From Halarcobacter anaerophilus (GTDB lineage Bacteria > Campylobacterota > Campylobacteria > Campylobacterales > Arcobacteraceae), in NCBI RefSeq assembly GCF_006459125.1, contig NZ_CP041070.1, positions 1,736,001 to 1,800,000 of the forward strand: a DNA stretch of 64,000 nt, read 5' to 3'. The translations under genes and the position numbers were made by a program. Under the pieces are notes generated by a model. It worked only from the letters and a program-made list of their open reading frames with translations, made no database searches and had not been told where the DNA came from. How positions within the stretch are numbered: the first letter of the stretch is position 1; every line of letters begins with the position of its first letter. This document shows, piece after piece, positions 1 to 64,000 of the stretch.

Positions 1-2
1 TA

Positions 3-149
3 AACAAAAAATTACACCTTTTAGAAAAGATTAATTCAAGAGAATCATCTGAATTTGAAGATTATTATAAAAAAGGAGTAAATATCTTTTTAAATAACTT
101 TGAAAACTTCTTAAATAATGGCTCTTTATCCCTTGAAAAAACATATTAA
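3..149 (+). CDS. C-terminal end of an unknown protein (5' truncated)
   Basis: The reading frame is open from the window edge and closes with TAA at 147-149, giving 48 codons. The visible peptide is rich in Lys, Asn, Glu and Phe and ends in SLSLEKTY. It has no recognisable motif. It lies about 105 bases upstream of flagellin on the same strand, so it may belong to a motility or glycosylation locus, but that is only inference from position. The codon use (A/T-ending codons, Asn/Lys rich) matches the neighbours, which supports real coding. Confidence 0.5.
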   Translation, partial: NKKLHLLEKINSRESSEFEDYYKKGVNIFLNNFENFLNNGSLSLEKTY

Positions 150-254
150 AAAATAAATAATTTTTTTAAAGAGTAAAAAAATTAATGTTTTTACTTAATA
201 ATTGTTTAAAAAAGAAAATAATAAAATTTAATAAAAGCTTAAAAGGGGTCTAAG

Positions 255-1085
255 ATGCAAGTAAATAACAGTGTACAATATGATTCATCTGTCTATTTAA
301 ATTTAAATCAATCTCTAAATAGAATTTCAAGCGGTAGTCAAATAAATAGTGCTGCAGATGATCCGGCAGGATTGGCAATTGCAGAACAACTTAAAGTTGA
401 GAATTCAAGTATTGCCCAATCTATCGATAACGCAGTTAGCGGAATTGCAAATATACAAATTGGAGACCAAGCTTTAAGTGAACAATCATCAATTCTAGAC
501 CAAGTAAAAGAGAATTTACTGCAAGCTTCGACAGACACTACTTCACAAGAAGGAAGAGAAGCTTTATTAAATGATATTCAAGGCTTATTAGGAAATCTAA
601 ATAATATTGCAAGCAGTACAAATTATAACGGTGAAACTCTTTTACAAAATGCACCCGATGATACTTCTGCTTCACAAAGCTTACAATTTCAAGCAGGGGA
701 AAATGCAGAAGATATAATTGAAAGTGACTCTATCCAATCAAATACGGACGGATTGGGATTAGACTCTTTATTAAATCAAGATGCTTCAACATTTACTTCT
801 GAAAGTGCAAGAAACTTTTTAAGTAGTATTGATAGTGCTATTGACACCGTAAACAGTTATAGATCGGATTTAGGTTCAACTCAAAACCAATTACAAAGTT
901 CAGTAGGTAACTTAATGACGCAATATACTCAAACTGCAAATGCTACTTCTACTATTAAAGATGTAGATTATGCTCAAGAAGTTTCTAATTTTAGTAAACA
1001 AAATATATTAGCTCAAGTAGGAGCCTATGCTTCTGCTCAATCTAATAATATAAATCAAAATATTGTAAATAGATTATTAACATAA
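255..1085 (+). CDS. Flagellin
   Basis: Structural subunit of the flagellar filament, exported by the flagellar type III apparatus. The 276-residue protein has the conserved N-terminal D0/D1 helix region (about residues 1-130, with the NRISSG and ADDPAGLAIAEQL signatures) and the C-terminal D1/D0 region (about 220-276, ending NIVNRLLT). The variable surface domain between them is almost absent, giving the compact flagellin typical of Arcobacter. The ATG follows a purine-rich AAAAGGGG ribosome site. I saw no sigma-28 or sigma-54 box upstream, which fits the reported lack of both factors in Arcobacter butzleri. A strong hairpin follows the stop. FliW, the flagellin-binding assembly factor, is encoded 35 kb away in this window. 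Confidence 0.95.
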   Translation: MQVNNSVQYDSSVYLNLNQSLNRISSGSQINSAADDPAGLAIAEQLKVENSSIAQSIDNAVSGIANIQIGDQALSEQSSILDQVKENLLQASTDTTSQEGREALLNDIQGLLGNLNNIASSTNYNGETLLQNAPDDTSASQSLQFQAGENAEDIIESDSIQSNTDGLGLDSLLNQDASTFTSESARNFLSSIDSAIDTVNSYRSDLGSTQNQLQSSVGNLMTQYTQTANATSTIKDVDYAQEVSNFSKQNILAQVGAYASAQSNNINQNIVNRLLT

Positions 1086-1087
1086 AA

Positions 1088-1114
1088 AAACCTAAGTTAT
1101 TTTAACTTAGGTTT
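1088..1114. terminator. Bidirectional terminator between flagellin and the glycine-zipper gene
   Basis: A perfect 12-bp stem (1088-1099 with 1103-1114) encloses a 3-base loop. There is an A tract on the left and T-rich sequence on the right. It sits between two convergent genes and overlaps the stop of the minus-strand gene, so it can end transcription from both sides. Confidence 0.85.
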
Positions 1115-1676
1115 AAAATTCTATTGTATGATTGATTCTGACCCTGTTTATAGGTCTGTCGGTAATTTTGAAGTGTTTAACTCCATTATAAACAAAGTAA
1201 TTTTTATATCCGGTTATCATCTTTTTTTCTACTCTTTTAGGTTCATCATAACACTCAGTTCTTGTTTCATATCTATAAGCTTTATTATAAGCTCTAGGTT
1301 TATAATTTCTAATCTCATGAGCAACTTTTGCACCTAATAATCCGCCTACGATTTGAGATGCAACCCTTCCGTTGCCTTTACCGATTTGGCTTCCTAATAC
1401 TGCTCCTGCTGCTGTTCCTACTAAAGTGTCAATTCCCAAGCTATCATCATAACCTGAAGAGTAATATTGGTCATCATAATTATCTCGTACTTTATATTTG
1501 ACCTCTTCACATACTCTATTTGGTACTTTTTCATAAACATATTCATAAATAGGTTCAGAGTATGTAACTCTCGCATAGTCATAAAATCTGTCACCACCTG
1601 CATAAAGTGATGAGCCTATAACTATTCCAGAAAAAAAAGTCTTCTTAATTAAATTCAAAATTGTACTCTTAATCAT
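1113..1676 (-). CDS. Glycine-zipper 2TM domain envelope protein
   Basis: A 187-residue protein with an N-terminal hydrophobic signal-like segment (about residues 8-26). A Tyr-rich region follows, and then a glycine-zipper segment at about 83-121 with repeated small residues (GTAAGAVLGSQIGKG, then VGGLLGAKVAHEI). This is the pattern of the Rickettsia 17-kDa / YcfJ-like family of outer-membrane-associated proteins. The basic, Tyr- and Arg-rich tail after the zipper is also usual for this family. There is no lipobox cysteine in the signal region. Its precise role is unknown; related proteins are membrane-associated and sometimes stress-linked. It appears to be a single-gene unit ending in the hairpin shared with flagellin. 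Confidence 0.75.
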   Translation of the reverse strand: MIKSTILNLIKKTFFSGIVIGSSLYAGGDRFYDYARVTYSEPIYEYVYEKVPNRVCEEVKYKVRDNYDDQYYSSGYDDSLGIDTLVGTAAGAVLGSQIGKGNGRVASQIVGGLLGAKVAHEIRNYKPRAYNKAYRYETRTECYDEPKRVEKKMITGYKNYFVYNGVKHFKITDRPINRVRINHTIEF

Positions 1677-1715
1677 GATAACTCCTTTTCAACTGGTTAA
1701 AAAACCAGTTAATCT

Positions 1716-2018
1716 TTATTTCATAGCAGAAATATAACCAGCTAATGCTTTAATATCAGCATCTGATAATCTTGCAACTTGACCTTTCATTACACCTTTC
1801 ATAGCTCCACCGTAAGAACCGTCTTTGTATCCGTGTAATGCTTTTTCAATTTTTGCTGCATCCCAACCTTTAATAACTTGAGATTTATTTAATGCATGTT
1901 TTTCTGCATTTGCACCGTGACATGTTGCACATGTTTTAAATAGTGTTGCTCCATCAGCTGCGAATAGTGATGTTACACCTAATAGTGCCATTGCACCTAG
2001 AATTTTTGTTACTTTCAT
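1716..2018 (-). CDS. Periplasmic class I cytochrome c (c553-like)
   Basis: A 100-residue mono-haem cytochrome. An N-terminal signal peptide ends near the AxA-type site LFAADG (about residue 20). The haem site CATCH is at residues 30-34, and Met73 or Met77 in the GAMKGVMKG stretch is the likely sixth ligand. The C-terminal helix (LSDADIKALAGYISAMK) is typical of c553/c8 cytochromes. It should carry electrons in the periplasm, for example to a cytochrome oxidase. It lies upstream-to-downstream with a second haem protein and a two-component system on the same strand, but a gap of about 70 bases suggests its own promoter. Confidence 0.9.
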   Translation of the reverse strand: MKVTKILGAMALLGVTSLFAADGATLFKTCATCHGANAEKHALNKSQVIKGWDAAKIEKALHGYKDGSYGGAMKGVMKGQVARLSDADIKALAGYISAMK

Positions 2019-2090
2019 TTTTTACTCCTTAATTTTATAATACTAGAAGTATAAAATCAAATTGTGAATTGATTGTGGATATTAAGAGAG

Positions 2091-2420
2091 TTATTTCAAT
2101 TTGCCAAAGACTTTATACTCTTCCCAGTAAGTATCCAAAGCCTCCTGTAACTCTTTATTTGTAAGTTTTGTTTTCTCTTTTACGCCAAACCTTTTAATAA
2201 AAGCCTGAGGCATAATTGTAGTCTCTTTTGACGGATTTTTTAAATAATCCGTCATAGCTTTTTTTACATCTCTTTCACTGCTGTATTTAAGCAAATATCT
2301 ATAAAAATATTTATCAATAGAAACAGGTAGTTTGTTATGACACTTTAAACAATTATTTTCATAAACATCTGCAAAAGCAAAATTAAAAATAATTGTTAAA
2401 ATAAATAAAACCTTTACCAT
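2091..2420 (-). CDS. Small c-type haem protein with a CxxCH motif
   Basis: A 109-residue secreted protein: hydrophobic signal at residues 1-17, then a single haem-attachment motif CLKCH at 24-28. The rest (MPQAFIKRFGV, ELQEALDTYWEEYK) does not match a standard cytochrome fold that I can name. The start overlaps the end of the histidine kinase gene by 7 bases, so the two are translationally coupled. A cytochrome co-expressed with a sensor kinase could be a redox partner or a target, but this is inference. The family is best described as a cytochrome-c-like protein of unknown function. Confidence 0.7.
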   Translation of the reverse strand: MVKVLFILTIIFNFAFADVYENNCLKCHNKLPVSIDKYFYRYLLKYSSERDVKKAMTDYLKNPSKETTIMPQAFIKRFGVKEKTKLTNKELQEALDTYWEEYKVFGKLK

Positions 2421-3601
2421 TTTAGCTCCATTTTTGTTCCTTCATGAAGTTTTGAAGATACATCTATTTTAAAATCATACTCTTTTGCAATAATAGAAAC
2501 AATATTTAAACCTATTCCAAAACCGCCTACGCTGTTGTCAAATCTTACATATCGTTGAAAAAGATTCTCTATTTGTTCTTGTGTCATTCCTTTTCCCGTA
2601 TCCTCAATGCTTAAAGATGATTGTCGCAGATTTACTATAATTTTTCCTTTTATCTTATTATATTTTATTGCATTTGATAAAAAGTTATCTATGATTTTAA
2701 TCATTTTTTTTCTATCACAAAAAATAGTAACTTTTTCTTCAATATTCGCAATAATCTCAAGCTTCTTAACTTCTGCCAAAGTCCTGAAATACTCAACTCT
2801 TTGATTTGTTATAGCACTTAAATCCAAATATTCATTTTGAGAAATAATTTTATTATCTAAAGTTAAAAAAGTTAAATCTTCATAAATATTTGAAATAGTT
2901 TTTGCCCCAATATCTATTCTTTTAATCTTTTTTGCCAGTTTTTCATCAAGTTTAGTTATATCTATCATCTCAACATTTGAAATTATTGCACTAACGGGAG
3001 TGTTTAGTTCGTGAGTCGTATCTTTTATAAATCTATCCAAAAGATGTAAAGCATCTTTCATAGGTCTTAAAAAAAGTTTTAAAAGAAAATATCCCAACAG
3101 TGTCATAAAGAAAAAAGCAATTATTACAAAAACCGTAATCTCTTTTTCCAGCAAAATAAGCCATTGTTCATCATCAGGAATTTCCAGTACAACGTATTTT
3201 GCACCCAAATAGTAAGATTCAGGTTCTTCTATAAAATGTATTTTTGAGCCTGAAGTATAAACAACTCCGTCCAAATCCACATCTTTTGATTCCAATGTGG
3301 AAAAAATAAGTTTTCCCTCACTGTCATAAATAGCAGAATTAAACTTTTCGTCTCTTGGATAATACTTGTATTTATCAAAATTGATATGCAGGTTTTTTAA
3401 TCTGAAAACAAAATCATTGGCATACTCTTGCATCATAATTCTTTTTTTCTGAAGCATTAAATCTTTTTGAAAAGAGAAATATAAAAAGGAGATAAAAAAT
3501 AGAATTACAATAGTAAAAAAAGAGTATAGAGATAAAAATCCTAATAGTGTTTTTTTCTCACTTTGAGTTAAATCGATATCCAAGCTTTTTAAGACTAACA
3601 A
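2414..3601 (-). CDS. Sensor histidine kinase
   Basis: A 395-residue membrane kinase. Transmembrane helices lie at about 20-43 and 155-175, flanking a periplasmic sensing region of about 110 residues. The phospho-accepting His197 is in a THELNTP dimerisation box. The ATP-binding domain shows an N box (FLSNAIKYN), a G1 box (EDTGKGM) and a G2 box (FGIGLNIV). It overlaps the response regulator gene upstream by 44 bases and the haem protein gene downstream by 7 bases, so all three are one unit. The ligand is not evident. The association with haem proteins hints at a redox or respiratory signal, which is inference. Confidence 0.9.
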   Translation of the reverse strand: MLVLKSLDIDLTQSEKKTLLGFLSLYSFFTIVILFFISFLYFSFQKDLMLQKKRIMMQEYANDFVFRLKNLHINFDKYKYYPRDEKFNSAIYDSEGKLIFSTLESKDVDLDGVVYTSGSKIHFIEEPESYYLGAKYVVLEIPDDEQWLILLEKEITVFVIIAFFFMTLLGYFLLKLFLRPMKDALHLLDRFIKDTTHELNTPVSAIISNVEMIDITKLDEKLAKKIKRIDIGAKTISNIYEDLTFLTLDNKIISQNEYLDLSAITNQRVEYFRTLAEVKKLEIIANIEEKVTIFCDRKKMIKIIDNFLSNAIKYNKIKGKIIVNLRQSSLSIEDTGKGMTQEQIENLFQRYVRFDNSVGGFGIGLNIVSIIAKEYDFKIDVSSKLHEGTKMELKW

Positions 3602-4229
3602 TTCTATCTTTTCCTAAAATTTTTCTTAAATTTTTTATATATGTACGAAGGGAATTATCACTGTATTGCTCACCGTAATCCCACAAATAGTCATATATTC
3701 TATCATGTACCAAAACTTCATCTCTGTTTTGCAAAAAGAACTTTAGAAGCTTCTGCTCTTTAAAGTTTAACTGCACTACTTCACCCTCTTTTAACAGTTC
3801 ATTAGATGAAGTATCAAAAGTAATATTATCATCAATTGTAACAATTGTATCCTTACTTTTGGAAAACTCTCTTTTTATAATCCTTTTAACTCTTAAAAGA
3901 AGCTCTTTTAACTCAAAAGGTTTTCTTATATAATCATCACAGCCGCTGTCAAAACCCTCTTCTAAAGAACTCATCGAATTAAGAGAGGTAATAAATATTG
4001 CAGGAGTATTGTTACCCTCTTTTCTAAGATTTTTTAATAAATCAAAACCATTAATCAATGGAACATTAACATCAAACAAAAAAGTATCGAATTTTTTTTC
4101 GTAGATAGCTTCCAAAGCCTCTTCCCCGTCATAAACAGGAGTAACTTCAAATCCCTGCTCATCAAAATAATCAACAATTGTTTCACTTAATGTTAAGTCA
4201 TCTTCCAAAAGTAATAATTTTGTTTTCAT
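3558..4229 (-). CDS. OmpR-family response regulator
   Basis: A 223-residue regulator. The N-terminal receiver has the acidic pair Asp10/Asp11, the phospho-acceptor Asp53 (FLFDVNVP) and Lys103 (DDYIRKPF). The C-terminal winged-helix DNA-binding domain (about 130-223) ends with the wing sequence LRKILGKDRIVSLKKLGYRF. All catalytic residues are intact. It is the cognate partner of the overlapping histidine kinase. The next gene upstream, encoding a small secreted protein, is only one base away, so the unit is probably a four-gene operon. Confidence 0.92.
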   Translation of the reverse strand: MKTKLLLLEDDLTLSETIVDYFDEQGFEVTPVYDGEEALEAIYEKKFDTFLFDVNVPLINGFDLLKNLRKEGNNTPAIFITSLNSMSSLEEGFDSGCDDYIRKPFELKELLLRVKRIIKREFSKSKDTIVTIDDNITFDTSSNELLKEGEVVQLNFKEQKLLKFFLQNRDEVLVHDRIYDYLWDYGEQYSDNSLRTYIKNLRKILGKDRIVSLKKLGYRFNSK

Positions 4230-4230
4230 T

Positions 4231-4452
4231 TTATTTCTTTAGTTTCTTTAGATTCTCTTTATATTTTGCTTTCTCTTTTTCATTCATTGTAGGAACTCTG
4301 CTTTTTAACTCTTTATTAAATCTATTTAGATTTTTTTTCTGAACATATCCCATTATTTCTATTAACTCCTGGGTACTCATTTCCGAAAAATCATCTGCAA
4401 ATAAAGGTAAAGTTAACATCAAAAATAAAAAAGCAATTACAATTCTTCTCAT
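4231..4452 (-). CDS. Small secreted protein, DUF1104-like
   Basis: A 73-residue protein with a clear signal peptide (RRIVIAFLFLMLTLPLFA, cleavage near residue 19). A short charged mature part follows that contains FSEMSTQELIEIMG. This resembles the DUF1104 family found mainly in Campylobacterota, which often sits next to two-component systems. It is the first gene of the minus-strand unit, one base before the response regulator. It could be a periplasmic accessory or sensor partner, as small CpxP-like proteins are elsewhere, but no function is established. The family call is from memory of the motif. Confidence 0.6.
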   Translation of the reverse strand: MRRIVIAFLFLMLTLPLFADDFSEMSTQELIEIMGYVQKKNLNRFNKELKSRVPTMNEKEKAKYKENLKKLKK

Positions 4453-4579
4453 CTCTTCGCTCTAATAAATAATTTTTGTTATGATAACATAAAATTGTAG
4501 AAAAATAGTAAATCATCTTATATTTTAGTATTAATAAATTTGATTTATAATAGAATCTTAAAAAAATAAAAGAGAAAAA

Positions 4580-4867
4580 ATGAAAAAAACTATTATATTT
4601 TCTATATTATCAATATTTATACTTTCAGGTTGCTTTGGACAAGACGATTCAAAGCAGGAGTGGACTTCACTTATATATCCCGATAAAAACAATACAAAAA
4701 GAAGTAAAAAGTATGCTGTTTTCAGTACTTTAAAAGAGTGTAGAGAAGCCTCTATAAAAGAGCTTGAAAGATTGAACTTAAGTTCAAGAGGAGATTATAA
4801 TTGTGGATTAAACTGTAAATATCATGAAGGTATGAAAGTTGATATTTGTGAAAAACTGAGTAAATAA
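4580..4867 (+). CDS. Small lipoprotein of unknown function
   Basis: A 95-residue protein with a type II signal peptide: basic start, hydrophobic core and lipobox LSGC with Cys18 as the lipidation site. The mature part has five further cysteines (Cys59, then a cluster at 80-84 and one near the C-terminus), so it may form disulfides in the periplasm. It sits two bases before the ABC exporter gene and is probably co-transcribed with it. I do not recognise a family. Confidence 0.65.
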   Translation: MKKTIIFSILSIFILSGCFGQDDSKQEWTSLIYPDKNNTKRSKKYAVFSTLKECREASIKELERLNLSSRGDYNCGLNCKYHEGMKVDICEKLSK

Positions 4868-4869
4868 TT

Positions 4870-6651
4870 TTGCTCAAACCTATGGAAAAAATAGACCTAA
4901 AATATATTTGGAAGCTACTTCTTCATAAAAAAAGAGCCCTGCTCTTAGGTCAGTTTATTACGATTATTGCTATTTTAGTTAATGTTCCTATTCCTCTTAT
5001 GCTTCCTGCTTTAGTTGATGAAGTTCTATTGAATAAACCTGATTTTTTTATAAATTCGATTAATGAATATTTAGGAATAGGAAACTCTTTATATTATATA
5101 TTAATTGTTACAAGTGCCGTTGTTTTTTTAAGATTTATATATTTTATTTTAAATGTAGTTACAACAAAAATATTTACTTTTATTTCAAAATATATAACAT
5201 TTAAAATAAGAGAAAAACTGATAAAACATTTGGAAAAAGTCTCTATGAATGAGTATGAAAGCCTAGGAAGCGGTGCAATTGCAGCCAATCTTATTACCGA
5301 TGTAAATACTTTGGATAACTTTATTGTTACAAGTGCAAGTAAATTGGTATCTTCTGTTCTTACTTTGCTTGCCGTTTCTATTGTAATGATTGCAATAGAT
5401 CCTATTTTAGGTATTTTGATTCTTTTTATTCAACCTTTAATAATGTTATTGTCAAGAAAAATCTCACAAAAAGTGGGAACATTAAAAAAAATAGAGAATC
5501 AAGCTATAGAAAAGTTTCAAGATAATATTGGGGAATCTTTGGAGCTTTTTGGACAAATAAAAGCAAGCAATAAAGAGTCATACTTTTTTAATCAGGCAAT
5601 TAATAAAGCAAAAGATATACAAAAAACATCAAATGAATATAACTATAAAAGTGTTGCTTATGAAAGATTCTCTTTTACTATTTTCCTGATTGCTTTTGAA
5701 TCTTTAAGAGCAAGCGGATTAATAATGGTTGCCTACTCTGATTTATCAATCGGTATGATGTTTGCAATGTTTGGATATATCTGGTTTATTATGACTCCCG
5801 TACAAGATATTTTATCTATGCAGTATGCCTATACGACTGCAAACGCTGCACTAAAAAGAGTAAATAGAATATTAAAATTAAATACTGAAAAAAACGGAAA
5901 AGAGAAACTTAATAAAAGTAACAAAGGCATTATAATTGAGATTAAAAATCTAAACTTTTCTTATAATCTAAAAAAAGAGCTTTTAAGAGATATCTCTTTA
6001 AAAATAGAGCCTAAAGAGAAAGTAGCACTTATAGGAGCAAGCGGCAGCGGAAAAACTACACTTGCACAAATTATTGCAGGATTTTATACAAAACAAAGCG
6101 GAGACATCTATTATAATAATATCTCAATTGATAAAATAGATAAAAAGAGTTTAAGAAATGAGATTTTTTTGGTTTTGCAAATGCCTATTTTATTTAATAA
6201 CACTCTTAGATTTAATATTACAATGGGAAATGAAAATATAAAAGATGAAGAGATCTATAAAGCTATAGAAATAGCACAGCTTAAAAAAAGTGTAAATGAA
6301 ATGATAAACGGTCTTGATACTATTGTAGGCAGACATGGAATAAGATTAAGCGGCGGGCAAAGACAGAGATTATCTGTAGCCAGAATGATTATTGCAAACC
6401 CTTCTGTGGTAATTTTTGATGAATCGACATCTGCTTTGGATGTTCATACGGAAGCAAAACTGTTTAACAATCTAAAACCTGTTTTAGAAAATAAAACAGT
6501 TATTACAATAGCCCACAGATTAAGCACGGTAAAAAATGCTAATATGATTTATGTATTAGATAACGGTAAAATAGTACAAAAAGGGACTTCTAAAGAGTTA
6601 GAAGAGGAAGAAGGACACTATTTGGAATTTGTAAAAAGACAATTAATATAA
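4870..6651 (+). CDS. ABC transporter, fused permease and ATP-binding protein
   Basis: A half-transporter of the exporter type, 593 residues from the TTG at 4870 (an in-frame ATG at 4882 is the alternative; neither has a strong ribosome site). Residues about 20-320 form the six-helix type 1 exporter membrane domain. The nucleotide-binding domain has Walker A GASGSGKTT (about 389-397), the ABC signature LSGGQ (about 493), Walker B VVIFDES and the switch histidine in IAHRLST. It should act as a dimer in the inner membrane and export a lipid, peptide or drug; the substrate cannot be read from sequence. The Aat-like gene follows its stop directly. Confidence 0.9.
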   Translation: MLKPMEKIDLKYIWKLLLHKKRALLLGQFITIIAILVNVPIPLMLPALVDEVLLNKPDFFINSINEYLGIGNSLYYILIVTSAVVFLRFIYFILNVVTTKIFTFISKYITFKIREKLIKHLEKVSMNEYESLGSGAIAANLITDVNTLDNFIVTSASKLVSSVLTLLAVSIVMIAIDPILGILILFIQPLIMLLSRKISQKVGTLKKIENQAIEKFQDNIGESLELFGQIKASNKESYFFNQAINKAKDIQKTSNEYNYKSVAYERFSFTIFLIAFESLRASGLIMVAYSDLSIGMMFAMFGYIWFIMTPVQDILSMQYAYTTANAALKRVNRILKLNTEKNGKEKLNKSNKGIIIEIKNLNFSYNLKKELLRDISLKIEPKEKVALIGASGSGKTTLAQIIAGFYTKQSGDIYYNNISIDKIDKKSLRNEIFLVLQMPILFNNTLRFNITMGNENIKDEEIYKAIEIAQLKKSVNEMINGLDTIVGRHGIRLSGGQRQRLSVARMIIANPSVVIFDESTSALDVHTEAKLFNNLKPVLENKTVITIAHRLSTVKNANMIYVLDNGKIVQKGTSKELEEEEGHYLEFVKRQLI

Positions 6652-6661
6652 GGAGTTTATC

Positions 6662-7369
6662 ATAATTTACTATATTACTTTAGAAGATCTAAACAATGAG
6701 TATATATTAAAAAATGAGATTTACTCTAATATGACCGAGAATTACTATTGGAGTGATGATTTTTCTGCACAGTTTTATATGAAAGCTGCAGAGTGTGGAT
6801 TTATAACAACTTCGATGTATACGCAAAACGGTGATTTTGTTTTACTTCCTGAAATTCAATTTGAATATGCTGTTTTAAATTTTGATGAAATAATAATTAA
6901 TAAAAAAATAAAAAAATTAATTAAAGAAAAAAAATATATTTTCTCTGTAAATAATAGGTTTGAAGAGGTTCTTTATAATTTAAAAACTTATCATAAGGAG
7001 TCTTGGATAAATGATGACTATATCAAGATTTTAAAAAAGATCAAAATGATTAAAGAGCATAAACTAAATAAAGAGTTTAAGCTTCTAAGCATTGAAGTGT
7101 GTGAAAACGAAACAAAAAAGCTAATTTCAGGGGAAATTGGATACAAAATAGGAAAAACTTATACTTCTCTATCCGGATTTACTACTAGAGAGAAAAAATA
7201 TAACAATTGGGGAAAACTTCAACTTGTACTTTTAAACGACTATTTAAAAGAAAATGGCTATAAACTCTGGAATTTAGGGCATCCTCAGCTACAATACAAA
7301 ATAGATTTAGGTGCAAAAATATATAATAGAAATGATTTTTTAGCCAAATGGAAAGAGGCATTAAAATAA
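6662..7369 (+). CDS. Aat-like leucyl/phenylalanyl-tRNA-protein transferase homologue, probable ATA start
   Basis: The protein aligns along its length with Aat enzymes of the N-degron pathway. It has the region equivalent to LWPESLHISRS (here LLPEIQFEYAV), a conserved WI (SWINDDY) and the GNAT-like core (ISGEIGYKIGKTYTSLSGF). It ends LWNLGHPQLQYKIDLGAKIYNRNDFLAKW, against Aat's LIDCQ...HTASLGA. Identity looks low, so activity and substrate are uncertain. The frame is open well before the first ATG (6731). A perfect AAGGAG at 6650-6655, overlapping the exporter's stop, lies 6 bases before an ATA codon at 6662. There is no ATG, GTG or TTG in frame between the stop and 6731. Starting at ATA gives M-IYYITLEDLN. 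Confidence 0.65.
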   Translation: MIYYITLEDLNNEYILKNEIYSNMTENYYWSDDFSAQFYMKAAECGFITTSMYTQNGDFVLLPEIQFEYAVLNFDEIIINKKIKKLIKEKKYIFSVNNRFEEVLYNLKTYHKESWINDDYIKILKKIKMIKEHKLNKEFKLLSIEVCENETKKLISGEIGYKIGKTYTSLSGFTTREKKYNNWGKLQLVLLNDYLKENGYKLWNLGHPQLQYKIDLGAKIYNRNDFLAKWKEALK

Positions 7370-7457
7370 TTTATATGGCATATTTTGGTTATTTATTAAT
7401 TTTTAATAAGAATTGTCTCAAAAATGTCTCATTTTTAAGTTTCATCATAATATAATG

Positions 7458-7466
7458 TGTTATAAT
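7458..7466 (+). promoter_or_regulatory. Extended -10 promoter of the winged-helix gene
   Basis: TGT followed by TATAAT at 7461-7466, about 25 bases before the ATG. A second TATAAT lies just upstream at 7451-7456. No good -35 is visible, as is usual for this lineage. Confidence 0.5.
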
Positions 7467-7491
7467 TAAAATAAAAAAAAGCGAGTAAAAA

Positions 7492-7905
7492 ATGAGTAGT
7501 AATATTTTAACTATAGATTTAACAAAAGAGATGGAAAGATTTCTAAAAAGTAAATCAAAAGAGTTTAACTTATCTATAGAAGATACGTTAAAAGAGATTC
7601 TAAATCAACAAATCGACAGCAGAATTGATTTAGGGAAAGGTTTCTATTACGACAAAGTATTAAAAAAAGTTTTTGATAGAAAAAACCAAGATGTAGGTTT
7701 AACTAAAACGCAAATGGCAATTTTTAATACTATTTTAAAAAGTAAAGGAACTATAGTTGATGTAGAGGTTATCAAAAAAAGTGCATGGAAAGATAAAAAC
7801 ACTTCAATCTTTACATTAAGAAATATGATTAAACAAATAAGAGATAAAACTTATTACGGTTTAATTAAAAGTCACTCAAGTAGAGGTTATTCTGCAGGAT
7901 TTTAA
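7492..7905 (+). CDS. Winged-helix DNA-binding protein without receiver domain
   Basis: A 137-residue protein. Residues about 60-137 match the OmpR/PhoB-type effector domain: a beta-strand start, a helix with LTKTQMAIFNTILKSKGTIV, a recognition helix with FTLRNMIKQIRDK, and a C-terminal hairpin ending HSSRGYSAGF. The N-terminal 50 residues (LTKEMERFLKSKSKEFNLSIEDTLKEIL) look like a ribbon-helix-helix or coiled-coil dimerisation segment instead of a phospho-receiver. It is therefore probably a stand-alone transcription regulator, or a one-component relative of response regulators. It has its own promoter and terminator. Target genes are unknown. Confidence 0.7.
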   Translation: MSSNILTIDLTKEMERFLKSKSKEFNLSIEDTLKEILNQQIDSRIDLGKGFYYDKVLKKVFDRKNQDVGLTKTQMAIFNTILKSKGTIVDVEVIKKSAWKDKNTSIFTLRNMIKQIRDKTYYGLIKSHSSRGYSAGF

Positions 7906-7930
7906 GATACAGTTTAAAACTGTATCTTTT
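7904..7930 (+). terminator. Rho-independent terminator
   Basis: A 10-bp perfect stem (7904-7913 with 7919-7928) with a 5-base loop is followed by a T run. It overlaps the stop of the winged-helix gene and faces the convergent endonuclease gene. Confidence 0.8.
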
Positions 7931-7941
7931 ATCTAAAAAGT

Positions 7942-8694
7942 TTATTTAACAAATTCATTTCTGTTTTTTTGTATTTTATAAACTTTTTCATTTTTTTCAA
8001 GTTCCCACTTATCTACGGGATCTATCCTATTCCAAACTTCAAAAAGTTTTTTATCTTTGTTTGATATTTTTAGGTCGTACTCTTTTTCAAAATAGAAATA
8101 TATTCTTGCAATATCCCCTCTAATACTAGGTTTAGGTTCTGCAACTCTTTTTTTAAAATCTACTTCAAAATCAACATTTTTGCCGTAAAACCTGGGTTCA
8201 TTTTCAATTAAAGAATATCTGAAATTCGATCTATCGGCATTTAGTTCCCCTATAGCAGGAACCAAATTATGCAAGTCTGCCTGCATAATTTTAAATTTTT
8301 TATCAACTTTAGAGCAACACTTTCTACCCTTATAAGGTTTACCGTCTTTTTTTATGCATAAAGAGTCTCCTTCTCTCCAACATTTAAACTGCCTTCCGAA
8401 GTTTTGTGCGGGAATTACATGTTCCCACTCTATGCGTCTTGCTCTTTTATTGATTTTCCCTTTTTTTGTATATTCATTTCTTGGGACATATCCACAGCTA
8501 CTTCTGTCAATCATATTGTTTTTATCTTTATAGTTGTATTTACAACTTGCATAAAAAGTTATCTGATGATTTGAATAGACTTTTCTTAGCTCTTTTTTTG
8601 CTTTTGAAAACGAACTTAATTTTCCCTCTTCACCGAAAACAGAAGAAGCAAAAGCTATAAATAAAAGAGCAACTGTTAATTTTTTTATTGACAT
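7942..8694 (-). CDS. Endonuclease I family secreted nuclease
   Basis: A 250-residue protein with a signal peptide (residues 1-21, ending FGE). It has the EndA/NucM/Dns fold signatures: RRIEWEHVIPAQNFGRQF (the metal-binding His with its beta-beta-alpha surroundings), a cysteine-rich insertion (CWREGDSLC, CCSK) that likely forms disulfides, and QADLHNLVPAIGELNADRSNF. Members cut DNA, and often RNA, non-specifically in the periplasm or outside the cell. Roles in the family include nutrient scavenging and limiting natural transformation, as for Dns. It ends facing the winged-helix gene and no partner is apparent. Confidence 0.92.
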   Translation of the reverse strand: MSIKKLTVALLFIAFASSVFGEEGKLSSFSKAKKELRKVYSNHQITFYASCKYNYKDKNNMIDRSSCGYVPRNEYTKKGKINKRARRIEWEHVIPAQNFGRQFKCWREGDSLCIKKDGKPYKGRKCCSKVDKKFKIMQADLHNLVPAIGELNADRSNFRYSLIENEPRFYGKNVDFEVDFKKRVAEPKPSIRGDIARIYFYFEKEYDLKISNKDKKLFEVWNRIDPVDKWELEKNEKVYKIQKNRNEFVK

Positions 8695-8806
8695 AATCTA
8701 CATTTCCGTGACAAATTTTGTGACGCGAATTGTAGCAGAGAAATTATTTTTTTAGAAAAGTATCGATTTTACGGCAATTCAATTGGTTTGTTTTTTGATT
8801 ATTTTT

Positions 8807-9122
8807 AGGTACATCTATAAGCCGGGTTTTGTATTAGACAATAATTTATCTAGTTGTTAAATCACTTTAACAATCCTGCGAAGAACAATAAGTGTGAAGT
8901 TTATTACCACGTTCTTCTTGCTGCTGGTTGGGTTTACATAGCCATAAAGATTGCTCTAAATGCTGGTAGGCTCTTACCCTACCCTTTCACCCTTACCTAA
9001 AAAGGCGGTTTACTTTCTGTTGCACTGTCCCTTAGATCTCTCTAGCCATCCGTTAGATGGAACCATACTTCACTGCAGCCCAGACTTTCCTCTTGTTAAA
9101 CAAGCTATTGTCTGATGTACCT
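8807..9122 (-). ncRNA. rnpB: RNase P RNA
   Basis: The catalytic RNA that trims tRNA 5' ends. Read on the minus strand, the ends pair as the P1 helix (AGGTACATC at 9122-9114 with GATGTACCT at 8815-8807). The universal GAGGAAAGTCTGGGCT block lies near the 5' end (about 9077-9092). The 3' part carries ACAAAACCCGGCTTAT (about 8817-8832), the conserved P4 partner region. The length of about 316 bases is within the normal range. It lies just downstream of lolA on the same strand, with its own -10 box. Confidence 0.95.
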
Positions 9123-9130
9123 AGGGTGAT

Positions 9131-9136
9131 ATTATA
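9131..9136 (-). promoter_or_regulatory. -10 box of rnpB
   Basis: TATAAT read on the minus strand ends 8 bases before the first base of the P1 helix, the right distance for transcription to begin at the mature 5' end. No clear -35 box was seen. Confidence 0.55.
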
Positions 9137-9158
9137 GTGGATTTCAAATAAAAATCTA

Positions 9159-9686
9159 CTATTTTTGAATTACGTCATAATTTTTAGGGATTGTAAACAT
9201 AAAAATCGAATCATCAAAATCTAAATTGTTTTTAATTTTCGAAAATTCTATCTCAATTTTATTTGACAGTTGATCTTTAAAAGATATTTTTTCGATTTTA
9301 TCATCTTTTATTTCAAGAAGATATTCCGTATCGTAAAGTTTTGTAGAGTAGAGATTTTCATCTATTTTTTTGGCTTTTTTCAATAACGTTACAATGTCAA
9401 TATTTTTTTCCAAAGTTGTGATTATAATTTGTTCTAATTCAGGTTCATTTATAATAACTTCTTCTCCTATTACATATACGTCTTTTTTTATGGGTGACTC
9501 ATATTTCCATAAAACTTTTCCACTTTTTTTAATATAAACTTCACCTTCATATTTAACTTTTTTGCCGGCTTCATTGGTAACTGTTTGTAAAAAGTTTGCT
9601 TTAAAAGTTTTTATTTTTTCAAAATCAATATTTGCAAAACAATTTACTATAAGCAGTCCTAATAGAAGCGATATTCGATAAACCAT
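9159..9686 (-). CDS. lolA: Outer-membrane lipoprotein carrier LolA
   Basis: Periplasmic chaperone that carries lipoproteins from the LolCDE complex to the outer membrane. 175 residues with a signal peptide (about 1-18). The family opening is visible (FEKIKTFKANFLQTVTNEAGKKVKYEGEVYIKKSGKVLWKYESP); this region is the most conserved in LolA. Further along, the two-faced beta-sheet pattern is visible through to the FTIPKNYDVI end. A LolC/E-type permease is encoded about 2.7 kb away on the other strand, across secA, so the Lol pathway is clustered. LolA and SecA are divergently arranged. Confidence 0.88.
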   Translation of the reverse strand: MVYRISLLLGLLIVNCFANIDFEKIKTFKANFLQTVTNEAGKKVKYEGEVYIKKSGKVLWKYESPIKKDVYVIGEEVIINEPELEQIIITTLEKNIDIVTLLKKAKKIDENLYSTKLYDTEYLLEIKDDKIEKISFKDQLSNKIEIEFSKIKNNLDFDDSIFMFTIPKNYDVIQK

Positions 9687-9727
9687 TTTTTAACCTTAAA
9701 TTTTATATAATCAAGCGATTATAACTA

Positions 9728-9768
9728 ATACCAAATTAAAATAAATCAATTGTGAATCTATTTGGTAT
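9728..9768. repeat. 9-bp inverted repeat in the secA leader
   Basis: ATACCAAAT (9728-9736) and ATTTGGTAT (9760-9768) are exact reverse complements 23 bases apart. The right arm ends just before the AAAAGGAA ribosome site of secA, so it could be an operator in the lolA-secA divergent gap or a leader hairpin. Function unknown. Confidence 0.4.
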
Positions 9769-9784
9769 AAAAGGAATTTATTTT

Positions 9785-12403
9785 ATGATAAACATTTTTT
9801 CGAAAATATTTGGTACCTCAAATGATAGAGAAGTAAAAAAATATAGAAGAAAAGCTGATGCAATTACAGCTTTAGAAGAGAAATATAAACCTTTAAGCGA
9901 TGAAGAACTTCAAGATGCTTTTAACCAATTGAAAGATCTCGTACAAAAAGAAGAAAAGACTCTAAGTGAAGTATTAAACGACTCTTTTGCAATTACAAGA
10001 GAAGCAAGTAAAAGAGTTTTGGGAATGAGACATTATGATGTACAACTAATAGGTGGTATGGTTTTAAATGACGGAAGAATAGCCGAAATGAAAACGGGTG
10101 AAGGTAAAACTTTAGTTGCAACACTTCCTGTTGTTTTGAATGCAATGACAGGAAAAGGTGTACATGTAGTTACGGTAAATGATTACCTTGCAAAAAGAGA
10201 TGCTACGGATTTAGAACCTTTATATAATTTTCTTGGATTCACAGTTGGGGCACTTATAGGTGAAGTTAAAGATGATGATCATAGAAGAGAACAGTATGCG
10301 GCAGATATTACATACGGTACGAATAATGAATTCGGTTTTGATTATTTAAGAGATAATATGGGATATGACCTGGAAGATAAAGTTCAAAGAGGTCACCATT
10401 TTGTTATCGTTGATGAAGTCGATTCTATTTTGATTGATGAAGCTAGAACTCCTTTGATTATTTCAGGTCCGACAAACAGAAAAAGTGTAGATTATGCAAA
10501 AGCAAATGAAATTGCGTTAAGCTTAGAAAAAGGCGAATTAATAGAACCTAAATCAGCTGATGAAAAAGCTTATTCTACAGGTGATTTTACAATTGACGAA
10601 AAGAACAGAGCGGTACTTATTACGGATCAAGGTATTGAAAAAGCTGAAAAACTTTTCGGTGTAGACAATATGTATTCTCTTGAAAATGCAATACTTTCTC
10701 ACCATTTAGACCAAGCACTTAAAGCAAATTATATTTTTGAAAAAGATGTTGATTATGTAGTAAGAGACAATGAAGTAATTATTGTAGACGAGTTTACGGG
10801 AAGACTTAGTGAAGGAAGAAGATTTAGTGAAGGACTTCATCAAGCTTTAGAGGCTAAAGAGGGAGTTACAATCCAAGAAGAGTCTCAAACTCTTGCCGAT
10901 ATTACGTTCCAAAACTATTTTAGAATGTATGATAAACTTGCAGGTATGACTGGAACGGCACAAACAGAAGCAACAGAGTTTGCTGAAATTTATAATTTGG
11001 ATGTTGTTTCAATTCCTACAAATGTTCCTGTTCAAAGAATTGATAGAAACGATCTTATTTTTAAAAGTGAAAGAGAAAAATTTGAAGCTGTAAGTAAAAA
11101 AATAAAAGAGTATAATGAAAAAGGGCAACCCGTACTTGTAGGTACAGCTTCAATTGAAAAAAGTGAAAAACTACATAATCTTCTTACAAAACTAAAAATT
11201 CCTCATACTGTTTTAAATGCGAAACAACATGAAAAAGAGGGGAAAATTATTGCCGATGCAGGACAAAAAGGTGCTGTTACAATTGCTACAAATATGGCAG
11301 GACGGGGAGTTGATATTAAACTAACCGAAGATACACTGGCTCTTGGAGGATTAGCAATCATCGGTACGGAAAGACATGAAAGTAGAAGAATCGACAATCA
11401 GCTAAGAGGTCGTTCAGGTAGACAAGGAGATGTGGGTGAATCTCAATTTTATCTATCATTAGAAGATAACCTTCTTAGAATTTTCGGGTCTGATAAAATC
11501 AAAGGTATTATGGAGAGAATCGGTATTGAAGAGGGAGAACATATCGAATCAAGAATGGTTACAAGAGCTGTTGAAAATGCTCAGAAAAAAGTTGAATCAA
11601 TGCACTTTGAAAGTAGAAAACATCTTCTTGAATATGATGATGTTGCAAATCAACAAAGAAAAGTTATCTATAACTTTAGAAATGATTTACTAAATCCCGA
11701 TTATGATATTACTTCAAAACTTGATGACCATAGAGTTGAATATATTATTAATTTACTTGCCGAAGCAGAGATAATAAACGGTATGCCATCGGAAGATTTT
11801 AATTATGAATATGTTATTACAAAATTCAAAGAAGAGTTAAATTTAATTGTTGAATTAGATGATATAAAAGCTGAAAGCTATGATCAGTTAGAAGAAAAAC
11901 TCGTATCGATTATAAAAGATGTTTACGAAGAAAAAATGGGTATTGCAGCACCTGAACAAAAAAGTGAAATTGAAAGAGTTCTATATCTTCAAATTTTAGA
12001 TAATGCTTGGAGAGATCACTTATATGCAATGGATACTTTAAAAACAGGTATCGGACTTAGAGGTTATAATCAAAAAGATCCTTTAGTTGAATATAAAAAA
12101 GAGTCATATAATATGTTTGTAGAGTTTGTAAATAACATCAAACTTGAGATTATAAAAGTTCTTTTTACTATTCAACTTCAAAGTAAAGAAGATGCTAAAA
12201 GAGAGCAAGAGGCTTTAGAGAGGATGAAAGAAAAAATGGAAGAATCAACTGAAAACCTTGTGACAAATATAGATCAAGAAAAAGTAGCTTCTAGTGATAA
12301 AAAAATTGCCAGAAATGAACCTTGCCCTTGCGGTTCAGGGAAAAAATACAAACAATGCTGCGGTAAAAGCGGACCTAAAAGAGGTTTGGCAGCAGGAAAC
12401 TAA
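9785..12403 (+). CDS. secA: Preprotein translocase ATPase SecA
   Basis: Motor ATPase that pushes secreted proteins through SecYEG. 872 residues from ATG 9785, chosen because AAAGGAA lies at proper spacing and the family opening ([20 protein letters not shown]) begins there; an upstream in-frame ATG at 9752 is less likely. Visible are the Walker A motif [12 protein letters not shown]-like [19 protein letters not shown], the LAGMTGTA motif and the RGRSGRQGD helicase motif. The C-terminal zinc-binding SEC-C tail [16 protein letters not shown] is intact. The permease gene starts two bases after the stop. Confidence 0.97.
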
Positions 12404-12404
12404 T

Positions 12405-13610
12405 TTGAATAAAAAGTTAGTAAATTTTATTGTCAAAAAATATCTGAAATTTGACAAAAAAAACCCCTTTATTTCAATAAGTGCCATTTTGGCATTTATC
12501 GGAGTTGCCATTGGAGTAATGGTTTTAATAATCTCAATGGCAATTATGAACGGAACTGCAAAAGAGTTTGAAAATAAACTTTTTACAATGAATTATCCTT
12601 TATCAATTTATCCTAAATTTCAAAGAGACGTAGATAAGAAATTATTACAAGACCTACAAAAAAATTTCCCTGATTTAAAATTTTCGGCTTACCTTAGCTC
12701 ACAAATAATATTGCAAAACGGTGAGAATATGAATGGAGGAATTATTTTCGGAGTAAATAAAGAGGATGAATCAAAAATAAACTCTATTTACAAAAAAGCT
12801 GCAGAGAATTTGAACTTGTCTAAATTTGATATTATTACAGGAAAAGGTATTCAAGATAATCTTTTTATACAAAAAGGAGATAAAGCGACTTTATATTTCA
12901 CTTCATTAAATCCTACAGGTTTATCAATGCTTCCTAAAATGAAAAGATTTACCTTTAGAAACTCTTTTGAGTCAGGATTGCACGCTTATGATAAAGCTTA
13001 TGTATATACTTCAATTGAAGCACTACAAACTCTTTTACATAGAAACAAAAACAGTTTTGACGGTATACATGTTTATTCAGATAATGCGATGGAAGATATA
13101 AAAGTATTAAAAAAATTTTTACTTCCATATGGAGCTGGTATTATAGGTTGGTGGCAACAAAACGGAAACTTTTTTGCAGCTATGCAGATGGAAAAAAGAG
13201 CCCTTTTTATTGTTTTAATGCTTATTATTCTTGTTGCTTCATTAAATATTATATCTTCTCTTCTTATGACAGTAATGAGTAGAAGAAAAGAGATTGCCCT
13301 GCTTCTTTCAATGGGAGCAACACAAAAAGAGATAAAAAATATTTTTCTTAGATTAGGAACTATAATCGGTTTTTCAGGGATTTTAACAGGTGTTGCTTTA
13401 GGATTTTTTGGAATGTGGCTTTTAGATACTTTTAATATAATCTCTTTACCCGCAGATGTTTACGGAACATCAAAACTGCCCCTTGATTTATCGGCTTTAG
13501 ATTTTGCCTCAATTATTATAGGTGCTGTTATAATAGTCTTGTTATCCTCTTTTTATCCTGCAAAAAAAGCTACAAACATTGATGTAATTGATGTTTTAAG
13601 AAATGAGTAA
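12405..13610 (+). CDS. LolC/LolE-type lipoprotein-releasing ABC permease
   Basis: Inner-membrane permease of the FtsX/MacB family, 401 residues from a TTG at 12405 preceded by AGGAAAC. It has one N-terminal transmembrane helix (about 24-45), a large periplasmic domain, then three C-terminal helices with the FtsX signature (SSLLMTVMSRRKEIALLLSMGATQKEI) and a final FYPAKKATNIDVIDVLRNE, which is standard for LolC/E. With the LolD ATPase it would release lipoproteins to LolA. The frame is open upstream into secA, but that part has no ribosome site and no similarity. Whether it is LolC or LolE, or a single LolF-like permease, cannot be told here. Confidence 0.85.
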   Translation: MNKKLVNFIVKKYLKFDKKNPFISISAILAFIGVAIGVMVLIISMAIMNGTAKEFENKLFTMNYPLSIYPKFQRDVDKKLLQDLQKNFPDLKFSAYLSSQIILQNGENMNGGIIFGVNKEDESKINSIYKKAAENLNLSKFDIITGKGIQDNLFIQKGDKATLYFTSLNPTGLSMLPKMKRFTFRNSFESGLHAYDKAYVYTSIEALQTLLHRNKNSFDGIHVYSDNAMEDIKVLKKFLLPYGAGIIGWWQQNGNFFAAMQMEKRALFIVLMLIILVASLNIISSLLMTVMSRRKEIALLLSMGATQKEIKNIFLRLGTIIGFSGILTGVALGFFGMWLLDTFNIISLPADVYGTSKLPLDLSALDFASIIIGAVIIVLLSSFYPAKKATNIDVIDVLRNE

Positions 13611-13632
13611 AAGTTAATTTTACTCTTCTTTT
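13605..13632. terminator. Convergent terminator between the Lol permease and the AsmA-like gene
   Basis: An 8-bp perfect stem (13605-13612 with 13618-13625) has a 5-base loop and is followed by a T-rich run. It overlaps both stop codons of the convergent genes. Confidence 0.65.
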
Positions 13633-16574
13633 TTCTCTTCCTCTTCTTTATCATCACCGATACCTCCTAAAGATTTGATTAAATCAATAGGTGAAGTAAA
13701 GATACGTTTTAGTACGTTTATAGGAGCACTAACCCCCTCTTCTACAAGATTTGTCTTATATTTAGGCTCTTCTAAAGTTCCGTAAATTGTAACTTCGGTG
13801 TCAACTCTTTTTTTATCCCCTAAAAGAACGTAATTTATCACAGGGATATAATTAACAATTTTTGAATAATCTTTAAAAAATATTAATTTTAATTTTCCGT
13901 CAACTGCCGAAGTAACAAAATCTACTGATAAAAAACCGTCAAAATCAATTCCGTTACCCTCCGTATGAATCTTTTTCATATCCAAGAATTTCTTTTTAAA
14001 ATCATATGAAAACTCAACTTTTCCGTCAATAATTCTATAGCCGTTTAGATTAAATCCTCCGGAAGTTGCCATTCCCACAACAGAAGGAATAGCTAAAAAA
14101 GGGTTGATTATAGCAGGAGAGGTATTTATTAAAATAATCAAATTATTTAATATCGCCAAATCTACAATTTTACTATTTGTAAAACTTATAGTTCCGTTTA
14201 TTAAATCATCTTTTCCAGATGCACTTAAATTAACATTCCCGTCTTTTATTAAACCTTTTCCTAATAGAGCATTTAAAAACTCATCATTCATATTTTTTGC
14301 ATCGACAATTATATTTTTGTTTTTATCTTTTCTATAAAAAAACGTTGTTGATTTGTTATTTAAAGAGATTTCAGTAAAATTTTTTTCAAAAATAAAATTA
14401 TATTTTGTTGCTTTTGCTATATGTTTTTTATCTATTATAATATTTGAATTTTTACCCTCTATATAGTAACTTGTCGTATTCTCTTTTGTTCCTTCATCTT
14501 CATCATTCATATTAAAGATAACATCATAGTTTTCTAAAAACATCTTTATCTTTTCATTTGAAAGATCATAGCTTAATTGAAGTTTTTTATCTTTTGTTTT
14601 TAGATTTACGAAGCTTTTTTCATAACTTCCGTCAATTAGCAGTTTAGAGACTCTTTCTCCGTCTTTGGAAATAGGTAAATCAAGATTTAAGCCCTCTCCT
14701 TCAAAGTCGACTTTAGAGTTATTTAAATAAAGGTTTGCCCATAAAATTTTGTAAATATGCTCTTTATCCAATTTTAAAAGTGAATTATTCAGCTGAATAT
14801 CCACATTTGGATACTCTTTTTTTGAAGAATCGTTTGTTGTTTCATATAAAAGCAGATCTATATCTTTTAATTTTAGAAGAGGTTTTTTGCCGTTTTTTAA
14901 AACAATATTTATATCATAGTTTTTTGCCTGTATAAAAGTAACATCATTTTTAACGACTCCGTTTACATTTAAATCTTTTATTTTTTGACCGTTTTTTTCA
15001 AGAGGAAGAGTTAAATCTTTTACATTTGCATCAAAATTAATATTATTTTCATCGTAAATATCAATCTTCAAATCCCCTTTTTTAAGATTTAGTTCTCTCA
15101 ACAGACCTGAATAAGGATAAGCTATAGAGAGTTTTGGAATATTTATATTAAGAGAATCCTCATTTATCTGAAGTTTTGTTAACAGTTTTTCTAAAGAGAT
15201 TGTAGTTTTATTTTTAAAATCTATATTTAAATTTGTATCAAAATCTTTTAAAGAGATAAGTTCCTCTTTCTCTTTTTTTATTTCAAAAGAGTTTATATGA
15301 ACTTTTCCTTCTGCCTCTTTTTTTGAAGTATCTATTTTTAATTGCAAATTTGCATTAAGCATATCTTTATGTTCAACGGATGATTTTTCAATAGTAACTA
15401 TATTGTCATTTAATACGACATCCGCATTATTGGCAAAAAATTCGAAAGTACCTAAATTTAAAAGTGCCTGTTCTACTTTAAAAGAGCCTTTTGCATGCAT
15501 TTTTTTAGATGCCAAATACGGTATTTCCAATAATAATTCCGAATCTAAATTTCCGTTAAGTTGTTTTATGGGAAGTTTAATATCATAAGCTCTTAAAATT
15601 TCCAATATATTTTCATCTAATATTGAATCGGATTTCAAACTTACATGAACAATACCTTTTTTAAGACTTGTCAAATTAGTAATATAGACTCTGCTTCCGT
15701 AAAGTTTACTATTTGAGTACATCGGTTTATCCAAATCAAAAGAGAGGGTATCATTAGAATAATTAACCGTAAGTTTAGGAGTATCAACTGTTTTTACACC
15801 TTTATGAAATCTTATTTTTGCATTTTGGATTATAGCCTGCCCTTTTATAGAATTGATTACAGGTCTCTGTTTTTTTAAATCAAACCTTCCTTTTAAATAG
15901 TTTAGTTTTATCTTTCCCGTAACATTATCATACATCCACTCTTCTGCCGTTTCATCCAGTCTGAAAAAATCTTTTAGAAAAGAAATAGAATCTATTTGTT
16001 TATCTACATTTATATCAAAATCAAAAAAGTCTTCATCTGCTTGGGCTTTTAAAGAACCTTCAACATTTTTATAAATATACTCTCCTAAAAAGTTTGCAGA
16101 CTCTTTTTTTAAATCAATTTTTATATCTCCGAAAAAGGTTAAATTCATATCTTTTAGATAAAGAGAATAAAGATTCAAGTTTATGATATTGTTTTCAACT
16201 TCCAAATCAGAAGAGATATTTACATATTTATTATCAATAAAAAGGTGATTTCTATCTAAATCAACAACAACTAAATTATCATTTATTTTCAGCTCTTTTA
16301 CTTCGATTTTGTCAAATAAAATTAACAAATATTCTAAATTTGATAAAAGTTGCTGAACATCTTTTATAGAACTTTTTTTCTTACTGTTTTTGGTATGAAT
16401 AACTAAATTTTGAGTCTTTAAAATGAGTTTTTTATCCAATTTTAAATAAAATTTCGAAACTGAAAAATTGCCCAAAGAAAAAGAGTCAATTTTAATACCC
16501 CAAAAAAGTGAAAATATTAATATAATGAAAAATATCAAAAGAAATAAAATAATAGCCTTAATAATTTTTAACAT
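13620..16574 (-). CDS. Large AsmA/YhdP-like envelope protein
   Basis: 984 residues from ATG 16574, chosen because AGGA lies at good spacing upstream; ATG 16592 is the alternative. One N-terminal transmembrane helix (about residues 5-30) is followed by a very long periplasmic beta-rich region built from repeating strand pairs. The C-terminal part matches the AsmA-like/DUF3971 region of YhdP-type proteins (IVDLAILNNLIILINTSPAI and DVTIYGTLEEPKYK-like ending). The family forms bridge-like proteins that move phospholipids between the membranes. The tail is acidic and lysine-rich. Its 5' end overlaps that of mltG on the opposite strand. Confidence 0.78.
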   Translation of the reverse strand: MLKIIKAIILFLLIFFIILIFSLFWGIKIDSFSLGNFSVSKFYLKLDKKLILKTQNLVIHTKNSKKKSSIKDVQQLLSNLEYLLILFDKIEVKELKINDNLVVVDLDRNHLFIDNKYVNISSDLEVENNIINLNLYSLYLKDMNLTFFGDIKIDLKKESANFLGEYIYKNVEGSLKAQADEDFFDFDINVDKQIDSISFLKDFFRLDETAEEWMYDNVTGKIKLNYLKGRFDLKKQRPVINSIKGQAIIQNAKIRFHKGVKTVDTPKLTVNYSNDTLSFDLDKPMYSNSKLYGSRVYITNLTSLKKGIVHVSLKSDSILDENILEILRAYDIKLPIKQLNGNLDSELLLEIPYLASKKMHAKGSFKVEQALLNLGTFEFFANNADVVLNDNIVTIEKSSVEHKDMLNANLQLKIDTSKKEAEGKVHINSFEIKKEKEELISLKDFDTNLNIDFKNKTTISLEKLLTKLQINEDSLNINIPKLSIAYPYSGLLRELNLKKGDLKIDIYDENNINFDANVKDLTLPLEKNGQKIKDLNVNGVVKNDVTFIQAKNYDINIVLKNGKKPLLKLKDIDLLLYETTNDSSKKEYPNVDIQLNNSLLKLDKEHIYKILWANLYLNNSKVDFEGEGLNLDLPISKDGERVSKLLIDGSYEKSFVNLKTKDKKLQLSYDLSNEKIKMFLENYDVIFNMNDEDEGTKENTTSYYIEGKNSNIIIDKKHIAKATKYNFIFEKNFTEISLNNKSTTFFYRKDKNKNIIVDAKNMNDEFLNALLGKGLIKDGNVNLSASGKDDLINGTISFTNSKIVDLAILNNLIILINTSPAIINPFLAIPSVVGMATSGGFNLNGYRIIDGKVEFSYDFKKKFLDMKKIHTEGNGIDFDGFLSVDFVTSAVDGKLKLIFFKDYSKIVNYIPVINYVLLGDKKRVDTEVTIYGTLEEPKYKTNLVEEGVSAPINVLKRIFTSPIDLIKSLGGIGDDKEEEEKKEE

Positions 16575-17616
16575 AATCGAATTATTCCTCATAGCATCTA
16601 TTGCCGTACTTTTTTATTTAAATATCCCGCTAAGTTCAACGAAAGTGATATATATTCCCAAAGGTAGTACGAGCAGCATTATATCTCATTTAAATAAAAA
16701 TGGTTATGAAACAAATATTATAGACAAAATTGTCGTACGAACTTTCGGATATCCTCAAAACGGCTGGATAGACTTAAAACAGCATTATATGACAAAAGGT
16801 GATTTTCTTTATAAAATTACAAAATCAAAAGCTGCACTAAGAAGCATAACTTTGATCCCGGGAGAAACTTCTTATATCTTTTTACAGCACTTAGCACAAA
16901 AATTTAATTTGTCTTTGGAAAAATTACAAAAAATATATGATCAATATGCATATAAAAATGATGGAAATATACTTGCCGAAACTTACTCTTTACCATATGG
17001 AATGAAAGAAGATCATCTTCTTTTTTACCTTTTTTCTCAAACAAATAAACATTATGAAGAGTTTTCAAGAAAAATATTCGGATATTATGATAAAAAAAAG
17101 TGGTACTTTTATATAACAATTGCTTCAATTATTCAAAAAGAAGCTGCAAGTGTAGATGAGATGCCTTTAGTTTCAAGCGTGATTTATAATAGACTTAGAA
17201 AGAATATGGCATTACAAATGGACGGAACTTTAAATTACGGGAAATATTCCCATATGAAAGTCTCTGCAAAAAGAATAAGAGAAGATAACTCTTCATATAA
17301 TACCTATAGAAACAAAGGACTGCCTGCAAGTCCCGTATGTGCAGTAAGTTTAAATGCAATAAAAGCGGCAATTTTCCCCGTAAAAAGTGATTATCTATAT
17401 TTTGTTAAAGATAATAAAACAGGTTTACATAAATTTACAAACTCTTATTCTACACATGTAAAAAATATTAAAGCAAACAGAGGTGTGAAAAAAAGTTACA
17501 CAAAAAACAAAGAAGAAGAGACAAATATTGATAAAGAGGCTAAAAAAATAATGAAAACAGACGTTTCTAAGCAAAATCCCTCATCAATTAAAGATTTATG
17601 GAACAATATAAAATAA
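16525..17616 (+). CDS. mltG: Endolytic peptidoglycan transglycosylase MltG
   Basis: Inner-membrane lytic transglycosylase that cuts nascent glycan chains and so helps set strand length. 363 residues from ATG 16525: a cytoplasmic stub, one transmembrane helix (about 10-32), a LysM-like part, then the YceG domain. The catalytic Glu lies in IIQKEAASVDEMPLVSSVIYNRLRKNMALQMD. The NKGLPASPVCAVSLNAIKAAIFP block is typical too. A longer frame begins at 16468 but has only a TTG. The ribosome site is weak, and the first 50 bases overlap the start of the AsmA-like gene on the other strand. Confidence 0.92.
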   Translation: MKNIKRNKIIALIIFNIIELFLIASIAVLFYLNIPLSSTKVIYIPKGSTSSIISHLNKNGYETNIIDKIVVRTFGYPQNGWIDLKQHYMTKGDFLYKITKSKAALRSITLIPGETSYIFLQHLAQKFNLSLEKLQKIYDQYAYKNDGNILAETYSLPYGMKEDHLLFYLFSQTNKHYEEFSRKIFGYYDKKKWYFYITIASIIQKEAASVDEMPLVSSVIYNRLRKNMALQMDGTLNYGKYSHMKVSAKRIREDNSSYNTYRNKGLPASPVCAVSLNAIKAAIFPVKSDYLYFVKDNKTGLHKFTNSYSTHVKNIKANRGVKKSYTKNKEEETNIDKEAKKIMKTDVSKQNPSSIKDLWNNIK

Positions 17617-17649
17617 TTTACTGTGAAATATTGAAACAGTAAATTTTTT
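17615..17649 (+). terminator. Rho-independent terminator of mltG
   Basis: A 10-bp stem (17615-17624 with 17636-17645) with an 11-base loop runs into a T6 tract. It overlaps the mltG stop. Confidence 0.8.
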
Positions 17650-17722
17650 GTACTAAATTAAACTAAAAGATTCAATAATCATAAACTCAAATACTGCTAT
17701 TATAGTTTTATTCAAAATTTAA

Positions 17723-19930
<2,208 letters not shown>

Positions 19931-19948
19931 TAATTTTTTTAAAAATTC

Positions 19949-19980
19949 AAAAAGGCAGGGATAAAATCCTGCCTTTTTTT
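19949..19980 (+). terminator. Rho-independent terminator of icd
   Basis: An 11-bp stem (19949-19959 with 19968-19978) with an 8-base loop and a GGCAGG core ends in a long T tract. Confidence 0.92.
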
Positions 19981-20066
19981 TTATAAAAAATATACAAGTT
20001 ATTTTAATTATACTAAATATAATTTGATATAATTAAAATAAAATTTAAAAAGAAAAAGGCATCGTC

Positions 20067-21008
20067 TTGATTAATAAAAAAGTAGGAATTATAGGTGTTG
20101 GAAATGTGGGTTCCACCCTGGCATACACATTAGCCCACAAAGGAATATGTTCTTCTATCGTATTAAAAGATATCAGAGAGAATGTAGTAGAAGCGATGGC
20201 TTTAGATATCTCTCAATCCGCAAATGCCGCTAAATCACACACAATAGTACATGCAGCAAAAACAGGAAAAGACTTAAAAGACTGCGATATTGTTGTTATA
20301 ACTGCAGGAGTTCCAAGAAAACCCGGTATGAGCAGAGATGATTTACTTCTGACAAATGCAAAAATCATGAAAAACGTAATTGAAGATATAAAAACTCATG
20401 CTCCTTTCTCAATAATAATAATTGTATCAAATCCTCTTGATGCAATGGTTTATACAGCTCTAAAAACCTCAGGTTTCAAAAAAGAGCAAGTAGTGGGAAT
20501 GGCAGGAATTTTAGATAGTGCAAGAATGAGTCACTTTATTTTAGAAAAGGTTGGTTTCGGTGCAGGACAAATAGAATCTTCCGTAATGGGAGGACATGGA
20601 GATAATATGGTTCCTCTTCCAAACTATTCAACTGTTGCAGGTGTCGCAATTACTGAAATTCTGACTCAAGGAGAGATTGAACAAATTGTTGAAAAAACCA
20701 AAAACGGCGGTCTTCAAATTGTTAAACTTCTTGAAACAGGGTCAGCTTATTATGCTCCTGCTCATGCAACATCTCTTATGGTTGAAGCCATTTTAGATAA
20801 TAAAAAGAAAATTTACCCTTGTGCTGTTATGCTTGACGGAGAATACGGATATAAAAATATAGTTGCAGGTGTTCCCGTAATGTTAGGAAATAAAGGTGTT
20901 GAAAAAATCATGGAATTAAAATTGGATGAAAGACAGAAAGAACTTTTTGAAAACTCGATAAAATCCGTAAAATCTTTAATTGAAGTATTAGAAGAGAGAT
21001 TCTTCTAA
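20067..21008 (+). CDS. mdh: Malate dehydrogenase
   Basis: NAD-dependent oxidation of malate to oxaloacetate. 313 residues of the LDH-like MDH group: Rossmann motif GVGNVGSTLA at residues 10-19, the substrate loop GVPRKPGMSRDDLL (two arginines; the Arg rather than Gln at the 85-position favours malate over lactate), the SNPLDAMVY motif and the catalytic His in MGGHGDNMVP. It starts on TTG, two to three bases after a short purine stretch; no ATG fits. It sits just after icd. Confidence 0.95.
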   Translation: MINKKVGIIGVGNVGSTLAYTLAHKGICSSIVLKDIRENVVEAMALDISQSANAAKSHTIVHAAKTGKDLKDCDIVVITAGVPRKPGMSRDDLLLTNAKIMKNVIEDIKTHAPFSIIIIVSNPLDAMVYTALKTSGFKKEQVVGMAGILDSARMSHFILEKVGFGAGQIESSVMGGHGDNMVPLPNYSTVAGVAITEILTQGEIEQIVEKTKNGGLQIVKLLETGSAYYAPAHATSLMVEAILDNKKKIYPCAVMLDGEYGYKNIVAGVPVMLGNKGVEKIMELKLDERQKELFENSIKSVKSLIEVLEERFF

Positions 21009-21072
21009 TACCGAATTTCTCTTTTAATTTAAGAATTATTATCAAAGTTGCATATTTCCTACACATAAAAAT

Positions 21073-21081
21073 GATATAATA
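21073..21081 (+). promoter_or_regulatory. Extended -10 promoter of the copper operon
   Basis: TGA followed by a perfect TATAAT (21076-21081), 24 bases before the copZ-like start. No copper-responsive operator could be recognised. Confidence 0.55.
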
Positions 21082-21105
21082 ACAAAAAATTAAAAGGATA
21101 AAATA

Positions 21106-21312
21106 ATGAAAAAAACATATCAAGCAGAAAATATTTCATGCAATAACTGTGCAAATATGATAAAAGCTTCTTTAACTGACGACTTTGGAGAGATTGAAGT
21201 AAATCTTGAAGCTACACCTAAAGAGGTAACTTTAGATATAGAAAATGATGAAAATGAAAAAAAATTTATTTCTGAAATGTCTGAACTAGGATTCCCGATT
21301 ATAAATAAATAA
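21106..21312 (+). CDS. copZ: Heavy-metal-associated (HMA) domain copper chaperone
   Basis: A 68-residue single-domain protein with a ferredoxin-like HMA fold. The metal-binding CxxC is at residues 12-15 (ISCNNCANMI), as in CopZ/Atx1-like chaperones. It would carry Cu(I) to the ATPase encoded 9 bases downstream. The acidic surface (several Glu and Asp) suits docking to CopA. It has the first ribosome site of a three-gene operon. Confidence 0.82.
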   Translation: MKKTYQAENISCNNCANMIKASLTDDFGEIEVNLEATPKEVTLDIENDENEKKFISEMSELGFPIINK

Positions 21313-21321
21313 GGAGATATT

Positions 21322-23502
21322 ATGTCAAAAGAGACAATACATCTAAATATCTCCGGAATGAGTTGTGTTAACTGCTCAAACGGTATTGAAAAGTTTTTAA
21401 AAAAGCAAGATGGTGTTGAGAATTGTGATGTAAGTTTTGCATCAAGTCAAGGAGACTTTGAAATTGATACTCAAAAGTTTTCAAAAAAGAAATTAATAGA
21501 TAAAATCGAACTTTTAGGATATCATGTCCAAGAAGATGTCAAACATCTTGAAGAGGCTCAAAAAAAAGAGTTTCAAAATTTAAAAAGATTGTTTATTATC
21601 TCTATTTCTTTGACTATTTTAATCTTTGTTTTCTCTTTTTCAAATATTTTAAACGAAAATCTAAAAAACTATACTATTTTTTTAATAGCTTCTGTTGTTC
21701 AATTCTACAGCGGTAAAAGGTTTTATAAACTCGGATTTAAAGCACTAATCAATAGAAACTATGATATGAATGTGCTTGTTGCTTTAGGGACAAGTGCTGC
21801 TTATTTTTATTCAACCTTTGTTCTTTTCTTCCCTACTTTATTCCCTGAAAATTTAAGATTTCTATATTTTGACGGTGCAGCTGTTATTATATCTTTTGTT
21901 TTACTAGGAAGATATTTAGAAGAGAGATCAAAACAAAAAGCCAGTGATTTTCTAAAAAAATTAATGAATTTAGCTCCTCAATATGCAAATTTGATAGACA
22001 AAGAAAATAACATCAATCAAGTATTAGCCACACAACTAAAGATTTCAGATACTATTTTAGTAAAAACAGGAGAACAAATCCCTGCAGACGGAGAGATAAT
22101 TAAAGGTAAAGCCGATATTGATACTTCAATGATTACAGGAGAGTCTCTTCCTTTGTTTAAACAACAAGGAGATGAAGTCTTATCAGGAACAGTTAATACA
22201 AACGGTGTTATTACTATAAAAGTAACAAAACTTGCAAAAGATACGACTCTTAGTAAAATAATAGATCTTTTAAAATCTGCTCAAAGTAAACAAATTCCTA
22301 TAAGCAGACTTGCAGATAAAATTGCAAATATCTTTGTTCCTACTGTTATTATTATCTCTATTTTTACATTCATAGTATGGGCATTTGTAGGAAATATGCA
22401 AAATGCTATTTTAGCAAGTATCAGCGTACTTATTATCTCTTGTCCTTGTGCTTTGGGACTTGCTACACCAATTGCTATTGTAAGTTCGGTCAGCCGCGGT
22501 GCAAAAGATGGAATTTTAATAAAAAATCCCGAAATTTTAGAGATAATCAAAGATATAAAGTTTGCGGTTTTTGATAAAACGGGAACCTTAACAAAAGGTA
22601 AAATAGCCGTAATAAACACGGATATTCCCAAAATACATTTTAGTAAAATTCAAAATCTGGAAAAACTTAGCGAACACCCTATTTCAAAAGCTATTGTTGA
22701 GTATATGAACAAACAGGAAATTTCAAATATAGATTATGATATTGAAGATTTGGAAATAATAGCAGGAAGAGGTATAAAAGCTAAAATAGAAAAAGAGGAA
22801 ATTCTTCTAGGTAACATACAACTTCTAAATGAAAACAATATTGAGGTTCTGCCTAAACATCTGGAAACTTACAAAAAATATTTAGAATTAGGAAACGGTG
22901 TCATTTTAGCAGCAATAGATAAAAAAACAGTAGGTTCTTTTATTTTGGCAGATGAATTAAAAGAAGATGCAAAAGAGCTGATAAATAAACTAAAAAAATT
23001 GGATATAAAACCTATATTACTTACAGGAGATAATAAAACAACTGCTAAGAAAATTGCAGAGCTTCTACAAATTGATGAAATTTACAGTGAAGTTATACCT
23101 ACGCAAAAGTATGAGATAATAAAAGAGATACAAAAAAACGGGAAAGTTATGTTTGTAGGAGACGGTATTAATGATGCTTTATCTATAAAACAAGCAGATA
23201 TAGGTGTAACACTAAATTCAGGTTCGGATATAAGCAAAGATGCAGGAGATATTATCTTAATAAATAATGAACTGCTTGCAGTGGCAAAAAGTATAAATTT
23301 ATCGATTCAAACAATAAGAATAATAAAAGAGAATCTTTTTTGGGCATTTATATACAACGGTATTGGTATACCGTTAGCTGCCGGTATTTTATACTCTATT
23401 AACGGATTAATGTTAACACCGATGTATGCAGGGATTGCAATGAGTTTCAGTTCTGTTACGGTTGTATTAAACTCTCTTAGACTTAAATTGAAAAAACTAT
23501 AA
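21322..23502 (+). CDS. copA: Copper-exporting P1B-type ATPase
   Basis: 726 residues. An N-terminal HMA domain with GMSCVNCS (residues about 11-18) is followed by eight predicted transmembrane helices. The actuator loop carries TGES. The ion-binding CPC is in SCPCALGLATP, the phosphorylation site is DKTGTLTKG and the hinge is GDGINDA. The CPC plus the C-terminal MYAGIAMSFSSVTVVLNSLRL pattern point to Cu(I) export (P1B-1). It lies between the chaperone gene and a small SHOCT protein gene, all within about 10 bases of each other. Confidence 0.95.
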   Translation: MSKETIHLNISGMSCVNCSNGIEKFLKKQDGVENCDVSFASSQGDFEIDTQKFSKKKLIDKIELLGYHVQEDVKHLEEAQKKEFQNLKRLFIISISLTILIFVFSFSNILNENLKNYTIFLIASVVQFYSGKRFYKLGFKALINRNYDMNVLVALGTSAAYFYSTFVLFFPTLFPENLRFLYFDGAAVIISFVLLGRYLEERSKQKASDFLKKLMNLAPQYANLIDKENNINQVLATQLKISDTILVKTGEQIPADGEIIKGKADIDTSMITGESLPLFKQQGDEVLSGTVNTNGVITIKVTKLAKDTTLSKIIDLLKSAQSKQIPISRLADKIANIFVPTVIIISIFTFIVWAFVGNMQNAILASISVLIISCPCALGLATPIAIVSSVSRGAKDGILIKNPEILEIIKDIKFAVFDKTGTLTKGKIAVINTDIPKIHFSKIQNLEKLSEHPISKAIVEYMNKQEISNIDYDIEDLEIIAGRGIKAKIEKEEILLGNIQLLNENNIEVLPKHLETYKKYLELGNGVILAAIDKKTVGSFILADELKEDAKELINKLKKLDIKPILLTGDNKTTAKKIAELLQIDEIYSEVIPTQKYEIIKEIQKNGKVMFVGDGINDALSIKQADIGVTLNSGSDISKDAGDIILINNELLAVAKSINLSIQTIRIIKENLFWAFIYNGIGIPLAAGILYSINGLMLTPMYAGIAMSFSSVTVVLNSLRLKLKKL

Positions 23503-23512
23503 GGAGTATATT

Positions 23513-23722
23513 ATGTGGAACTATATGGGAACAAATATGACATTTTTTCATGGTTTTGGAATGACTTTGTTTTGGATTATTATATTAGTTGTGATATTTT
23601 TACTGCTTAAAAATAATCAAAAAGAGAAAGAAGAAGAACCTCTTGATATACTCAAGAAAAGATTGGCAAAAGGTGAAATCACTAAAGAAGAATACGATAA
23701 ATTAAAAAAAGAGTTATCTTAA
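23513..23722 (+). CDS. Small membrane protein with SHOCT domain
   Basis: 69 residues: a Met/His/Trp-containing N-terminus (MWNYMGTNMTFFHGFGM), one transmembrane helix (about 19-34) and a C-terminal SHOCT motif (DILKKRLAKGEITKEEYDKLKKEL). It starts 10 bases after copA. The Met and His residues before the helix could bind copper, an inference from context. Such small SHOCT proteins are often found next to copper ATPases, but their role is not known. Confidence 0.8.
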   Translation: MWNYMGTNMTFFHGFGMTLFWIIILVVIFLLLKNNQKEKEEEPLDILKKRLAKGEITKEEYDKLKKELS

Positions 23723-23787
23723 CTTCTGACTCCTTAAGTTTGATAGTTATAAAATTATAATATCAAAATATATTTAAGGAGTTTGCT

Positions 23788-24168
23788 ATGAAACTTTATA
23801 AACATGGACTAAGTATCGGTATTCAAAGAGTTGATAATAACTTCTATTTGACCTTAAAAGCTGTCGGAAAATTAACTCACGAAGATTATGAAACCATTAC
23901 TCCGATGATTGATTCGGCAATAGAAGGAATAAAAAAACCAAAAATAAAAGCTTTGATTGATTGCAGTGAACTTGAAGGCTGGGAACTCAAAGCAGCTTGG
24001 GATGATTTTAAATTAGGACTTAAACACGGTAACGAATTTGACAAGATTGCTATTTTAAACGGTAAAAGTTGGATTCAATACGGTTCTAAAATCAGCTCTT
24101 GGTTTATGCAAGGGGATATAAAAAATTTTGATAATGAAGAAGAAGCCTTTAAATGGTTAAATGAATAG
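23788..24168 (+). CDS. SpoIIAA-like / STAS-fold protein
   Basis: 126 residues with the pattern of the SpoIIAA-like (DUF3478) family: an opening strand with ysIGIQR-type residues, then GKLTHEDYETITPMIDSAI, a central KIKALIDCSELEGWELKAAWDDFKLGLKH segment and a KSWIQYGSKISSWF end. Members are small soluble proteins with a STAS/Sec14-type alpha/beta fold and poorly known roles. It is monocistronic, with its own ribosome site (AAGGAG) and a strong convergent terminator shared with sodB. Confidence 0.72.
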   Translation: MKLYKHGLSIGIQRVDNNFYLTLKAVGKLTHEDYETITPMIDSAIEGIKKPKIKALIDCSELEGWELKAAWDDFKLGLKHGNEFDKIAILNGKSWIQYGSKISSWFMQGDIKNFDNEEEAFKWLNE

Positions 24169-24200
24169 AAGAAGAGGAATTCTCTTCTTCTATTTTTATT
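24164..24200. terminator. Convergent terminator between the STAS-like gene and sodB
   Basis: A perfect 13-bp stem (24164-24176 with 24182-24194) with a 5-base loop and T-rich flank. It overlaps the plus-strand stop and abuts the sodB stop, so it works for both genes. Confidence 0.9.
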
Positions 24201-24774
24201 TAGAGAGATTTTGTGCAACAAAATCCCAGTTAACTAATTTCCAAAAATTTTCTAAATATGCAGGTCTTGCATTTCTTGTATCTATATAATAAGCATGTTC
24301 CCACACGTCACACGTAAGAATAGGTGTTAATCCTTGCGTAATAGGCGTATTAGCATTTGATGTTGAAATAATATCAAGTTTTCCCGTACCGTCTTTTACA
24401 AGCCATGCCCAACCTGAACCAAATTGATTCACAGCAGCATTTGTAAACTCTTCTTTAAATTTATCAACAGAACCGAAAGCTTCATTTAATTTGTTTTCTA
24501 CCGCTTCAGGAATCTCTGAACCACCAGGAGTTAAACCTTTCCAAAAGAAATCATGGTTAAATACTTGTGCCGAGTTATTAAAAACTCCACCTTCTGAACT
24601 TTTTATAATCTCTTCTAAAGGAAGATCCTCATATTTTGTACCTTTAATTAATCCATTAAGTTTTGTTACATATGTTTGATGATGTTTACCGTAATGATAT
24701 TCTAAAGTCTCTTTTGACATCTGAGGCTCTAAAGCATCCAATTCGTAAGGTAATTTCATTAATTCATGTGTCAT
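24196..24774 (-). CDS. sodB: Iron superoxide dismutase
   Basis: Converts superoxide to peroxide and oxygen. 192 residues from ATG 24774, which has AAAGGA at good spacing; a longer frame upstream has no support. The metal ligands are in place: His in [11 protein letters not shown], His in NHDFFWKGL and the Asp/His pair in [21 protein letters not shown]. The fingerprint around FGSGWAWLV with the Gln before it (AVNQFGSGW) fits iron rather than manganese use. It is a single gene. Confidence 0.95.
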
Positions 24775-24915
24775 ATCTAATCCTTTCATATATAATAAAT
24801 ATTGTTTAAATCTTACTGCTTTTTCTTTAAGTATCAATAAGAGTTTAATACTAATTTATAAATTAAGACTATTTTTGTCCTATTTAAATTTGAAAAGTTT
24901 TTGACGAAAATTAAT

Positions 24916-25485
24916 TTATATTTTTATTCCATACTCTTTTGCCAAAGAGTAAGCGCTGTTACCAAATACATCTTGTTTATATTTGTCTGCACCGTTTTTT
25001 GAAAAAAATTCAATTAGATGGTTATGTTTATATAATACTGCATATAAAAAAGGGTTTGCTTCTAAGTGATCGCATAGATTCATATCAACTCCTCTTTTCA
25101 ATAATACTTTTATAAAATCGAGTCTGCCTCTATATACACTGTAATGCAAAGCGTGAAGTCTGTCTTTTATAAAAACATTCAAGCTTATACCTTTTGATAA
25201 AAGATAATTAAAAGCAGTTAAGTTTCCTGAATAAATTGCCCAAAAGAGTCCGTTTTTTGTATTTTTATCTCTTTGGTTTATATTTGCACCGTGTTCTACT
25301 ATTTTTTTTAAGAATCTATCATCTTTTGAAACAATTGCTTGAAACATTGCAGACCAGCCATGTTCATTTTGATAATTTACATTTGCCCCTTTTAATAATA
25401 AGTACTCAAACTTAGCATTATCATGAACACTGTAGATTAATAATTTTGATAATTCTTCTTTTTGTGCTATATTATTTATACTCAT
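24916..25485 (-). CDS. Ankyrin-repeat protein
   Basis: 189 residues from ATG 25485 (AAGGATC lies 7 bases upstream; an earlier TTG at 25503 is unlikely). After a short N-terminal part there are four to five ankyrin repeats, seen as GANVNYQNEHGWSAMFQAI, GANINQRDKNTKNGLFWAI, GISLNVFIKDRLHALHYSV and GVDMNLCDHLEANPFLYAV, each about 33 residues. It has no signal peptide and is predicted cytoplasmic. Ankyrin proteins mediate protein contacts; no partner can be named. The gene next to sodB in some bacteria is an ankyrin partner of catalase, but here no catalase is nearby. Confidence 0.85.
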   Translation of the reverse strand: MSINNIAQKEELSKLLIYSVHDNAKFEYLLLKGANVNYQNEHGWSAMFQAIVSKDDRFLKKIVEHGANINQRDKNTKNGLFWAIYSGNLTAFNYLLSKGISLNVFIKDRLHALHYSVYRGRLDFIKVLLKRGVDMNLCDHLEANPFLYAVLYKHNHLIEFFSKNGADKYKQDVFGNSAYSLAKEYGIKI

Positions 25486-25594
25486 TTTAAGATCCTTAGT
25501 CAAATATTATAACAAACTAATCTTAAAATTATTTGATAACCACTATTGATATAATAAAAAAGTATATATTTTTTATACAGATTACTTTAAAAGA

Positions 25595-25625
25595 AAGAAG
25601 GATAAAACCTAAAAAAGGTTTTATC
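25595..25625 (-). terminator. Rho-independent terminator of the thioredoxin-fold gene
   Basis: On the minus strand a 10-bp stem (25601-25610 with 25616-25625) with a 5-base loop is followed by pyrimidine-rich CTTCTTTCTTTT. Confidence 0.75.
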
Positions 25626-25629
25626 TTGA

Positions 25630-26214
25630 TTATAAAAGTTGTGCAAGAGGTTGAAGAGCTTTTTTAATTTCATCTAAAGACATTGTTCCGTCTAAAGCCC
25701 CTGCTTTCACCTCTCCTTCATAAATTTTCGATATTGTTCCTACTTCTGTCAGGATATATGCAAAAAATTTTGTTTTTGAGTTATCTCTAACTTTAAGAGC
25801 ATTTACCATTTTCCCATCCATATCATAAATCATAGGAATATTTGTTCCCTCATTTAACTCTTCAAGTTTTCCCGGGATAAAAAGTTTTTTTACAAACCAA
25901 GGAGCACTTGAAATATTTGCAACCATAACATAAGGAAGATCTACTTTAAAAAGTTTAGGCAACTCTTTTACTACAGCTAAAGAGTCATGATTTCCTACTA
26001 TAATTAAATACTTCTTACCTTTTTGAAGAAGAGTCTCTTTTTTGATCTCTCCATCTTTACCTACTAATTCATAAGTTGACGGTAAGGACTTATAATTTAT
26101 TATATTTACTACATTATCATCTGCAACTATCTGTTTAGGCTTTTCAGCAGTAAAATATACCAACAATGCAAAACCAGCTAATCCTAAAAACACTACTTTT
26201 AGTAAATTTGCCAT
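25630..26214 (-). CDS. Membrane-anchored protein with a possible thioredoxin-like fold
   Basis: 194 residues: one N-terminal transmembrane anchor or signal (about 4-22), then a periplasmic domain with alternating strands and helices (KKYLIIVGNHDSLAVVKELPKLFK, LPYVMVANISSAPWFVKKLF, NIPMIYDMDGKMVNAL). This order resembles a thioredoxin/YtfJ-like fold, but there is no CxxC, so it is unlikely to be a redox enzyme. I do not recognise a named family. It is a single gene with a good terminator; the next gene upstream begins over 90 bases away. Confidence 0.6.
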   Translation of the reverse strand: MANLLKVVFLGLAGFALLVYFTAEKPKQIVADDNVVNIINYKSLPSTYELVGKDGEIKKETLLQKGKKYLIIVGNHDSLAVVKELPKLFKVDLPYVMVANISSAPWFVKKLFIPGKLEELNEGTNIPMIYDMDGKMVNALKVRDNSKTKFFAYILTEVGTISKIYEGEVKAGALDGTMSLDEIKKALQPLAQLL

Positions 26215-26308
26215 AACGTCCCTCTTTTTAAATTTATTTCATTTTATCTTATTAAGATTAACTGTTAATTAATAATATAAAGTAACTACTTTTCTCTTAT
26301 TTTCTTTT

Positions 26309-27457
26309 TTATTTTGATTTTTTAACCCATCTTTTAAACATTCTATGGGTAGTAATTTGATTATCTAAAGAGCTGTTATTAACAATATTTTCAACTAAAG
26401 ATGAAGCTAAATAAGAAGAAAGGACAAAACCTCTTCCCCCTACTCCGTTTAAAACATATAAATTGTCATATGTAGATAACATTGCATCTTTTACATGAGA
26501 GCCGTTTACTAAGTGAGGATACTGTTTTATCGTAGTTTGGGAATCAATAAGTTTTCCTACCATTGGGAAATAATCTACACTTGAAGCCCTTGGACCGATT
26601 TTAACATCACAAACCTCTATATCTTCAAGTTTTATTATATCATCTGCCAAAGTCAAAAGTCTGTTTGTATTCTCTTTTATTCTCTCTTCGGTAAAAAAAA
26701 CTCTATTTTTTAAATCTAAACAGTTATTGCTAATATGTAAATCCTCATTTATTCTATGGTGTGTTGCTCCAATAGAGACTAAATACTTATTTTTCTTTTT
26801 TATATAAGTTGAATGAGAGACAGAACACTCTTTGTGATAATTTTTTGTAGTTTGGGTTGAAGTATAGATATCTATTTTTTGTCCCCATACGGCTCTTATA
26901 TTAAAATATTTTTCTTTTATTAAAGAGATATCAGCACCTGTTGTTAAAATAAGATTTTTTGCTTTTAATTCACCGTTTATTATCCAAAAATCACTGTTTT
27001 GTTCCGTTGTAAGAACTTCATAATCAAAAAGTTTTTCCACTTTATCTGCCAAATAGCTGCAAATATTATACGAGTTTACTTGAGAGCCTATTTTAAAATA
27101 GTATCCATCTTCCATTTTTTCATAAGGAAAATCCATATAAGGTTTATATGTTTCAAATTTTTGTGCATCTTCTTTATTTTTAGGAATTCTTACAACTCCG
27201 CAATTTGTAATCTCTTTTGGAATATTATTTAAATAAAAATCCGTAGAGAAGTTTAATGCTTTTGTAACTAAATCCTTAAATTTATTGGGTTTTCCCAAAA
27301 GAGGAGAGAGAAAAGCCCCAGCTGCACCGCTTGCACCTTGGGCTAAATCACTGTTTCTATCTATAAGTAAAATCGAATCAGTGTATTTAGAAAGGAAATA
27401 TGCCGTACTGCAACCTGCTATTCCCGCACCCACTATAATATAATCATAAGTCTTCAT
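26309..27457 (-). CDS. FAD-dependent MnmC-type oxidoreductase (C-terminal MnmC domain alone)
   Basis: 382 residues from ATG 27457, where the FAD-binding GAGIAGCSTAYFL motif begins properly; the frame extends upstream over the neighbouring gene without similarity. Shared with the C-terminal half of E. coli MnmC are GASGAAGAFLSPLLGKPN, a Cys-Gly-Val (NCGVV), GATHHRINEDLH, RASSVDYFPMVG and the closing GVGGRGFVLSSYLAS. That half converts cmnm5(s2)U34 to nm5(s2)U34 in tRNA. The N-terminal methyltransferase half is not present here. It starts one base after the rhodanese-like gene, so the two are co-transcribed. A generic amino-acid oxidase is the alternative call. Confidence 0.75.
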   Translation of the reverse strand: MKTYDYIIVGAGIAGCSTAYFLSKYTDSILLIDRNSDLAQGASGAAGAFLSPLLGKPNKFKDLVTKALNFSTDFYLNNIPKEITNCGVVRIPKNKEDAQKFETYKPYMDFPYEKMEDGYYFKIGSQVNSYNICSYLADKVEKLFDYEVLTTEQNSDFWIINGELKAKNLILTTGADISLIKEKYFNIRAVWGQKIDIYTSTQTTKNYHKECSVSHSTYIKKKNKYLVSIGATHHRINEDLHISNNCLDLKNRVFFTEERIKENTNRLLTLADDIIKLEDIEVCDVKIGPRASSVDYFPMVGKLIDSQTTIKQYPHLVNGSHVKDAMLSTYDNLYVLNGVGGRGFVLSSYLASSLVENIVNNSSLDNQITTHRMFKRWVKKSK

Positions 27458-27458
27458 A

Positions 27459-27773
27459 TTAAAACTCTTTGCCAGGTTGATAATTAGGACGCCAATATCC
27501 TCTTCCTCCCCGTAAAGAAACACATCTGTGTTTAGGAAGTTTTTTTCTATAAAAAGGAAGTCGCTCTTTAGTTGTTTTTCCCGTATCGCAGTAAAAAACA
27601 AATACAGTATTTTCAGGCATATTTGCCATTTCGTAAGGATTATACGTGATAGTTTTCATATTTCCAAGAGGTTTTAAAATAGTATCTACCAATACTACTT
27701 GGGCACCCTCTTTTTCTAACTCGTTTTTGTATTTATAAAACTCTTTTTGAGTCCATTCATCTTTTTCAAACAT
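27459..27773 (-). CDS. Small rhodanese-like protein
   Basis: 104 residues with a late rhodanese-style motif: FVFYCDTGKTTKERLPFYRKKLPKHRCVSLRGGRGYW, where a loop Cys follows a hydrophobic strand and LxGGxxxW closes the domain. The N-terminal part is shortened and degenerate, so sulfur-transfer activity is doubtful. It is coupled to the MnmC-type oxidoreductase. Rhodanese-fold proteins take part in 2-thiouridine formation, so a tRNA-modification link is possible but unproven. Confidence 0.5.
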   Translation of the reverse strand: MFEKDEWTQKEFYKYKNELEKEGAQVVLVDTILKPLGNMKTITYNPYEMANMPENTVFVFYCDTGKTTKERLPFYRKKLPKHRCVSLRGGRGYWRPNYQPGKEF

Positions 27774-27870
27774 AATTGATATAATTGCGAAAAAGAGATT
27801 AAAATCTCTTAAAATCTAACTTTTTATTATCTTGCTTTATTGAGTCACTCTTACTAAAAAATAGTTTAAA

Positions 27871-27891
27871 CTTGATTGACATTGACTCAAG
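27871..27891. promoter_or_regulatory. HAIR operator (HspR binding site)
   Basis: CTTGATT, 7 bases, ACTCAAG: 13 of 14 positions match the known HspR-associated inverted repeat CTTGAGT-N7-ACTCAAG. It overlaps the -35 box of the cbpA-hspR promoter, so HspR bound there would block transcription. HspR is encoded in the same operon, so this is autorepression. Confidence 0.9.
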
Positions 27892-27904
27892 TTTTTGATA
27901 TAAT
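27876..27904 (+). promoter_or_regulatory. Consensus sigma-70 promoter of cbpA-hspR
   Basis: TTGACA (27876-27881), 17 bases, TATAAT (27899-27904): both boxes match consensus perfectly with optimal spacing, rare in this AT-rich genome. The -35 lies inside the HAIR operator. Strong basal promoter held down by a repressor. Confidence 0.88.
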
Positions 27905-27940
27905 ATATAGAAAAATTAATAGATTATTAGGATAAAAACA

Positions 27941-28825
27941 ATGGCAAAAAGTTTATATGAAACATTAGAAGTAAATGAAAACGCTACTGCTGATGAGATA
28001 AAAAAAGCATATAGAAAATTAGCAAGAAAATACCACCCGGATGTAAACAAAGATCCAAAAGCTGAAGATAAATTCAAAGAGATTAATGCTGCTTATGAAG
28101 TTTTAAGCAATCCTGAGAAAAAACAGCAGTATGATCAATTTGGAGATTCAATGTTCGGCGGTCAAAATTTCCATGACTTTGCAAGAGGTCAAGATGCAGG
28201 TGTTGATTTAGATGAAATTTTAAGACAAATGTTTGGAGGCGGAGGGTTTAGTTCTTCAGGATTTTCACAAGGAGGTTTCAGCGGATTTAGCGGTTTTGGA
28301 AATCAAGGATTCTCACAACCCGATCTTGATACCCATGCTCAAATAACTATCGCATTTGATGTCTCAATATTAGGAGGGAAACAACATATCTCTTTAAATA
28401 ACGACTCTTTTGATATAAAAATACCAGAAGGGATAAAAGACGGTCAAAAAATCAGAGCAAAAGGAAAAGGTAAATCTTATCAAGGAAGAAGAGGAGACTT
28501 GATAATAAAAGTAAATGTTGCAGCAAGTCCTGAATATGAAAGAGATGGAAATACATTAATCAAATCTTTTAATATTCCCTTAAAAACAGCTCTATTCGGC
28601 GGTAAAATAGAGATTAAAACAATTCATAAAACAATCACTTTAAAAGTGCCTCAAAATACAAAAGAGAACCAAAGATTCAGAGTAAAAGAGTTAGGTGTTT
28701 ATGATAGAAAAATCGGTAAAAAAGGGGATTTGTATTTAAAAGCAAATATTATTTTACCGAAAGTTGAAGCTTTGGATAATGATTTAGTTGAAATGCTAAA
28801 AGAGAAACTCCCCCAAACAGTTTAA
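27941..28825 (+). CDS. cbpA: CbpA-type DnaJ co-chaperone
   Basis: J-domain partner of DnaK. 294 residues: J domain at 1-70 with the HPD triad (KYHPDVNKD), a Gly/Phe/Ser-rich linker (about 85-130, repeated [16 protein letters not shown]), then two CTD beta-sandwich domains and no zinc-finger. This is the layout of CbpA, not full DnaJ. It is first in a two-gene operon with hspR, the same arrangement as in Campylobacter jejuni, and is preceded by the HAIR operator, so it is heat-induced by loss of HspR repression. Confidence 0.95.
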
Positions 28826-28836
28826 AAGGACTAAAT

Positions 28837-29217
28837 ATGGATACAAATGCATATAAAGAACCTGTTTATTTAATCTCTGCCGTGGCAGAGATTTTAAATA
28901 TTCATCCTCAAACATTAAGACAATATGAAAGAGAGGGTTTAATAAAACCTTCTCGGACAAACGGAAAAATAAGACTCTATTCACAAAGAGATATTGATCA
29001 TATAAAATATGTTTTAACTCTTACTAGAGAACTTGGCATAAATCTAGCGGGAGTAGATTTAATTTTACAACTAAACAGTAAAATTGAAAATCTTGAAAAC
29101 GAGATCAAAGGTTATAAAAGAAAATTAAAAGATATCAATAGATTCGGGCTTGTACCAAACTCTAAAGCTTTGGTTATTAAAAAAAGTTCTTATGATGTAG
29201 TAATTTTTGAAGAGTAG
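28837..29217 (+). CDS. hspR: Heat-shock repressor HspR (MerR family)
   Basis: 126 residues with a MerR-type helix-turn-helix (LISAVAEILNIHPQTLRQYEREGLIKPSRT, residues about 9-38), the wing (GKIRLYSQRDIDHIKYVLTLT) and a short coiled coil. It binds HAIR sites and represses chaperone genes, with DnaK as a likely co-repressor in the family. It starts 11 bases after cbpA and is controlled by the operator upstream of that gene. Confidence 0.94.
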   Translation: MDTNAYKEPVYLISAVAEILNIHPQTLRQYEREGLIKPSRTNGKIRLYSQRDIDHIKYVLTLTRELGINLAGVDLILQLNSKIENLENEIKGYKRKLKDINRFGLVPNSKALVIKKSSYDVVIFEE

Positions 29218-29232
29218 TATTTACTACTCTTA
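29210..29232. terminator. Convergent terminator between hspR and ftsZ
   Basis: A 10-bp inverted repeat (29210-29219 with 29222-29231) with a tight loop overlaps the hspR stop and faces the ftsZ stop. Confidence 0.7.
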
Positions 29233-29239
29233 TATCGTT

Positions 29240-30373
29240 TTAAGATAATTGATACTGTACTCTGTAATCTCTCATTAACGGAGGAATATCCAAATAATTT
29301 TCATCATCAACAGATAATTTTTTAGAGTTATCTTCTTCTACTGATTTTGTTTCATAAGGAGAATCATTTTTAGACTCAAATCCCGTTGCCACTATTGTAA
29401 TTTTTACTTCATCCGTTTCCAAAGTATTATCTGAAGTCGTACCGAAAATAATTTCGGCATTTGAATCGATTGTTTCATGGATTTTCGACATAACATCGTT
29501 AATAGCAAACAAAGATACTTGAGGATGGGTATTAAAATGTATTAAAATACCTTTTGCACCGCTTAATGAAACTTTATCTAAAAGAGGTGAATCAATTGCA
29601 TCTTCTAAAGCTTTTTGCGCTGCATTATCGCCTTTTGCTTTACCGATACCCATTAATGCCATACCCTTATGCTGCATAATTGTTTTAACATCGGCAAAAT
29701 CCGTATTAATATCTGAATTCCCGGGATTTAAAATAACCTCAGTCATTCCGTTTACGGCTTGATATAAAATATTGTCAATAATTTTAAAAGCATCTTTCAT
29801 ACCTACATTTTCATCAATTATTTCCAATAATCTGTCATTTGGAACTACAATAATCGAATCAGATACTTTTTTTATCTCTTCTAAACCTAAATTTGCAAGA
29901 CCTGCTCTTTTTTTACCTTCCCAAGTAAAAGGTTTTGTTACGACTGAAACGGTTAAAGCACCTATCTCTTTGGCTGCTTTTGCAATAATAGCCGCTGCTC
30001 CAGTTCCCGTACCGCCTCCAAGTCCGGCAGCAATAAAAACTATATCGGCACCTGTAAGTGCATCTTTTATATCTTCATAACTTTCAACTGCAGAATCTCG
30101 ACCGATTTCCGGTTTCATTCCTGCACCAAGACCTTTAGTTAGTTTTACACCAAGTTGAATCTTTTTGGGAGCTTTCGATATTCTTAAAACCTGTAAATCC
30201 GTATTTGCAGCAATTAAGTCAATTTTATGCGTTCCCTCATTTATCATATGGTTGATCATATTACAACCACCGCCACCGACTCCAATTACTGAAATCCTTG
30301 CTATATTATCCGAAAGAGTTTTGCTTGGCATTTCCACTTTTATATCATCCACGTTAAATAAATTCCCATTCAT
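29240..30373 (-). CDS. ftsZ: Cell division protein FtsZ
   Basis: Tubulin-like GTPase that forms the Z ring. 377 residues from ATG 30373, which overlaps the ftsA stop as TAATG and has GGAG 8 bases before; the upstream in-frame start at 30400 lies inside ftsA. GTP-binding motif GGGTGTGAA, the N-terminal GVGGGGCNMINHMI and the T7-loop region NTDFADVKTIM are all there. After a short linker comes the C-terminal peptide LDIPPLMRDY that docks FtsA and others. Shares an operon with ftsA. Confidence 0.97.
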   Translation of the reverse strand: MNGNLFNVDDIKVEMPSKTLSDNIARISVIGVGGGGCNMINHMINEGTHKIDLIAANTDLQVLRISKAPKKIQLGVKLTKGLGAGMKPEIGRDSAVESYEDIKDALTGADIVFIAAGLGGGTGTGAAAIIAKAAKEIGALTVSVVTKPFTWEGKKRAGLANLGLEEIKKVSDSIIVVPNDRLLEIIDENVGMKDAFKIIDNILYQAVNGMTEVILNPGNSDINTDFADVKTIMQHKGMALMGIGKAKGDNAAQKALEDAIDSPLLDKVSLSGAKGILIHFNTHPQVSLFAINDVMSKIHETIDSNAEIIFGTTSDNTLETDEVKITIVATGFESKNDSPYETKSVEEDNSKKLSVDDENYLDIPPLMRDYRVQYQLS

Positions 30374-31773
30374 TAGAACCACTCCGTAATTGCGTTCCAC
30401 AATCTTTTAACGCCAGTGTTCTTATCCTTTTTTGTAAGTTTTGGTAATAGTTTGCTTGAATCATTTTCATCACTGACACCTTTATCTTTTCCATTTAAAA
30501 CAGTTTTTTGGATATCAGCAGCAGCTATTGATTCAGAGTAATTCTCTGCTTGTGTTTTCGTTGCCGCTTGTTCAACAATTTTTCTTTTTTTGATTAAATT
30601 TTTATTTGAGTCTAATTCAAAATTTCTGTTAGTTTCTAAAGAGTAAAGTAATAATCCTACGATAGTTGCCATTTTCGGATCATCAAAACTCATATATCCG
30701 TTTTTTATATTTACGGGATTTGAAATTTTTACAGGCAGATTATCAAAAATCAGTGTTGCAAGCTCTTTGATTCCAATAAGCTTGCTCATTCCCCCCGTAA
30801 TAACAATTCCCGTACCTAAACTTTCATGGATACCGCTTTTTTTCAGGTTATTTCTAACTAAAGTTAATACCTCTTCAACTCTTGCATGAATTATTGTCTG
30901 AATATATTCCAAAGATACTTCAGAAGAGTTTTTTTCATCGCCTATTCTTGGAGTTCTTACTTTTTTATTTGCCAACTCTTCATCAGATTTTAATAAATCT
31001 CCATATTCTGTTTTTATCTTTTCTGCTGCAATAGGAGGGGTATGAAGCATTACCGATAAATCATTTGTAATATGATTTGAACCTACAGGAATAAATCCGT
31101 TATATATCAAAGATGAACCTTTGTAACATGCAAACTCTGTAGTTGTTGCCCCAAGGTTTATTACTGTAGCTCCGAATTTTCTTTGTTGTTCATCTAAAAT
31201 AGATATTGCCGTCGCATAAGAGTCCAATACAAAATTATTTACGGTCAAATTTGCCATTTTAAAAGCTGATTTTATATTTGTAAGTGCCGTTTTTTTTGCC
31301 GTAACTATATAAACAGAGACTTCAAGTCTTGAACCGTTCATATTAAGTGGATTTTCAACATCGGCTGAATCGTCTATTTTAAAAAATATAGGTACAACAT
31401 GAACCACTTCATATTCAGGTATAATTGTTGCATTATAAAGTGCCATTTGAAGAACTTGATTTATCTCATTTTCGGTAATCAAGCCGTTTGGGACATTAAC
31501 ACTTCCTGAACTTCTTAAACCTTTAGTATAAGCTCCGGATACTGAAACTACGGTAGATTCAATTTGTTCAGTAGTATTCTTTCTTGCAATTGAAACAGCT
31601 TCTTTAATAGATTTAGAAGCTAATTCAATATTAGAAATAGCTCCTTTGTTAATACCGTCACTTTTATATGTTCCTGTTCCTAATATATTAATCTTATAAT
31701 CTAGATTATTTCTAGCAATTACAGCAGTAATATTCGATGATCCAATATCAATTGCTAAAAGAGTTTTATTCAA
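30373..31773 (-). CDS. ftsA: Cell division protein FtsA
   Basis: Actin-like ATPase that tethers FtsZ to the membrane. 466 residues with the SHS2 domain, ATPase motifs (AIDIGSSNITAVIA at 8-21, GATTTEFACYKG and VITGGMSKLIG) and a C-terminal amphipathic helix (GVKRLWNAITEWF) that binds the membrane. A long linker (about 390-450) precedes the helix. It overlaps ftsZ by one base and follows the PpiD-like gene by two bases, so the three are one unit. Confidence 0.96.
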   Translation of the reverse strand: MNKTLLAIDIGSSNITAVIARNNLDYKINILGTGTYKSDGINKGAISNIELASKSIKEAVSIARKNTTEQIESTVVSVSGAYTKGLRSSGSVNVPNGLITENEINQVLQMALYNATIIPEYEVVHVVPIFFKIDDSADVENPLNMNGSRLEVSVYIVTAKKTALTNIKSAFKMANLTVNNFVLDSYATAISILDEQQRKFGATVINLGATTTEFACYKGSSLIYNGFIPVGSNHITNDLSVMLHTPPIAAEKIKTEYGDLLKSDEELANKKVRTPRIGDEKNSSEVSLEYIQTIIHARVEEVLTLVRNNLKKSGIHESLGTGIVITGGMSKLIGIKELATLIFDNLPVKISNPVNIKNGYMSFDDPKMATIVGLLLYSLETNRNFELDSNKNLIKKRKIVEQAATKTQAENYSESIAAADIQKTVLNGKDKGVSDENDSSKLLPKLTKKDKNTGVKRLWNAITEWF

Positions 31774-31775
31774 AA

Positions 31776-33239
31776 TTACTCCTCAAAAGTTATAGAAGAT
31801 TGTACTTCATATCTATTTTGCAAATTTTTAACTAAATTATTCATTAACTCTTGATTTAATAAGTTATTAATTGTTTTCCCCACAGCTTCGTTTTTTGTTT
31901 TATCGTAAGCTGCAAGTTTAGAATCATTGATTCTGTATAATACAATCTTATCTCCAACTGTTATTTTACCCTTTTTTTCCGTAGAAGAGAAAAGTCTGTT
32001 TAAAAAAGTCAAAGAGTCATTAGGATTTAGACCCGTAATTTTATCAAATGAGTCTCTTGATACAAAACCGATATGAGTTCCTTCAAAGTTTTCTAATGTT
32101 TTTGTCGCAAGTTTTTCTAACTCAATTCCTTTTGTAACTTTTATATAATCCGCTTTAGCCATATCTTTGGCCTTTTCGTAAGATAAAGTTTTAGGTAGAA
32201 TTTTATTAGAAACTTTTACAATTACATATTTATCGTTATAAAAGAAGGGTTTTAAAACATCTCCTGGAACTGCATTTAAAACTTCATCGTTGTTCTCTTT
32301 TCCAAAAGGAAGTTTTGCCTCTTCAATTTCAGTTTTATTTACAAATTTTTCTTCACCTTTTTTCAATTTAAGATATTTTTTTAATGATGCAGTTTTTGTC
32401 TCTTTTTGATTTAGAGCTTTTATTACATCATCTTTCGCTTCTTCCAAAGGTTTTATTTTACCGTCATCTTTTACAAAGTTTGTTCTAAATTTTTTATAAT
32501 AATCTTCAATCTCTTCATCACTGAAACTTTTATTTAACAGTGCAACCTCTTCTGTTTCTAAAAGAACTGCCGGTTGAGATTTATAGTTATCTTTATTTGC
32601 TTCCCAATATTTTTTTATATCTTCATCACTTACGTTGATTTTTATATCATCTTGTTTCAAGATATGAATATCAATATCGTCTTGTGAAAATAGCAATCTG
32701 TTTAAATCTTCTAATTCACTGTTTTGTGTCTGAATACTAAAAATTTTTTCCATTTTTTGTAAAAGCAGATCTCTTTTTAGTGTTGCTTCAAATTTAGTTG
32801 GATTTGTTCTGTTTTGATTTAAAACTTTGATATAAGTATTTTTATCAAACTTTCCGTTTTTTATAAATGCAGGAATTTTTACAAGCTCTTTAGCAACCTC
32901 TTCATCAGTAACATCGAGATTTAATTCATCTGCAAAAGATAATATAAGATTTTTTTGAATCACTGTATTATAGGCTACTTGTTTAAGTTTTAATTTATCA
33001 GCCATCTCTTGATTAAACTGATTACCGAAGATTCTTGCATATTGGTCATATAAAGACGAATACTCTCTTTGATACTCATCAACAGAAATTTCTCTATCTC
33101 CTACAACAGCTACCGTTCCGCCTTTTGAACCGTAATCATAAGAGCCCCAACCGACAAAACCGGCTCCCACAAAAGCTATCGTACTTATCCAAATAGTTAT
33201 TACAAGCCATTTTTTATGTCTTTGCATCCAACTTATCAT
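31776..33239 (-). CDS. PpiD-like SurA_N domain periplasmic chaperone
   Basis: 487 residues. One N-terminal transmembrane helix (about 12-30, reading WLVITIWISTIAFVGAGFVGWG), then a SurA-type N-terminal domain (VAVVGDREISVDEYQREYSSL) and a long helical and parvulin-like central region (about 230-360). This is the layout of PpiD/SurA_N_3 proteins, which hold newly exported proteins at the inner membrane. The parvulin domain looks degenerate, so isomerase activity is uncertain. Opening motif MQRHKKW is common in Campylobacterota members. Confidence 0.85.
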   Translation of the reverse strand: MISWMQRHKKWLVITIWISTIAFVGAGFVGWGSYDYGSKGGTVAVVGDREISVDEYQREYSSLYDQYARIFGNQFNQEMADKLKLKQVAYNTVIQKNLILSFADELNLDVTDEEVAKELVKIPAFIKNGKFDKNTYIKVLNQNRTNPTKFEATLKRDLLLQKMEKIFSIQTQNSELEDLNRLLFSQDDIDIHILKQDDIKINVSDEDIKKYWEANKDNYKSQPAVLLETEEVALLNKSFSDEEIEDYYKKFRTNFVKDDGKIKPLEEAKDDVIKALNQKETKTASLKKYLKLKKGEEKFVNKTEIEEAKLPFGKENNDEVLNAVPGDVLKPFFYNDKYVIVKVSNKILPKTLSYEKAKDMAKADYIKVTKGIELEKLATKTLENFEGTHIGFVSRDSFDKITGLNPNDSLTFLNRLFSSTEKKGKITVGDKIVLYRINDSKLAAYDKTKNEAVGKTINNLLNQELMNNLVKNLQNRYEVQSSITFEE

Positions 33240-33308
33240 AAATTATTACCCTTTTTTAAATTTCGAATTATAATACTCAAAAATTACTTTTAAAGAGGTA
33301 AAAAAAAA

Positions 33309-35606
33309 TTAAATATTTTTTGATAAGAGGTCATTTATCACAGACTCTCTTCTTGTTGTCTCAATTCTTTTGCATGCACTTTTAAAAGCATCCTCTTCTC
33401 CGACGATAAAACACATGCTTTTTGCCCTTGTAATTGCTGTATATAAAAGTTTGGTATTATGCATTATATAATGGGAAAAACTCATAGGAATCAAGGCATT
33501 TTCATACTCCATTCCTTGCGTTTTGTGAATAGTCAAACAATATGCAAGAGATAATAATGAGCTTAAATCGTCAAAATCGTAAAAGACCACCATATCGTCG
33601 TTTGGATATAAAACTATACATCTGTTTTCTTCAAAATCCAATTTTATTATAAGTCCTAATTGTCCGTTAAAAACCCTTTTTTCAAGGTATTCAGTTGAAT
33701 TTGTTTTATACATTTGCATAGTTTGGGCTTTCATATTCTCATTTTTTATATGAATCACCTTATCACTCATTTTAAACTCGTAAAGTTTTGTTTTATATCC
33801 TTTGCCTTTTGTATGGTTAAATAGAGTTTGTAGCTGCATATTTATATTTTCTACTCCTAAAACTCCTGCTTTCATAGGTGTAATTACTTGAAAAAGAGTT
33901 AAAGCTTTTGAAATATCTTTTGCTTTTATATAATCATAATATTTTTGTATATATTGTATTGAAATATTTAAAATCGTATTTAAAATATTCTCACTTATTT
34001 GTGCCCTTACACTAGAAAACTCTGTCTGTTTTAAAGAGTTTTTTACCGCATAATAGTTATTTATAGAGACATTTACAAAATTAAAATCTTCATACTCCTT
34101 ATTATATTCAGGAATATTTCCCTGCCTTATATCATTTGCAATTACAGCAATTGCCTGATTTTCACTTTGTCTATAAATTTTTGTAAGTTTACAAATAGCG
34201 GCTAATTCATACTTTATGGCATCGGCTAAAATATTTCCTGCACCGATTGCAGGTAACTGTCCGTCATCTCCTACTATAATAAAAACCGTATCATCGGATA
34301 TCTTTTTAATCAAATTATAAAACATAACCGAATTTACCATTGAAGCTTCATCAAGCAAAATTACTTTATGAGGGAAAAACTCTTTATCCTCGTATTTGAC
34401 AAAAAGTGATTGAATTGTAGAACTGTTGTATCCTGTCGTATCCGAGATTCTTTGGCTTGCAATTCCGCTTAAAGCAATTGTTATAATATCATCATAAGAA
34501 ACAACCTCTTCTAATAGTTCCAAAACAGCCCTGCTTGAAGTTGATTTACCTGTTCCTGCATAACCTATTAGAAAAAGTGTTTTATTCCCTTCATTTATAA
34601 TTTCAACTGCTCTTTTTTGTTCACTGCTTAATTGAAACCCTAAAGTCTGCTCTTTTTTTACTATATATTCCTCAAAGTTTCCGATAATTTTTTTATTTTT
34701 TTCATCTTTTCTTCGTTCAAAAAAATCTAAAATTCTTCTCTCCGCATAATAGAGCATTGAAGGAGAAAAACGGTTCTGTTTAGTCTGAAAAATCTCCTCT
34801 TCGGATAACATTTTTGTTATTGAATTTTCATATAAGATCTCCTCATTTTCAAAACGTAAAGCCTCATCAAGGAGTTTATAAAGATGAAATTTATCTATTG
34901 AAGAGTTTCCGTTGTTATCACAAAACTCTCTTAAAGTGTAGTTTATGCAAGCATTTATACGAAATTCCGATTTAGGATCAATTCCCAAAGCTTTTGCAAT
35001 CTCATCTGCTCTTTTAAATCCTATTCCTTTTATATTTATCAACATATATGGATTTTTTTTGATTTTATCTATTAAGTTATCTACTTCACTAAAATGAGAG
35101 TATATTTTATTAATCAAATTTGAAGTTACTCCAAATTTGGAAAGGAAAGCTCCTAATTCTCTTAAATGTTTGAACTTATTCCAAGAAGATACGATTTTAT
35201 CAAGCTTTTTCTCTTTTATTCCTTTAAAATTCAAAAGCTCTTCGGGTTTTTCATTTAAGATTTCAACCAACTTCTCTTCATCATATTTTTCAAGAAGTTC
35301 ATGGGCAAATTTTTTACCTATGCCTTTTACGATTTTTGTTAAAAAAAAGAAAATTTCAGCCTCTCTTAGCTCTAAAGTCTGAAATTGAAACTGAACTCCG
35401 TATTTTTTATGAGTAGTCCAATCTCCTTTCAAAACAATCTCTTCTCCGACTAATTTTTCAATATCCGTATCAAAATAATTTCCGCATATTTTTTGATTAT
35501 TTTCCAAAACGGCAATTATATATTTAGTCTCTTCGTTTTTATATAGTACTTTTTTTAGAACGCCGCTTAAATTAAAAAGTTTTTCTCCTTGGTTATTCTC
35601 ACTCAT
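33309..35606 (-). CDS. RecD2-type ATP-dependent DNA helicase
   Basis: 765 residues. N-terminal OB-like region (about 10-80), helix-hairpin-helix repeats (FKGIKEKKL, IKGIGFKRADEIAKALG), then the SF1B motor with Walker A GYAGTGKST, motif II LLDEASMVN, motif III GDDGQLPAIGAG and a C-terminal UvrD-like block ending TIHKTQGMEYENALIPM and LLYTAITRAK. There is no RecB or RecC partner nearby, which together with the long N-terminus points to RecD2 rather than RecD of RecBCD. 5'-3' unwinding in repair is expected. It overlaps the preceding gene by one base. Confidence 0.9.
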   Translation of the reverse strand: MSENNQGEKLFNLSGVLKKVLYKNEETKYIIAVLENNQKICGNYFDTDIEKLVGEEIVLKGDWTTHKKYGVQFQFQTLELREAEIFFFLTKIVKGIGKKFAHELLEKYDEEKLVEILNEKPEELLNFKGIKEKKLDKIVSSWNKFKHLRELGAFLSKFGVTSNLINKIYSHFSEVDNLIDKIKKNPYMLINIKGIGFKRADEIAKALGIDPKSEFRINACINYTLREFCDNNGNSSIDKFHLYKLLDEALRFENEEILYENSITKMLSEEEIFQTKQNRFSPSMLYYAERRILDFFERRKDEKNKKIIGNFEEYIVKKEQTLGFQLSSEQKRAVEIINEGNKTLFLIGYAGTGKSTSSRAVLELLEEVVSYDDIITIALSGIASQRISDTTGYNSSTIQSLFVKYEDKEFFPHKVILLDEASMVNSVMFYNLIKKISDDTVFIIVGDDGQLPAIGAGNILADAIKYELAAICKLTKIYRQSENQAIAVIANDIRQGNIPEYNKEYEDFNFVNVSINNYYAVKNSLKQTEFSSVRAQISENILNTILNISIQYIQKYYDYIKAKDISKALTLFQVITPMKAGVLGVENINMQLQTLFNHTKGKGYKTKLYEFKMSDKVIHIKNENMKAQTMQMYKTNSTEYLEKRVFNGQLGLIIKLDFEENRCIVLYPNDDMVVFYDFDDLSSLLSLAYCLTIHKTQGMEYENALIPMSFSHYIMHNTKLLYTAITRAKSMCFIVGEEDAFKSACKRIETTRRESVINDLLSKNI

Positions 35607-35959
35607 TAATAGCCGTCGTCAAATTTTGAATTTTTATGTTTATCCTTTTTATAGCTGTTTTTATTCCTCTCTTTTTGAAGAAGATTAGCCTCTTTTAACA
35701 GAGTATCTCTCTCATTTTCAAAGGTTTCACTGTGATTATCTATAAAATAAAGCACTTGATTTATATAGTTAAGCAACTGTGTATAATATTTTGAATTAAG
35801 TTCTATAGCTTTTACTCTTTTTATATCTTCAAAATTCTTAAGTGTTCTTTTTTTAAAAAGTTCTTCATCAAAATCTTCAAGTTTCAACAAAGAGACCGTT
35901 CTTGTGAAGAATTTTTCTAAAACTCTTATATATCTTATTCTTAATTGCTTTTCGTGCAT
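35606..35959 (-). CDS. Hypothetical charged coiled-coil protein
   Basis: 117 residues from ATG 35959, one base after the stop of the ArsC-like gene. An upstream in-frame start (35998) would overlap that gene. The protein is helical and charged (RIRYIRVLEKFFTRTVSLL, then ENERDTLLKEANLLQKERN), with a Lys/Asp-rich disordered tail, and lacks membrane segments. Family unknown. It overlaps the helicase start by one base, so it is probably coupled to it. A DNA-repair link is only positional. Confidence 0.55.
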   Translation of the reverse strand: MHEKQLRIRYIRVLEKFFTRTVSLLKLEDFDEELFKKRTLKNFEDIKRVKAIELNSKYYTQLLNYINQVLYFIDNHSETFENERDTLLKEANLLQKERNKNSYKKDKHKNSKFDDGY

Positions 35960-35960
35960 C

Positions 35961-36308
35961 TTAAAGTATCTTGTCAATATTTTCCAAAGGTCTTGCAATT
36001 ACTGCTTTATTACCTTTGATAACAACCGGTCTTTCTATAAGTTTCGGATTTTCAACCATTGCTTCAATAAGTCTGTTTTCATCAGTTTCATCTTTTAAAT
36101 TTAACGTTTTATAAATCTCTTCTTTTGTTCGCATTAACTCTTTAGCACTTATATTAAGCAGTTCAAGGGTTTTTTTTAATTCATCTTTTGAAGGCGTATC
36201 AACCAAATATTTTATAATATTTAAATCGACTCCTTTTTCTTGTAAATATGTCAATGCATTTCTTGATTTTGAACATCTTGGATTATGCCAAATTGTTATT
36301 TTATCCAT
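35961..36308 (-). CDS. ArsC/Spx-family thioredoxin-fold protein
   Basis: 115 residues. The active-site motif NPRCSKSRNALTYL (Cys12) and the late RPLENIDKIL / RPVVIKGNKAVIARP block are those of arsenate reductase ArsC of the YfgD type. Enzymes of this group reduce arsenate using glutaredoxin, but the YfgD subgroup has also other suggested roles. No ars genes are near, so the in vivo job is open. It sits 11 bases after fliW. Confidence 0.85.
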   Translation of the reverse strand: MDKITIWHNPRCSKSRNALTYLQEKGVDLNIIKYLVDTPSKDELKKTLELLNISAKELMRTKEEIYKTLNLKDETDENRLIEAMVENPKLIERPVVIKGNKAVIARPLENIDKIL

Positions 36309-36319
36309 TAAAAACCTTT

Positions 36320-36694
36320 TTAAAATTTTGGTAATATATCATTTAAGCTCTCTAAACCTAACTCTTCCAAATCCAAATGTATTTGTCCCATTTTTTTTGA
36401 TTTATTGTTTACTATAATAGGAGAAAAAATATTCATGGAAGAGTCTGAGACCTGCGGTTGTAGTACAAAAATATAAAAAATAGAAAGATCTTCTATTTTT
36501 TCAATTTCTAATCTTTTTTTGAAATCTTCGGGAAGCTCAAAAGCGATTGTTTTTAAAGCTCCAAAACTCATAAGTTTCAAAGAAACTTCACTTTGAAGTC
36601 CTGTTATAACCGAAAAAAAATCATCCATTTTTGTCAATTTGAACTCTTTTTCTTCTTCACAACCGTCAATTGGAACAACCACTTCAAAAATCAT
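36320..36694 (-). CDS. fliW: Flagellar assembly factor FliW
   Basis: 124 residues with the FliW beta-barrel pattern: FSVITGLQSEVSLKLMSFGALKTIAFELPEDF in the middle and FYIFVLQPQVSDSSMNIFSPIIVNNKSKKMGQIHL (the usual NLxAPIxxN, here NIFSPIIVN). FliW binds flagellin and antagonises CsrA, thereby matching flagellin translation to export. The start follows AAAGGAATTCT. It is divergent from the fliK-like gene. csrA itself is not in the window. Confidence 0.9.
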   Translation of the reverse strand: MIFEVVVPIDGCEEEKEFKLTKMDDFFSVITGLQSEVSLKLMSFGALKTIAFELPEDFKKRLEIEKIEDLSIFYIFVLQPQVSDSSMNIFSPIIVNNKSKKMGQIHLDLEELGLESLNDILPKF

Positions 36695-36766
36695 AGAATT
36701 CCTTTGTAAAATTATTAGATTTTACAAAAAATAGTATTTGTTGTCAATTAATAATCTTCAAATTTA

Positions 36767-36775
36767 TGCTATACT
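36767..36775 (+). promoter_or_regulatory. Extended -10 promoter of the fliK-like gene
   Basis: TGC followed by TATACT (36770-36775). Transcription from it would begin around 36781-36783, immediately at the ATG at 36784. No sigma-28 or sigma-54 element was seen. Confidence 0.4.
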
Positions 36776-36783
36776 CTTATATT

Positions 36784-38775
36784 ATGATAGTTTCAAACAA
36801 CAATAATTTATTAAATATATTATTGCCAAACGATAATAAAGCTTTAAAAGAGGTTTTAAAAGAGGCTGATTCTAAAACTTTAGAGAGTTTAAGCAAAGGT
36901 TCTACTTCTGTAGGTGATATTTTAAAGAATCTTTTCAGTGATTTAAAAACCGGAGAAAAAAATCTTTCAACTATAGAAAATCTTTTGAAAAACTCAAATT
37001 CATTTAAAGAGTTGGGAAACTTTTCAAAATCTATTTCAACTTTATTGGATAAACTTGATCCTTCAATGGAAAAATTCAGACCTCTTTTGAAAGCTTTTTC
37101 AAAAGATATTTCAAATCTTGATGCAAATAAATTAAAAGATTTAATTTCAAAATCGGGAGTATTTTTAGAAGCAAAAACACTTCAACAAACAAGCGGTAAT
37201 CAAAACATGCCTAAAAGTTTGGAAAATATTTTGATTGAAATAAAAAACGTTTTAAAAGATATTCCGAACCTGCAAAGCAAAAATTTAACAAATCTTATTG
37301 ATAAGATGCTTCAAAAAAGCGACTCTTCACAACAGCTTACAAATGATTTAAAAACATTAACAAACGGTCTGCAAGAAGTCTCAAAAGGCTTAAATAACAG
37401 ACAAATAGATAATCTGTTAAATCTAGCGAATACTTTGAAGAATATCTCTTCAGAGGGGCAGTTAATAGAATCAAAAATAGAAAATTTCAAACCTCTTCAA
37501 AACAGTCAAAATTCTCAAATACAAAATCAAACTATTTTACAAAATAAGCAAGACTTGATAACAAAAACTATTGATACGCTTTTTCAACTAAAAAATGAGA
37601 TCTCTTTAAATAACAATCTTCCAAATAAACAAAATCTTTTAAATCAGATTGATACTCTTTTACAATCAAAAGATCTGTTTTTACAAAACAGTTCCCAAAC
37701 AGAAGTAAAAAATATGCTCAATCAACTCTCTGATTTGATTCAGTCAAAAGATTTTCCCTCTTCTAACAATCTGGAAAGATTTGCTATGAATCTAAAAAAT
37801 CAAAGTGATGAAATAATAAATTTAGAAAACAAGCTTTTTCAAAATCAAAATATACAAGCAGAGAAAAACAGCTTAACAAAAGAGATTCAACAAACCCTTT
37901 TTAACCTAAAAAATGAGATTTTAAATCTAAACACTTCTGATAATAAACTTATAAATCAAATAATAGATAAACTTTTGAATATACAAAATCTTTTTTCAAA
38001 AGTCGAAATACCTTTTGATATGAAAAGTTTACAGCAAACAAATTTGCTTAATAATTTCCAAAGTAATTTTGCATCGAATATTAATAATCTGATTGTAAAT
38101 TTAAAAGAGAGTATCGTAAATTTAAATTTGGAACCTCAAAATCTCAATCTTCATAACACTATTTTCAAAAATATCGAAAAACTTGAGACAATTGCACATA
38201 ACTTATTGCAGCCTTCAAATTTAATTGATAAACAAACTAGCCAAAACTCCCTTCATAACGATATAAAAGCGGTACTTCTGCAAATGCAAGGCGAATTACA
38301 GACAAAAAGTGATTCAGATTCCGTAGAGTTGTCAAAACAAGTTGATAAAATGGTTACTCAAATTGAATATCATCAATTATTATCCATAACATCAAACAGC
38401 AATAACGTATATCTGCCCTTTATCTGGGATATGTTAGATGATGGCACAATATCAATGAAAAAATTAGAGGAAGAGAAGTTTTATTGTGAAATCAATCTTT
38501 CATTAAAAGAGTTCGGTCAAACAAGACTTCTTTTGGCTTTATACGACAAAAACAAACTTGATATGACTATATATGTCTCAAAAGAGAGCTTCAAACAAAC
38601 TTTTAGAGAAAATTTGACAAAATTAAAACAAGCACTTAACTCGGCAAATTTAATTCCCGTTGATATTAAAATTATTGATATGAAAAGAGAAAGACAAACA
38701 GGAGAAAACAAACAAAACATCAATCCTTACGGTCAAAATCAAGATTTAAATACGGGCTTTAATATAAGGGTTTAA
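36784..38775 (+). CDS. FliK-like flagellar hook-length control protein
   Basis: 663 residues from ATG 36784 (ATG 36766 is a possible earlier start). The long middle is Asn-, Gln- and Leu-rich with heptad-like repeats and low complexity. The C-terminal part (about 540-640) matches the hook-length control domain: FYCEINLSLKEFGQTRLLLALYDKNKLDMTIYVSKESFKQTFRENLTKLKQALN. It would be secreted and used as a ruler that switches export from hook to filament. The next gene encodes an FlhB C-terminal homologue, its usual partner in this switch. Confidence 0.72.
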   Translation: MIVSNNNNLLNILLPNDNKALKEVLKEADSKTLESLSKGSTSVGDILKNLFSDLKTGEKNLSTIENLLKNSNSFKELGNFSKSISTLLDKLDPSMEKFRPLLKAFSKDISNLDANKLKDLISKSGVFLEAKTLQQTSGNQNMPKSLENILIEIKNVLKDIPNLQSKNLTNLIDKMLQKSDSSQQLTNDLKTLTNGLQEVSKGLNNRQIDNLLNLANTLKNISSEGQLIESKIENFKPLQNSQNSQIQNQTILQNKQDLITKTIDTLFQLKNEISLNNNLPNKQNLLNQIDTLLQSKDLFLQNSSQTEVKNMLNQLSDLIQSKDFPSSNNLERFAMNLKNQSDEIINLENKLFQNQNIQAEKNSLTKEIQQTLFNLKNEILNLNTSDNKLINQIIDKLLNIQNLFSKVEIPFDMKSLQQTNLLNNFQSNFASNINNLIVNLKESIVNLNLEPQNLNLHNTIFKNIEKLETIAHNLLQPSNLIDKQTSQNSLHNDIKAVLLQMQGELQTKSDSDSVELSKQVDKMVTQIEYHQLLSITSNSNNVYLPFIWDMLDDGTISMKKLEEEKFYCEINLSLKEFGQTRLLLALYDKNKLDMTIYVSKESFKQTFRENLTKLKQALNSANLIPVDIKIIDMKRERQTGENKQNINPYGQNQDLNTGFNIRV

Positions 38776-38776
38776 A

Positions 38777-39067
38777 ATGAAAAAGAATAATCTTCAAAAA
38801 GCTGTTGCACTTGGATATGATATTCAAACAGATGCCGCTCCTAAAGTTATAGCAAAAGGAAGTGGAGCCTTAGCAAATAATATAATAAAAATAGCCCAAG
38901 AAAATGATATTCCTATAAAAAAAGATGAAGATTTAATCGAGCTCTTGTCTGCAATCGATATTGATAAAGAGATACCCGACAGTATGTATAAAGCGGTTGC
39001 AGAGATATTTGCTTTTATTTATGATTTAACAAAAAATGAAAGAGAAAAAAAAGAGAAAGAGAAATAA
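38777..39067 (+). CDS. FlhB C-terminal-domain-like protein (YlqH/FhlB family)
   Basis: 96 residues that match the cytoplasmic tail of FlhB alone: KAVALGYDIQTDAAPKVIAKGSGALANNIIKIAQENDIPI, then ELIELLSAIDIDKEIPDSMYKAVAEIFAFIY. The NPTH autocleavage motif is absent. It starts one base after the fliK-like stop. FlhB tails bind FliK, so this stand-alone copy likely works with it in specificity switching, an inference from known FlhB biology. Confidence 0.85.
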   Translation: MKKNNLQKAVALGYDIQTDAAPKVIAKGSGALANNIIKIAQENDIPIKKDEDLIELLSAIDIDKEIPDSMYKAVAEIFAFIYDLTKNEREKKEKEK

Positions 39068-39132
39068 ATATCTTGATAATATTGTAAGTTCATTTATAAT
39101 ATAATCCAACAAAAATTAAAAACTGGCTACAA

Positions 39133-39573
39133 ATGAGAACAGATAATCTGGATAATCCTTTTTTTGTATTATTACTATGTATTTTTTCTGTGTTTGTGAA
39201 TATAATATCTTCTATATATTTTTTTCCCATACTTTTTATAGGTGTTCTGTTTATAAGTTTTTTTATTTGCTTAAAAAGAAGACATCACTACTCTTTGATA
39301 TTTATAATCATAACTTTCTGTTTAATTGAAATCAATAGCGGTTTTAAAATTTTTTCACTCTCACTTTTATCAACTTTTGTATATGTTTTTATTGCACCTT
39401 ATATAAAAAGGACACTTAGTTTTAACAGTTTAAATCCATATATTTATATAGCGGTATTTTATTTGGGAGTCTATATTATGTGGTCCTTAAACAATGATTT
39501 AACACCCCAGCTAAATTATACTCTTCTAATAAATCTGGCAATCGACTTTTTTATATTTGGAGTATTCATTTGA
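39133..39573 (+). CDS. Small polytopic membrane protein upstream of mrdA (MreD-like position)
   Basis: 146 residues with about four to five transmembrane helices and few charged residues. It overlaps the start of mrdA by four bases (ATTTGA), so it is coupled to PBP2. In many bacteria this place is held by mreD; the size and topology fit, but I see no decisive MreD motif. The family is therefore left open. Confidence 0.5.
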   Translation: MRTDNLDNPFFVLLLCIFSVFVNIISSIYFFPILFIGVLFISFFICLKRRHHYSLIFIIITFCLIEINSGFKIFSLSLLSTFVYVFIAPYIKRTLSFNSLNPYIYIAVFYLGVYIMWSLNNDLTPQLNYTLLINLAIDFFIFGVFI

Positions 39574-41351
39574 AAAGACTAAATTTAATATTCATTTTAA
39601 TTTTTATTGTTTTAATCACTCTTTTGTCAAGAGTATATTTTTTAAGTATTAAATCAAATACCTATTATGAAGAGTTATCAAAAAGAAACTATATTAAAAG
39701 AATATATAAAGTACCCAACAGAGGAATAATAAAAGATAGAAATGGCGTGCCTTTAGCTATGAATAAGTTAGGGTTTTCTATAAATCTAAAACCCCACTTA
39801 CAATCTTATAAAAACAAAAAAAGACTTGAAGAACTAATTACTTTGATAAATAAACATTTTCCCGAATATAAAAAAGAGGAGTTATATAAAGAGTATAAAA
39901 AACTTGACTCAAACTATAAACATGATTTCGTAAAAATTGTAGATTTTATTCCTTATGACAACTTTTTTGACAAATATACACTCTTTAATTCAAATGATGA
40001 TATCCAAATTAAATCTGAAGTAAAAAGAGTATATCCCGAAGGTAAAAATGCTTCACATATTATAGGTTATATAGGTAAAGCATCAAGATTAGATATTCAA
40101 AATAATGAATTTTCAAAATATAGCGGTATAATCGGTAAAAACGGTTTAGAGAAGTATTATAATGACAAACTTCAGGGTGAATTAGGAGTAAAAGTAGTAA
40201 AAGTTAATGCTCTAAATAAAGAGATAGAACTTTTAGATGAAAAAGATCCTTCCTCAAACAATGATTTATCAATCTCACTTGATATAAGGCTGCAAAGATA
40301 TATACAAAAGATTTTTGGAGACGACAGCGGTGCTATAGTCGTTATGAATGCCAAAAACGGTGAAATCCTAGCAGCAGGTTCTTATCCTGAATTCAATAAT
40401 AATATTTTTGTTGACGGAATCTCTACAAAAGAGTGGGACAAAATGAGAAACGATTTTAACCACCCTTTTACAAATAAACTGATAAACGGACTCTATCCTC
40501 CGGGTTCAATTATAAAAATGGGAATTGCCCTTTCATTTTTGGATAACGGAATAAAACCCAATTATGAAGTTTATTGCAGCGGTTCTTTACAAATAGGAAA
40601 CAGAAAATTTAGATGCTGGAAAACAACTGGACACGGAAGAGTGGGCTTTGTAAAAGCAATAAGAGAGAGTTGTGACGATTTCTTTTATAAAGGAAGTCTT
40701 CTTGTAGGAATTAATAAAATCTCTAAATCTTTAGGAAACTACGGTATTGGAAAAGAGACGGGAGTTGATTTGGTAAATGAATTTTATGCTACAAATCCTA
40801 ATAAAGATTGGAAAGAGAAAAAATATGACCAACCTTGGTATATAGGAGATACCATAAATGCTTCAATAGGACAAGGATATATGACCGTAACACCGTTGCA
40901 AATAGCTAGGTATACAGCCTTTTTAGCTACGGGGAAACTTCCTAAACCTCACTTTTCGAAACTAAATTTTGAAGAGCCTAAAGAGATTAAACACAATGAT
41001 GATTATATGAAAATTGTCAGACAAGGTATGTATGAAGTTGCAAATAACAAAGACGGAGGAACGGCATATTACCATGTAAGAGAATCAAAAATAAAAATTG
41101 CCGCAAAAACAGGAACAGCACAGGTTGTATCTATTCCTCAAGCCGAAAAAGTAAGAATGAAAGAGAGTGAACTTAAATATTACCATAGATCACACGCTTG
41201 GCTGACTACCTACGGACCTTTCAAAGATCCTCAATATGTTGTAACGGTTTTAGTAGAACATGGAGGGCACGGAGGAAGTGCCGCAGGACATGTAGTAAGT
41301 AAGATATATAATAAATTAATAGAATTGGGATATATAAAAAATAAAAAATAG
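39570..41351 (+). CDS. mrdA: Penicillin-binding protein 2
   Basis: Peptidoglycan transpeptidase of the elongation machinery. 593 residues from TTG 39570: an N-terminal membrane anchor (about 5-26), a dimerisation region (VPNRGIIKDRNGVPLA), and the transpeptidase domain with the nucleophile in PPGSIIKMG (near residue 310), the SCDDF motif and the KTGTAQV motif. The C-terminal HAWLTTYGPF is also typical. Two cysteine-bearing segments (YCSGSLQIGNRKFRCW) match the usual zinc-bearing or loop region of PBP2. It follows the small membrane protein gene. Confidence 0.95.
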   Translation: MKRLNLIFILIFIVLITLLSRVYFLSIKSNTYYEELSKRNYIKRIYKVPNRGIIKDRNGVPLAMNKLGFSINLKPHLQSYKNKKRLEELITLINKHFPEYKKEELYKEYKKLDSNYKHDFVKIVDFIPYDNFFDKYTLFNSNDDIQIKSEVKRVYPEGKNASHIIGYIGKASRLDIQNNEFSKYSGIIGKNGLEKYYNDKLQGELGVKVVKVNALNKEIELLDEKDPSSNNDLSISLDIRLQRYIQKIFGDDSGAIVVMNAKNGEILAAGSYPEFNNNIFVDGISTKEWDKMRNDFNHPFTNKLINGLYPPGSIIKMGIALSFLDNGIKPNYEVYCSGSLQIGNRKFRCWKTTGHGRVGFVKAIRESCDDFFYKGSLLVGINKISKSLGNYGIGKETGVDLVNEFYATNPNKDWKEKKYDQPWYIGDTINASIGQGYMTVTPLQIARYTAFLATGKLPKPHFSKLNFEEPKEIKHNDDYMKIVRQGMYEVANNKDGGTAYYHVRESKIKIAAKTGTAQVVSIPQAEKVRMKESELKYYHRSHAWLTTYGPFKDPQYVVTVLVEHGGHGGSAAGHVVSKIYNKLIELGYIKNKK

Positions 41352-41423
41352 TCGACTTTTATGTTTATATCATATTAATGACTTTTTAGATATTATTCTG
41401 ACTATTTTAAGTAAGGAGTGTAG

Positions 41424-42155
41424 TTGAAAATAGTTGTTTCTTTATTGATTTTCAGTGCAACTTTTCTTTTTGCCGCAGACCCTGCACCGGTTATCAACCT
41501 ATCAGTTGCAGCATTAGAACAACCCGCACAATTTGTTAGAACAATTAATATTGCTATTATTTTAATCCTTCTTGTTTTAGCTCCGACACTTCTTCTAATG
41601 ATAACAAGTTTTACAAGACTTATTATTGTTTTTTCTTTGTTAAGACAAGCTTTGGGGTTGCAATCTACGCCTCCAAATCAAATTATTATATCACTTTCAC
41701 TTATTCTTACTATTTTTATTATGGAACCTTATGCCAAAAAATCTTGGGATGATGCAGTTAAACCTTATATGGATGAAAAGATAGGTTATGAAGTAGCTTT
41801 TGAAAAAGGGGTTAAACCTTTTAAAGAGTTTATGATAAAAAATACAAGAGAAGCTGATTTGGCTCTTTTTTATAGAATAAAAAAAGAGGAAAACCCAAAA
41901 AATATCGATGATGTTCCTTTAACACTGCTTATGCCGGCTTTTGTAGTAAGTGAATTAAAAACTGCTTTTGAAATAGGTTTTTTAATTTTCTTACCCTTTT
42001 TAGTAATTGATATTATTGTTGCTTCAATACTAATGTCTCTGGGTATGATGATGCTGCCTCCTGTTATGATATCCTTGCCTATTAAAATTATTTTCTTTAT
42101 CGTTATTGACGGATGGGCTCTTATAATAGGGAATCTTGCACAATCCTTTAAATAA
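41424..42155 (+). CDS. fliP: Flagellar export protein FliP
   Basis: Pore-forming subunit of the flagellar type III export gate. 243 residues with a signal peptide (about 1-18) and four transmembrane helices. The signatures are MITSFTRLIIVFSLLRQALGLQSTPPNQIIISLSLILT, LLMPAFVVSELKTAFEIGFLIFLPFLVIDIIVASILMSLGMMMLPP and a C-terminal hairpin. It starts on TTG with a strong AAGGAG 6 bases upstream. It is separated from mrdA by 72 bases with a weak TAT-rich region. Confidence 0.96.
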   Translation: MKIVVSLLIFSATFLFAADPAPVINLSVAALEQPAQFVRTINIAIILILLVLAPTLLLMITSFTRLIIVFSLLRQALGLQSTPPNQIIISLSLILTIFIMEPYAKKSWDDAVKPYMDEKIGYEVAFEKGVKPFKEFMIKNTREADLALFYRIKKEENPKNIDDVPLTLLMPAFVVSELKTAFEIGFLIFLPFLVIDIIVASILMSLGMMMLPPVMISLPIKIIFFIVIDGWALIIGNLAQSFK

Positions 42156-42251
42156 TAAATAAGCTAATTGCTGTTATTTTAAACATATTTTTGATTATTC
42201 ATCGCAAAAAGTTGTGTATAATTAACTTTAACGCCATAAATAAGGTTTAAT

Positions 42252-43916
42252 TTGAATAATAAAATAAAAATTAATCTGTTGATGCTTATTTTTCTTACAA
42301 TTTTTTTCCCTGTAATATTAGGATATTTTTTAAATCATTATTTAAATATGAAATATATAAGTATCCCTCTTCACTCAGGATTTGAAGTTTCAGGAGGAGT
42401 GATTGCAATAGTTATTTCAATGATTTTTTATTTTAAATATTCAAAAAAACATCTTCTTACCCAATATAACCGGATTACCATTGCTTTGTTAACAATGGGA
42501 ATAATCGATATTTTTCACGGAATTGTAATGCCAGGAAAACTCTTTGTATGGTTACACTCAATAGCGGTATTTTTAGGTGGAACTCTTTTTATTACCGTTT
42601 GGATTAATAATAAAATAGTCTCAAAAAAAATATATAAGCTTATTCCTCTTTTAGTATCTCTTTTTGCAATTATCGTTTCTATACTCTCTATTGTTTTTAT
42701 TGATTATATTCCTGAAATGATAAATGAAGATAAAACTTTTACTATTACGGCAGATTTATTGAATTTTATCGGAGGAGTAGGTTTTTTTATTGCTTCTTAT
42801 AAATTTTTATTTGATTATATAAAAAAACAAAATATAAATGATTATCTCTTTGCGGGTCACACTTTGTTATTCGGTATTGCGGGAATTTTATTCGTTTCTT
42901 CCGAAATTTGGGATTTACAATGGTGGTTATGGCATCTGTTAAGGTTAAGTGCATATATAATCGCTTTGTATTATTTATATATTGAATTTAGAGAAGAGAT
43001 CAAGTTAATAGAAAAAACAAACAATAAACTAAACAAAGCAAATAAAGAGATAAAAAAATATATAAGTTTGGTAGATGAACACGTTATTTTATCTTCTACA
43101 GATTTGCAAGGAAATATAAATTATGTTTCAAAAGCTTTTTGTAAAATAAGCGGTTACTCGAAAAAGGAACTCTTAGGAAAAAATCATAGTCTTTTAAAAG
43201 ATGAAAAAATGTCAAAAGAGTTTTATGAAGATTTGTGGGAAACTATACTTTCAAATAAAACCTGGAGAGGTGAAATAAAAAACAGAAGAAAAGACGGAAC
43301 TTCTTATTGGATAAAAGCTTCGATTTTCCCTATTTTTAACAGCTATGGCAAAAAAATCGGTTACAGCTCAATAAGAGAAGATATAAGCGATAAAAAAATT
43401 ATAGAAAAAATTTCGATAACCGACCCTTTAACGGGACTTTACAATAGAAGATATTTGGAAAATATTTTACCTGGATTATTAAACTCTTTAAAAAGAGAAA
43501 ATAACTTTTTTTCATTTTTAATGATTGATATTGATTTTTTCAAACAATATAACGACACTTACGGGCACAATAAAGGAGATAAAGTTTTAAAAGAAGTAGC
43601 CAATACCCTAAGAAACACCCTAAAAAGAAAAGATGATTATTACTTCAGACTTGGAGGAGAAGAGTTCGCAATAATCTTTAAAAGCAAAACCGTTGAAAAT
43701 GCAATACAGTTTAGTCAATCACTAAAAAATAGTATAGAAAATCTAAATATAGAGCATAAAAACAGTAAAATCTCGGATAAAATAACCATATCTTTAGGTT
43801 TAGTTTGTAAAGCTTCAAAAGAGGTAAAAAGTTTTGAAGATATCTACAAAGAGGCAGATTTACTTCTATATAAAGCAAAAAATTCGGGAAGAAACAAAGT
43901 TGTATCAAACTTATAA
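42252..43916 (+). CDS. Membrane PAS-GGDEF diguanylate cyclase
   Basis: 554 residues from TTG 42252 (TAAGG upstream). The N-terminus has seven or so transmembrane helices of a MASE-like sensor region (about 8-245), a linker coiled coil, one PAS domain (about 275-385, reading LVDEHVILSSTDLQGNINYVSKAFCKISGYSKKELLGKNH) and a GGDEF domain. The active site is GGEEF and the substrate-binding loop TDPLTGLYNRRY is intact, so it should make c-di-GMP. No EAL domain is seen. The sensed signal is unknown. Confidence 0.92.
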   Translation: MNNKIKINLLMLIFLTIFFPVILGYFLNHYLNMKYISIPLHSGFEVSGGVIAIVISMIFYFKYSKKHLLTQYNRITIALLTMGIIDIFHGIVMPGKLFVWLHSIAVFLGGTLFITVWINNKIVSKKIYKLIPLLVSLFAIIVSILSIVFIDYIPEMINEDKTFTITADLLNFIGGVGFFIASYKFLFDYIKKQNINDYLFAGHTLLFGIAGILFVSSEIWDLQWWLWHLLRLSAYIIALYYLYIEFREEIKLIEKTNNKLNKANKEIKKYISLVDEHVILSSTDLQGNINYVSKAFCKISGYSKKELLGKNHSLLKDEKMSKEFYEDLWETILSNKTWRGEIKNRRKDGTSYWIKASIFPIFNSYGKKIGYSSIREDISDKKIIEKISITDPLTGLYNRRYLENILPGLLNSLKRENNFFSFLMIDIDFFKQYNDTYGHNKGDKVLKEVANTLRNTLKRKDDYYFRLGGEEFAIIFKSKTVENAIQFSQSLKNSIENLNIEHKNSKISDKITISLGLVCKASKEVKSFEDIYKEADLLLYKAKNSGRNKVVSNL

Positions 43917-43954
43917 TTTTTTTTATAGTATAGTTAATATAAAAAAGGGGCAAA

Positions 43955-44056
43955 ATGCAAAATCTGACCAATGAAATTATAAGTTTCGCGGCTATTACCG
44001 TTGTAGTGTTACTTTTAGCATACCTGACAAAGAAAAAAGAAGATAATTTTAAATAA
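43955..44056 (+). CDS. 33-residue single-helix membrane protein
   Basis: A small frame ATG 43955 to TAA 44054-44056 with an AAAAGGGG ribosome site ending 4 bases before it. The protein reads MQNLTNEIISF, then a transmembrane helix (about residues 12-24, AAITVVVLLLAYL) and a basic/acidic tail TKKKEDNFK. It lies between the diguanylate cyclase and the tolC-type gene. The layout of a short helix with a positive tail is like that of small subunits or regulators, but it has no known family. Coding is supported by the ribosome site and the residue pattern, not by homology. Confidence 0.5.
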   Translation: MQNLTNEIISFAAITVVVLLLAYLTKKKEDNFK

Positions 44057-44126
44057 TAATTCTTTTTGTAGAAAAATTAGATTTTTTTTTGTATAATCCC
44101 TTTTTAAATAGACCTTAGGATGGGCA

Positions 44127-45470
44127 ATGTATAAATTAATCTTATATATATTATTAATAAATAATTATCTTTTTTCACAAACCGTTGACTTTGAAAAAGC
44201 ACTAAATCTAACTCTTGAAAATAACCTCCAACTAAAATCACAAAAACTAGATATAGAAAATGCAAATCTTGATATAAAAAAAGTAAAATCTTACTCATAC
44301 GGAAAATTGGATTTAAAACATGAAATGAGCAGAACCAACCACGCAGGATATGTTTTTAATAATAAACTATCTTCAAGAGAGGCTACTTTTAGAGACTTTG
44401 GATTTGCTCAAATGGATGAAGGAATTGATACTCAGCCAAAAGATTTAAATTATCCCGATTACAGAGATAATTTTAATACAAAACTGACTTATGAAATTCC
44501 CTTGTTTACAGGCTTCAAACTGCAAACACAAGAAGATATGATGAAAATTGCCCATAAAGCTCAACAGTTAAAATTAAATCTTGATGAAAAATCTTTGGAA
44601 TTTGAAGTACTTAAAGCTTATAATGCAGCCGTTGTAGCAAAAGAGTTTATAAAAGCTACACAAAAAGCAAAAGAGTCGGTAAATCTTTTTGTAACAGCGG
44701 CAAATGAGTTTTATAAAGAGGGACTTGTTACAAAAATAGATAAAAAACAAGCCAGAGTACATGAACTAAATGTTCAAAGTAAATTAACCGAAGCTAGAAA
44801 TAAATTCAATATAGCTATTGCCTATTTAAACTTTTTAACTTCACAAGATAATATAAGCGATGTTCAAGCCTTAAAAATGATAATTTGTGAGGATTTTGAT
44901 TATAACACTTTATATAATACCGCAATTAGCAATAGAGATGATCTAAAAATCGTAAAAGAGCAAGAAAAAAGCATGGAAAAAAACGTGCAGCTTAGTAACT
45001 CTTCATATTATCCCAATATCTACTCATATTTAGAGTACGGTTTTAATGATGATAAAATTACATTTGACAGCAACAAAGATTATTATATGGGTATGTTAGG
45101 AATAAAATATACACTTTTTGATAATACGAGAAGTATAGATAAACAAAAAAGCAAAATACTTTTAAATAAAACGGCTTTAGGTTTAAACCATTTAAAAGAT
45201 GCTATTAAACTTGATGTACAAAAAGCTTTATTAAATCTAAAAGCAAAAAGAAAAACATTTAAAGAGAAAAAAGAGGCAAAACAACTTGCAAATGAGGTTT
45301 TGGAACAATCCAAACTTATGTATAAAAATCAGTTGATTCCTATGACTGAACTTTTAAAACAAGAGGCAATATATAGAGAGAACGAAGCCTCTTTAATAAT
45401 GGCAAATTATGAACTCTCTTTAGCTCTTGCAAGGGTAAATCTCGTTTCAGGTAAAAGGTTAAGAGAGTAA
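44127..45470 (+). CDS. TolC-family outer-membrane efflux protein
   Basis: 447 residues with a signal peptide (about 1-18) and two structural repeats of the outer membrane efflux protein domain, each with a long coiled-coil helix pair (LEFEVLKAYNAAVVAKEFIKATQKAKESVN and IKLDVQKALLNLKAKRKTFKEKKEAKQLAN) and strands for the outer membrane beta-barrel. First gene of a four-gene efflux operon; gaps of 10 bases or less to the next genes. Substrate unknown. Confidence 0.9.
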   Translation: MYKLILYILLINNYLFSQTVDFEKALNLTLENNLQLKSQKLDIENANLDIKKVKSYSYGKLDLKHEMSRTNHAGYVFNNKLSSREATFRDFGFAQMDEGIDTQPKDLNYPDYRDNFNTKLTYEIPLFTGFKLQTQEDMMKIAHKAQQLKLNLDEKSLEFEVLKAYNAAVVAKEFIKATQKAKESVNLFVTAANEFYKEGLVTKIDKKQARVHELNVQSKLTEARNKFNIAIAYLNFLTSQDNISDVQALKMIICEDFDYNTLYNTAISNRDDLKIVKEQEKSMEKNVQLSNSSYYPNIYSYLEYGFNDDKITFDSNKDYYMGMLGIKYTLFDNTRSIDKQKSKILLNKTALGLNHLKDAIKLDVQKALLNLKAKRKTFKEKKEAKQLANEVLEQSKLMYKNQLIPMTELLKQEAIYRENEASLIMANYELSLALARVNLVSGKRLRE

Positions 45471-45480
45471 AAGGTTAAAT

Positions 45481-46248
45481 ATGAAAAAAATACTTATATC
45501 TATGGTTATACTTTTTTTTAGTATAACAAATTTAAATGCACTTGAGTTAAGCGGAACCGTTATTTCGGATAATGAAAAAATCATTACAAGCAGATACATG
45601 GGCTTTATAAAAAAAGTTTACGTAAATGAAGGTGATTTTGTAAAAAAAGGCGCTTTGCTTTATGAAATTGATTCTACGAATATTGACAGCAATAAACAAC
45701 AAGCCCAGTTAAATCTCCAAATTCAAGAGAATAATCTTAATAATGTAAAAACCAATTATGAAAGATATAAAAGATTATATGAAAAAGATTTGGTTCCAAA
45801 ATATGATTTAGAGCAGTTAGAGTTAAAATTAAGAAATATTAAAAATATGATTTCTATTGCAAAAGCCAAATTAAAAGAGGTAAATTATCAATACAGATAC
45901 CTTAAAATAAGAGCACCCAATGACGGTTTGATTATTAAAAAAAGTATCAAAAGCGGAGAAATGGCAATGCCTAGCGCCCCAGCTATGATTTTATCTGATT
46001 TGGAGAGTCTAAAAATAAAAACAGATATAAATGAGAGTAATTTAGGAAAAATAAAAATCGGTCAAGATGTGGATATTATTATTGAATCACTTAATCTGAG
46101 AACAAAAGGAAAAGTTGCATCAATAATCCCAAACGTACAAAATATGACCCACTCTTTTACGGTAAAAATATCTTTTGATAAAAAAGATAAACATATATAT
46201 CCCGGAATGTATAGTAAAATCTATTTAAAGTTGGATAAAAATGAATAA
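45481..46248 (+). CDS. RND efflux periplasmic adaptor (membrane fusion protein)
   Basis: 255 residues: a signal peptide (about 1-20), the biotinyl-lipoyl half motifs (SRYMGFIKKVYVNEGDFVKKGALLYEID and LKIRAPNDGLIIKKSIKSGEM), a helical hairpin between them (about 70-135) and a beta-barrel domain. It is short for the family and lacks the C-terminal membrane-proximal part. It overlaps the permease gene by 8 bases. It bridges the permease and the TolC protein. Confidence 0.88.
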   Translation: MKKILISMVILFFSITNLNALELSGTVISDNEKIITSRYMGFIKKVYVNEGDFVKKGALLYEIDSTNIDSNKQQAQLNLQIQENNLNNVKTNYERYKRLYEKDLVPKYDLEQLELKLRNIKNMISIAKAKLKEVNYQYRYLKIRAPNDGLIIKKSIKSGEMAMPSAPAMILSDLESLKIKTDINESNLGKIKIGQDVDIIIESLNLRTKGKVASIIPNVQNMTHSFTVKISFDKKDKHIYPGMYSKIYLKLDKNE

Positions 46249-47773
46249 TAAACTGAATATTGCAGGAAAACTAGCTAAAACTTTTATTGACCACCCCTTA
46301 ACTTTTATTTTAAGTATTTTTATTCTTCTTTTGGGTTTTATCTCTTTAGAGTTTATGCCAAGAGAAGAGAACCCTCAAATAAAAGTAAGCGGCGGAGCAG
46401 TAATCGTCCCTCTGCCCGGAGCAAGACCTAGTGAGATTAAAAAAGTAATTATAGAACCTTTAGAGAAAAAAATAAGAGAGATAAAAGGGGTTGAGCATAT
46501 TTTCTCTTATGCAAAAGATTCCGTAGGAATAGTACAAGTGCAATACTATATAGGAGAAGATAAAGAGGAATCAAATCTCAAACTATATGACCAAGTAATG
46601 AGAAATATGGATAATATGCCCAAAGGTGCATTAACTCCAATTATAAAAACAATGGATATTGATACCGATATTCCTATTGCTACTATTGCTTTTTATTCCA
46701 ATCATAAAGCTGTTTCATCCAGCGATTTATATAATGAAGTAAGCAAAATAGCCTATGAAATCAATAAAATAGATAAAGTTGCCCTAGTTGATTTAAAAGG
46801 AGAAAAAAAACCTCAATATAATATAGAAGTTGATGCAAATAAAATAGCCGCTTATAATCTATCTTTAGGACAAATTGCAAAACAGATAAAAGCTTTGTCT
46901 CTAACTACTCCGAATATCAATGCAGACAATAAAACAGGAGATTTGATGGTTCTTAGTATAAAAAATGCTATTGAATCAAAAAAAGATTTGGAAAATATTA
47001 TTATCTCTTATAATTTTAATACTCCCGTTTATTTAAAAGATATTGCAAAAATTTCAAGAAGTTATGATATCCAAAATAAAAAAGAGGCATATCTTTATAA
47101 AAAAGATACAAAAGATAAAGCAATAGAACAAGTAACCCTTATGGTATCTAAACTAAAAGGAGCGAACTCGGTTACTATAAATGAAGATATTTTTGCTTAT
47201 ATAGATTCTATCAAAAGCACTTTAGAAAAAAAAGGAATTAAATATGTAATAACAAGAGATGACGGTTATACTGCAAATAATGCAGTAAACTCTTTAGTGC
47301 AAAATCTTTTGATTTCTATTTTGATAATTGCAATTTTACTTATTTTTTCTCTAGGATTAAAAGAGGCAATGATAGTTTCCCTTTTGGTTCCTATGATTTT
47401 ATCATTAACTCTTTTTATAGGTTTTATGATGGAAGAGACGATTAACAGAATCACACTTTTTGCTCTAATTGTAAGTCTTGGAATGCTTGTTGATGCAGCA
47501 ATTATCGTAATTGAAAACATCGTAAGACATAAAAAAGAGGATAAAAACAAAACTGATTTAAAAACTCTATCAATAAATGCTACAAACGAGATTGGAAATG
47601 CTACAAATATAGCTACGGTTGCTATTATAATGACTTTCTTGCCTATGTTTTTCGTAGGCGGTATGATGGGTCAATTTATGCACCCTCTTCCTGTTTTCGT
47701 ACCTATTGCTTTGATTGTATCATTAATTGTTGCTTATGTCTTTACTCCATATTTAGTTAGAAAATTTTTATAA
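46241..47773 (+). CDS. RND efflux permease, N-terminal half
   Basis: 510 residues: TM1 and the first porter loop, then helices 2-6. The TM4 motif reads GMLVDAAIIVIENI, with one of the two Asp that relay protons in AcrB kept and the second replaced by Ala. It ends at TAA 47771-47773, close to where helix 6 meets the linker to helix 7. The next frame is in the same phase and encodes the second half, so this may be a full-length permease broken by one nonsense codon, or a natural split. The following GGCTTTAAA then ATG shows an AAGG ribosome-like site made by the stop. Confidence 0.85.
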   Translation: MNNKLNIAGKLAKTFIDHPLTFILSIFILLLGFISLEFMPREENPQIKVSGGAVIVPLPGARPSEIKKVIIEPLEKKIREIKGVEHIFSYAKDSVGIVQVQYYIGEDKEESNLKLYDQVMRNMDNMPKGALTPIIKTMDIDTDIPIATIAFYSNHKAVSSSDLYNEVSKIAYEINKIDKVALVDLKGEKKPQYNIEVDANKIAAYNLSLGQIAKQIKALSLTTPNINADNKTGDLMVLSIKNAIESKKDLENIIISYNFNTPVYLKDIAKISRSYDIQNKKEAYLYKKDTKDKAIEQVTLMVSKLKGANSVTINEDIFAYIDSIKSTLEKKGIKYVITRDDGYTANNAVNSLVQNLLISILIIAILLIFSLGLKEAMIVSLLVPMILSLTLFIGFMMEETINRITLFALIVSLGMLVDAAIIVIENIVRHKKEDKNKTDLKTLSINATNEIGNATNIATVAIIMTFLPMFFVGGMMGQFMHPLPVFVPIALIVSLIVAYVFTPYLVRKFL

Positions 47774-47782
47774 GGCTTTAAA

Positions 47783-49435
47783 ATGAAATTAGAAAAATTT
47801 ATTTATGAAATAATTCAAAGCCCGAAAAAATCTCTTTTAGTATATATTATAACTTTAGTTCTTTTTATTTTAGGCGTTGCAACTTTCCCTACAAAAATAG
47901 TAAAAGCCAAAATGCTTCCAAGTAAAGACTCAGATACTTTTTCTGTATATGTTGATTTAAAAGACGGCTCTTCAAAAGAGCAGACAAAAGAAGTTACCTC
48001 ATGTATCTCAAAAAAATTGATTATCAAAGATTTAGTTACCGATGTTTCAGTTTTTATAGGAGAAGGTCACCCTTTGGATTTTGCAGCTTTGGTAAAACAA
48101 AGTGCCTTAAAAGACAAGCAGTCTCAAGCTGAAATTATGGTAAATATAAAAAAAGAGGCAAACAGAGATATAAGCAGTTATAATTTTGTAAGCTCTATTA
48201 GGGAGGAACTTCAAGAATGCTCTAATTATGATGCAAATATCAAGCTAATAGAACTTCCTGCTGGACCTCCCGTTCTTGCTTCTATTGTTGCAGAGATATA
48301 TGGAGGAGACTCTTTTGAAAGCAGACGCGAATTTGCATATAAAGTAGAAAAGGTTTTAAAAGAGCAAAAAAGTTTAGTAGATGTCGATGTAATGGCAGAA
48401 GATAGTTATAATAAATATGAGATTATTTTGGATAATAACAAAATTATAAAAAGCGGATTATCTTTAGACCAAGTAAAAAATATTATCTATATTGCATATG
48501 AAGGTGTTGTATTATCAGTCGTAAATGAAAAAGATTCACAAAGCCAAGTGCCTATTTTCCTAAGACTTGACGATCAAAGAGTCTTCGATTCAAATAAAAA
48601 AGAGGAGATTTTAAACAAACTCTCAACTTTGAAATTGATTAATAAAAACGGTTTTACTATTCCTCTTACTGAATTAGTAGAAATAAAAAAAATAAAAAAA
48701 GAACCGACTCTAACTTCAAAAGATTTAAATCCTATGATTAATGTTATTGCAGAAACAGACAAAGATAGTCAAATCTATCCTCTTCTTAGTGCAAGAAACG
48801 AATTCTTAAATAATTTTGATTCTAAGTACGAAGTTAGCAAATCAAACCTTTTGAATCTTGAATTTACTGATAAAATATCAGGAGAAAAGTTTAAACTTGT
48901 ATGGGACGGTGAACTAAAAGTTACTATTGATACTTTTATTGATTTGGGTACGGCTTTTATTATAGCTATGGTTTTAATCTTTTTTCTTATGGTTGTATAT
49001 TATAAAAGTTTTGCTATTTCAGGGGGAATTGTTTTATCAAGTTTCGTATCAATAATAGGAGTTATTTTTGCCCATATTATAATGGATTTAATAACTACGG
49101 ATACCTTTTATTTGACAGCTACTTCCTTAATAGGATTTATAGGTCTTATAGGTATAAATTCAAGGAATTCTACGCTTATTATAGATTTTACAAAACAGTT
49201 AGTTCAAGAAAAAGGATTAACAATAAATGAAGCCATTGCAAAAGCAACGGCAACAAGATCAAAACCTATTATTTTAACCGTGCTTACTATGGTTTTTGCT
49301 TCTTCTCTTTTAGCTACGGATGCGGTTTTTGGAGGACTTGGAGTTGCTTTAATAGGTGGAACATTAATCTCTTACGTAGTATCAATGTTTTTTGTACCTG
49401 TTATTATAAGAAATCAAATAAGAAAAATTCTTTAA
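47783..49435 (+). CDS. RND efflux permease, C-terminal half
   Basis: 550 residues matching the second half of an RND pump: helix 7 at the start (LLVYIITLVLFILGVATFP), the second porter loop and helices 8-12. The helix-10 motif reads IGINSRNSTLIIDF where AcrB has the key Lys in SAKNAILIVEF; here Arg takes its place. The end (GGTLISYVVSMFFVPVIIR) is normal. It would pair with the N-terminal half. The two halves join at 1,064 residues if the stop were read through, a normal family size. Confidence 0.85.
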   Translation: MKLEKFIYEIIQSPKKSLLVYIITLVLFILGVATFPTKIVKAKMLPSKDSDTFSVYVDLKDGSSKEQTKEVTSCISKKLIIKDLVTDVSVFIGEGHPLDFAALVKQSALKDKQSQAEIMVNIKKEANRDISSYNFVSSIREELQECSNYDANIKLIELPAGPPVLASIVAEIYGGDSFESRREFAYKVEKVLKEQKSLVDVDVMAEDSYNKYEIILDNNKIIKSGLSLDQVKNIIYIAYEGVVLSVVNEKDSQSQVPIFLRLDDQRVFDSNKKEEILNKLSTLKLINKNGFTIPLTELVEIKKIKKEPTLTSKDLNPMINVIAETDKDSQIYPLLSARNEFLNNFDSKYEVSKSNLLNLEFTDKISGEKFKLVWDGELKVTIDTFIDLGTAFIIAMVLIFFLMVVYYKSFAISGGIVLSSFVSIIGVIFAHIIMDLITTDTFYLTATSLIGFIGLIGINSRNSTLIIDFTKQLVQEKGLTINEAIAKATATRSKPIILTVLTMVFASSLLATDAVFGGLGVALIGGTLISYVVSMFFVPVIIRNQIRKIL

Positions 49436-49459
49436 AAGTTACCTTCTAAGGTAACCTTT
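49434..49459. terminator. Convergent terminator between the RND gene and the GNAT gene
   Basis: A GTTACCTT/AAGGTAAC stem (49438-49445 with 49448-49455) with a tight loop, flanked by AAA and TTT that can add pairs after one mismatch. It spans the convergent stops. Confidence 0.65.
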
Positions 49460-49919
49460 AAAGGTCATAAACCATTGCTATTTCTTCACATACTGGGAAA
49501 TATTTGCATCTAATACAATCAGCCCAGATTTTATGTTCGGGAATCTTCTCTTTTTCAATTTCATAAAACCCTAAACTCTCAAAAAAACCTTTTTGATAAG
49601 TTAAAGATAAAATCTGTTGTAATCCCAGTTTTCTACCCTCTTTGATACAGGCTTCTACAAGTTTTTTACCGAGTTTCAGCCCTCTATACTCTTTTGATAT
49701 AATAAGACTTCTAACCTCTGATAGTCTGATTGAATGAATATGAAGTGCAGTAAAACCTGCTATTTTACCATCTACTTCAACAACAGTATAAGATCTTATA
49801 GTATTTGCCATTTCATCTTCTGTTCTAAGAAGAATAATACCTTTGTCAACCTCTTCTTGAACAAGCTCTTGCATAGCCTTTATATGTGTTACATCAGGCT
49901 TAAAAAATTTAATTTCCAA
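49458..49919 (-). CDS. GNAT acetyltransferase, ArgA/ArgO-like
   Basis: 153 residues from TTG 49919, chosen because AGGA lies 7 bases upstream and the family opening (KFFKPDVTHIKAMQELV) follows. It has the acetyl-CoA site RSLIISKEYRGLKLGKKLVEACIKEG and the strand GLQQILSLTYQKGFFESLGFYEI. Similarity is to the amino-acid N-acetyltransferase group that starts arginine synthesis. Four Cys (CIRCKYFPVC) near the end could bind a metal. The start overlaps the end of engB by 11 bases. Confidence 0.75.
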   Translation of the reverse strand: MEIKFFKPDVTHIKAMQELVQEEVDKGIILLRTEDEMANTIRSYTVVEVDGKIAGFTALHIHSIRLSEVRSLIISKEYRGLKLGKKLVEACIKEGRKLGLQQILSLTYQKGFFESLGFYEIEKEKIPEHKIWADCIRCKYFPVCEEIAMVYDL

Positions 49920-50511
49920 AAAGATATCCTGTAATCGCACTTTGTAATTGATCAACACCTCTTTTTTTGAGGTTTGAAATAAATATACCCTTAGGGTACT
50001 CTCTTTTTAACTTTTGCAAATCATTCTGCTTTAATTTATCAATTTTCGTAAAAGCATGAATAATGATTTGATCTCCTCTTTTAATTGATTCTAAAAATTC
50101 ATCAACGTTTTTATCTATATCCAAAGTCGGATGCCTTGCATCAATTAAATGAACAAAAATCTGCAAAGAGGGTCTTTGCTCTAAATATCCCGTTAAATTC
50201 TTATTCCACTCTTTTTTTAAACTTTTTGAAACCTTTGCATAACCGAAACCGGGAAGATCTACAAATCTTGCATACATATAAGGTAACTCTTCGTTTTGAG
50301 TTTTAAACTTTATATCAAAATAGTTTATCAACTGGGTTTTCCCGGGAGTTGATGAAGATTTTGCCAAACCTTTTCTATTTGTTAAAGTATTTAACAAAGA
50401 AGATTTTCCTACATTACTTCTTCCCAAAAAAGCAACTTCGGCTTTATCTGGACTAGGAGAGTCTATAATACTTTGGGCAGAAGTTAAAAAATTTGCTTCA
50501 ACTATTTTCAT
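49909..50511 (-). CDS. engB: Ribosome biogenesis GTPase EngB (YihA/YsxC)
   Basis: 200 residues with the small GTPase motifs: G1 GRSNVGKSS (residues 31-39), G3 DLPGFGYA, and G4 TKID. The switch region KSSSTPGKTQLINYF is that of EngB. It takes part in assembly of the large ribosomal subunit. It overlaps lptA by 4 bases (ATGA) and is inside the long envelope operon. Confidence 0.95.
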   Translation of the reverse strand: MKIVEANFLTSAQSIIDSPSPDKAEVAFLGRSNVGKSSLLNTLTNRKGLAKSSSTPGKTQLINYFDIKFKTQNEELPYMYARFVDLPGFGYAKVSKSLKKEWNKNLTGYLEQRPSLQIFVHLIDARHPTLDIDKNVDEFLESIKRGDQIIIHAFTKIDKLKQNDLQKLKREYPKGIFISNLKKRGVDQLQSAITGYLFGN

Positions 50512-50996
50512 TCTTTTTTAGATCCGCTTTCTATATTAATAATAAATCTAACAGGTTTATCCTCTTTACCCACAACTCTGGCATTTCCACTTAATTGGTT
50601 GATAAATATTTTTTCACCCATTAATTCTCTTTGTTCAACTTCTTCTTTTATATATCCATTACCAATAACAGTATACTCTTGTTTTTTTGGATTATAGATT
50701 ACTTTATCGCCTTTTCCTTTATAGATTTTTCCGTTAGAGTGAATTTCAAAATCTACTTTTCCCGTTGCAACATATTTAAGAGGCTCTTTAGCTTTACCCT
50801 TGCTCTTAGGAGGCATAAATATCTCCAACTTCTGCGAATTTAATTTATCCAAACTTTTTCGTAACTTTACATTACCCGTAAATACGGTTAAACCTGTTGC
50901 ATCATTTGTCTCAAAATGACTTGAATCTATTATCAGTTTTTCTGTTGCGGCAAAAAGCATTGAAGTTAGTGCTAAAATAGCAAATAAAAATTTCAT
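50508..50996 (-). CDS. lptA: LPS transport periplasmic protein LptA
   Basis: 162 residues: signal peptide (about 1-17), then the OstA/LptA beta-jellyroll (FETNDATGLTVFTGNVKLRKSLDKLNSQKLEIFM, and GKGDKVIYNPKKQEYTVIGNGYIKE). Bridges LPS from LptC to LptD across the periplasm. It lies 4 bases after lptC and overlaps engB. Confidence 0.88.
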   Translation of the reverse strand: MKFLFAILALTSMLFAATEKLIIDSSHFETNDATGLTVFTGNVKLRKSLDKLNSQKLEIFMPPKSKGKAKEPLKYVATGKVDFEIHSNGKIYKGKGDKVIYNPKKQEYTVIGNGYIKEEVEQRELMGEKIFINQLSGNARVVGKEDKPVRFIINIESGSKKE

Positions 50997-51000
50997 ATTA

Positions 51001-51537
51001 TTATTTTCCTTTTTTTTCTATTTCTATTTCAAAATGAGTATTTAAAGCCTTCATATAATACTTATTCAAATCTAAGTAAATATGTTCACCTTTTAAAGAG
51101 TTATCAAAATATGTTCCGTCAAAAGGCAGAGTATTTGTGGCAATTTTTGTTTTGGCATTATACAATAATTCATCAGTATTTAAAGATAAATAATCATTTC
51201 TTGTAAATTTCACATCATTTAAAAATTTAAAATCATCTCCTCTTTTTATTATCAAATCGGCTAAAAGATTATCTGCAATCTCTTTATTGTTTTTATCCAT
51301 GCTTTTTGACATTAAAGAGCCGTCATACATAACATCTCTATCTTCATATCTAATAGCTTTTTTGGCAAAAATTATTCTATTCATACTTTCAGTATCCAAA
51401 GTATACATAGTAGAATCAACAAAAATCAATAAAGGACTATCTTTATCTTTTTTATCGTTTGGATTCTCCTCTAAAGGAATAAAATAACTTCCCACAGATA
51501 AAACAAATAATAAAAAAACGAAAACTCTTATAACCAT
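51001..51537 (-). CDS. lptC: LPS export protein LptC
   Basis: 178 residues with one N-terminal transmembrane helix (about 4-20) and a periplasmic beta-jellyroll (FAKKAIRYEDRDVMYDGSLMSKSMD, then LTRNDYLSLNTDELLYNAKTK-like strands). It takes LPS from LptBFG and hands it to LptA. It overlaps kdsC by 10 bases, just upstream of lptA. Sequence similarity in this family is low, so position and fold pattern carry weight. Confidence 0.8.
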   Translation of the reverse strand: MVIRVFVFLLFVLSVGSYFIPLEENPNDKKDKDSPLLIFVDSTMYTLDTESMNRIIFAKKAIRYEDRDVMYDGSLMSKSMDKNNKEIADNLLADLIIKRGDDFKFLNDVKFTRNDYLSLNTDELLYNAKTKIATNTLPFDGTYFDNSLKGEHIYLDLNKYYMKALNTHFEIEIEKKGK

Positions 51538-52025
51538 GATTTAATAAATTCCTCTTCCAAACCGTCTTCTTTTATAATATACTCTATCATTTCCCGTACT
51601 GCACCTTTGCCGCCGGGATTTTTACATACGATATTTACAATCTCTTTTATATATTTTGAACCGGAAGCGGGACAAAAAGACAATCCTGCTTTTTTCAACA
51701 TCTTATAATCATTTAAATCATCACCTATTACGGCAACTTGATTCCAAGAGATATTCTCTTTTTTTAAAATATTTTCAAGAACATGATCTTTATTATCAAC
51801 GCCTTGAAAAAGAAAATTGATTTTCAACTCTTTTGCTCTTCTTTCAACAATTAAAGAGTTTCTTCCTGTAATAATTGCCGCTTTTTTACCAAGCTTTTTA
51901 GTCCAAGTAGCAACTGCCAAACCGTCTGCTACATCAAAAGTTTTAAGCTCATCACCGTTGCTTGTGTATGTTATCCCGCCGTTGGTTAAGGTACCGTCAA
52001 CATCAAGAACAATAAGTTCAATCAT
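51528..52025 (-). CDS. kdsC: KDO-8-phosphate phosphatase KdsC
   Basis: 165 residues of the HAD family, small type without a cap domain: LDVDGTLTNG (Asp nucleophile pair), AIITGRNS, the Lys region and VIGDDLNDYKMLKKAG. The GVxNKDHVL segment (here GVDNKDHVL) is typical for KdsC. It makes KDO for LPS inner core, matching the neighbouring lptC and lptA genes. Confidence 0.93.
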   Translation of the reverse strand: MIELIVLDVDGTLTNGGITYTSNGDELKTFDVADGLAVATWTKKLGKKAAIITGRNSLIVERRAKELKINFLFQGVDNKDHVLENILKKENISWNQVAVIGDDLNDYKMLKKAGLSFCPASGSKYIKEIVNIVCKNPGGKGAVREMIEYIIKEDGLEEEFIKSWL

Positions 52026-52597
52026 AATACACCTTTTGTACTAGGAACTCCAAGTTTTTCATTTATAACCATAGCTCTTCTTAATGCTACTGCAAAAGCT
52101 TTAAAACTAGCTTCTAATATATGGTGTTTATTTCTTCCTCTTTCATTTATAATATGCGCCGTAAGTCCTGAATTCATAACCAAAGCATGAAAAAATTCTT
52201 CGGCTAGTTCAACATCAAACTCCCCTACTTTTCCGCTGATATTTACTTCATACACTAAAAATGGTCTATTTGACAAATCCAAAGCACAGGTAGTTGCAGC
52301 TTCATCCATCACAACGGTTGCATTTCCGTATCTTTCGACATTTTTTATAGGAAAGATTTCATCTTTTAACGCTTTTCCCAAAACTATTCCGCAATCTTCC
52401 ACACTATGATGAGCATCTATATGAAGATCTCCTTTACAGGTTAATTCAATATCAACTCCACTGTGTTTTGACAAAGCCTCCAACATATGATCGAAAAACC
52501 CTACTCCAGTATCAATTTTCGAATTACCTGAACCTTTAATATCTACTTTACAACTAATATCGGTCTCTTTTGTTTTTCTATTTAATTCAGTCATCAA
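52022..52597 (-). CDS. hisB: Imidazoleglycerol-phosphate dehydratase HisB
   Basis: 191 residues, monofunctional. Two His-rich metal motifs of the family are seen: HIDAHHSVEDCGIVLGKAL and the second block NKHHILEASFKAFAVALRRA, plus GVGFFDHMLEALSKHSG. Catalyses the sixth step of histidine synthesis. It is separated from any other his gene here and lies between rlpA and kdsC, as it does in Campylobacter genomes. Confidence 0.96.
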   Translation of the reverse strand: MMTELNRKTKETDISCKVDIKGSGNSKIDTGVGFFDHMLEALSKHSGVDIELTCKGDLHIDAHHSVEDCGIVLGKALKDEIFPIKNVERYGNATVVMDEAATTCALDLSNRPFLVYEVNISGKVGEFDVELAEEFFHALVMNSGLTAHIINERGRNKHHILEASFKAFAVALRRAMVINEKLGVPSTKGVL

Positions 52598-52602
52598 TTT
52601 TC

Positions 52603-53415
52603 CTATTCGGCAATAATCATTGCACTACTTAAGCCGTTTGACTCTTTAAAGTCTGTAGCCTCTTCTTGAGATCTAAAACCTGCAACCCATACACGGTTAA
52701 TAGGTTCATCTAAATAAATACCCTCTTTTATTACGACATTATATCTATCTTCAAGTATCATTTCAAATTTTCTTTTAGTAATTTTTGCACCCTCTAATCT
52801 TCTAAAGGCTCCCACTTGAACATAATACTTACCGACTGTTGCCGTTTCAGCTTTTTCTTGTTTTGTTTTTGCAATTTTTGCATGGAAACCAAGAACCGTA
52901 ACTTTAACATTTGCAGTTCCTCTTCCTACCATATTTACTTCATGGGCTGCTTTATTTGATAAATCTATAATTCTTCCCGATACGAAAGGTCCTCTATCGT
53001 TTATTCTAACAATAGTTGATTTTCCGTTATCCAGGTTATCAACTCTAACCATCGTATTCATAGGTAGAGTCTTATGTGCGGCAGTCATACCGTACATATT
53101 ATAAATTTCGCCGTTTGAAGTTCTTTTTGCATGAAAATTAGGTCCGTACCAAGAAGCAATTCCTCTTTGCACATCACCAACTTTTGCCAAAGTCGGATAA
53201 TACCATTTGCCTGCAATTTGATAGGGTCGCATAGTTGCTCTATACATAGCTTTTGAATTTTTTATTTTTTGCTGGGGAATATCTTTATATGTTTTACTGC
53301 CCCAGAAGCCGTTTGAAGAACCGCTCCAAGTTGATTTTTGAGAACATCCGGTGAAAAAAATCAAAGAAGAGATAAAAAGAGTCGTAGTACTTAATCTATA
53401 TTTATCTAATAACAA
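52603..53415 (-). CDS. rlpA: RlpA-family lipoprotein with SPOR domain
   Basis: 270 residues. Lipobox FTGC (about residue 24), a double-psi beta-barrel (GIASWYGPNFHAKRTSNGEIYNMYG, then VRINDRGPFVSGRIIDLS with the catalytic Asp) and a C-terminal SPOR domain (YYVQVGAFRRLEGAKITK) that binds bare glycan strands. In some bacteria RlpA is a lytic transglycosylase at the septum. Overlaps the MltD-like gene by 14 bases. Confidence 0.92.
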   Translation of the reverse strand: MLLDKYRLSTTTLFISSLIFFTGCSQKSTWSGSSNGFWGSKTYKDIPQQKIKNSKAMYRATMRPYQIAGKWYYPTLAKVGDVQRGIASWYGPNFHAKRTSNGEIYNMYGMTAAHKTLPMNTMVRVDNLDNGKSTIVRINDRGPFVSGRIIDLSNKAAHEVNMVGRGTANVKVTVLGFHAKIAKTKQEKAETATVGKYYVQVGAFRRLEGAKITKRKFEMILEDRYNVVIKEGIYLDEPINRVWVAGFRSQEEATDFKESNGLSSAMIIAE

Positions 53416-54805
53416 TACTATCTCCTATTTTTAAAAGCGTTGTTTTTAACTTATTATCTCTCATAAGTTTTTTTACGTCTACTTTATATTTCTTTGCAAT
53501 AGAGTATAAAGAATCTCCGTTTTTAACTATATAATTTTTAGTTCTTTTTCTATCATCAAAAAGTGTAAAATTTATTTTTCCTATCATATCATTGGGAATA
53601 GGCAGTTCTATTTTTTGTCTTAATGCCAATCTTGTAGTTTTTAGATGGTTATACTCTTTTATTAACTTCAAAGGAACTTTATATTTTCTTGAAATACCGT
53701 ACAGAGTATCTCCGCTTTTAACCACGTGAATTGCAAATTTTGTATCTTTTATCGAAGCACTGTTTTTATTAAACAATGTAAGTTTATCATATGGAATATT
53801 TATCGTATAATATTTTTTTGTAGGTGGAATTATCGACTGTTTTATATGTTTGTTAAGATTTAATAAATCATCATAAGACATATCTATTGCTTTTGCTATA
53901 TTTTTAAGATGTAATCCACCTTTTACGGGAACTGTTGCTATAGTTTTTGAGATTCCCATATTAAGAAGATGAGAGTTTTCATCAATTTTGATAAAATTTT
54001 GTGAATTTAACATCCCGAACGATATGATTTTTCTTATATATCTTCTGCTTTCTTGAGGAAGATATTGTCTTCCTACTTTGGGTTGAACTCTTAATAAATA
54101 CTCTAATTCAGGTCTTATTCCCAATTTTTGAACTTCTTTATATACTGCTCTTAAATTTTTAAATCTAGTTCTTCTTTTTTGATAATCATAAATAACTTTT
54201 CTATACTCTTTAATTTTTTTATCTGATTTTAGTTTAGGATTTTTTTGAATATATAAATCCAAGCTTGCTCTTGTTAAAGCTTCAACAACTCTACCTTCAC
54301 CGCAGTTATATGCAATTGCAGCTAAATACCATTTTCCGAATCTTTTATGAAGAGCTTTTAAATATTTTGTTGCGGCAACTGTTGATTTAACCAAATCCAT
54401 TCTTTCATCAACATAGATATTACTGTTTAATCCGTATCTTTTTCCTGTTTCATACATAAATTGCCAAAGTCCTGTTGCTTTTGCATTAGATCTTGCATCT
54501 ATCGTGAAATAAGATTCAGCCATTGCCATATAAATAAATGAAGTTGGAATTCCCTCTTCTCTTAATATCTCTTTTATTCGAGGAAGAAAGATTGATGCCT
54601 CTTCAAACTTTTTAATATAATGTTCCATACTAGCTTGATTTTGTAACTTTTCATAAATCTCTTGTAGTTTGTAATCTGTAATAAAAGAGGGATTTATATC
54701 TAAATCTTCTAAAATATGAACATCTCTTTGCGTAAAATTAGCACCTGTAAGTGTTGCATGTAAATAAGCAGAAAAAATCAAAAATGAAAATAAAAATTTT
54801 TTCAA
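53402..54805 (-). CDS. MltD-like lytic transglycosylase with LysM repeats
   Basis: 467 residues: signal peptide (about 1-17), an SLT domain (about 70-200) with the catalytic Glu in MAMAESYFTIDARSNAKATGLWQFM, the second motif YNCGEGRV, and two C-terminal LysM repeats (HVVKSGDTLYGISRKYKVPL and YIVKNGDSLYSIAKKYKVD). It cleaves peptidoglycan in the periplasm. It precedes rlpA in an operon with another glycan enzyme. Confidence 0.92.
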   Translation of the reverse strand: MKKFLFSFLIFSAYLHATLTGANFTQRDVHILEDLDINPSFITDYKLQEIYEKLQNQASMEHYIKKFEEASIFLPRIKEILREEGIPTSFIYMAMAESYFTIDARSNAKATGLWQFMYETGKRYGLNSNIYVDERMDLVKSTVAATKYLKALHKRFGKWYLAAIAYNCGEGRVVEALTRASLDLYIQKNPKLKSDKKIKEYRKVIYDYQKRRTRFKNLRAVYKEVQKLGIRPELEYLLRVQPKVGRQYLPQESRRYIRKIISFGMLNSQNFIKIDENSHLLNMGISKTIATVPVKGGLHLKNIAKAIDMSYDDLLNLNKHIKQSIIPPTKKYYTINIPYDKLTLFNKNSASIKDTKFAIHVVKSGDTLYGISRKYKVPLKLIKEYNHLKTTRLALRQKIELPIPNDMIGKINFTLFDDRKRTKNYIVKNGDSLYSIAKKYKVDVKKLMRDNKLKTTLLKIGDSIVIR

Positions 54806-54841
54806 ATTATATCCTATTCTTTAAAATAGGAAATATTTTAT

Positions 54842-55630
54842 CTAAATAATTTTAGAAAACTGCTTAAATAGGGTTTTTGCATTATTTGTAGTAAGGTTTT
54901 CAACCTCTTCTCTACTCATATTTAAAAGTTCAGATATTTTATCTGCAACTAAATTAGTATAATAAGGTTCATTTCTTGTTCCCCTATAAGGATGAGGAGT
55001 TAAATAAGGAGCATCTGTTTCAATTATTAGTTTCTCTTTGGGAATTTTAGGCAGTATTTCAACTAATTTTTTTGCATTTTTAAAAGTTAATACTCCGCCT
55101 ATTCCAAAATAGAAGTTATGTTCCCATAAGGGTAGGAGATGTTCACTTGCATTAAAACAGTGAAGAACACCGCCTACTTCTTTTGCATTACTGTTTATTA
55201 AAATTTCTCTTGAATCGTTTGAAGCCTCTCTTATATGAACAATTAAAGGTTTGTTAACTTTTTTAGCAAACTCTATTTGTGCTTCAAAAACCTCTTTTTG
55301 TTTTTTTACTACTGCTTCTTTTTCTTCTTTGTCTTCAGGAAGTCTGAAATAGTCTAATCCACATTCACCCACGGCTATGCACTTAGGATGATTTATATAC
55401 TCTTGCATAACTTTTTCATCATATTTTTCTATATCGTAAGGGTGGATTCCTACAGCAAAAAATATTTCGTCATATTTTTCCGCTAGTTTTATAGCTTGGG
55501 GAAGATCTTTAAAATCCGCTCCGGGGATTAAAAAACCTTTGACTTTGTTTTCAAGGGCATGTTTTATAACATTGTCAATATCATCGTAATATTGTTCGTT
55601 GTCCAAATGGCAGTGAGTATCTATAATTAT
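54842..55630 (-). CDS. tatD: TatD-family metal-dependent hydrolase, probable ATA start
   Basis: 262 residues if started at ATA 55630. The family metal ligands are all visible: DTHCH (here just after the start), GECGLDYF, HIREAS, LHCFNAS and ETDAPYLTPHPYRG. Known members have 3'-5' DNA exonuclease activity. The first in-frame ATG, GTG or TTG codon is TTG 55606, but it lies after the HxH motif and would remove it. Between a stop upstream and that TTG the only near-start codons are ATC, ATA, ATT and ATA. AAGG lies 8 bases before ATA 55630, and that ATA overlaps the TAA of the previous gene as ATAA, resembling a normal ATGA coupling. Starting there gives MIIDTHCHL, the usual family opening. Confidence 0.85.
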   Translation of the reverse strand: MIIDTHCHLDNEQYYDDIDNVIKHALENKVKGFLIPGADFKDLPQAIKLAEKYDEIFFAVGIHPYDIEKYDEKVMQEYINHPKCIAVGECGLDYFRLPEDKEEKEAVVKKQKEVFEAQIEFAKKVNKPLIVHIREASNDSREILINSNAKEVGGVLHCFNASEHLLPLWEHNFYFGIGGVLTFKNAKKLVEILPKIPKEKLIIETDAPYLTPHPYRGTRNEPYYTNLVADKISELLNMSREEVENLTTNNAKTLFKQFSKII

Positions 55631-55932
55631 GATAAAAACCTTTTTTCGATTAGATTTAACAGCTCATTTATATCTGCTAGGTCAGCAGATTTTATCCAAG
55701 CATCTATTCCAAAGTTTTTGAAAGCATCATAATCGCTGTCATCTTCGATAATAGCAATTGTTGCAAATTTTTCAGAACAAGCATCATGCTTATTTTCTTC
55801 AAAATCAAATATTGAGTTAATATCCAAAATTGCTACATCTGCACCTGATGTTTCTCCACTTTGAAAGTGTTCTACCGTATGCTTTGAATCAATTAATGAA
55901 TTATCCACATTACAAAAAGTTACTATCTTCAT
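55627..55932 (-). CDS. Unknown small protein with receiver-like pattern
   Basis: 101 residues with alternating strands and helices: MKIVTFCNVDNSLIDSKHTVEHF, ADVAILDINSIFDFEEN, FATIAIIEDDSDYDAFKNFGIDAWIKSADLADINELLNLI. This order looks like a small Rossmann-like or degenerate receiver domain, with Asp-rich loops. No family can be named with assurance. It overlaps tatD by 4 bases and follows hslU by about 70. Confidence 0.45.
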   Translation of the reverse strand: MKIVTFCNVDNSLIDSKHTVEHFQSGETSGADVAILDINSIFDFEENKHDACSEKFATIAIIEDDSDYDAFKNFGIDAWIKSADLADINELLNLIEKRFLS

Positions 55933-56001
55933 TATTCTCTCCTGACTTATTTAACAAATTCTATCTAAAAAAAATTAATAACAGATTTAAACTATCATTA
56001 A

Positions 56002-57330
56002 TTATAAAATATATCTTGCCGTATCTACATTATCTACAATCTCTTCAAGTTTCTCTTCAACAAGTTCTTTTGAGATAATAACTTTTTCTCCGGCTTTTTC
56101 ATCTGCTTCAAAAGAGATATCTTCAATAACTTTTTCAATAACGGTATGCAATCTTCTTGCACCGATATCTTCGGTTTTTTCATTTGCGCTAACGGAATAT
56201 TTTGCAAAAGCTCTTATGGCATCGTCAGTAAACTCTAAATCTACATCTTCAACTTTTAATAGAGCTTGATATTGTCTTAAAAGTGAGTTTTTCGTATTTG
56301 TCAAGATTTTATATAATGCCTCTTCATCCAAATTTTCCAACTCAACTCTTAAAGGAAATCTTCCTTGAAGTTCAGGAAGCAGATCAGAAGGTTTTGATAC
56401 ATGAAAAGCACCTGCTGCAATAAATAAAACATGATCTGTTTTTACTTGACCGAATTTTGTATGAACAGTACTTCCTTCAACTATAGGAAGTAAATCTCTT
56501 TGTACACCCTCTTTACTCGGATCTTGATTTTGGGTTTTTGAACCTGTTGCAATTTTATCAATTTCATCAAGAAAAATAATACCGCCGTTTTCAGCTCTTT
56601 TAATAGCTTCAATTTTAATAGCCTCTTTATCAAGAAGTTTATCGCTTGCAACCTCTTTTAAAAGAATTTTTGCATCTTTGATTTTTACCTCTTTTTTGAT
56701 TTTCTCTTTATTTAGACCGCCTAACATTTTATTTAGACTCTCTTGCATAGAGGTCATATCCATAGGAATTGAAGAGTCTATAATCTCTACATGGGTTTTT
56801 TTAGGAATTTCAATCTCTATTTTTCTCTCATCAAGCTCACCTGATACTAATTTCTCTTCCATTTTATTATATGTTTTAATAAAAGATTCTCTGGCACTTT
56901 CACTTGCAGTTTCAGGAAGAGGAGGAACAAGTTTTTCAATAATCTGTCTGTTTATCTCTTCATCTATTTTATCTTTTATCTTCTCTTCAAACTCTCTTGT
57001 TACTAAAGTTATTGATTCATAAACTAAATCTCTAATCATAGACTCAACATCTCTACCTACAAAACCTACTTCCGTATATTTTGATGCTTCAACTTTAATA
57101 AACGGCAAGCCCATCATTTTTGCAAGTCTTCTTGCAATCTCTGTTTTTCCGACTCCCGTACTACCTATCATCAAAATATTTTTAGGCATAATCTCTTCTC
57201 TAAGTTCAGGTTCTACATTCATTCTTCTGTATCTGTTTCTCAAAGCAAGAGCGATTGTTTTTTTTGCATTATCTTGACCGATAATATAATCATCTAAATA
57301 GTTTACAATTTGCTTTGGTGTTAATTCCAT
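56002..57330 (-). CDS. hslU: HslU ATPase of the HslUV protease
   Basis: 442 residues with AAA+ motifs: Walker A GSTGVGKTE (about 56-64), Walker B GIIFLDEIDKI, the sensor 2 GARRLHTVIEKV and the intermediate I-domain (about 110-240). The C-terminal end VDTARYIL is the tail that docks HslV. It unfolds substrates for HslV. Starts 6 bases after hslV in the same operon. Confidence 0.97.
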   Translation of the reverse strand: MELTPKQIVNYLDDYIIGQDNAKKTIALALRNRYRRMNVEPELREEIMPKNILMIGSTGVGKTEIARRLAKMMGLPFIKVEASKYTEVGFVGRDVESMIRDLVYESITLVTREFEEKIKDKIDEEINRQIIEKLVPPLPETASESARESFIKTYNKMEEKLVSGELDERKIEIEIPKKTHVEIIDSSIPMDMTSMQESLNKMLGGLNKEKIKKEVKIKDAKILLKEVASDKLLDKEAIKIEAIKRAENGGIIFLDEIDKIATGSKTQNQDPSKEGVQRDLLPIVEGSTVHTKFGQVKTDHVLFIAAGAFHVSKPSDLLPELQGRFPLRVELENLDEEALYKILTNTKNSLLRQYQALLKVEDVDLEFTDDAIRAFAKYSVSANEKTEDIGARRLHTVIEKVIEDISFEADEKAGEKVIISKELVEEKLEEIVDNVDTARYIL

Positions 57331-57336
57331 TATTTA

Positions 57337-57873
57337 TTAATCCTCTATTTCTAATATTTTAATATTATGATTTGTATAAATACAAAGATCTCCTGCAATC
57401 ATAAGAGACTCTTTTACTAAATCAATCGGTTTTAAATCTGAATGTTTTGCTAAAGCACGCGCAGCTGAGATAGCAAAATTACCTCCGCTTCCTATTGCAG
57501 CTATACTTCCGTCTTCGGGTTCAACTACATCTCCGTTTCCAGAAAGAATAAAAATATGCTTTTTATTTAAAACAATCATCATAGCTTCAAGTCTTCTTAG
57601 AACTTTATCTTTTCTCCACTCTTTGGAAAAAGCAATTACGGCTTTTAACAAATCACCTTTACAAGACTCCAAATGCCCTTCAAACATATCAAATAGATTA
57701 AAAGCATCTGCCGTACTTCCCGCAAATCCAGCCAAAATCTGATCTTTGTACAACTTTCTTATTTTTGTAGCATTACCTTTTAAAACAGCATTTCCGAAAG
57801 TTACTTGACCGTCTCCTCCTATTACTGCTTGTTCTTGTCCTTTGTATGCAAGTATCGTAGTTGCTTCAAACAT
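57337..57873 (-). CDS. hslV: HslV peptidase of the HslUV protease
   Basis: 178 residues. The N-terminal nucleophile is Thr5, reached after removal of a short propeptide ([12 protein letters not shown]), so a 4-residue leader must be cut, unlike in E. coli where only Met is removed. GGDGQVTFG and [14 protein letters not shown] are conserved. It forms a double-hexamer protease chamber. Stop and start with rplI are adjacent (no gap). Confidence 0.96.
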
Positions 57874-58323
57874 CTATTCTTCTCCAATAATATCTACTTT
57901 TAAAACGGCATGAACAGAGTGCCCAAGCTTACAATCCACTTCAAAAATTCCTGTTGATTTTATTTTATCTCTTAAAGTAATAGCTTTTCTATCAAGTTCT
58001 ATATCAAATTGTTCTTTTAAAGCTTCACTAATCTCTTTATTTGTAACAGAACCTATTAAGTTTCCGTTTGCACCTATTTTATGTTTTATTGTAAGTTTTG
58101 TTGAATCTATTTTTTGAGCTACTTCTTCAGCTATTGCAACCTCTTTTGCTTCTTGCTCTGCTTTTAATCTTTGTTCTTCTTTATAATTATCTAGTACCTC
58201 TTGTGTTGCATGAAGAGCAAAACCTTTTGCAATTAAAAAATTTTTACCGTAACCGTCTTTTACCTCTTTTACCTCTCCAGCTTTACCTGTACCTTTTACA
58301 TCTTTAATTAATAATACTTTCAT
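57874..58323 (-). CDS. rplI: 50S ribosomal protein L9
   Basis: 149 residues: N-terminal RNA-binding domain with the L9 signature [26 protein letters not shown], a long connecting helix (about 40-75) and a C-terminal domain. It is the first gene of the long minus-strand operon that runs to the GNAT gene (13 genes, with most joints under 10 bases or overlapping). Confidence 0.97.
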
Positions 58324-58370
58324 AACATCTCCAATTTTTAAAAGTTGAATATTTTACTATAAACTATTTG

Positions 58371-58405
58371 AAGCAAGTATTAAGGTCAAAATTTAGAACT
58401 TGCTT
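58371..58405. repeat. 8-bp inverted repeat in the rplI leader
   Basis: AAGCAAGT (58371-58378) and ACTTGCTT (58398-58405) are reverse complements 19 bases apart, within 85 bases of the rplI start. It may form a leader hairpin. No run of T follows on either strand, so it is not a typical terminator. Confidence 0.35.
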
Positions 58406-58472
58406 AAAAAAACTCTTTTGTTTCTATAATCAAACAGAAAATTAACAATGTAATTTTACAATTATATAACTT

Positions 58473-58575
58473 GGTCGCTTTAGATAATTTTCCATCTAAA
58501 TTAACTTAAGTCAGTCTCCTCCTACTAATTTTCTGATAAGAGTTGATTTTCCTAAACTTAAAATTTAAAGTGACC
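58473..58575. other. Candidate structured RNA element in the rplI upstream gap
   Basis: This is the core of a 300-base gene-free stretch (58324-58623). GGTCGC (58473-58478) and GTGACC (58570-58575) can close the element. Inside are three short hairpins: TTTAGAT/ATCTAAA (58479-58485 with 58494-58500), one around 58511-58528, and AGTT/AACT (58541-58544 with 58555-58558). On the minus strand each loop shows GGA, once as AGGAGGAG. Strand is unresolved: the closing helix fits the plus strand slightly better (G-U instead of A-C), the second hairpin fits the minus strand. No coding frame was found. No known RNA family was recognised. Confidence 0.3.
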
Positions 58576-58593
58576 ACTTATAAAAAGAAAATT

Positions 58594-58617
58594 AAAAAAA
58601 GAGTTTCTTAGAAGACT
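58594..58617 (-). terminator. Probable terminator of the atypical response regulator gene
   Basis: On the minus strand a short stem (58602-58617, AGT-c-TTC paired with GAA-ACT) with loop TAA is followed by C and a T7 run (58600-58594). Weak but correctly placed just after the stop. Confidence 0.45.
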
Positions 58618-58623
58618 TAGCTT

Positions 58624-59301
58624 TTAGTGAATATTTATTTTATACCCGTTAGTTCTGTTTGAGATAATTATATCTTCACCTATTAATTGTCTTATTTTAT
58701 GTATATGAAATCTGATTGAACCGTTTTTGTTTTTACTATTGGCAGGATAAACTCCGTTTTCAAGATTTTCCGAAGATACGAAAAAGCCTCTAAATTTTAA
58801 AAGATAATCTATTATTCTAAGAGGTTTTTCTCCTAAAGAGATTTCACTTTTATTTTTTAGAACTCTTTTTTTGAAAATATCATACTCTATGTTTCTACAT
58901 AAGCAGATTGAATCTGAATGAATTTTAAACTGTCTTCTTATTAAAGCTTTAATTCTAAAAAGTGTTTCATCAGAATCTATATTTTTAAGAATAGATTCAT
59001 CACAACCGTAAAAAAGTGAAAGTTTCATAAGATTGGGTTTTGAAGCTATTACCATCTTCATCGTAATATCTTGATAATCATTTAAAAGTTTTATTAACTT
59101 AAATCTTTGGGGTGTTTTTTCATTAATCTCAATAATATACAAATCATAATGATTGTTGTAAATGGATTCTAAAAAGTCATTACTGTTTTCACAAATATCT
59201 AAATAAAAACCATCACTTTTAAGAACTTCAACAAAGTCAGAGATAGAACCGAGACCATTCTCCAAAACTAAGATTCTTAATGCTTTCAAAAGATTCTCCA
59301 T
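58624..59301 (-). CDS. Atypical OmpR-type response regulator (receiver Asp replaced by Glu)
   Basis: 225 residues: a receiver-like N-terminal domain and a winged-helix DNA-binding domain (about 130-225, ending RFHIHKIRQLIGEDIIISNRTNGYKINIH). At the phospho-acceptor position (YDLYIIEIN) Glu58 stands where Asp is normal, and the acidic pair is Glu14/Asn15. Lys106 remains. It therefore probably cannot be phosphorylated in the normal way; Glu may mimic the active state. No sensor kinase is adjacent. It has its own terminator and no obvious partner. Confidence 0.8.
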   Translation of the reverse strand: MENLLKALRILVLENGLGSISDFVEVLKSDGFYLDICENSNDFLESIYNNHYDLYIIEINEKTPQRFKLIKLLNDYQDITMKMVIASKPNLMKLSLFYGCDESILKNIDSDETLFRIKALIRRQFKIHSDSICLCRNIEYDIFKKRVLKNKSEISLGEKPLRIIDYLLKFRGFFVSSENLENGVYPANSKNKNGSIRFHIHKIRQLIGEDIIISNRTNGYKINIH

Positions 59302-59401
59302 TTGTACACATATCTGAATTTAATTATATAACTTATTTATTAATTATTTGTTAGTTTAAAACAAAAATTAATTAATTTTGATTAATTTACTCTAATATAA
59401 A

Positions 59402-60046
59402 TTATCCCCAAATTTGAAGAGGCGGAGTATTTGCAACTGCTTTTAGGATATTTGCTCTTGAAACTATTCCTAAAAGATTATCTTCTTGGTCAACAATAGG
59501 AATTGCCGTTAAACTAAAATCAACCATAACTTTTGCAACTCTTCTTATATCTGTTATCGGATCTGCTGTGATAACTTCACCTAAATCAAAACTTGCAAGA
59601 GTTCTTTTAACAGTCGAAGAAGAGAAATCTATATCATCCATTACGGCATTTAATATATTTTTTTGATTAACCATAGCAACAATTTTTTTTTCATCTTCAT
59701 TATTAAGAACGGGGATTTGTCTAATCTGCTTATCTTCCATCAAGTCATAAGCTTCTTGTAAAGTGCTGTTTTGAGTTAAAACAACTACTTCTTTGGTCAT
59801 CAAATCTTGAACATGATAAATCTCTTGGGTAGTATCAAGATTTGCAACACGTTTATAAATTTGTGTTGCATCTTCTAAAGAAGCCTCTTCATAAATTCTT
59901 TTTTTTCTTTTTGATGAATGATTTTTGGGTAAACCTTCTTTTACATCATTTCTTGATCTTGCAATAGAATCAACATTTGGAAGTGAGTAAAGATTATCAA
60001 CGGTACTTCTAAAACTCAAACCGTTGTTATTATATATTGCAAACAT
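59402..60046 (-). CDS. CBS-domain pair protein
   Basis: 214 residues: a polar basic N-terminal region (about 1-75, with KNHSSKRKKRIYEEASLEDATQIYKR), then two CBS domains. The first is about 80-145 (VQDLMTKEVVVLTQNSTLQEAYDLMEDKQIRQIPVLN), the second about 150-210 (ITADPITDIRRVAKVMVDFSLTAIPIVDQEDNLLGIVSRANILKAV). CBS pairs bind adenine nucleotides and act as sensors; no effector domain is attached. The end LQIWG is typical of stand-alone CBS proteins. It sits between the recombinase-like gene and the response regulator. Confidence 0.85.
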   Translation of the reverse strand: MFAIYNNNGLSFRSTVDNLYSLPNVDSIARSRNDVKEGLPKNHSSKRKKRIYEEASLEDATQIYKRVANLDTTQEIYHVQDLMTKEVVVLTQNSTLQEAYDLMEDKQIRQIPVLNNEDEKKIVAMVNQKNILNAVMDDIDFSSSTVKRTLASFDLGEVITADPITDIRRVAKVMVDFSLTAIPIVDQEDNLLGIVSRANILKAVANTPPLQIWG

Positions 60047-60069
60047 TGTTACCCTTTTTTATTTCGGTT

Positions 60070-60711
60070 TCAACTGGCTATATCTAAAGTATTCGGCAAA
60101 TTGTGTCTTATATTTCTTTTTTTAACGTAATTATTTAATCCTATGTGATTATTATACCCTAAAAGTTTTGCTATTTTTCTAACTGACAAACCTACGGCTA
60201 ACAACTCTTCGATTTTATCTCTTTGTTTATCAAATTTTGATTTTTGAATTGTACCTTTTGGTTTTCCCAGACTTTCGCCTTTTAATTTTTTTGCAGTTAA
60301 TGCCTCTTTTGTTCTTAAACTCATTAAATCTTTTTCTAAATGAACAGTCATAGAAATCACACCTAAAATCATTTGGGTTAACATATCTTTGTCATCTATT
60401 AAATCCAAATTCTGTTTTATTACGATAATTCTGATTTTATTTGAAAGAAGAAATTTAACTATCTCTAAAATCGTCTCTATAGTTCTACCGAAAACATTTA
60501 AATCATAAACCAAAAGAGTTGATGAGATTTCACAGCTTTTTAAAAACTCCAACATGTTTTTTTCTTCATCAGGAGTATCTATAACAATTTCAATCTCTTT
60601 GTAAACTGAAATATTGTTATTTTGCTCATAATCTTTCAAACCCTTTCTTTGGGTTTTGGTATAGACTTCATTGTTGTTATTGACTCTTACAAAACTGAAA
60701 ATTTTAGACAT
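60070..60711 (-). CDS. Serine-recombinase-like protein lacking the catalytic serine
   Basis: 213 residues from ATG 60711 (AAAGGATTAAAG upstream). It aligns with resolvase/invertase catalytic domains (strand MSKIFSFVRV, then VYDLNVFGRTIETILEIVKFLL, LTQMILGVISMTVHLEKDLMSLRTKEAL, GESLGKPKGTI) and ends with a helix-turn-helix (IEELLAVGLSVRKIAKLLG). At the nucleophile position after RV there is Asn11, not Ser. In the DRLGR-like motif (here LNVFGRT) the first Asp and first Arg are also lost. Recombination is therefore unlikely; a DNA-binding or regulatory role is inferred. No inverted repeats with an invertible segment are nearby. Confidence 0.8.
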   Translation of the reverse strand: MSKIFSFVRVNNNNEVYTKTQRKGLKDYEQNNNISVYKEIEIVIDTPDEEKNMLEFLKSCEISSTLLVYDLNVFGRTIETILEIVKFLLSNKIRIIVIKQNLDLIDDKDMLTQMILGVISMTVHLEKDLMSLRTKEALTAKKLKGESLGKPKGTIQKSKFDKQRDKIEELLAVGLSVRKIAKLLGYNNHIGLNNYVKKRNIRHNLPNTLDIAS

Positions 60712-60748
60712 CTTTAATCCTTTAACAATTTTATTAATTTTAATTTTA

Positions 60749-60771
60749 AAAATATACATAATGTATATTTT
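60749..60771. promoter_or_regulatory. Perfect 23-bp palindrome in the leader of the recombinase-like gene
   Basis: AAAATATACAT, one base, ATGTATATTTT: an exact 11-bp inverted repeat. It lies 38 bases before the start and just downstream of the -10 box at 60785-60790. A protein operator or a leader hairpin is possible; the encoded protein has a DNA-binding domain, so autoregulation is a reasonable guess. Confidence 0.5.
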
Positions 60772-60784
60772 AAGATCTTTTTTT

Positions 60785-60790
60785 ATTATA
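60785..60790 (-). promoter_or_regulatory. -10 box of the recombinase-like gene
   Basis: TATAAT on the minus strand, preceded directly by TTG. Transcription would start near 60778, just before the palindrome. Confidence 0.45.
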
Positions 60791-60934
60791 CAATATGATA
60801 TACCATTTTATCTTATTTTTTTCTTAAAATCTATGCTCCTTTATAATCTTTTTATCAACTTTTTTTAGCTTTTGAAAATAAAGGCTTTTTTAGCTAATAT
60901 TTATCTCTTAATAAAACTACTAAAGGTTTTGAAA

Positions 60935-61489
60935 GTGAAATTAGTTGTAGCAATAACAGGCGCAAGCGGGGCAAGATTAGCAGTTAAATTTATTCAAAAT
61001 TTGCCCAAAAGTGTTGAAGCTTTTATCGTAATATCAAGAAGTGCCGAAAAATCCCTGAAACTTGAAGACGGAATTGATTTAAAAGAAGTTTTAAAAGATT
61101 CCGGCAGATTTCATTTTTTTAAAGAGAATGAGATTGAAGCCCCCATATCTTCAGGCTCTTTCAAAACAGATAAAATGATTATTCTCCCTTGTTCTATGAA
61201 TACATTGGCAAAATGTGCAGTTGGAATTTCAGATAATTTAATTACAAGAGCATTTACAGTTATGTTTAAAGAAAAAAGAGAGATAATTTTAGCTCCAAGA
61301 GAGATGCCTTTTTCAGCAATAGCTTTAGAGAATATGCACAAGCTTTCACAGTTGGGAGTTATTATAGCACCCCCTGTTTTAGCCTATTATTCAAAGCAAA
61401 ACTCTTTGGAGTTAATGGAAGATTTTATGATTGGAAAATGGTTTGATTTATTAAAAATCGAACATAACTTATATGAAAGATGGAAATAA
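60935..61489 (+). CDS. ubiX: Flavin prenyltransferase UbiX
   Basis: Makes prenylated FMN for UbiD-type decarboxylases. 184 residues from GTG 60935, chosen because AAAGG lies 8 bases before it and the family opening (KLVVAITGASGARLA) follows at once; an upstream TTG gives an extension with no similarity. The phosphate-binding GASG, the MIILPCSMNTLAKCAVGISDNLITRA block and the REMPFSAIALENMHKL segment are typical. It overlaps or abuts coaD in a four-gene run to hisS. Confidence 0.93.
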   Translation: MKLVVAITGASGARLAVKFIQNLPKSVEAFIVISRSAEKSLKLEDGIDLKEVLKDSGRFHFFKENEIEAPISSGSFKTDKMIILPCSMNTLAKCAVGISDNLITRAFTVMFKEKREIILAPREMPFSAIALENMHKLSQLGVIIAPPVLAYYSKQNSLELMEDFMIGKWFDLLKIEHNLYERWK

Positions 61490-61491
61490 AT

Positions 61492-61989
61492 ATGTCAGAT
61501 TGTAAAAAAAGAGATAATCAAAGTACATACAAAAAAGCCATATACAGCGGGACTTTTGACCCAATTACAAACGGGCATATGGATATTGTATGTAGAGCAA
61601 CAAATATTTTTGATGAAGTAATAATAGCAGTCGCAAAAAGCGAATTAAAAAAACCTATGTTTTCCCATGAACAAAGAGTTGCTTTTGCAAAAGCAGCAAC
61701 AAAACATCTAAAAGGTGTAAGAGTTATAGGGTTTGATACTTTATTGGTTGATTTAGCTACTGATTTAAATATTAATACTATTATCAGGGGACTTAGAGCT
61801 GTTTCGGATTTTGAATATGAACTGCAAATGGGTTATGCAAACTCATCTATAAATAAAAAAATCGAAACACTTTATCTAATGCCTACTTTGGAAAATGCTT
61901 TTGTCTCATCAACTATAGTAAGAGAAATAATACGATTTAACGGTAAGTTTGAGCATTTGATTCCAAGTGAGGTTTTAGAATGTATGTAG
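61492..61989 (+). CDS. coaD: Phosphopantetheine adenylyltransferase CoaD
   Basis: Makes dephospho-CoA from phosphopantetheine and ATP. 165 residues from ATG 61492; an ATG at 61480 overlaps ubiX. It has SGTFDPITNGHMDIV (nucleotide HxGH type motif), the middle IIRGLRAVSDFEYELQMGYAN, and the ISSTIVRE-like end (VSSTIVREIIRFNG). A short extra N-terminal segment (MSDCKKRDNQSTYKK) is unusual. It overlaps tmk by 10 bases. Confidence 0.95.
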   Translation: MSDCKKRDNQSTYKKAIYSGTFDPITNGHMDIVCRATNIFDEVIIAVAKSELKKPMFSHEQRVAFAKAATKHLKGVRVIGFDTLLVDLATDLNINTIIRGLRAVSDFEYELQMGYANSSINKKIETLYLMPTLENAFVSSTIVREIIRFNGKFEHLIPSEVLECM

Positions 61990-62546
61990 TAATCGAAGGT
62001 GTAGATACGGCAGGAAAATCAACCCAGCTTGATATACTAAAAAACAAATATCAAGATGCAATCTTTACCAAAGAGCCCGGAGGAACAAAAATAGGTCTGA
62101 AACTAAGAGAAATGGCTTTAAACGGTGAAGCAAAAAGTAAAATTGCGGAAATGTTCCTTTTTTTGGCCGATAGAGCCGAACATATAAATGAAGTGGTAAA
62201 ACCGAACAAAGAGAAAATGGTAATAAGCGACAGAAGTGTAATAAGCGGTATTGCATATGCTTCAAATATGCCTTTGGAAATCGTTACAACACTTAATTTA
62301 ATAGCAACATCAAATACTTTACCTACTCACGTTATACTGCTTGAACTATCAAAAGAAGAGCTTACCAAAAGGCTTCAAGGCAAATCAAACGATTCTATAG
62401 AATCAAGAGGAATTGATTATTTGATTGATATTCAAAATAGAATGAAAAGAACTGTAGAGATGTTAAATTTAAATCATATTTATATAGATGCTGCTTTAAG
62501 CATTGAAGAAATTTCAAAAAGAATTGAGGATTTTATTAATGGCTAA
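61980..62546 (+). CDS. tmk: Thymidylate kinase
   Basis: Phosphorylates dTMP to dTDP. 188 residues: P-loop GVDTAGKST, the DR-Y motif (SDRSVISGIAYA) and a lid region with KRLQGKSNDSIESRG. The P-loop has Ala where E. coli has Ser/Gly but is otherwise standard. It overlaps coaD upstream by 10 bases and hisS downstream by 8, a tightly coupled run. Confidence 0.94.
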   Translation: MYVVIEGVDTAGKSTQLDILKNKYQDAIFTKEPGGTKIGLKLREMALNGEAKSKIAEMFLFLADRAEHINEVVKPNKEKMVISDRSVISGIAYASNMPLEIVTTLNLIATSNTLPTHVILLELSKEELTKRLQGKSNDSIESRGIDYLIDIQNRMKRTVEMLNLNHIYIDAALSIEEISKRIEDFING

Positions 62547-63756
62547 TATTCAAAGCTTAAGAGGAATGAATGATATTTTAGATAAAGATAGTGAACTCTT
62601 TACCTACTTTATAGAAAATGCTTCAAGAATCGCAAAAAATTATGGATTTACTTATATCGAAACTCCCATTTTAGAAGAGACTTCTCTTTTTAAAAGATCA
62701 GTCGGAGAGAGTTCGGATATTGTAAATAAAGAGATGTACCAATTTATCGATAAAGGTGAAAACGATGTCTGTCTAAGACCTGAAGGTACGGCAGGAGTTG
62801 TTAGAAGTTTTGTTCAAAATAAACTTGACAGAGCCGGCGGAAATTATAGATGGTATTATTATGGACCGATGTTTAGATATGAAAGACCTCAAAAAGGAAG
62901 ATTAAGAGAGTTCCACCAATTCGGTTGTGAAGTTTTTGGAGTAAGTTCTGTTTATGAAGATGCAAATATCATTATGATGATAAAAGATATTTTAGATTTT
63001 TTCAAAATAGGTTTCAAATTACAAATCAACTCTTTGGGATGCCAAACATGTATGCCGGTGTATAGAGAAAAGCTTGTTAATTATTTAACAAATATTAAAG
63101 AAGAGCTTTGTGAAGATTGTAATAGACGTATAGTAACAAATCCAATCAGGGTTTTGGATTGTAAAGTTGAAAACTGTCAAAAACTCTTATACAATGCTCC
63201 AAAAATCACTCATAATCTTTGTGAAAAATGTGATACGGATTTTGAGAAATTAAAAGAGATTTTAGATTTTAACAATATAGAGTATGAAATAGATACAAAC
63301 TTAGTAAGAGGTTTAGATTATTATTCTCAAACTGCTTTTGAGTTTACTTCAAATGAGATTGGAGCTCAAAGTGCAATTGCAGGTGGAGGAAGATATGACA
63401 GACTTGTTGAATTTTTAGGAGGAAGACCTACTGCGGGAATAGGATTTGCAATAGGTATTGAAAGACTTTTAGAATTAATAAAAACAGAAGATGTAAAAAA
63501 AGAGAGTATTTATTTGGGTGCTTTATGTGAAGAGGCATTAAATGTATTAACAAAAGTTGCTGCAAAAAAAAGAAAAGATTATAAAACTTTTATTGAATAT
63601 ACTCCAAGAGGTTTTGGAAAACATTTTAAAATTGCCGAAAAAAATAGTGCTACAATAGTTGCTTTAATAGGTGAAAACGAGATAAAAGAAGGAACTATTT
63701 ACACTAAAAATTTAAAAACTAAAGAAGAAAAAACTATAAAACTAGAGGATTTTTAA
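62539..63756 (+). CDS. hisS: Histidyl-tRNA synthetase
   Basis: 405 residues from ATG 62539, overlapping the tmk stop; an earlier in-frame start at 62503 lies in tmk. Class II motifs are seen: motif 2 YYYGPMFRYERPQKGRLREFHQFGCE and the histidine A and motif 3 blocks LVRGLDYYSQTAFEFTS and AGGGRYDRLVEFLGGRPTAGIGFAIGIERL. A Cys-rich insert in the middle (CQTCMPVYREKL, LCEDCNRR, CEKCDTDF) may bind zinc, and similar inserts occur in this bacterial group. Confidence 0.97.
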   Translation: MANIQSLRGMNDILDKDSELFTYFIENASRIAKNYGFTYIETPILEETSLFKRSVGESSDIVNKEMYQFIDKGENDVCLRPEGTAGVVRSFVQNKLDRAGGNYRWYYYGPMFRYERPQKGRLREFHQFGCEVFGVSSVYEDANIIMMIKDILDFFKIGFKLQINSLGCQTCMPVYREKLVNYLTNIKEELCEDCNRRIVTNPIRVLDCKVENCQKLLYNAPKITHNLCEKCDTDFEKLKEILDFNNIEYEIDTNLVRGLDYYSQTAFEFTSNEIGAQSAIAGGGRYDRLVEFLGGRPTAGIGFAIGIERLLELIKTEDVKKESIYLGALCEEALNVLTKVAAKKRKDYKTFIEYTPRGFGKHFKIAEKNSATIVALIGENEIKEGTIYTKNLKTKEEKTIKLEDF

Positions 63757-63758
63757 TA

Positions 63759-64000
63759 TTGGAAAATTATGGTATTGATATTTGGGCAGATGATAATTTT
63801 ATAATTGAAGAGGGTGTAGTCAAATTAAATTATGCATCAAAACCATCATTAATAGAGATGGTAAAAGAGATAAGAGAAAAGGATTATAAGGGTCCCCTTC
63901 TTTTTAGATTTCCTCATTTAATTGAAAAACAGATAGAAAAACTATATACGCTTTATACAAATGCAATCAAAGAGTATGACTATAAAGGAAAATTTAATGC
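63759..64000 (+). CDS. speA: Biosynthetic arginine decarboxylase SpeA (3' truncated)
   Basis: Starts on TTG 63759 with GAGG upstream, two bases after hisS, and runs off the window edge (80 residues visible). The opening MENYGIDIWADDNFIIEEGVVKLNYASKPSLIEMV and DYKGPLLFRFPHLIEKQIEKL match the N-terminus of SpeA, the large PLP enzyme that makes agmatine for polyamines. The catalytic region lies outside the window. Confidence 0.9.
   Translation, partial: MENYGIDIWADDNFIIEEGVVKLNYASKPSLIEMVKEIREKDYKGPLLFRFPHLIEKQIEKLYTLYTNAIKEYDYKGKFN

Follow-up and report, generated by a model that had tools for sequence, protein, structure and literature searches.

The aat-like gene in the window analysed here, a stretch of 64,000 nucleotides from Halarcobacter anaerophilus, starts with high probability on the AUA codon at position 6662, as comparison of its orthologues indicates. 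We consider it very likely that this is a deliberately weak start that depends on a Shine-Dalgarno sequence (SD), is used by the initiator tRNA with formyl-methionine, is probably coupled to the operon and has a low output. Initiation at AUU, AUC or AUA (AUH in the following, with NTG for ATG, GTG or TTG) is regarded as almost non-existent among bacterial genes; here it is conserved within a family in several genes, one of which gained it repeatedly. This kind of start is already known from infC, pcnB and ccpN, and the papers searched contain no description of the gene, of its repeated gain or of the family-wide set.

Results and Discussion

Start of the aat-like gene

The start follows closely on an ABC transporter gene (Table 1), whose TAA stop codon (6649–6651) overlaps the SD, so that the SD begins inside the stop codon. 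Between AAGGAG and ATA lie the six bases TTTATC, and the codons following ATA are ATT TAC TAT ATT ACT TTA GAA GAT CTA AAC. On the 5′ side the frame is closed by a TAA at 6644–6646, with TAT AAG GAG TTT ATC in between, and on the 3′ side it stays open to the TAA at 7369. The initial annotation had placed AAGGAG six bases before ATA and had counted 23 codons without ATG, GTG or TTG before the ATG at 6731; direct reading of the sequence bears out both.

Table 1: Features of the aat-like locus and of the tatD-family gene in the window.
Feature	Position	Strand	Basis
ABC transporter gene	4870..6651	+	ORF list; Pfam ABC_membrane and ABC_tran; sequence
Shine-Dalgarno sequence AAGGAG (TAAGGAG from 6649)	6650..6655	+	sequence; almost every AUH orthologue has an AAGGA-type SD 4–7 nt before its start
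Putative aat-like start codon ATA (AUA)	6662..6664	+	ATT, ATC, ATA or ATG at the same position in orthologues; spacing of 6 is the mode of the genus
Codon 2 (ATT), possible secondary AUU start	6665..6667	+	ATT in 15/15 same-genus genomes
aat-like gene, 235 aa, predicted leucyl/phenylalanyl-tRNA-protein transferase fold	6662..7369	+	PF03588; AlphaFold2 model; PDB fold match
First in-frame ATG, probable internal Met codon without SD	6731..6733	+	ATA in L005; other residues in g13 and g9
tatD-family gene, putative ATA start at 55630-55628	54842..55630	-	AAAAAAGG at 55646-55639; PF01026, E 7e-81

Orthologues of the aat-like gene were gathered from 100 and then 104 genomes, and their 5′ regions were aligned at codon 1, which corresponds to position 6662. 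The window's own genus (g1), one genome of which bears the name Halarcobacter sp. (L266), contributed 15 genomes with the 5′ end of the gene, and in these codon 1 is AUU in eight, AUC in three, AUA in two and AUG in two, one of the latter with an SD (L015) and one without (L012). None of the 15 has an in-frame ATG, GTG or TTG 5′ of codon 1, and in L008 and L014 an in-frame TAA stands just one codon before it. An SD is found 6 nt 5′ of codon 1 in most of these species, and 6 nt is also the commonest distance between AAGGA and ATG (130 of 417 genes, counted over three same-genus genomes), which agrees with the earlier view that the ribosome site is well placed. The gene thus presents the picture of a near-cognate start, with no NTG at the real N-terminus, an AUH at SD spacing, and this AUH kept among relatives of which some have an NTG at the same place. 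The proposed start consequently stands as far as its position is concerned, while the conserved property is AUH, mostly AUU, and not AUA as such. As a side observation, the search table lists a single in-frame TAG for the orthologue in L013 (G014), perhaps only the terminal stop.

The AUG at 6731 is the first canonical in-frame start and would be chosen by gene finders restricted to ATG, GTG and TTG, and its methionine is kept in 14 of the 15 same-genus species. Initiation at this codon, with the 23 preceding codons as an untranslated leader and the SD as a coincidence, is nevertheless very improbable. An SD precedes this AUG in none of the species compared, just as the initial annotation had argued that AAGGAG does not serve it; the codon is ATA in L005 and encodes Lys or Asn in g13, and the methionine is not conserved outside the genus. 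The next canonical start after codon 1 varies even within the genus (mostly codon 24, a TTG at codon 5 in L008, codon 52 in L005), and in no same-genus genome does it have a well-placed SD. Moreover, the differences in codons 2–23 among the same-genus genomes are distributed over codon positions 1, 2 and 3 as 708, 179 and 939, a coding pattern, and the alignment of N-termini that had been proposed as a check finds the 23-residue extension in every complete same-genus orthologue, with ATG exactly at the position of 6662 in two species.

The codon next to AUA, AUU 6665, was considered as the main start or as a partner used in tandem. Its conservation is in favour of this, as every one of the 15 same-genus genomes has ATT as codon 2 although ATT makes up only 52% of the Ile codons, and the AUC start of g9 aligns with the codon-2 column. 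However, its distance of 9 nt from the SD is shown by just 30 of the 417 genes, far fewer than the 130 at 6 nt. Each of the 24 genomes of g1, g13 and g15 has an AUN at codon 1, which is unexpected for a non-coding triplet, and ATG is seen at codon 1 in two same-genus species and never at codon 2. We therefore regard AUU 6665 as an improbable main or tandem start and retain AUA 6662.

A separate start would be unnecessary if a frameshift or stop read-through fused the product to the ABC protein, whose stop codon lies just 10 nt 5′ of ATA. Yet the ABC stop stands in no fixed register to the aat-like frame, the offset being 13 nt in L001 and 14 nt in L008, and between the two there are in-frame stops. 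The frameshift fusion was rejected on the differing offset, and a fusion of either kind is extremely improbable.

Start types in the wider relatives

Outside the genus, an AUH start behind an SD is found in six of six g13 genomes (a group including Malaciobacter halophilus, L315), in three of three g15 genomes, in both g9 genomes and in one genome each of g14 and g20. In most relatives from Aliarcobacter, Poseidonibacter, Sulfurovum and Sulfurimonas the gene has an ATG, GTG or TTG 2–7 codons 5′ of codon 1, usually without an SD, so their proteins include the 23-residue segment, a further argument against initiation at 6731. Four Sulfurimonas-like genes carry ATC or ATT where the ancestral ATG stood, together with an SD (TAAGG, AAGGA, TAAGGAG and GAGGGA).

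A start could be assigned in 113 relatives, which are related to one another, and 30 of these starts are AUH and 83 NTG. An SD accompanies all 30 AUH starts and 16 of the 83 NTG starts, although the former figure is partly circular as in some rows the choice among AUH codons went to the one with the best SD. In a tree of 87 proteins seven changes of start type are needed, at least four of them forced by starred branches. Judged from these sequences, the AUH start was gained repeatedly in this gene family, and weak codon and strong SD occur together.

The 67 NTG orthologues without an SD show a -10-like hexamer 5–8 nt 5′ of the start in 19 cases (12 of 56 after dereplication), compared with 1–3 in adjacent 4-nt windows up to 24 nt from the start and 6–7 in two windows farther out. 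Loci of this leaderless-like appearance, with an ATG or TTG that lacks an SD and follows the hexamer at this distance, occur in Poseidonibacter, Aliarcobacter and Sulfurimonas-like genomes (e.g. L279, L292, L270 and L022).

Nature of the gene product

The protein matches PF03588 (Leu_Phe_trans) over residues 70–207 with an E value of 1.2e-13 and 51.3 bits, above the family cut-off of 22.7 bits, whereas the score for the aat equivalog TIGR00667 (31.8 bits) is far below the curated cut-off of 143.55. A search of the PDB by sequence profile gave no match. An AlphaFold2 model built from ten orthologues reached a pLDDT of 91, and its best PDB matches in Foldseek are structures of E. coli Aat, an enzyme of the N-end rule (2cxa, TM 0.72 over 210 columns, about 20% identity, E 1.5e-12). 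At C1:1963742 the genome carries another Aat-like gene, which is similar to this one only distantly. From the domain and fold match, the low TIGR00667 score and this second gene, the product is predicted to be a relative with the Aat fold and not a standard Aat: it shares fold and Pfam family with the E. coli enzyme and differs from it in falling under the equivalog cut-off and in having another Aat-like gene beside it in the genome. Residues 1–30 are confidently modelled inside the Aat domain (pLDDT 85–92), so that the first 23 residues, which had been described as an ordinary protein start, are indeed conserved and ordered parts of the predicted fold; this also argues against their being an untranslated leader.

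AUH starts in other genes

The initial annotation described the aat-like gene as "also" starting on AUA, and the other gene meant is most likely the window's minus-strand tatD-family gene. In the start region of that gene (55646-55628), the ATA overlaps the TAA stop codon of the upstream gene as ATAA. The tatD start is AUA in 17, AUC in one and AUU in one of 19 family genomes, and in nearly all of them the next ATG, GTG or TTG lies beyond the metal-binding HxH motif. The AUAA overlap is found in 17 genomes, its place being taken by the usual AUGA in two outgroup genomes. Ten genomes from other families were compared as well, and there the gene has ATG, GTG or TTG at the same place or one codon off. 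A strict pattern for the tatD start had no match in 27 genomes, being too strict to be informative.

A permease of the AEC type likewise has AUC or AUA as its apparent start in all 19 family genomes, with an in-frame TTG lacking an SD 11 codons farther 5′ in three of them, and has ATG, GTG or TTG near this place in other families. Its SD sits in a hairpin (TCCTTT..AAAGGA) in most members of the genus (L095:12502-12552, corresponding to G000 C1:152502-152552; loci L218-L234), the stem bases of which co-vary in L233 (GTCCTTT/AAAGGAC). More reading frames with an SD and ATA, ATC or ATT, and with no ATG, GTG or TTG before the conserved region, are located at G000 C1:335313(-), 275756(-), 251314(-), 182709(-), 180825(-) and 1101898(+). 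Among their products are an EAL protein, histidine kinases and also a DEAD-box helicase, and in one genome rsmA is a further candidate. The aat-like gene thus appears to be one of several genes with an AUH start in its bacterial family.

The bare motif AAGGAG-N6-ATA is at chance level, with 58 matches in the 3.02-Mb genome and 78 for the reversed control, and the case for the aat-like start therefore rests on the orthologues. We also counted, among 1,822 called genes of four genomes, SD-spaced positions at least eight codons 5′ of a first ATG, GTG or TTG that itself lacks an SD. Here AUH accounts for 14 of 464 positions and other codons for 15 of 3,068 (Fisher p = 4e-6), suggesting AUH starts at roughly 1% of the genes in g1 and g13 genomes. 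One Aliarcobacter genome shows no AUH excess, its 350 genes yielding a single AUH candidate and a single other codon; the genome-wide excess thus varies within the family. A relaxed comparative scan of all genes was noisy because of conserved leaders and served only to confirm candidates. The orthologue evidence for AUA 6662 outweighs both count statistics.

These counts (14 in 1,822), and the presence of AUH in genes as unrelated as tatD, the AEC permease, those for the EAL protein and the histidine kinases and, in one genome, rsmA, might also reflect a general relaxation of start choice in the lineage, through a change in IF3 or the ribosome, with neutral drift from AUG to AUH and a weak start without function. 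We consider this unlikely, though far from negligible. Neutral drift predicts frequent reversion from A to G, and ATG is found in 0 of 19 tatD and 0 of 19 AEC starts; the AUH of the aat-like gene is paired with an SD, the initiator tRNA looks normal, and the Aliarcobacter scan speaks against relaxation as well. An altered initiator tRNA as the cause of the AUH starts was rejected, as the sequences have the normal C1/A72 and GGG/CCC features.

Model of initiation

In the deliberately weak start that we favour, the strong SD UAAGGAG would position the 30S subunit over AUA 6662 at the optimal distance of 6 nt, and the initiator tRNA (anticodon CAU), although mismatched at the third position, would place formyl-methionine at the head of the 235-residue protein with the predicted Aat fold. 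As the SD begins inside the ABC stop codon, translation of both genes is probably coupled, and ribosomes terminating on the ABC gene would supply the start. The weak codon would hold the output low and would be maintained on purpose, its third base shifting among A, C and U and seldom to G. IF3 would discriminate at AUA 6662, and the output would be expected to rise when IF3 activity limits.

For low yield and IF3 control we draw on other species. In S. aureus conserved AUA and AUU starts behind extended SDs are proven, with reporters at about 10% of the AUG level, and such starts can react to the growth medium (PMC13009471). The genes ccpN, cvfC1 and infC of Staphylococcus and Bacillus (PMC13009471) resemble the aat-like gene in an AUH start conserved between species, a strong SD, a normal downstream protein and their discovery as annotation gaps. 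They were shown by ribosome profiling and reporters, whereas the aat-like start is deduced from comparison; unlike in these examples, AUH was gained repeatedly in one gene, and several unrelated genes within one Campylobacterota family have it as well. Weaker GUG and UUG starts are known to accompany stronger SDs, and a switch from AUG to AUU was found once among 61,358 reconstructed AUG starts (PMC5622118). A Ribo-seq paper on C. jejuni had no match for AUU, ATT or ATA starts.

E. coli has two genes with an AUU start, infC and pcnB, and IF3 discriminates against AUU (PMC9410913). The inefficient start limits or regulates their expression, and the aat-like start may be likened to them, although its product is known neither as a translation factor nor as a poly(A) polymerase. 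The AUU start of infC as in E. coli was not found in the family, where infC starts on UUG behind a GGGAG-type SD in 14 of 14 loci (L074-L087), so that IF3's classical AUU loop has no direct counterpart there. High levels of IF3 also discriminate against leaderless mRNAs (PMC9031893). Control of the AUH genes of the family by IF3 is a fair hypothesis. A wider proposal is that the Arcobacteraceae-like AUH genes (aat-like, tatD, AEC permease and perhaps tens more per genome) answer to start-codon stringency, that is, to the IF3-to-ribosome ratio, and that the aat-like gene alternates in evolution between two IF3-sensitive modes, SD with AUH or AUG without SD, the latter in part leaderless-like; this we put forward as a speculation that is rather unlikely to hold.

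Conclusion

The AUH start of the aat-like gene looks deliberate and weak and not like an annotation slip. If this is true, gene finders restricted to ATG, GTG and TTG would trim at least 23 residues from AUH-start proteins, and in most tatD genes the trimming would remove the metal-binding HxH motif. The family would then be a natural test of what a weak start is for, be it low output, operon coupling or the sensing of IF3, a purpose made testable by the trade-off between AUH with an SD and AUG without one.
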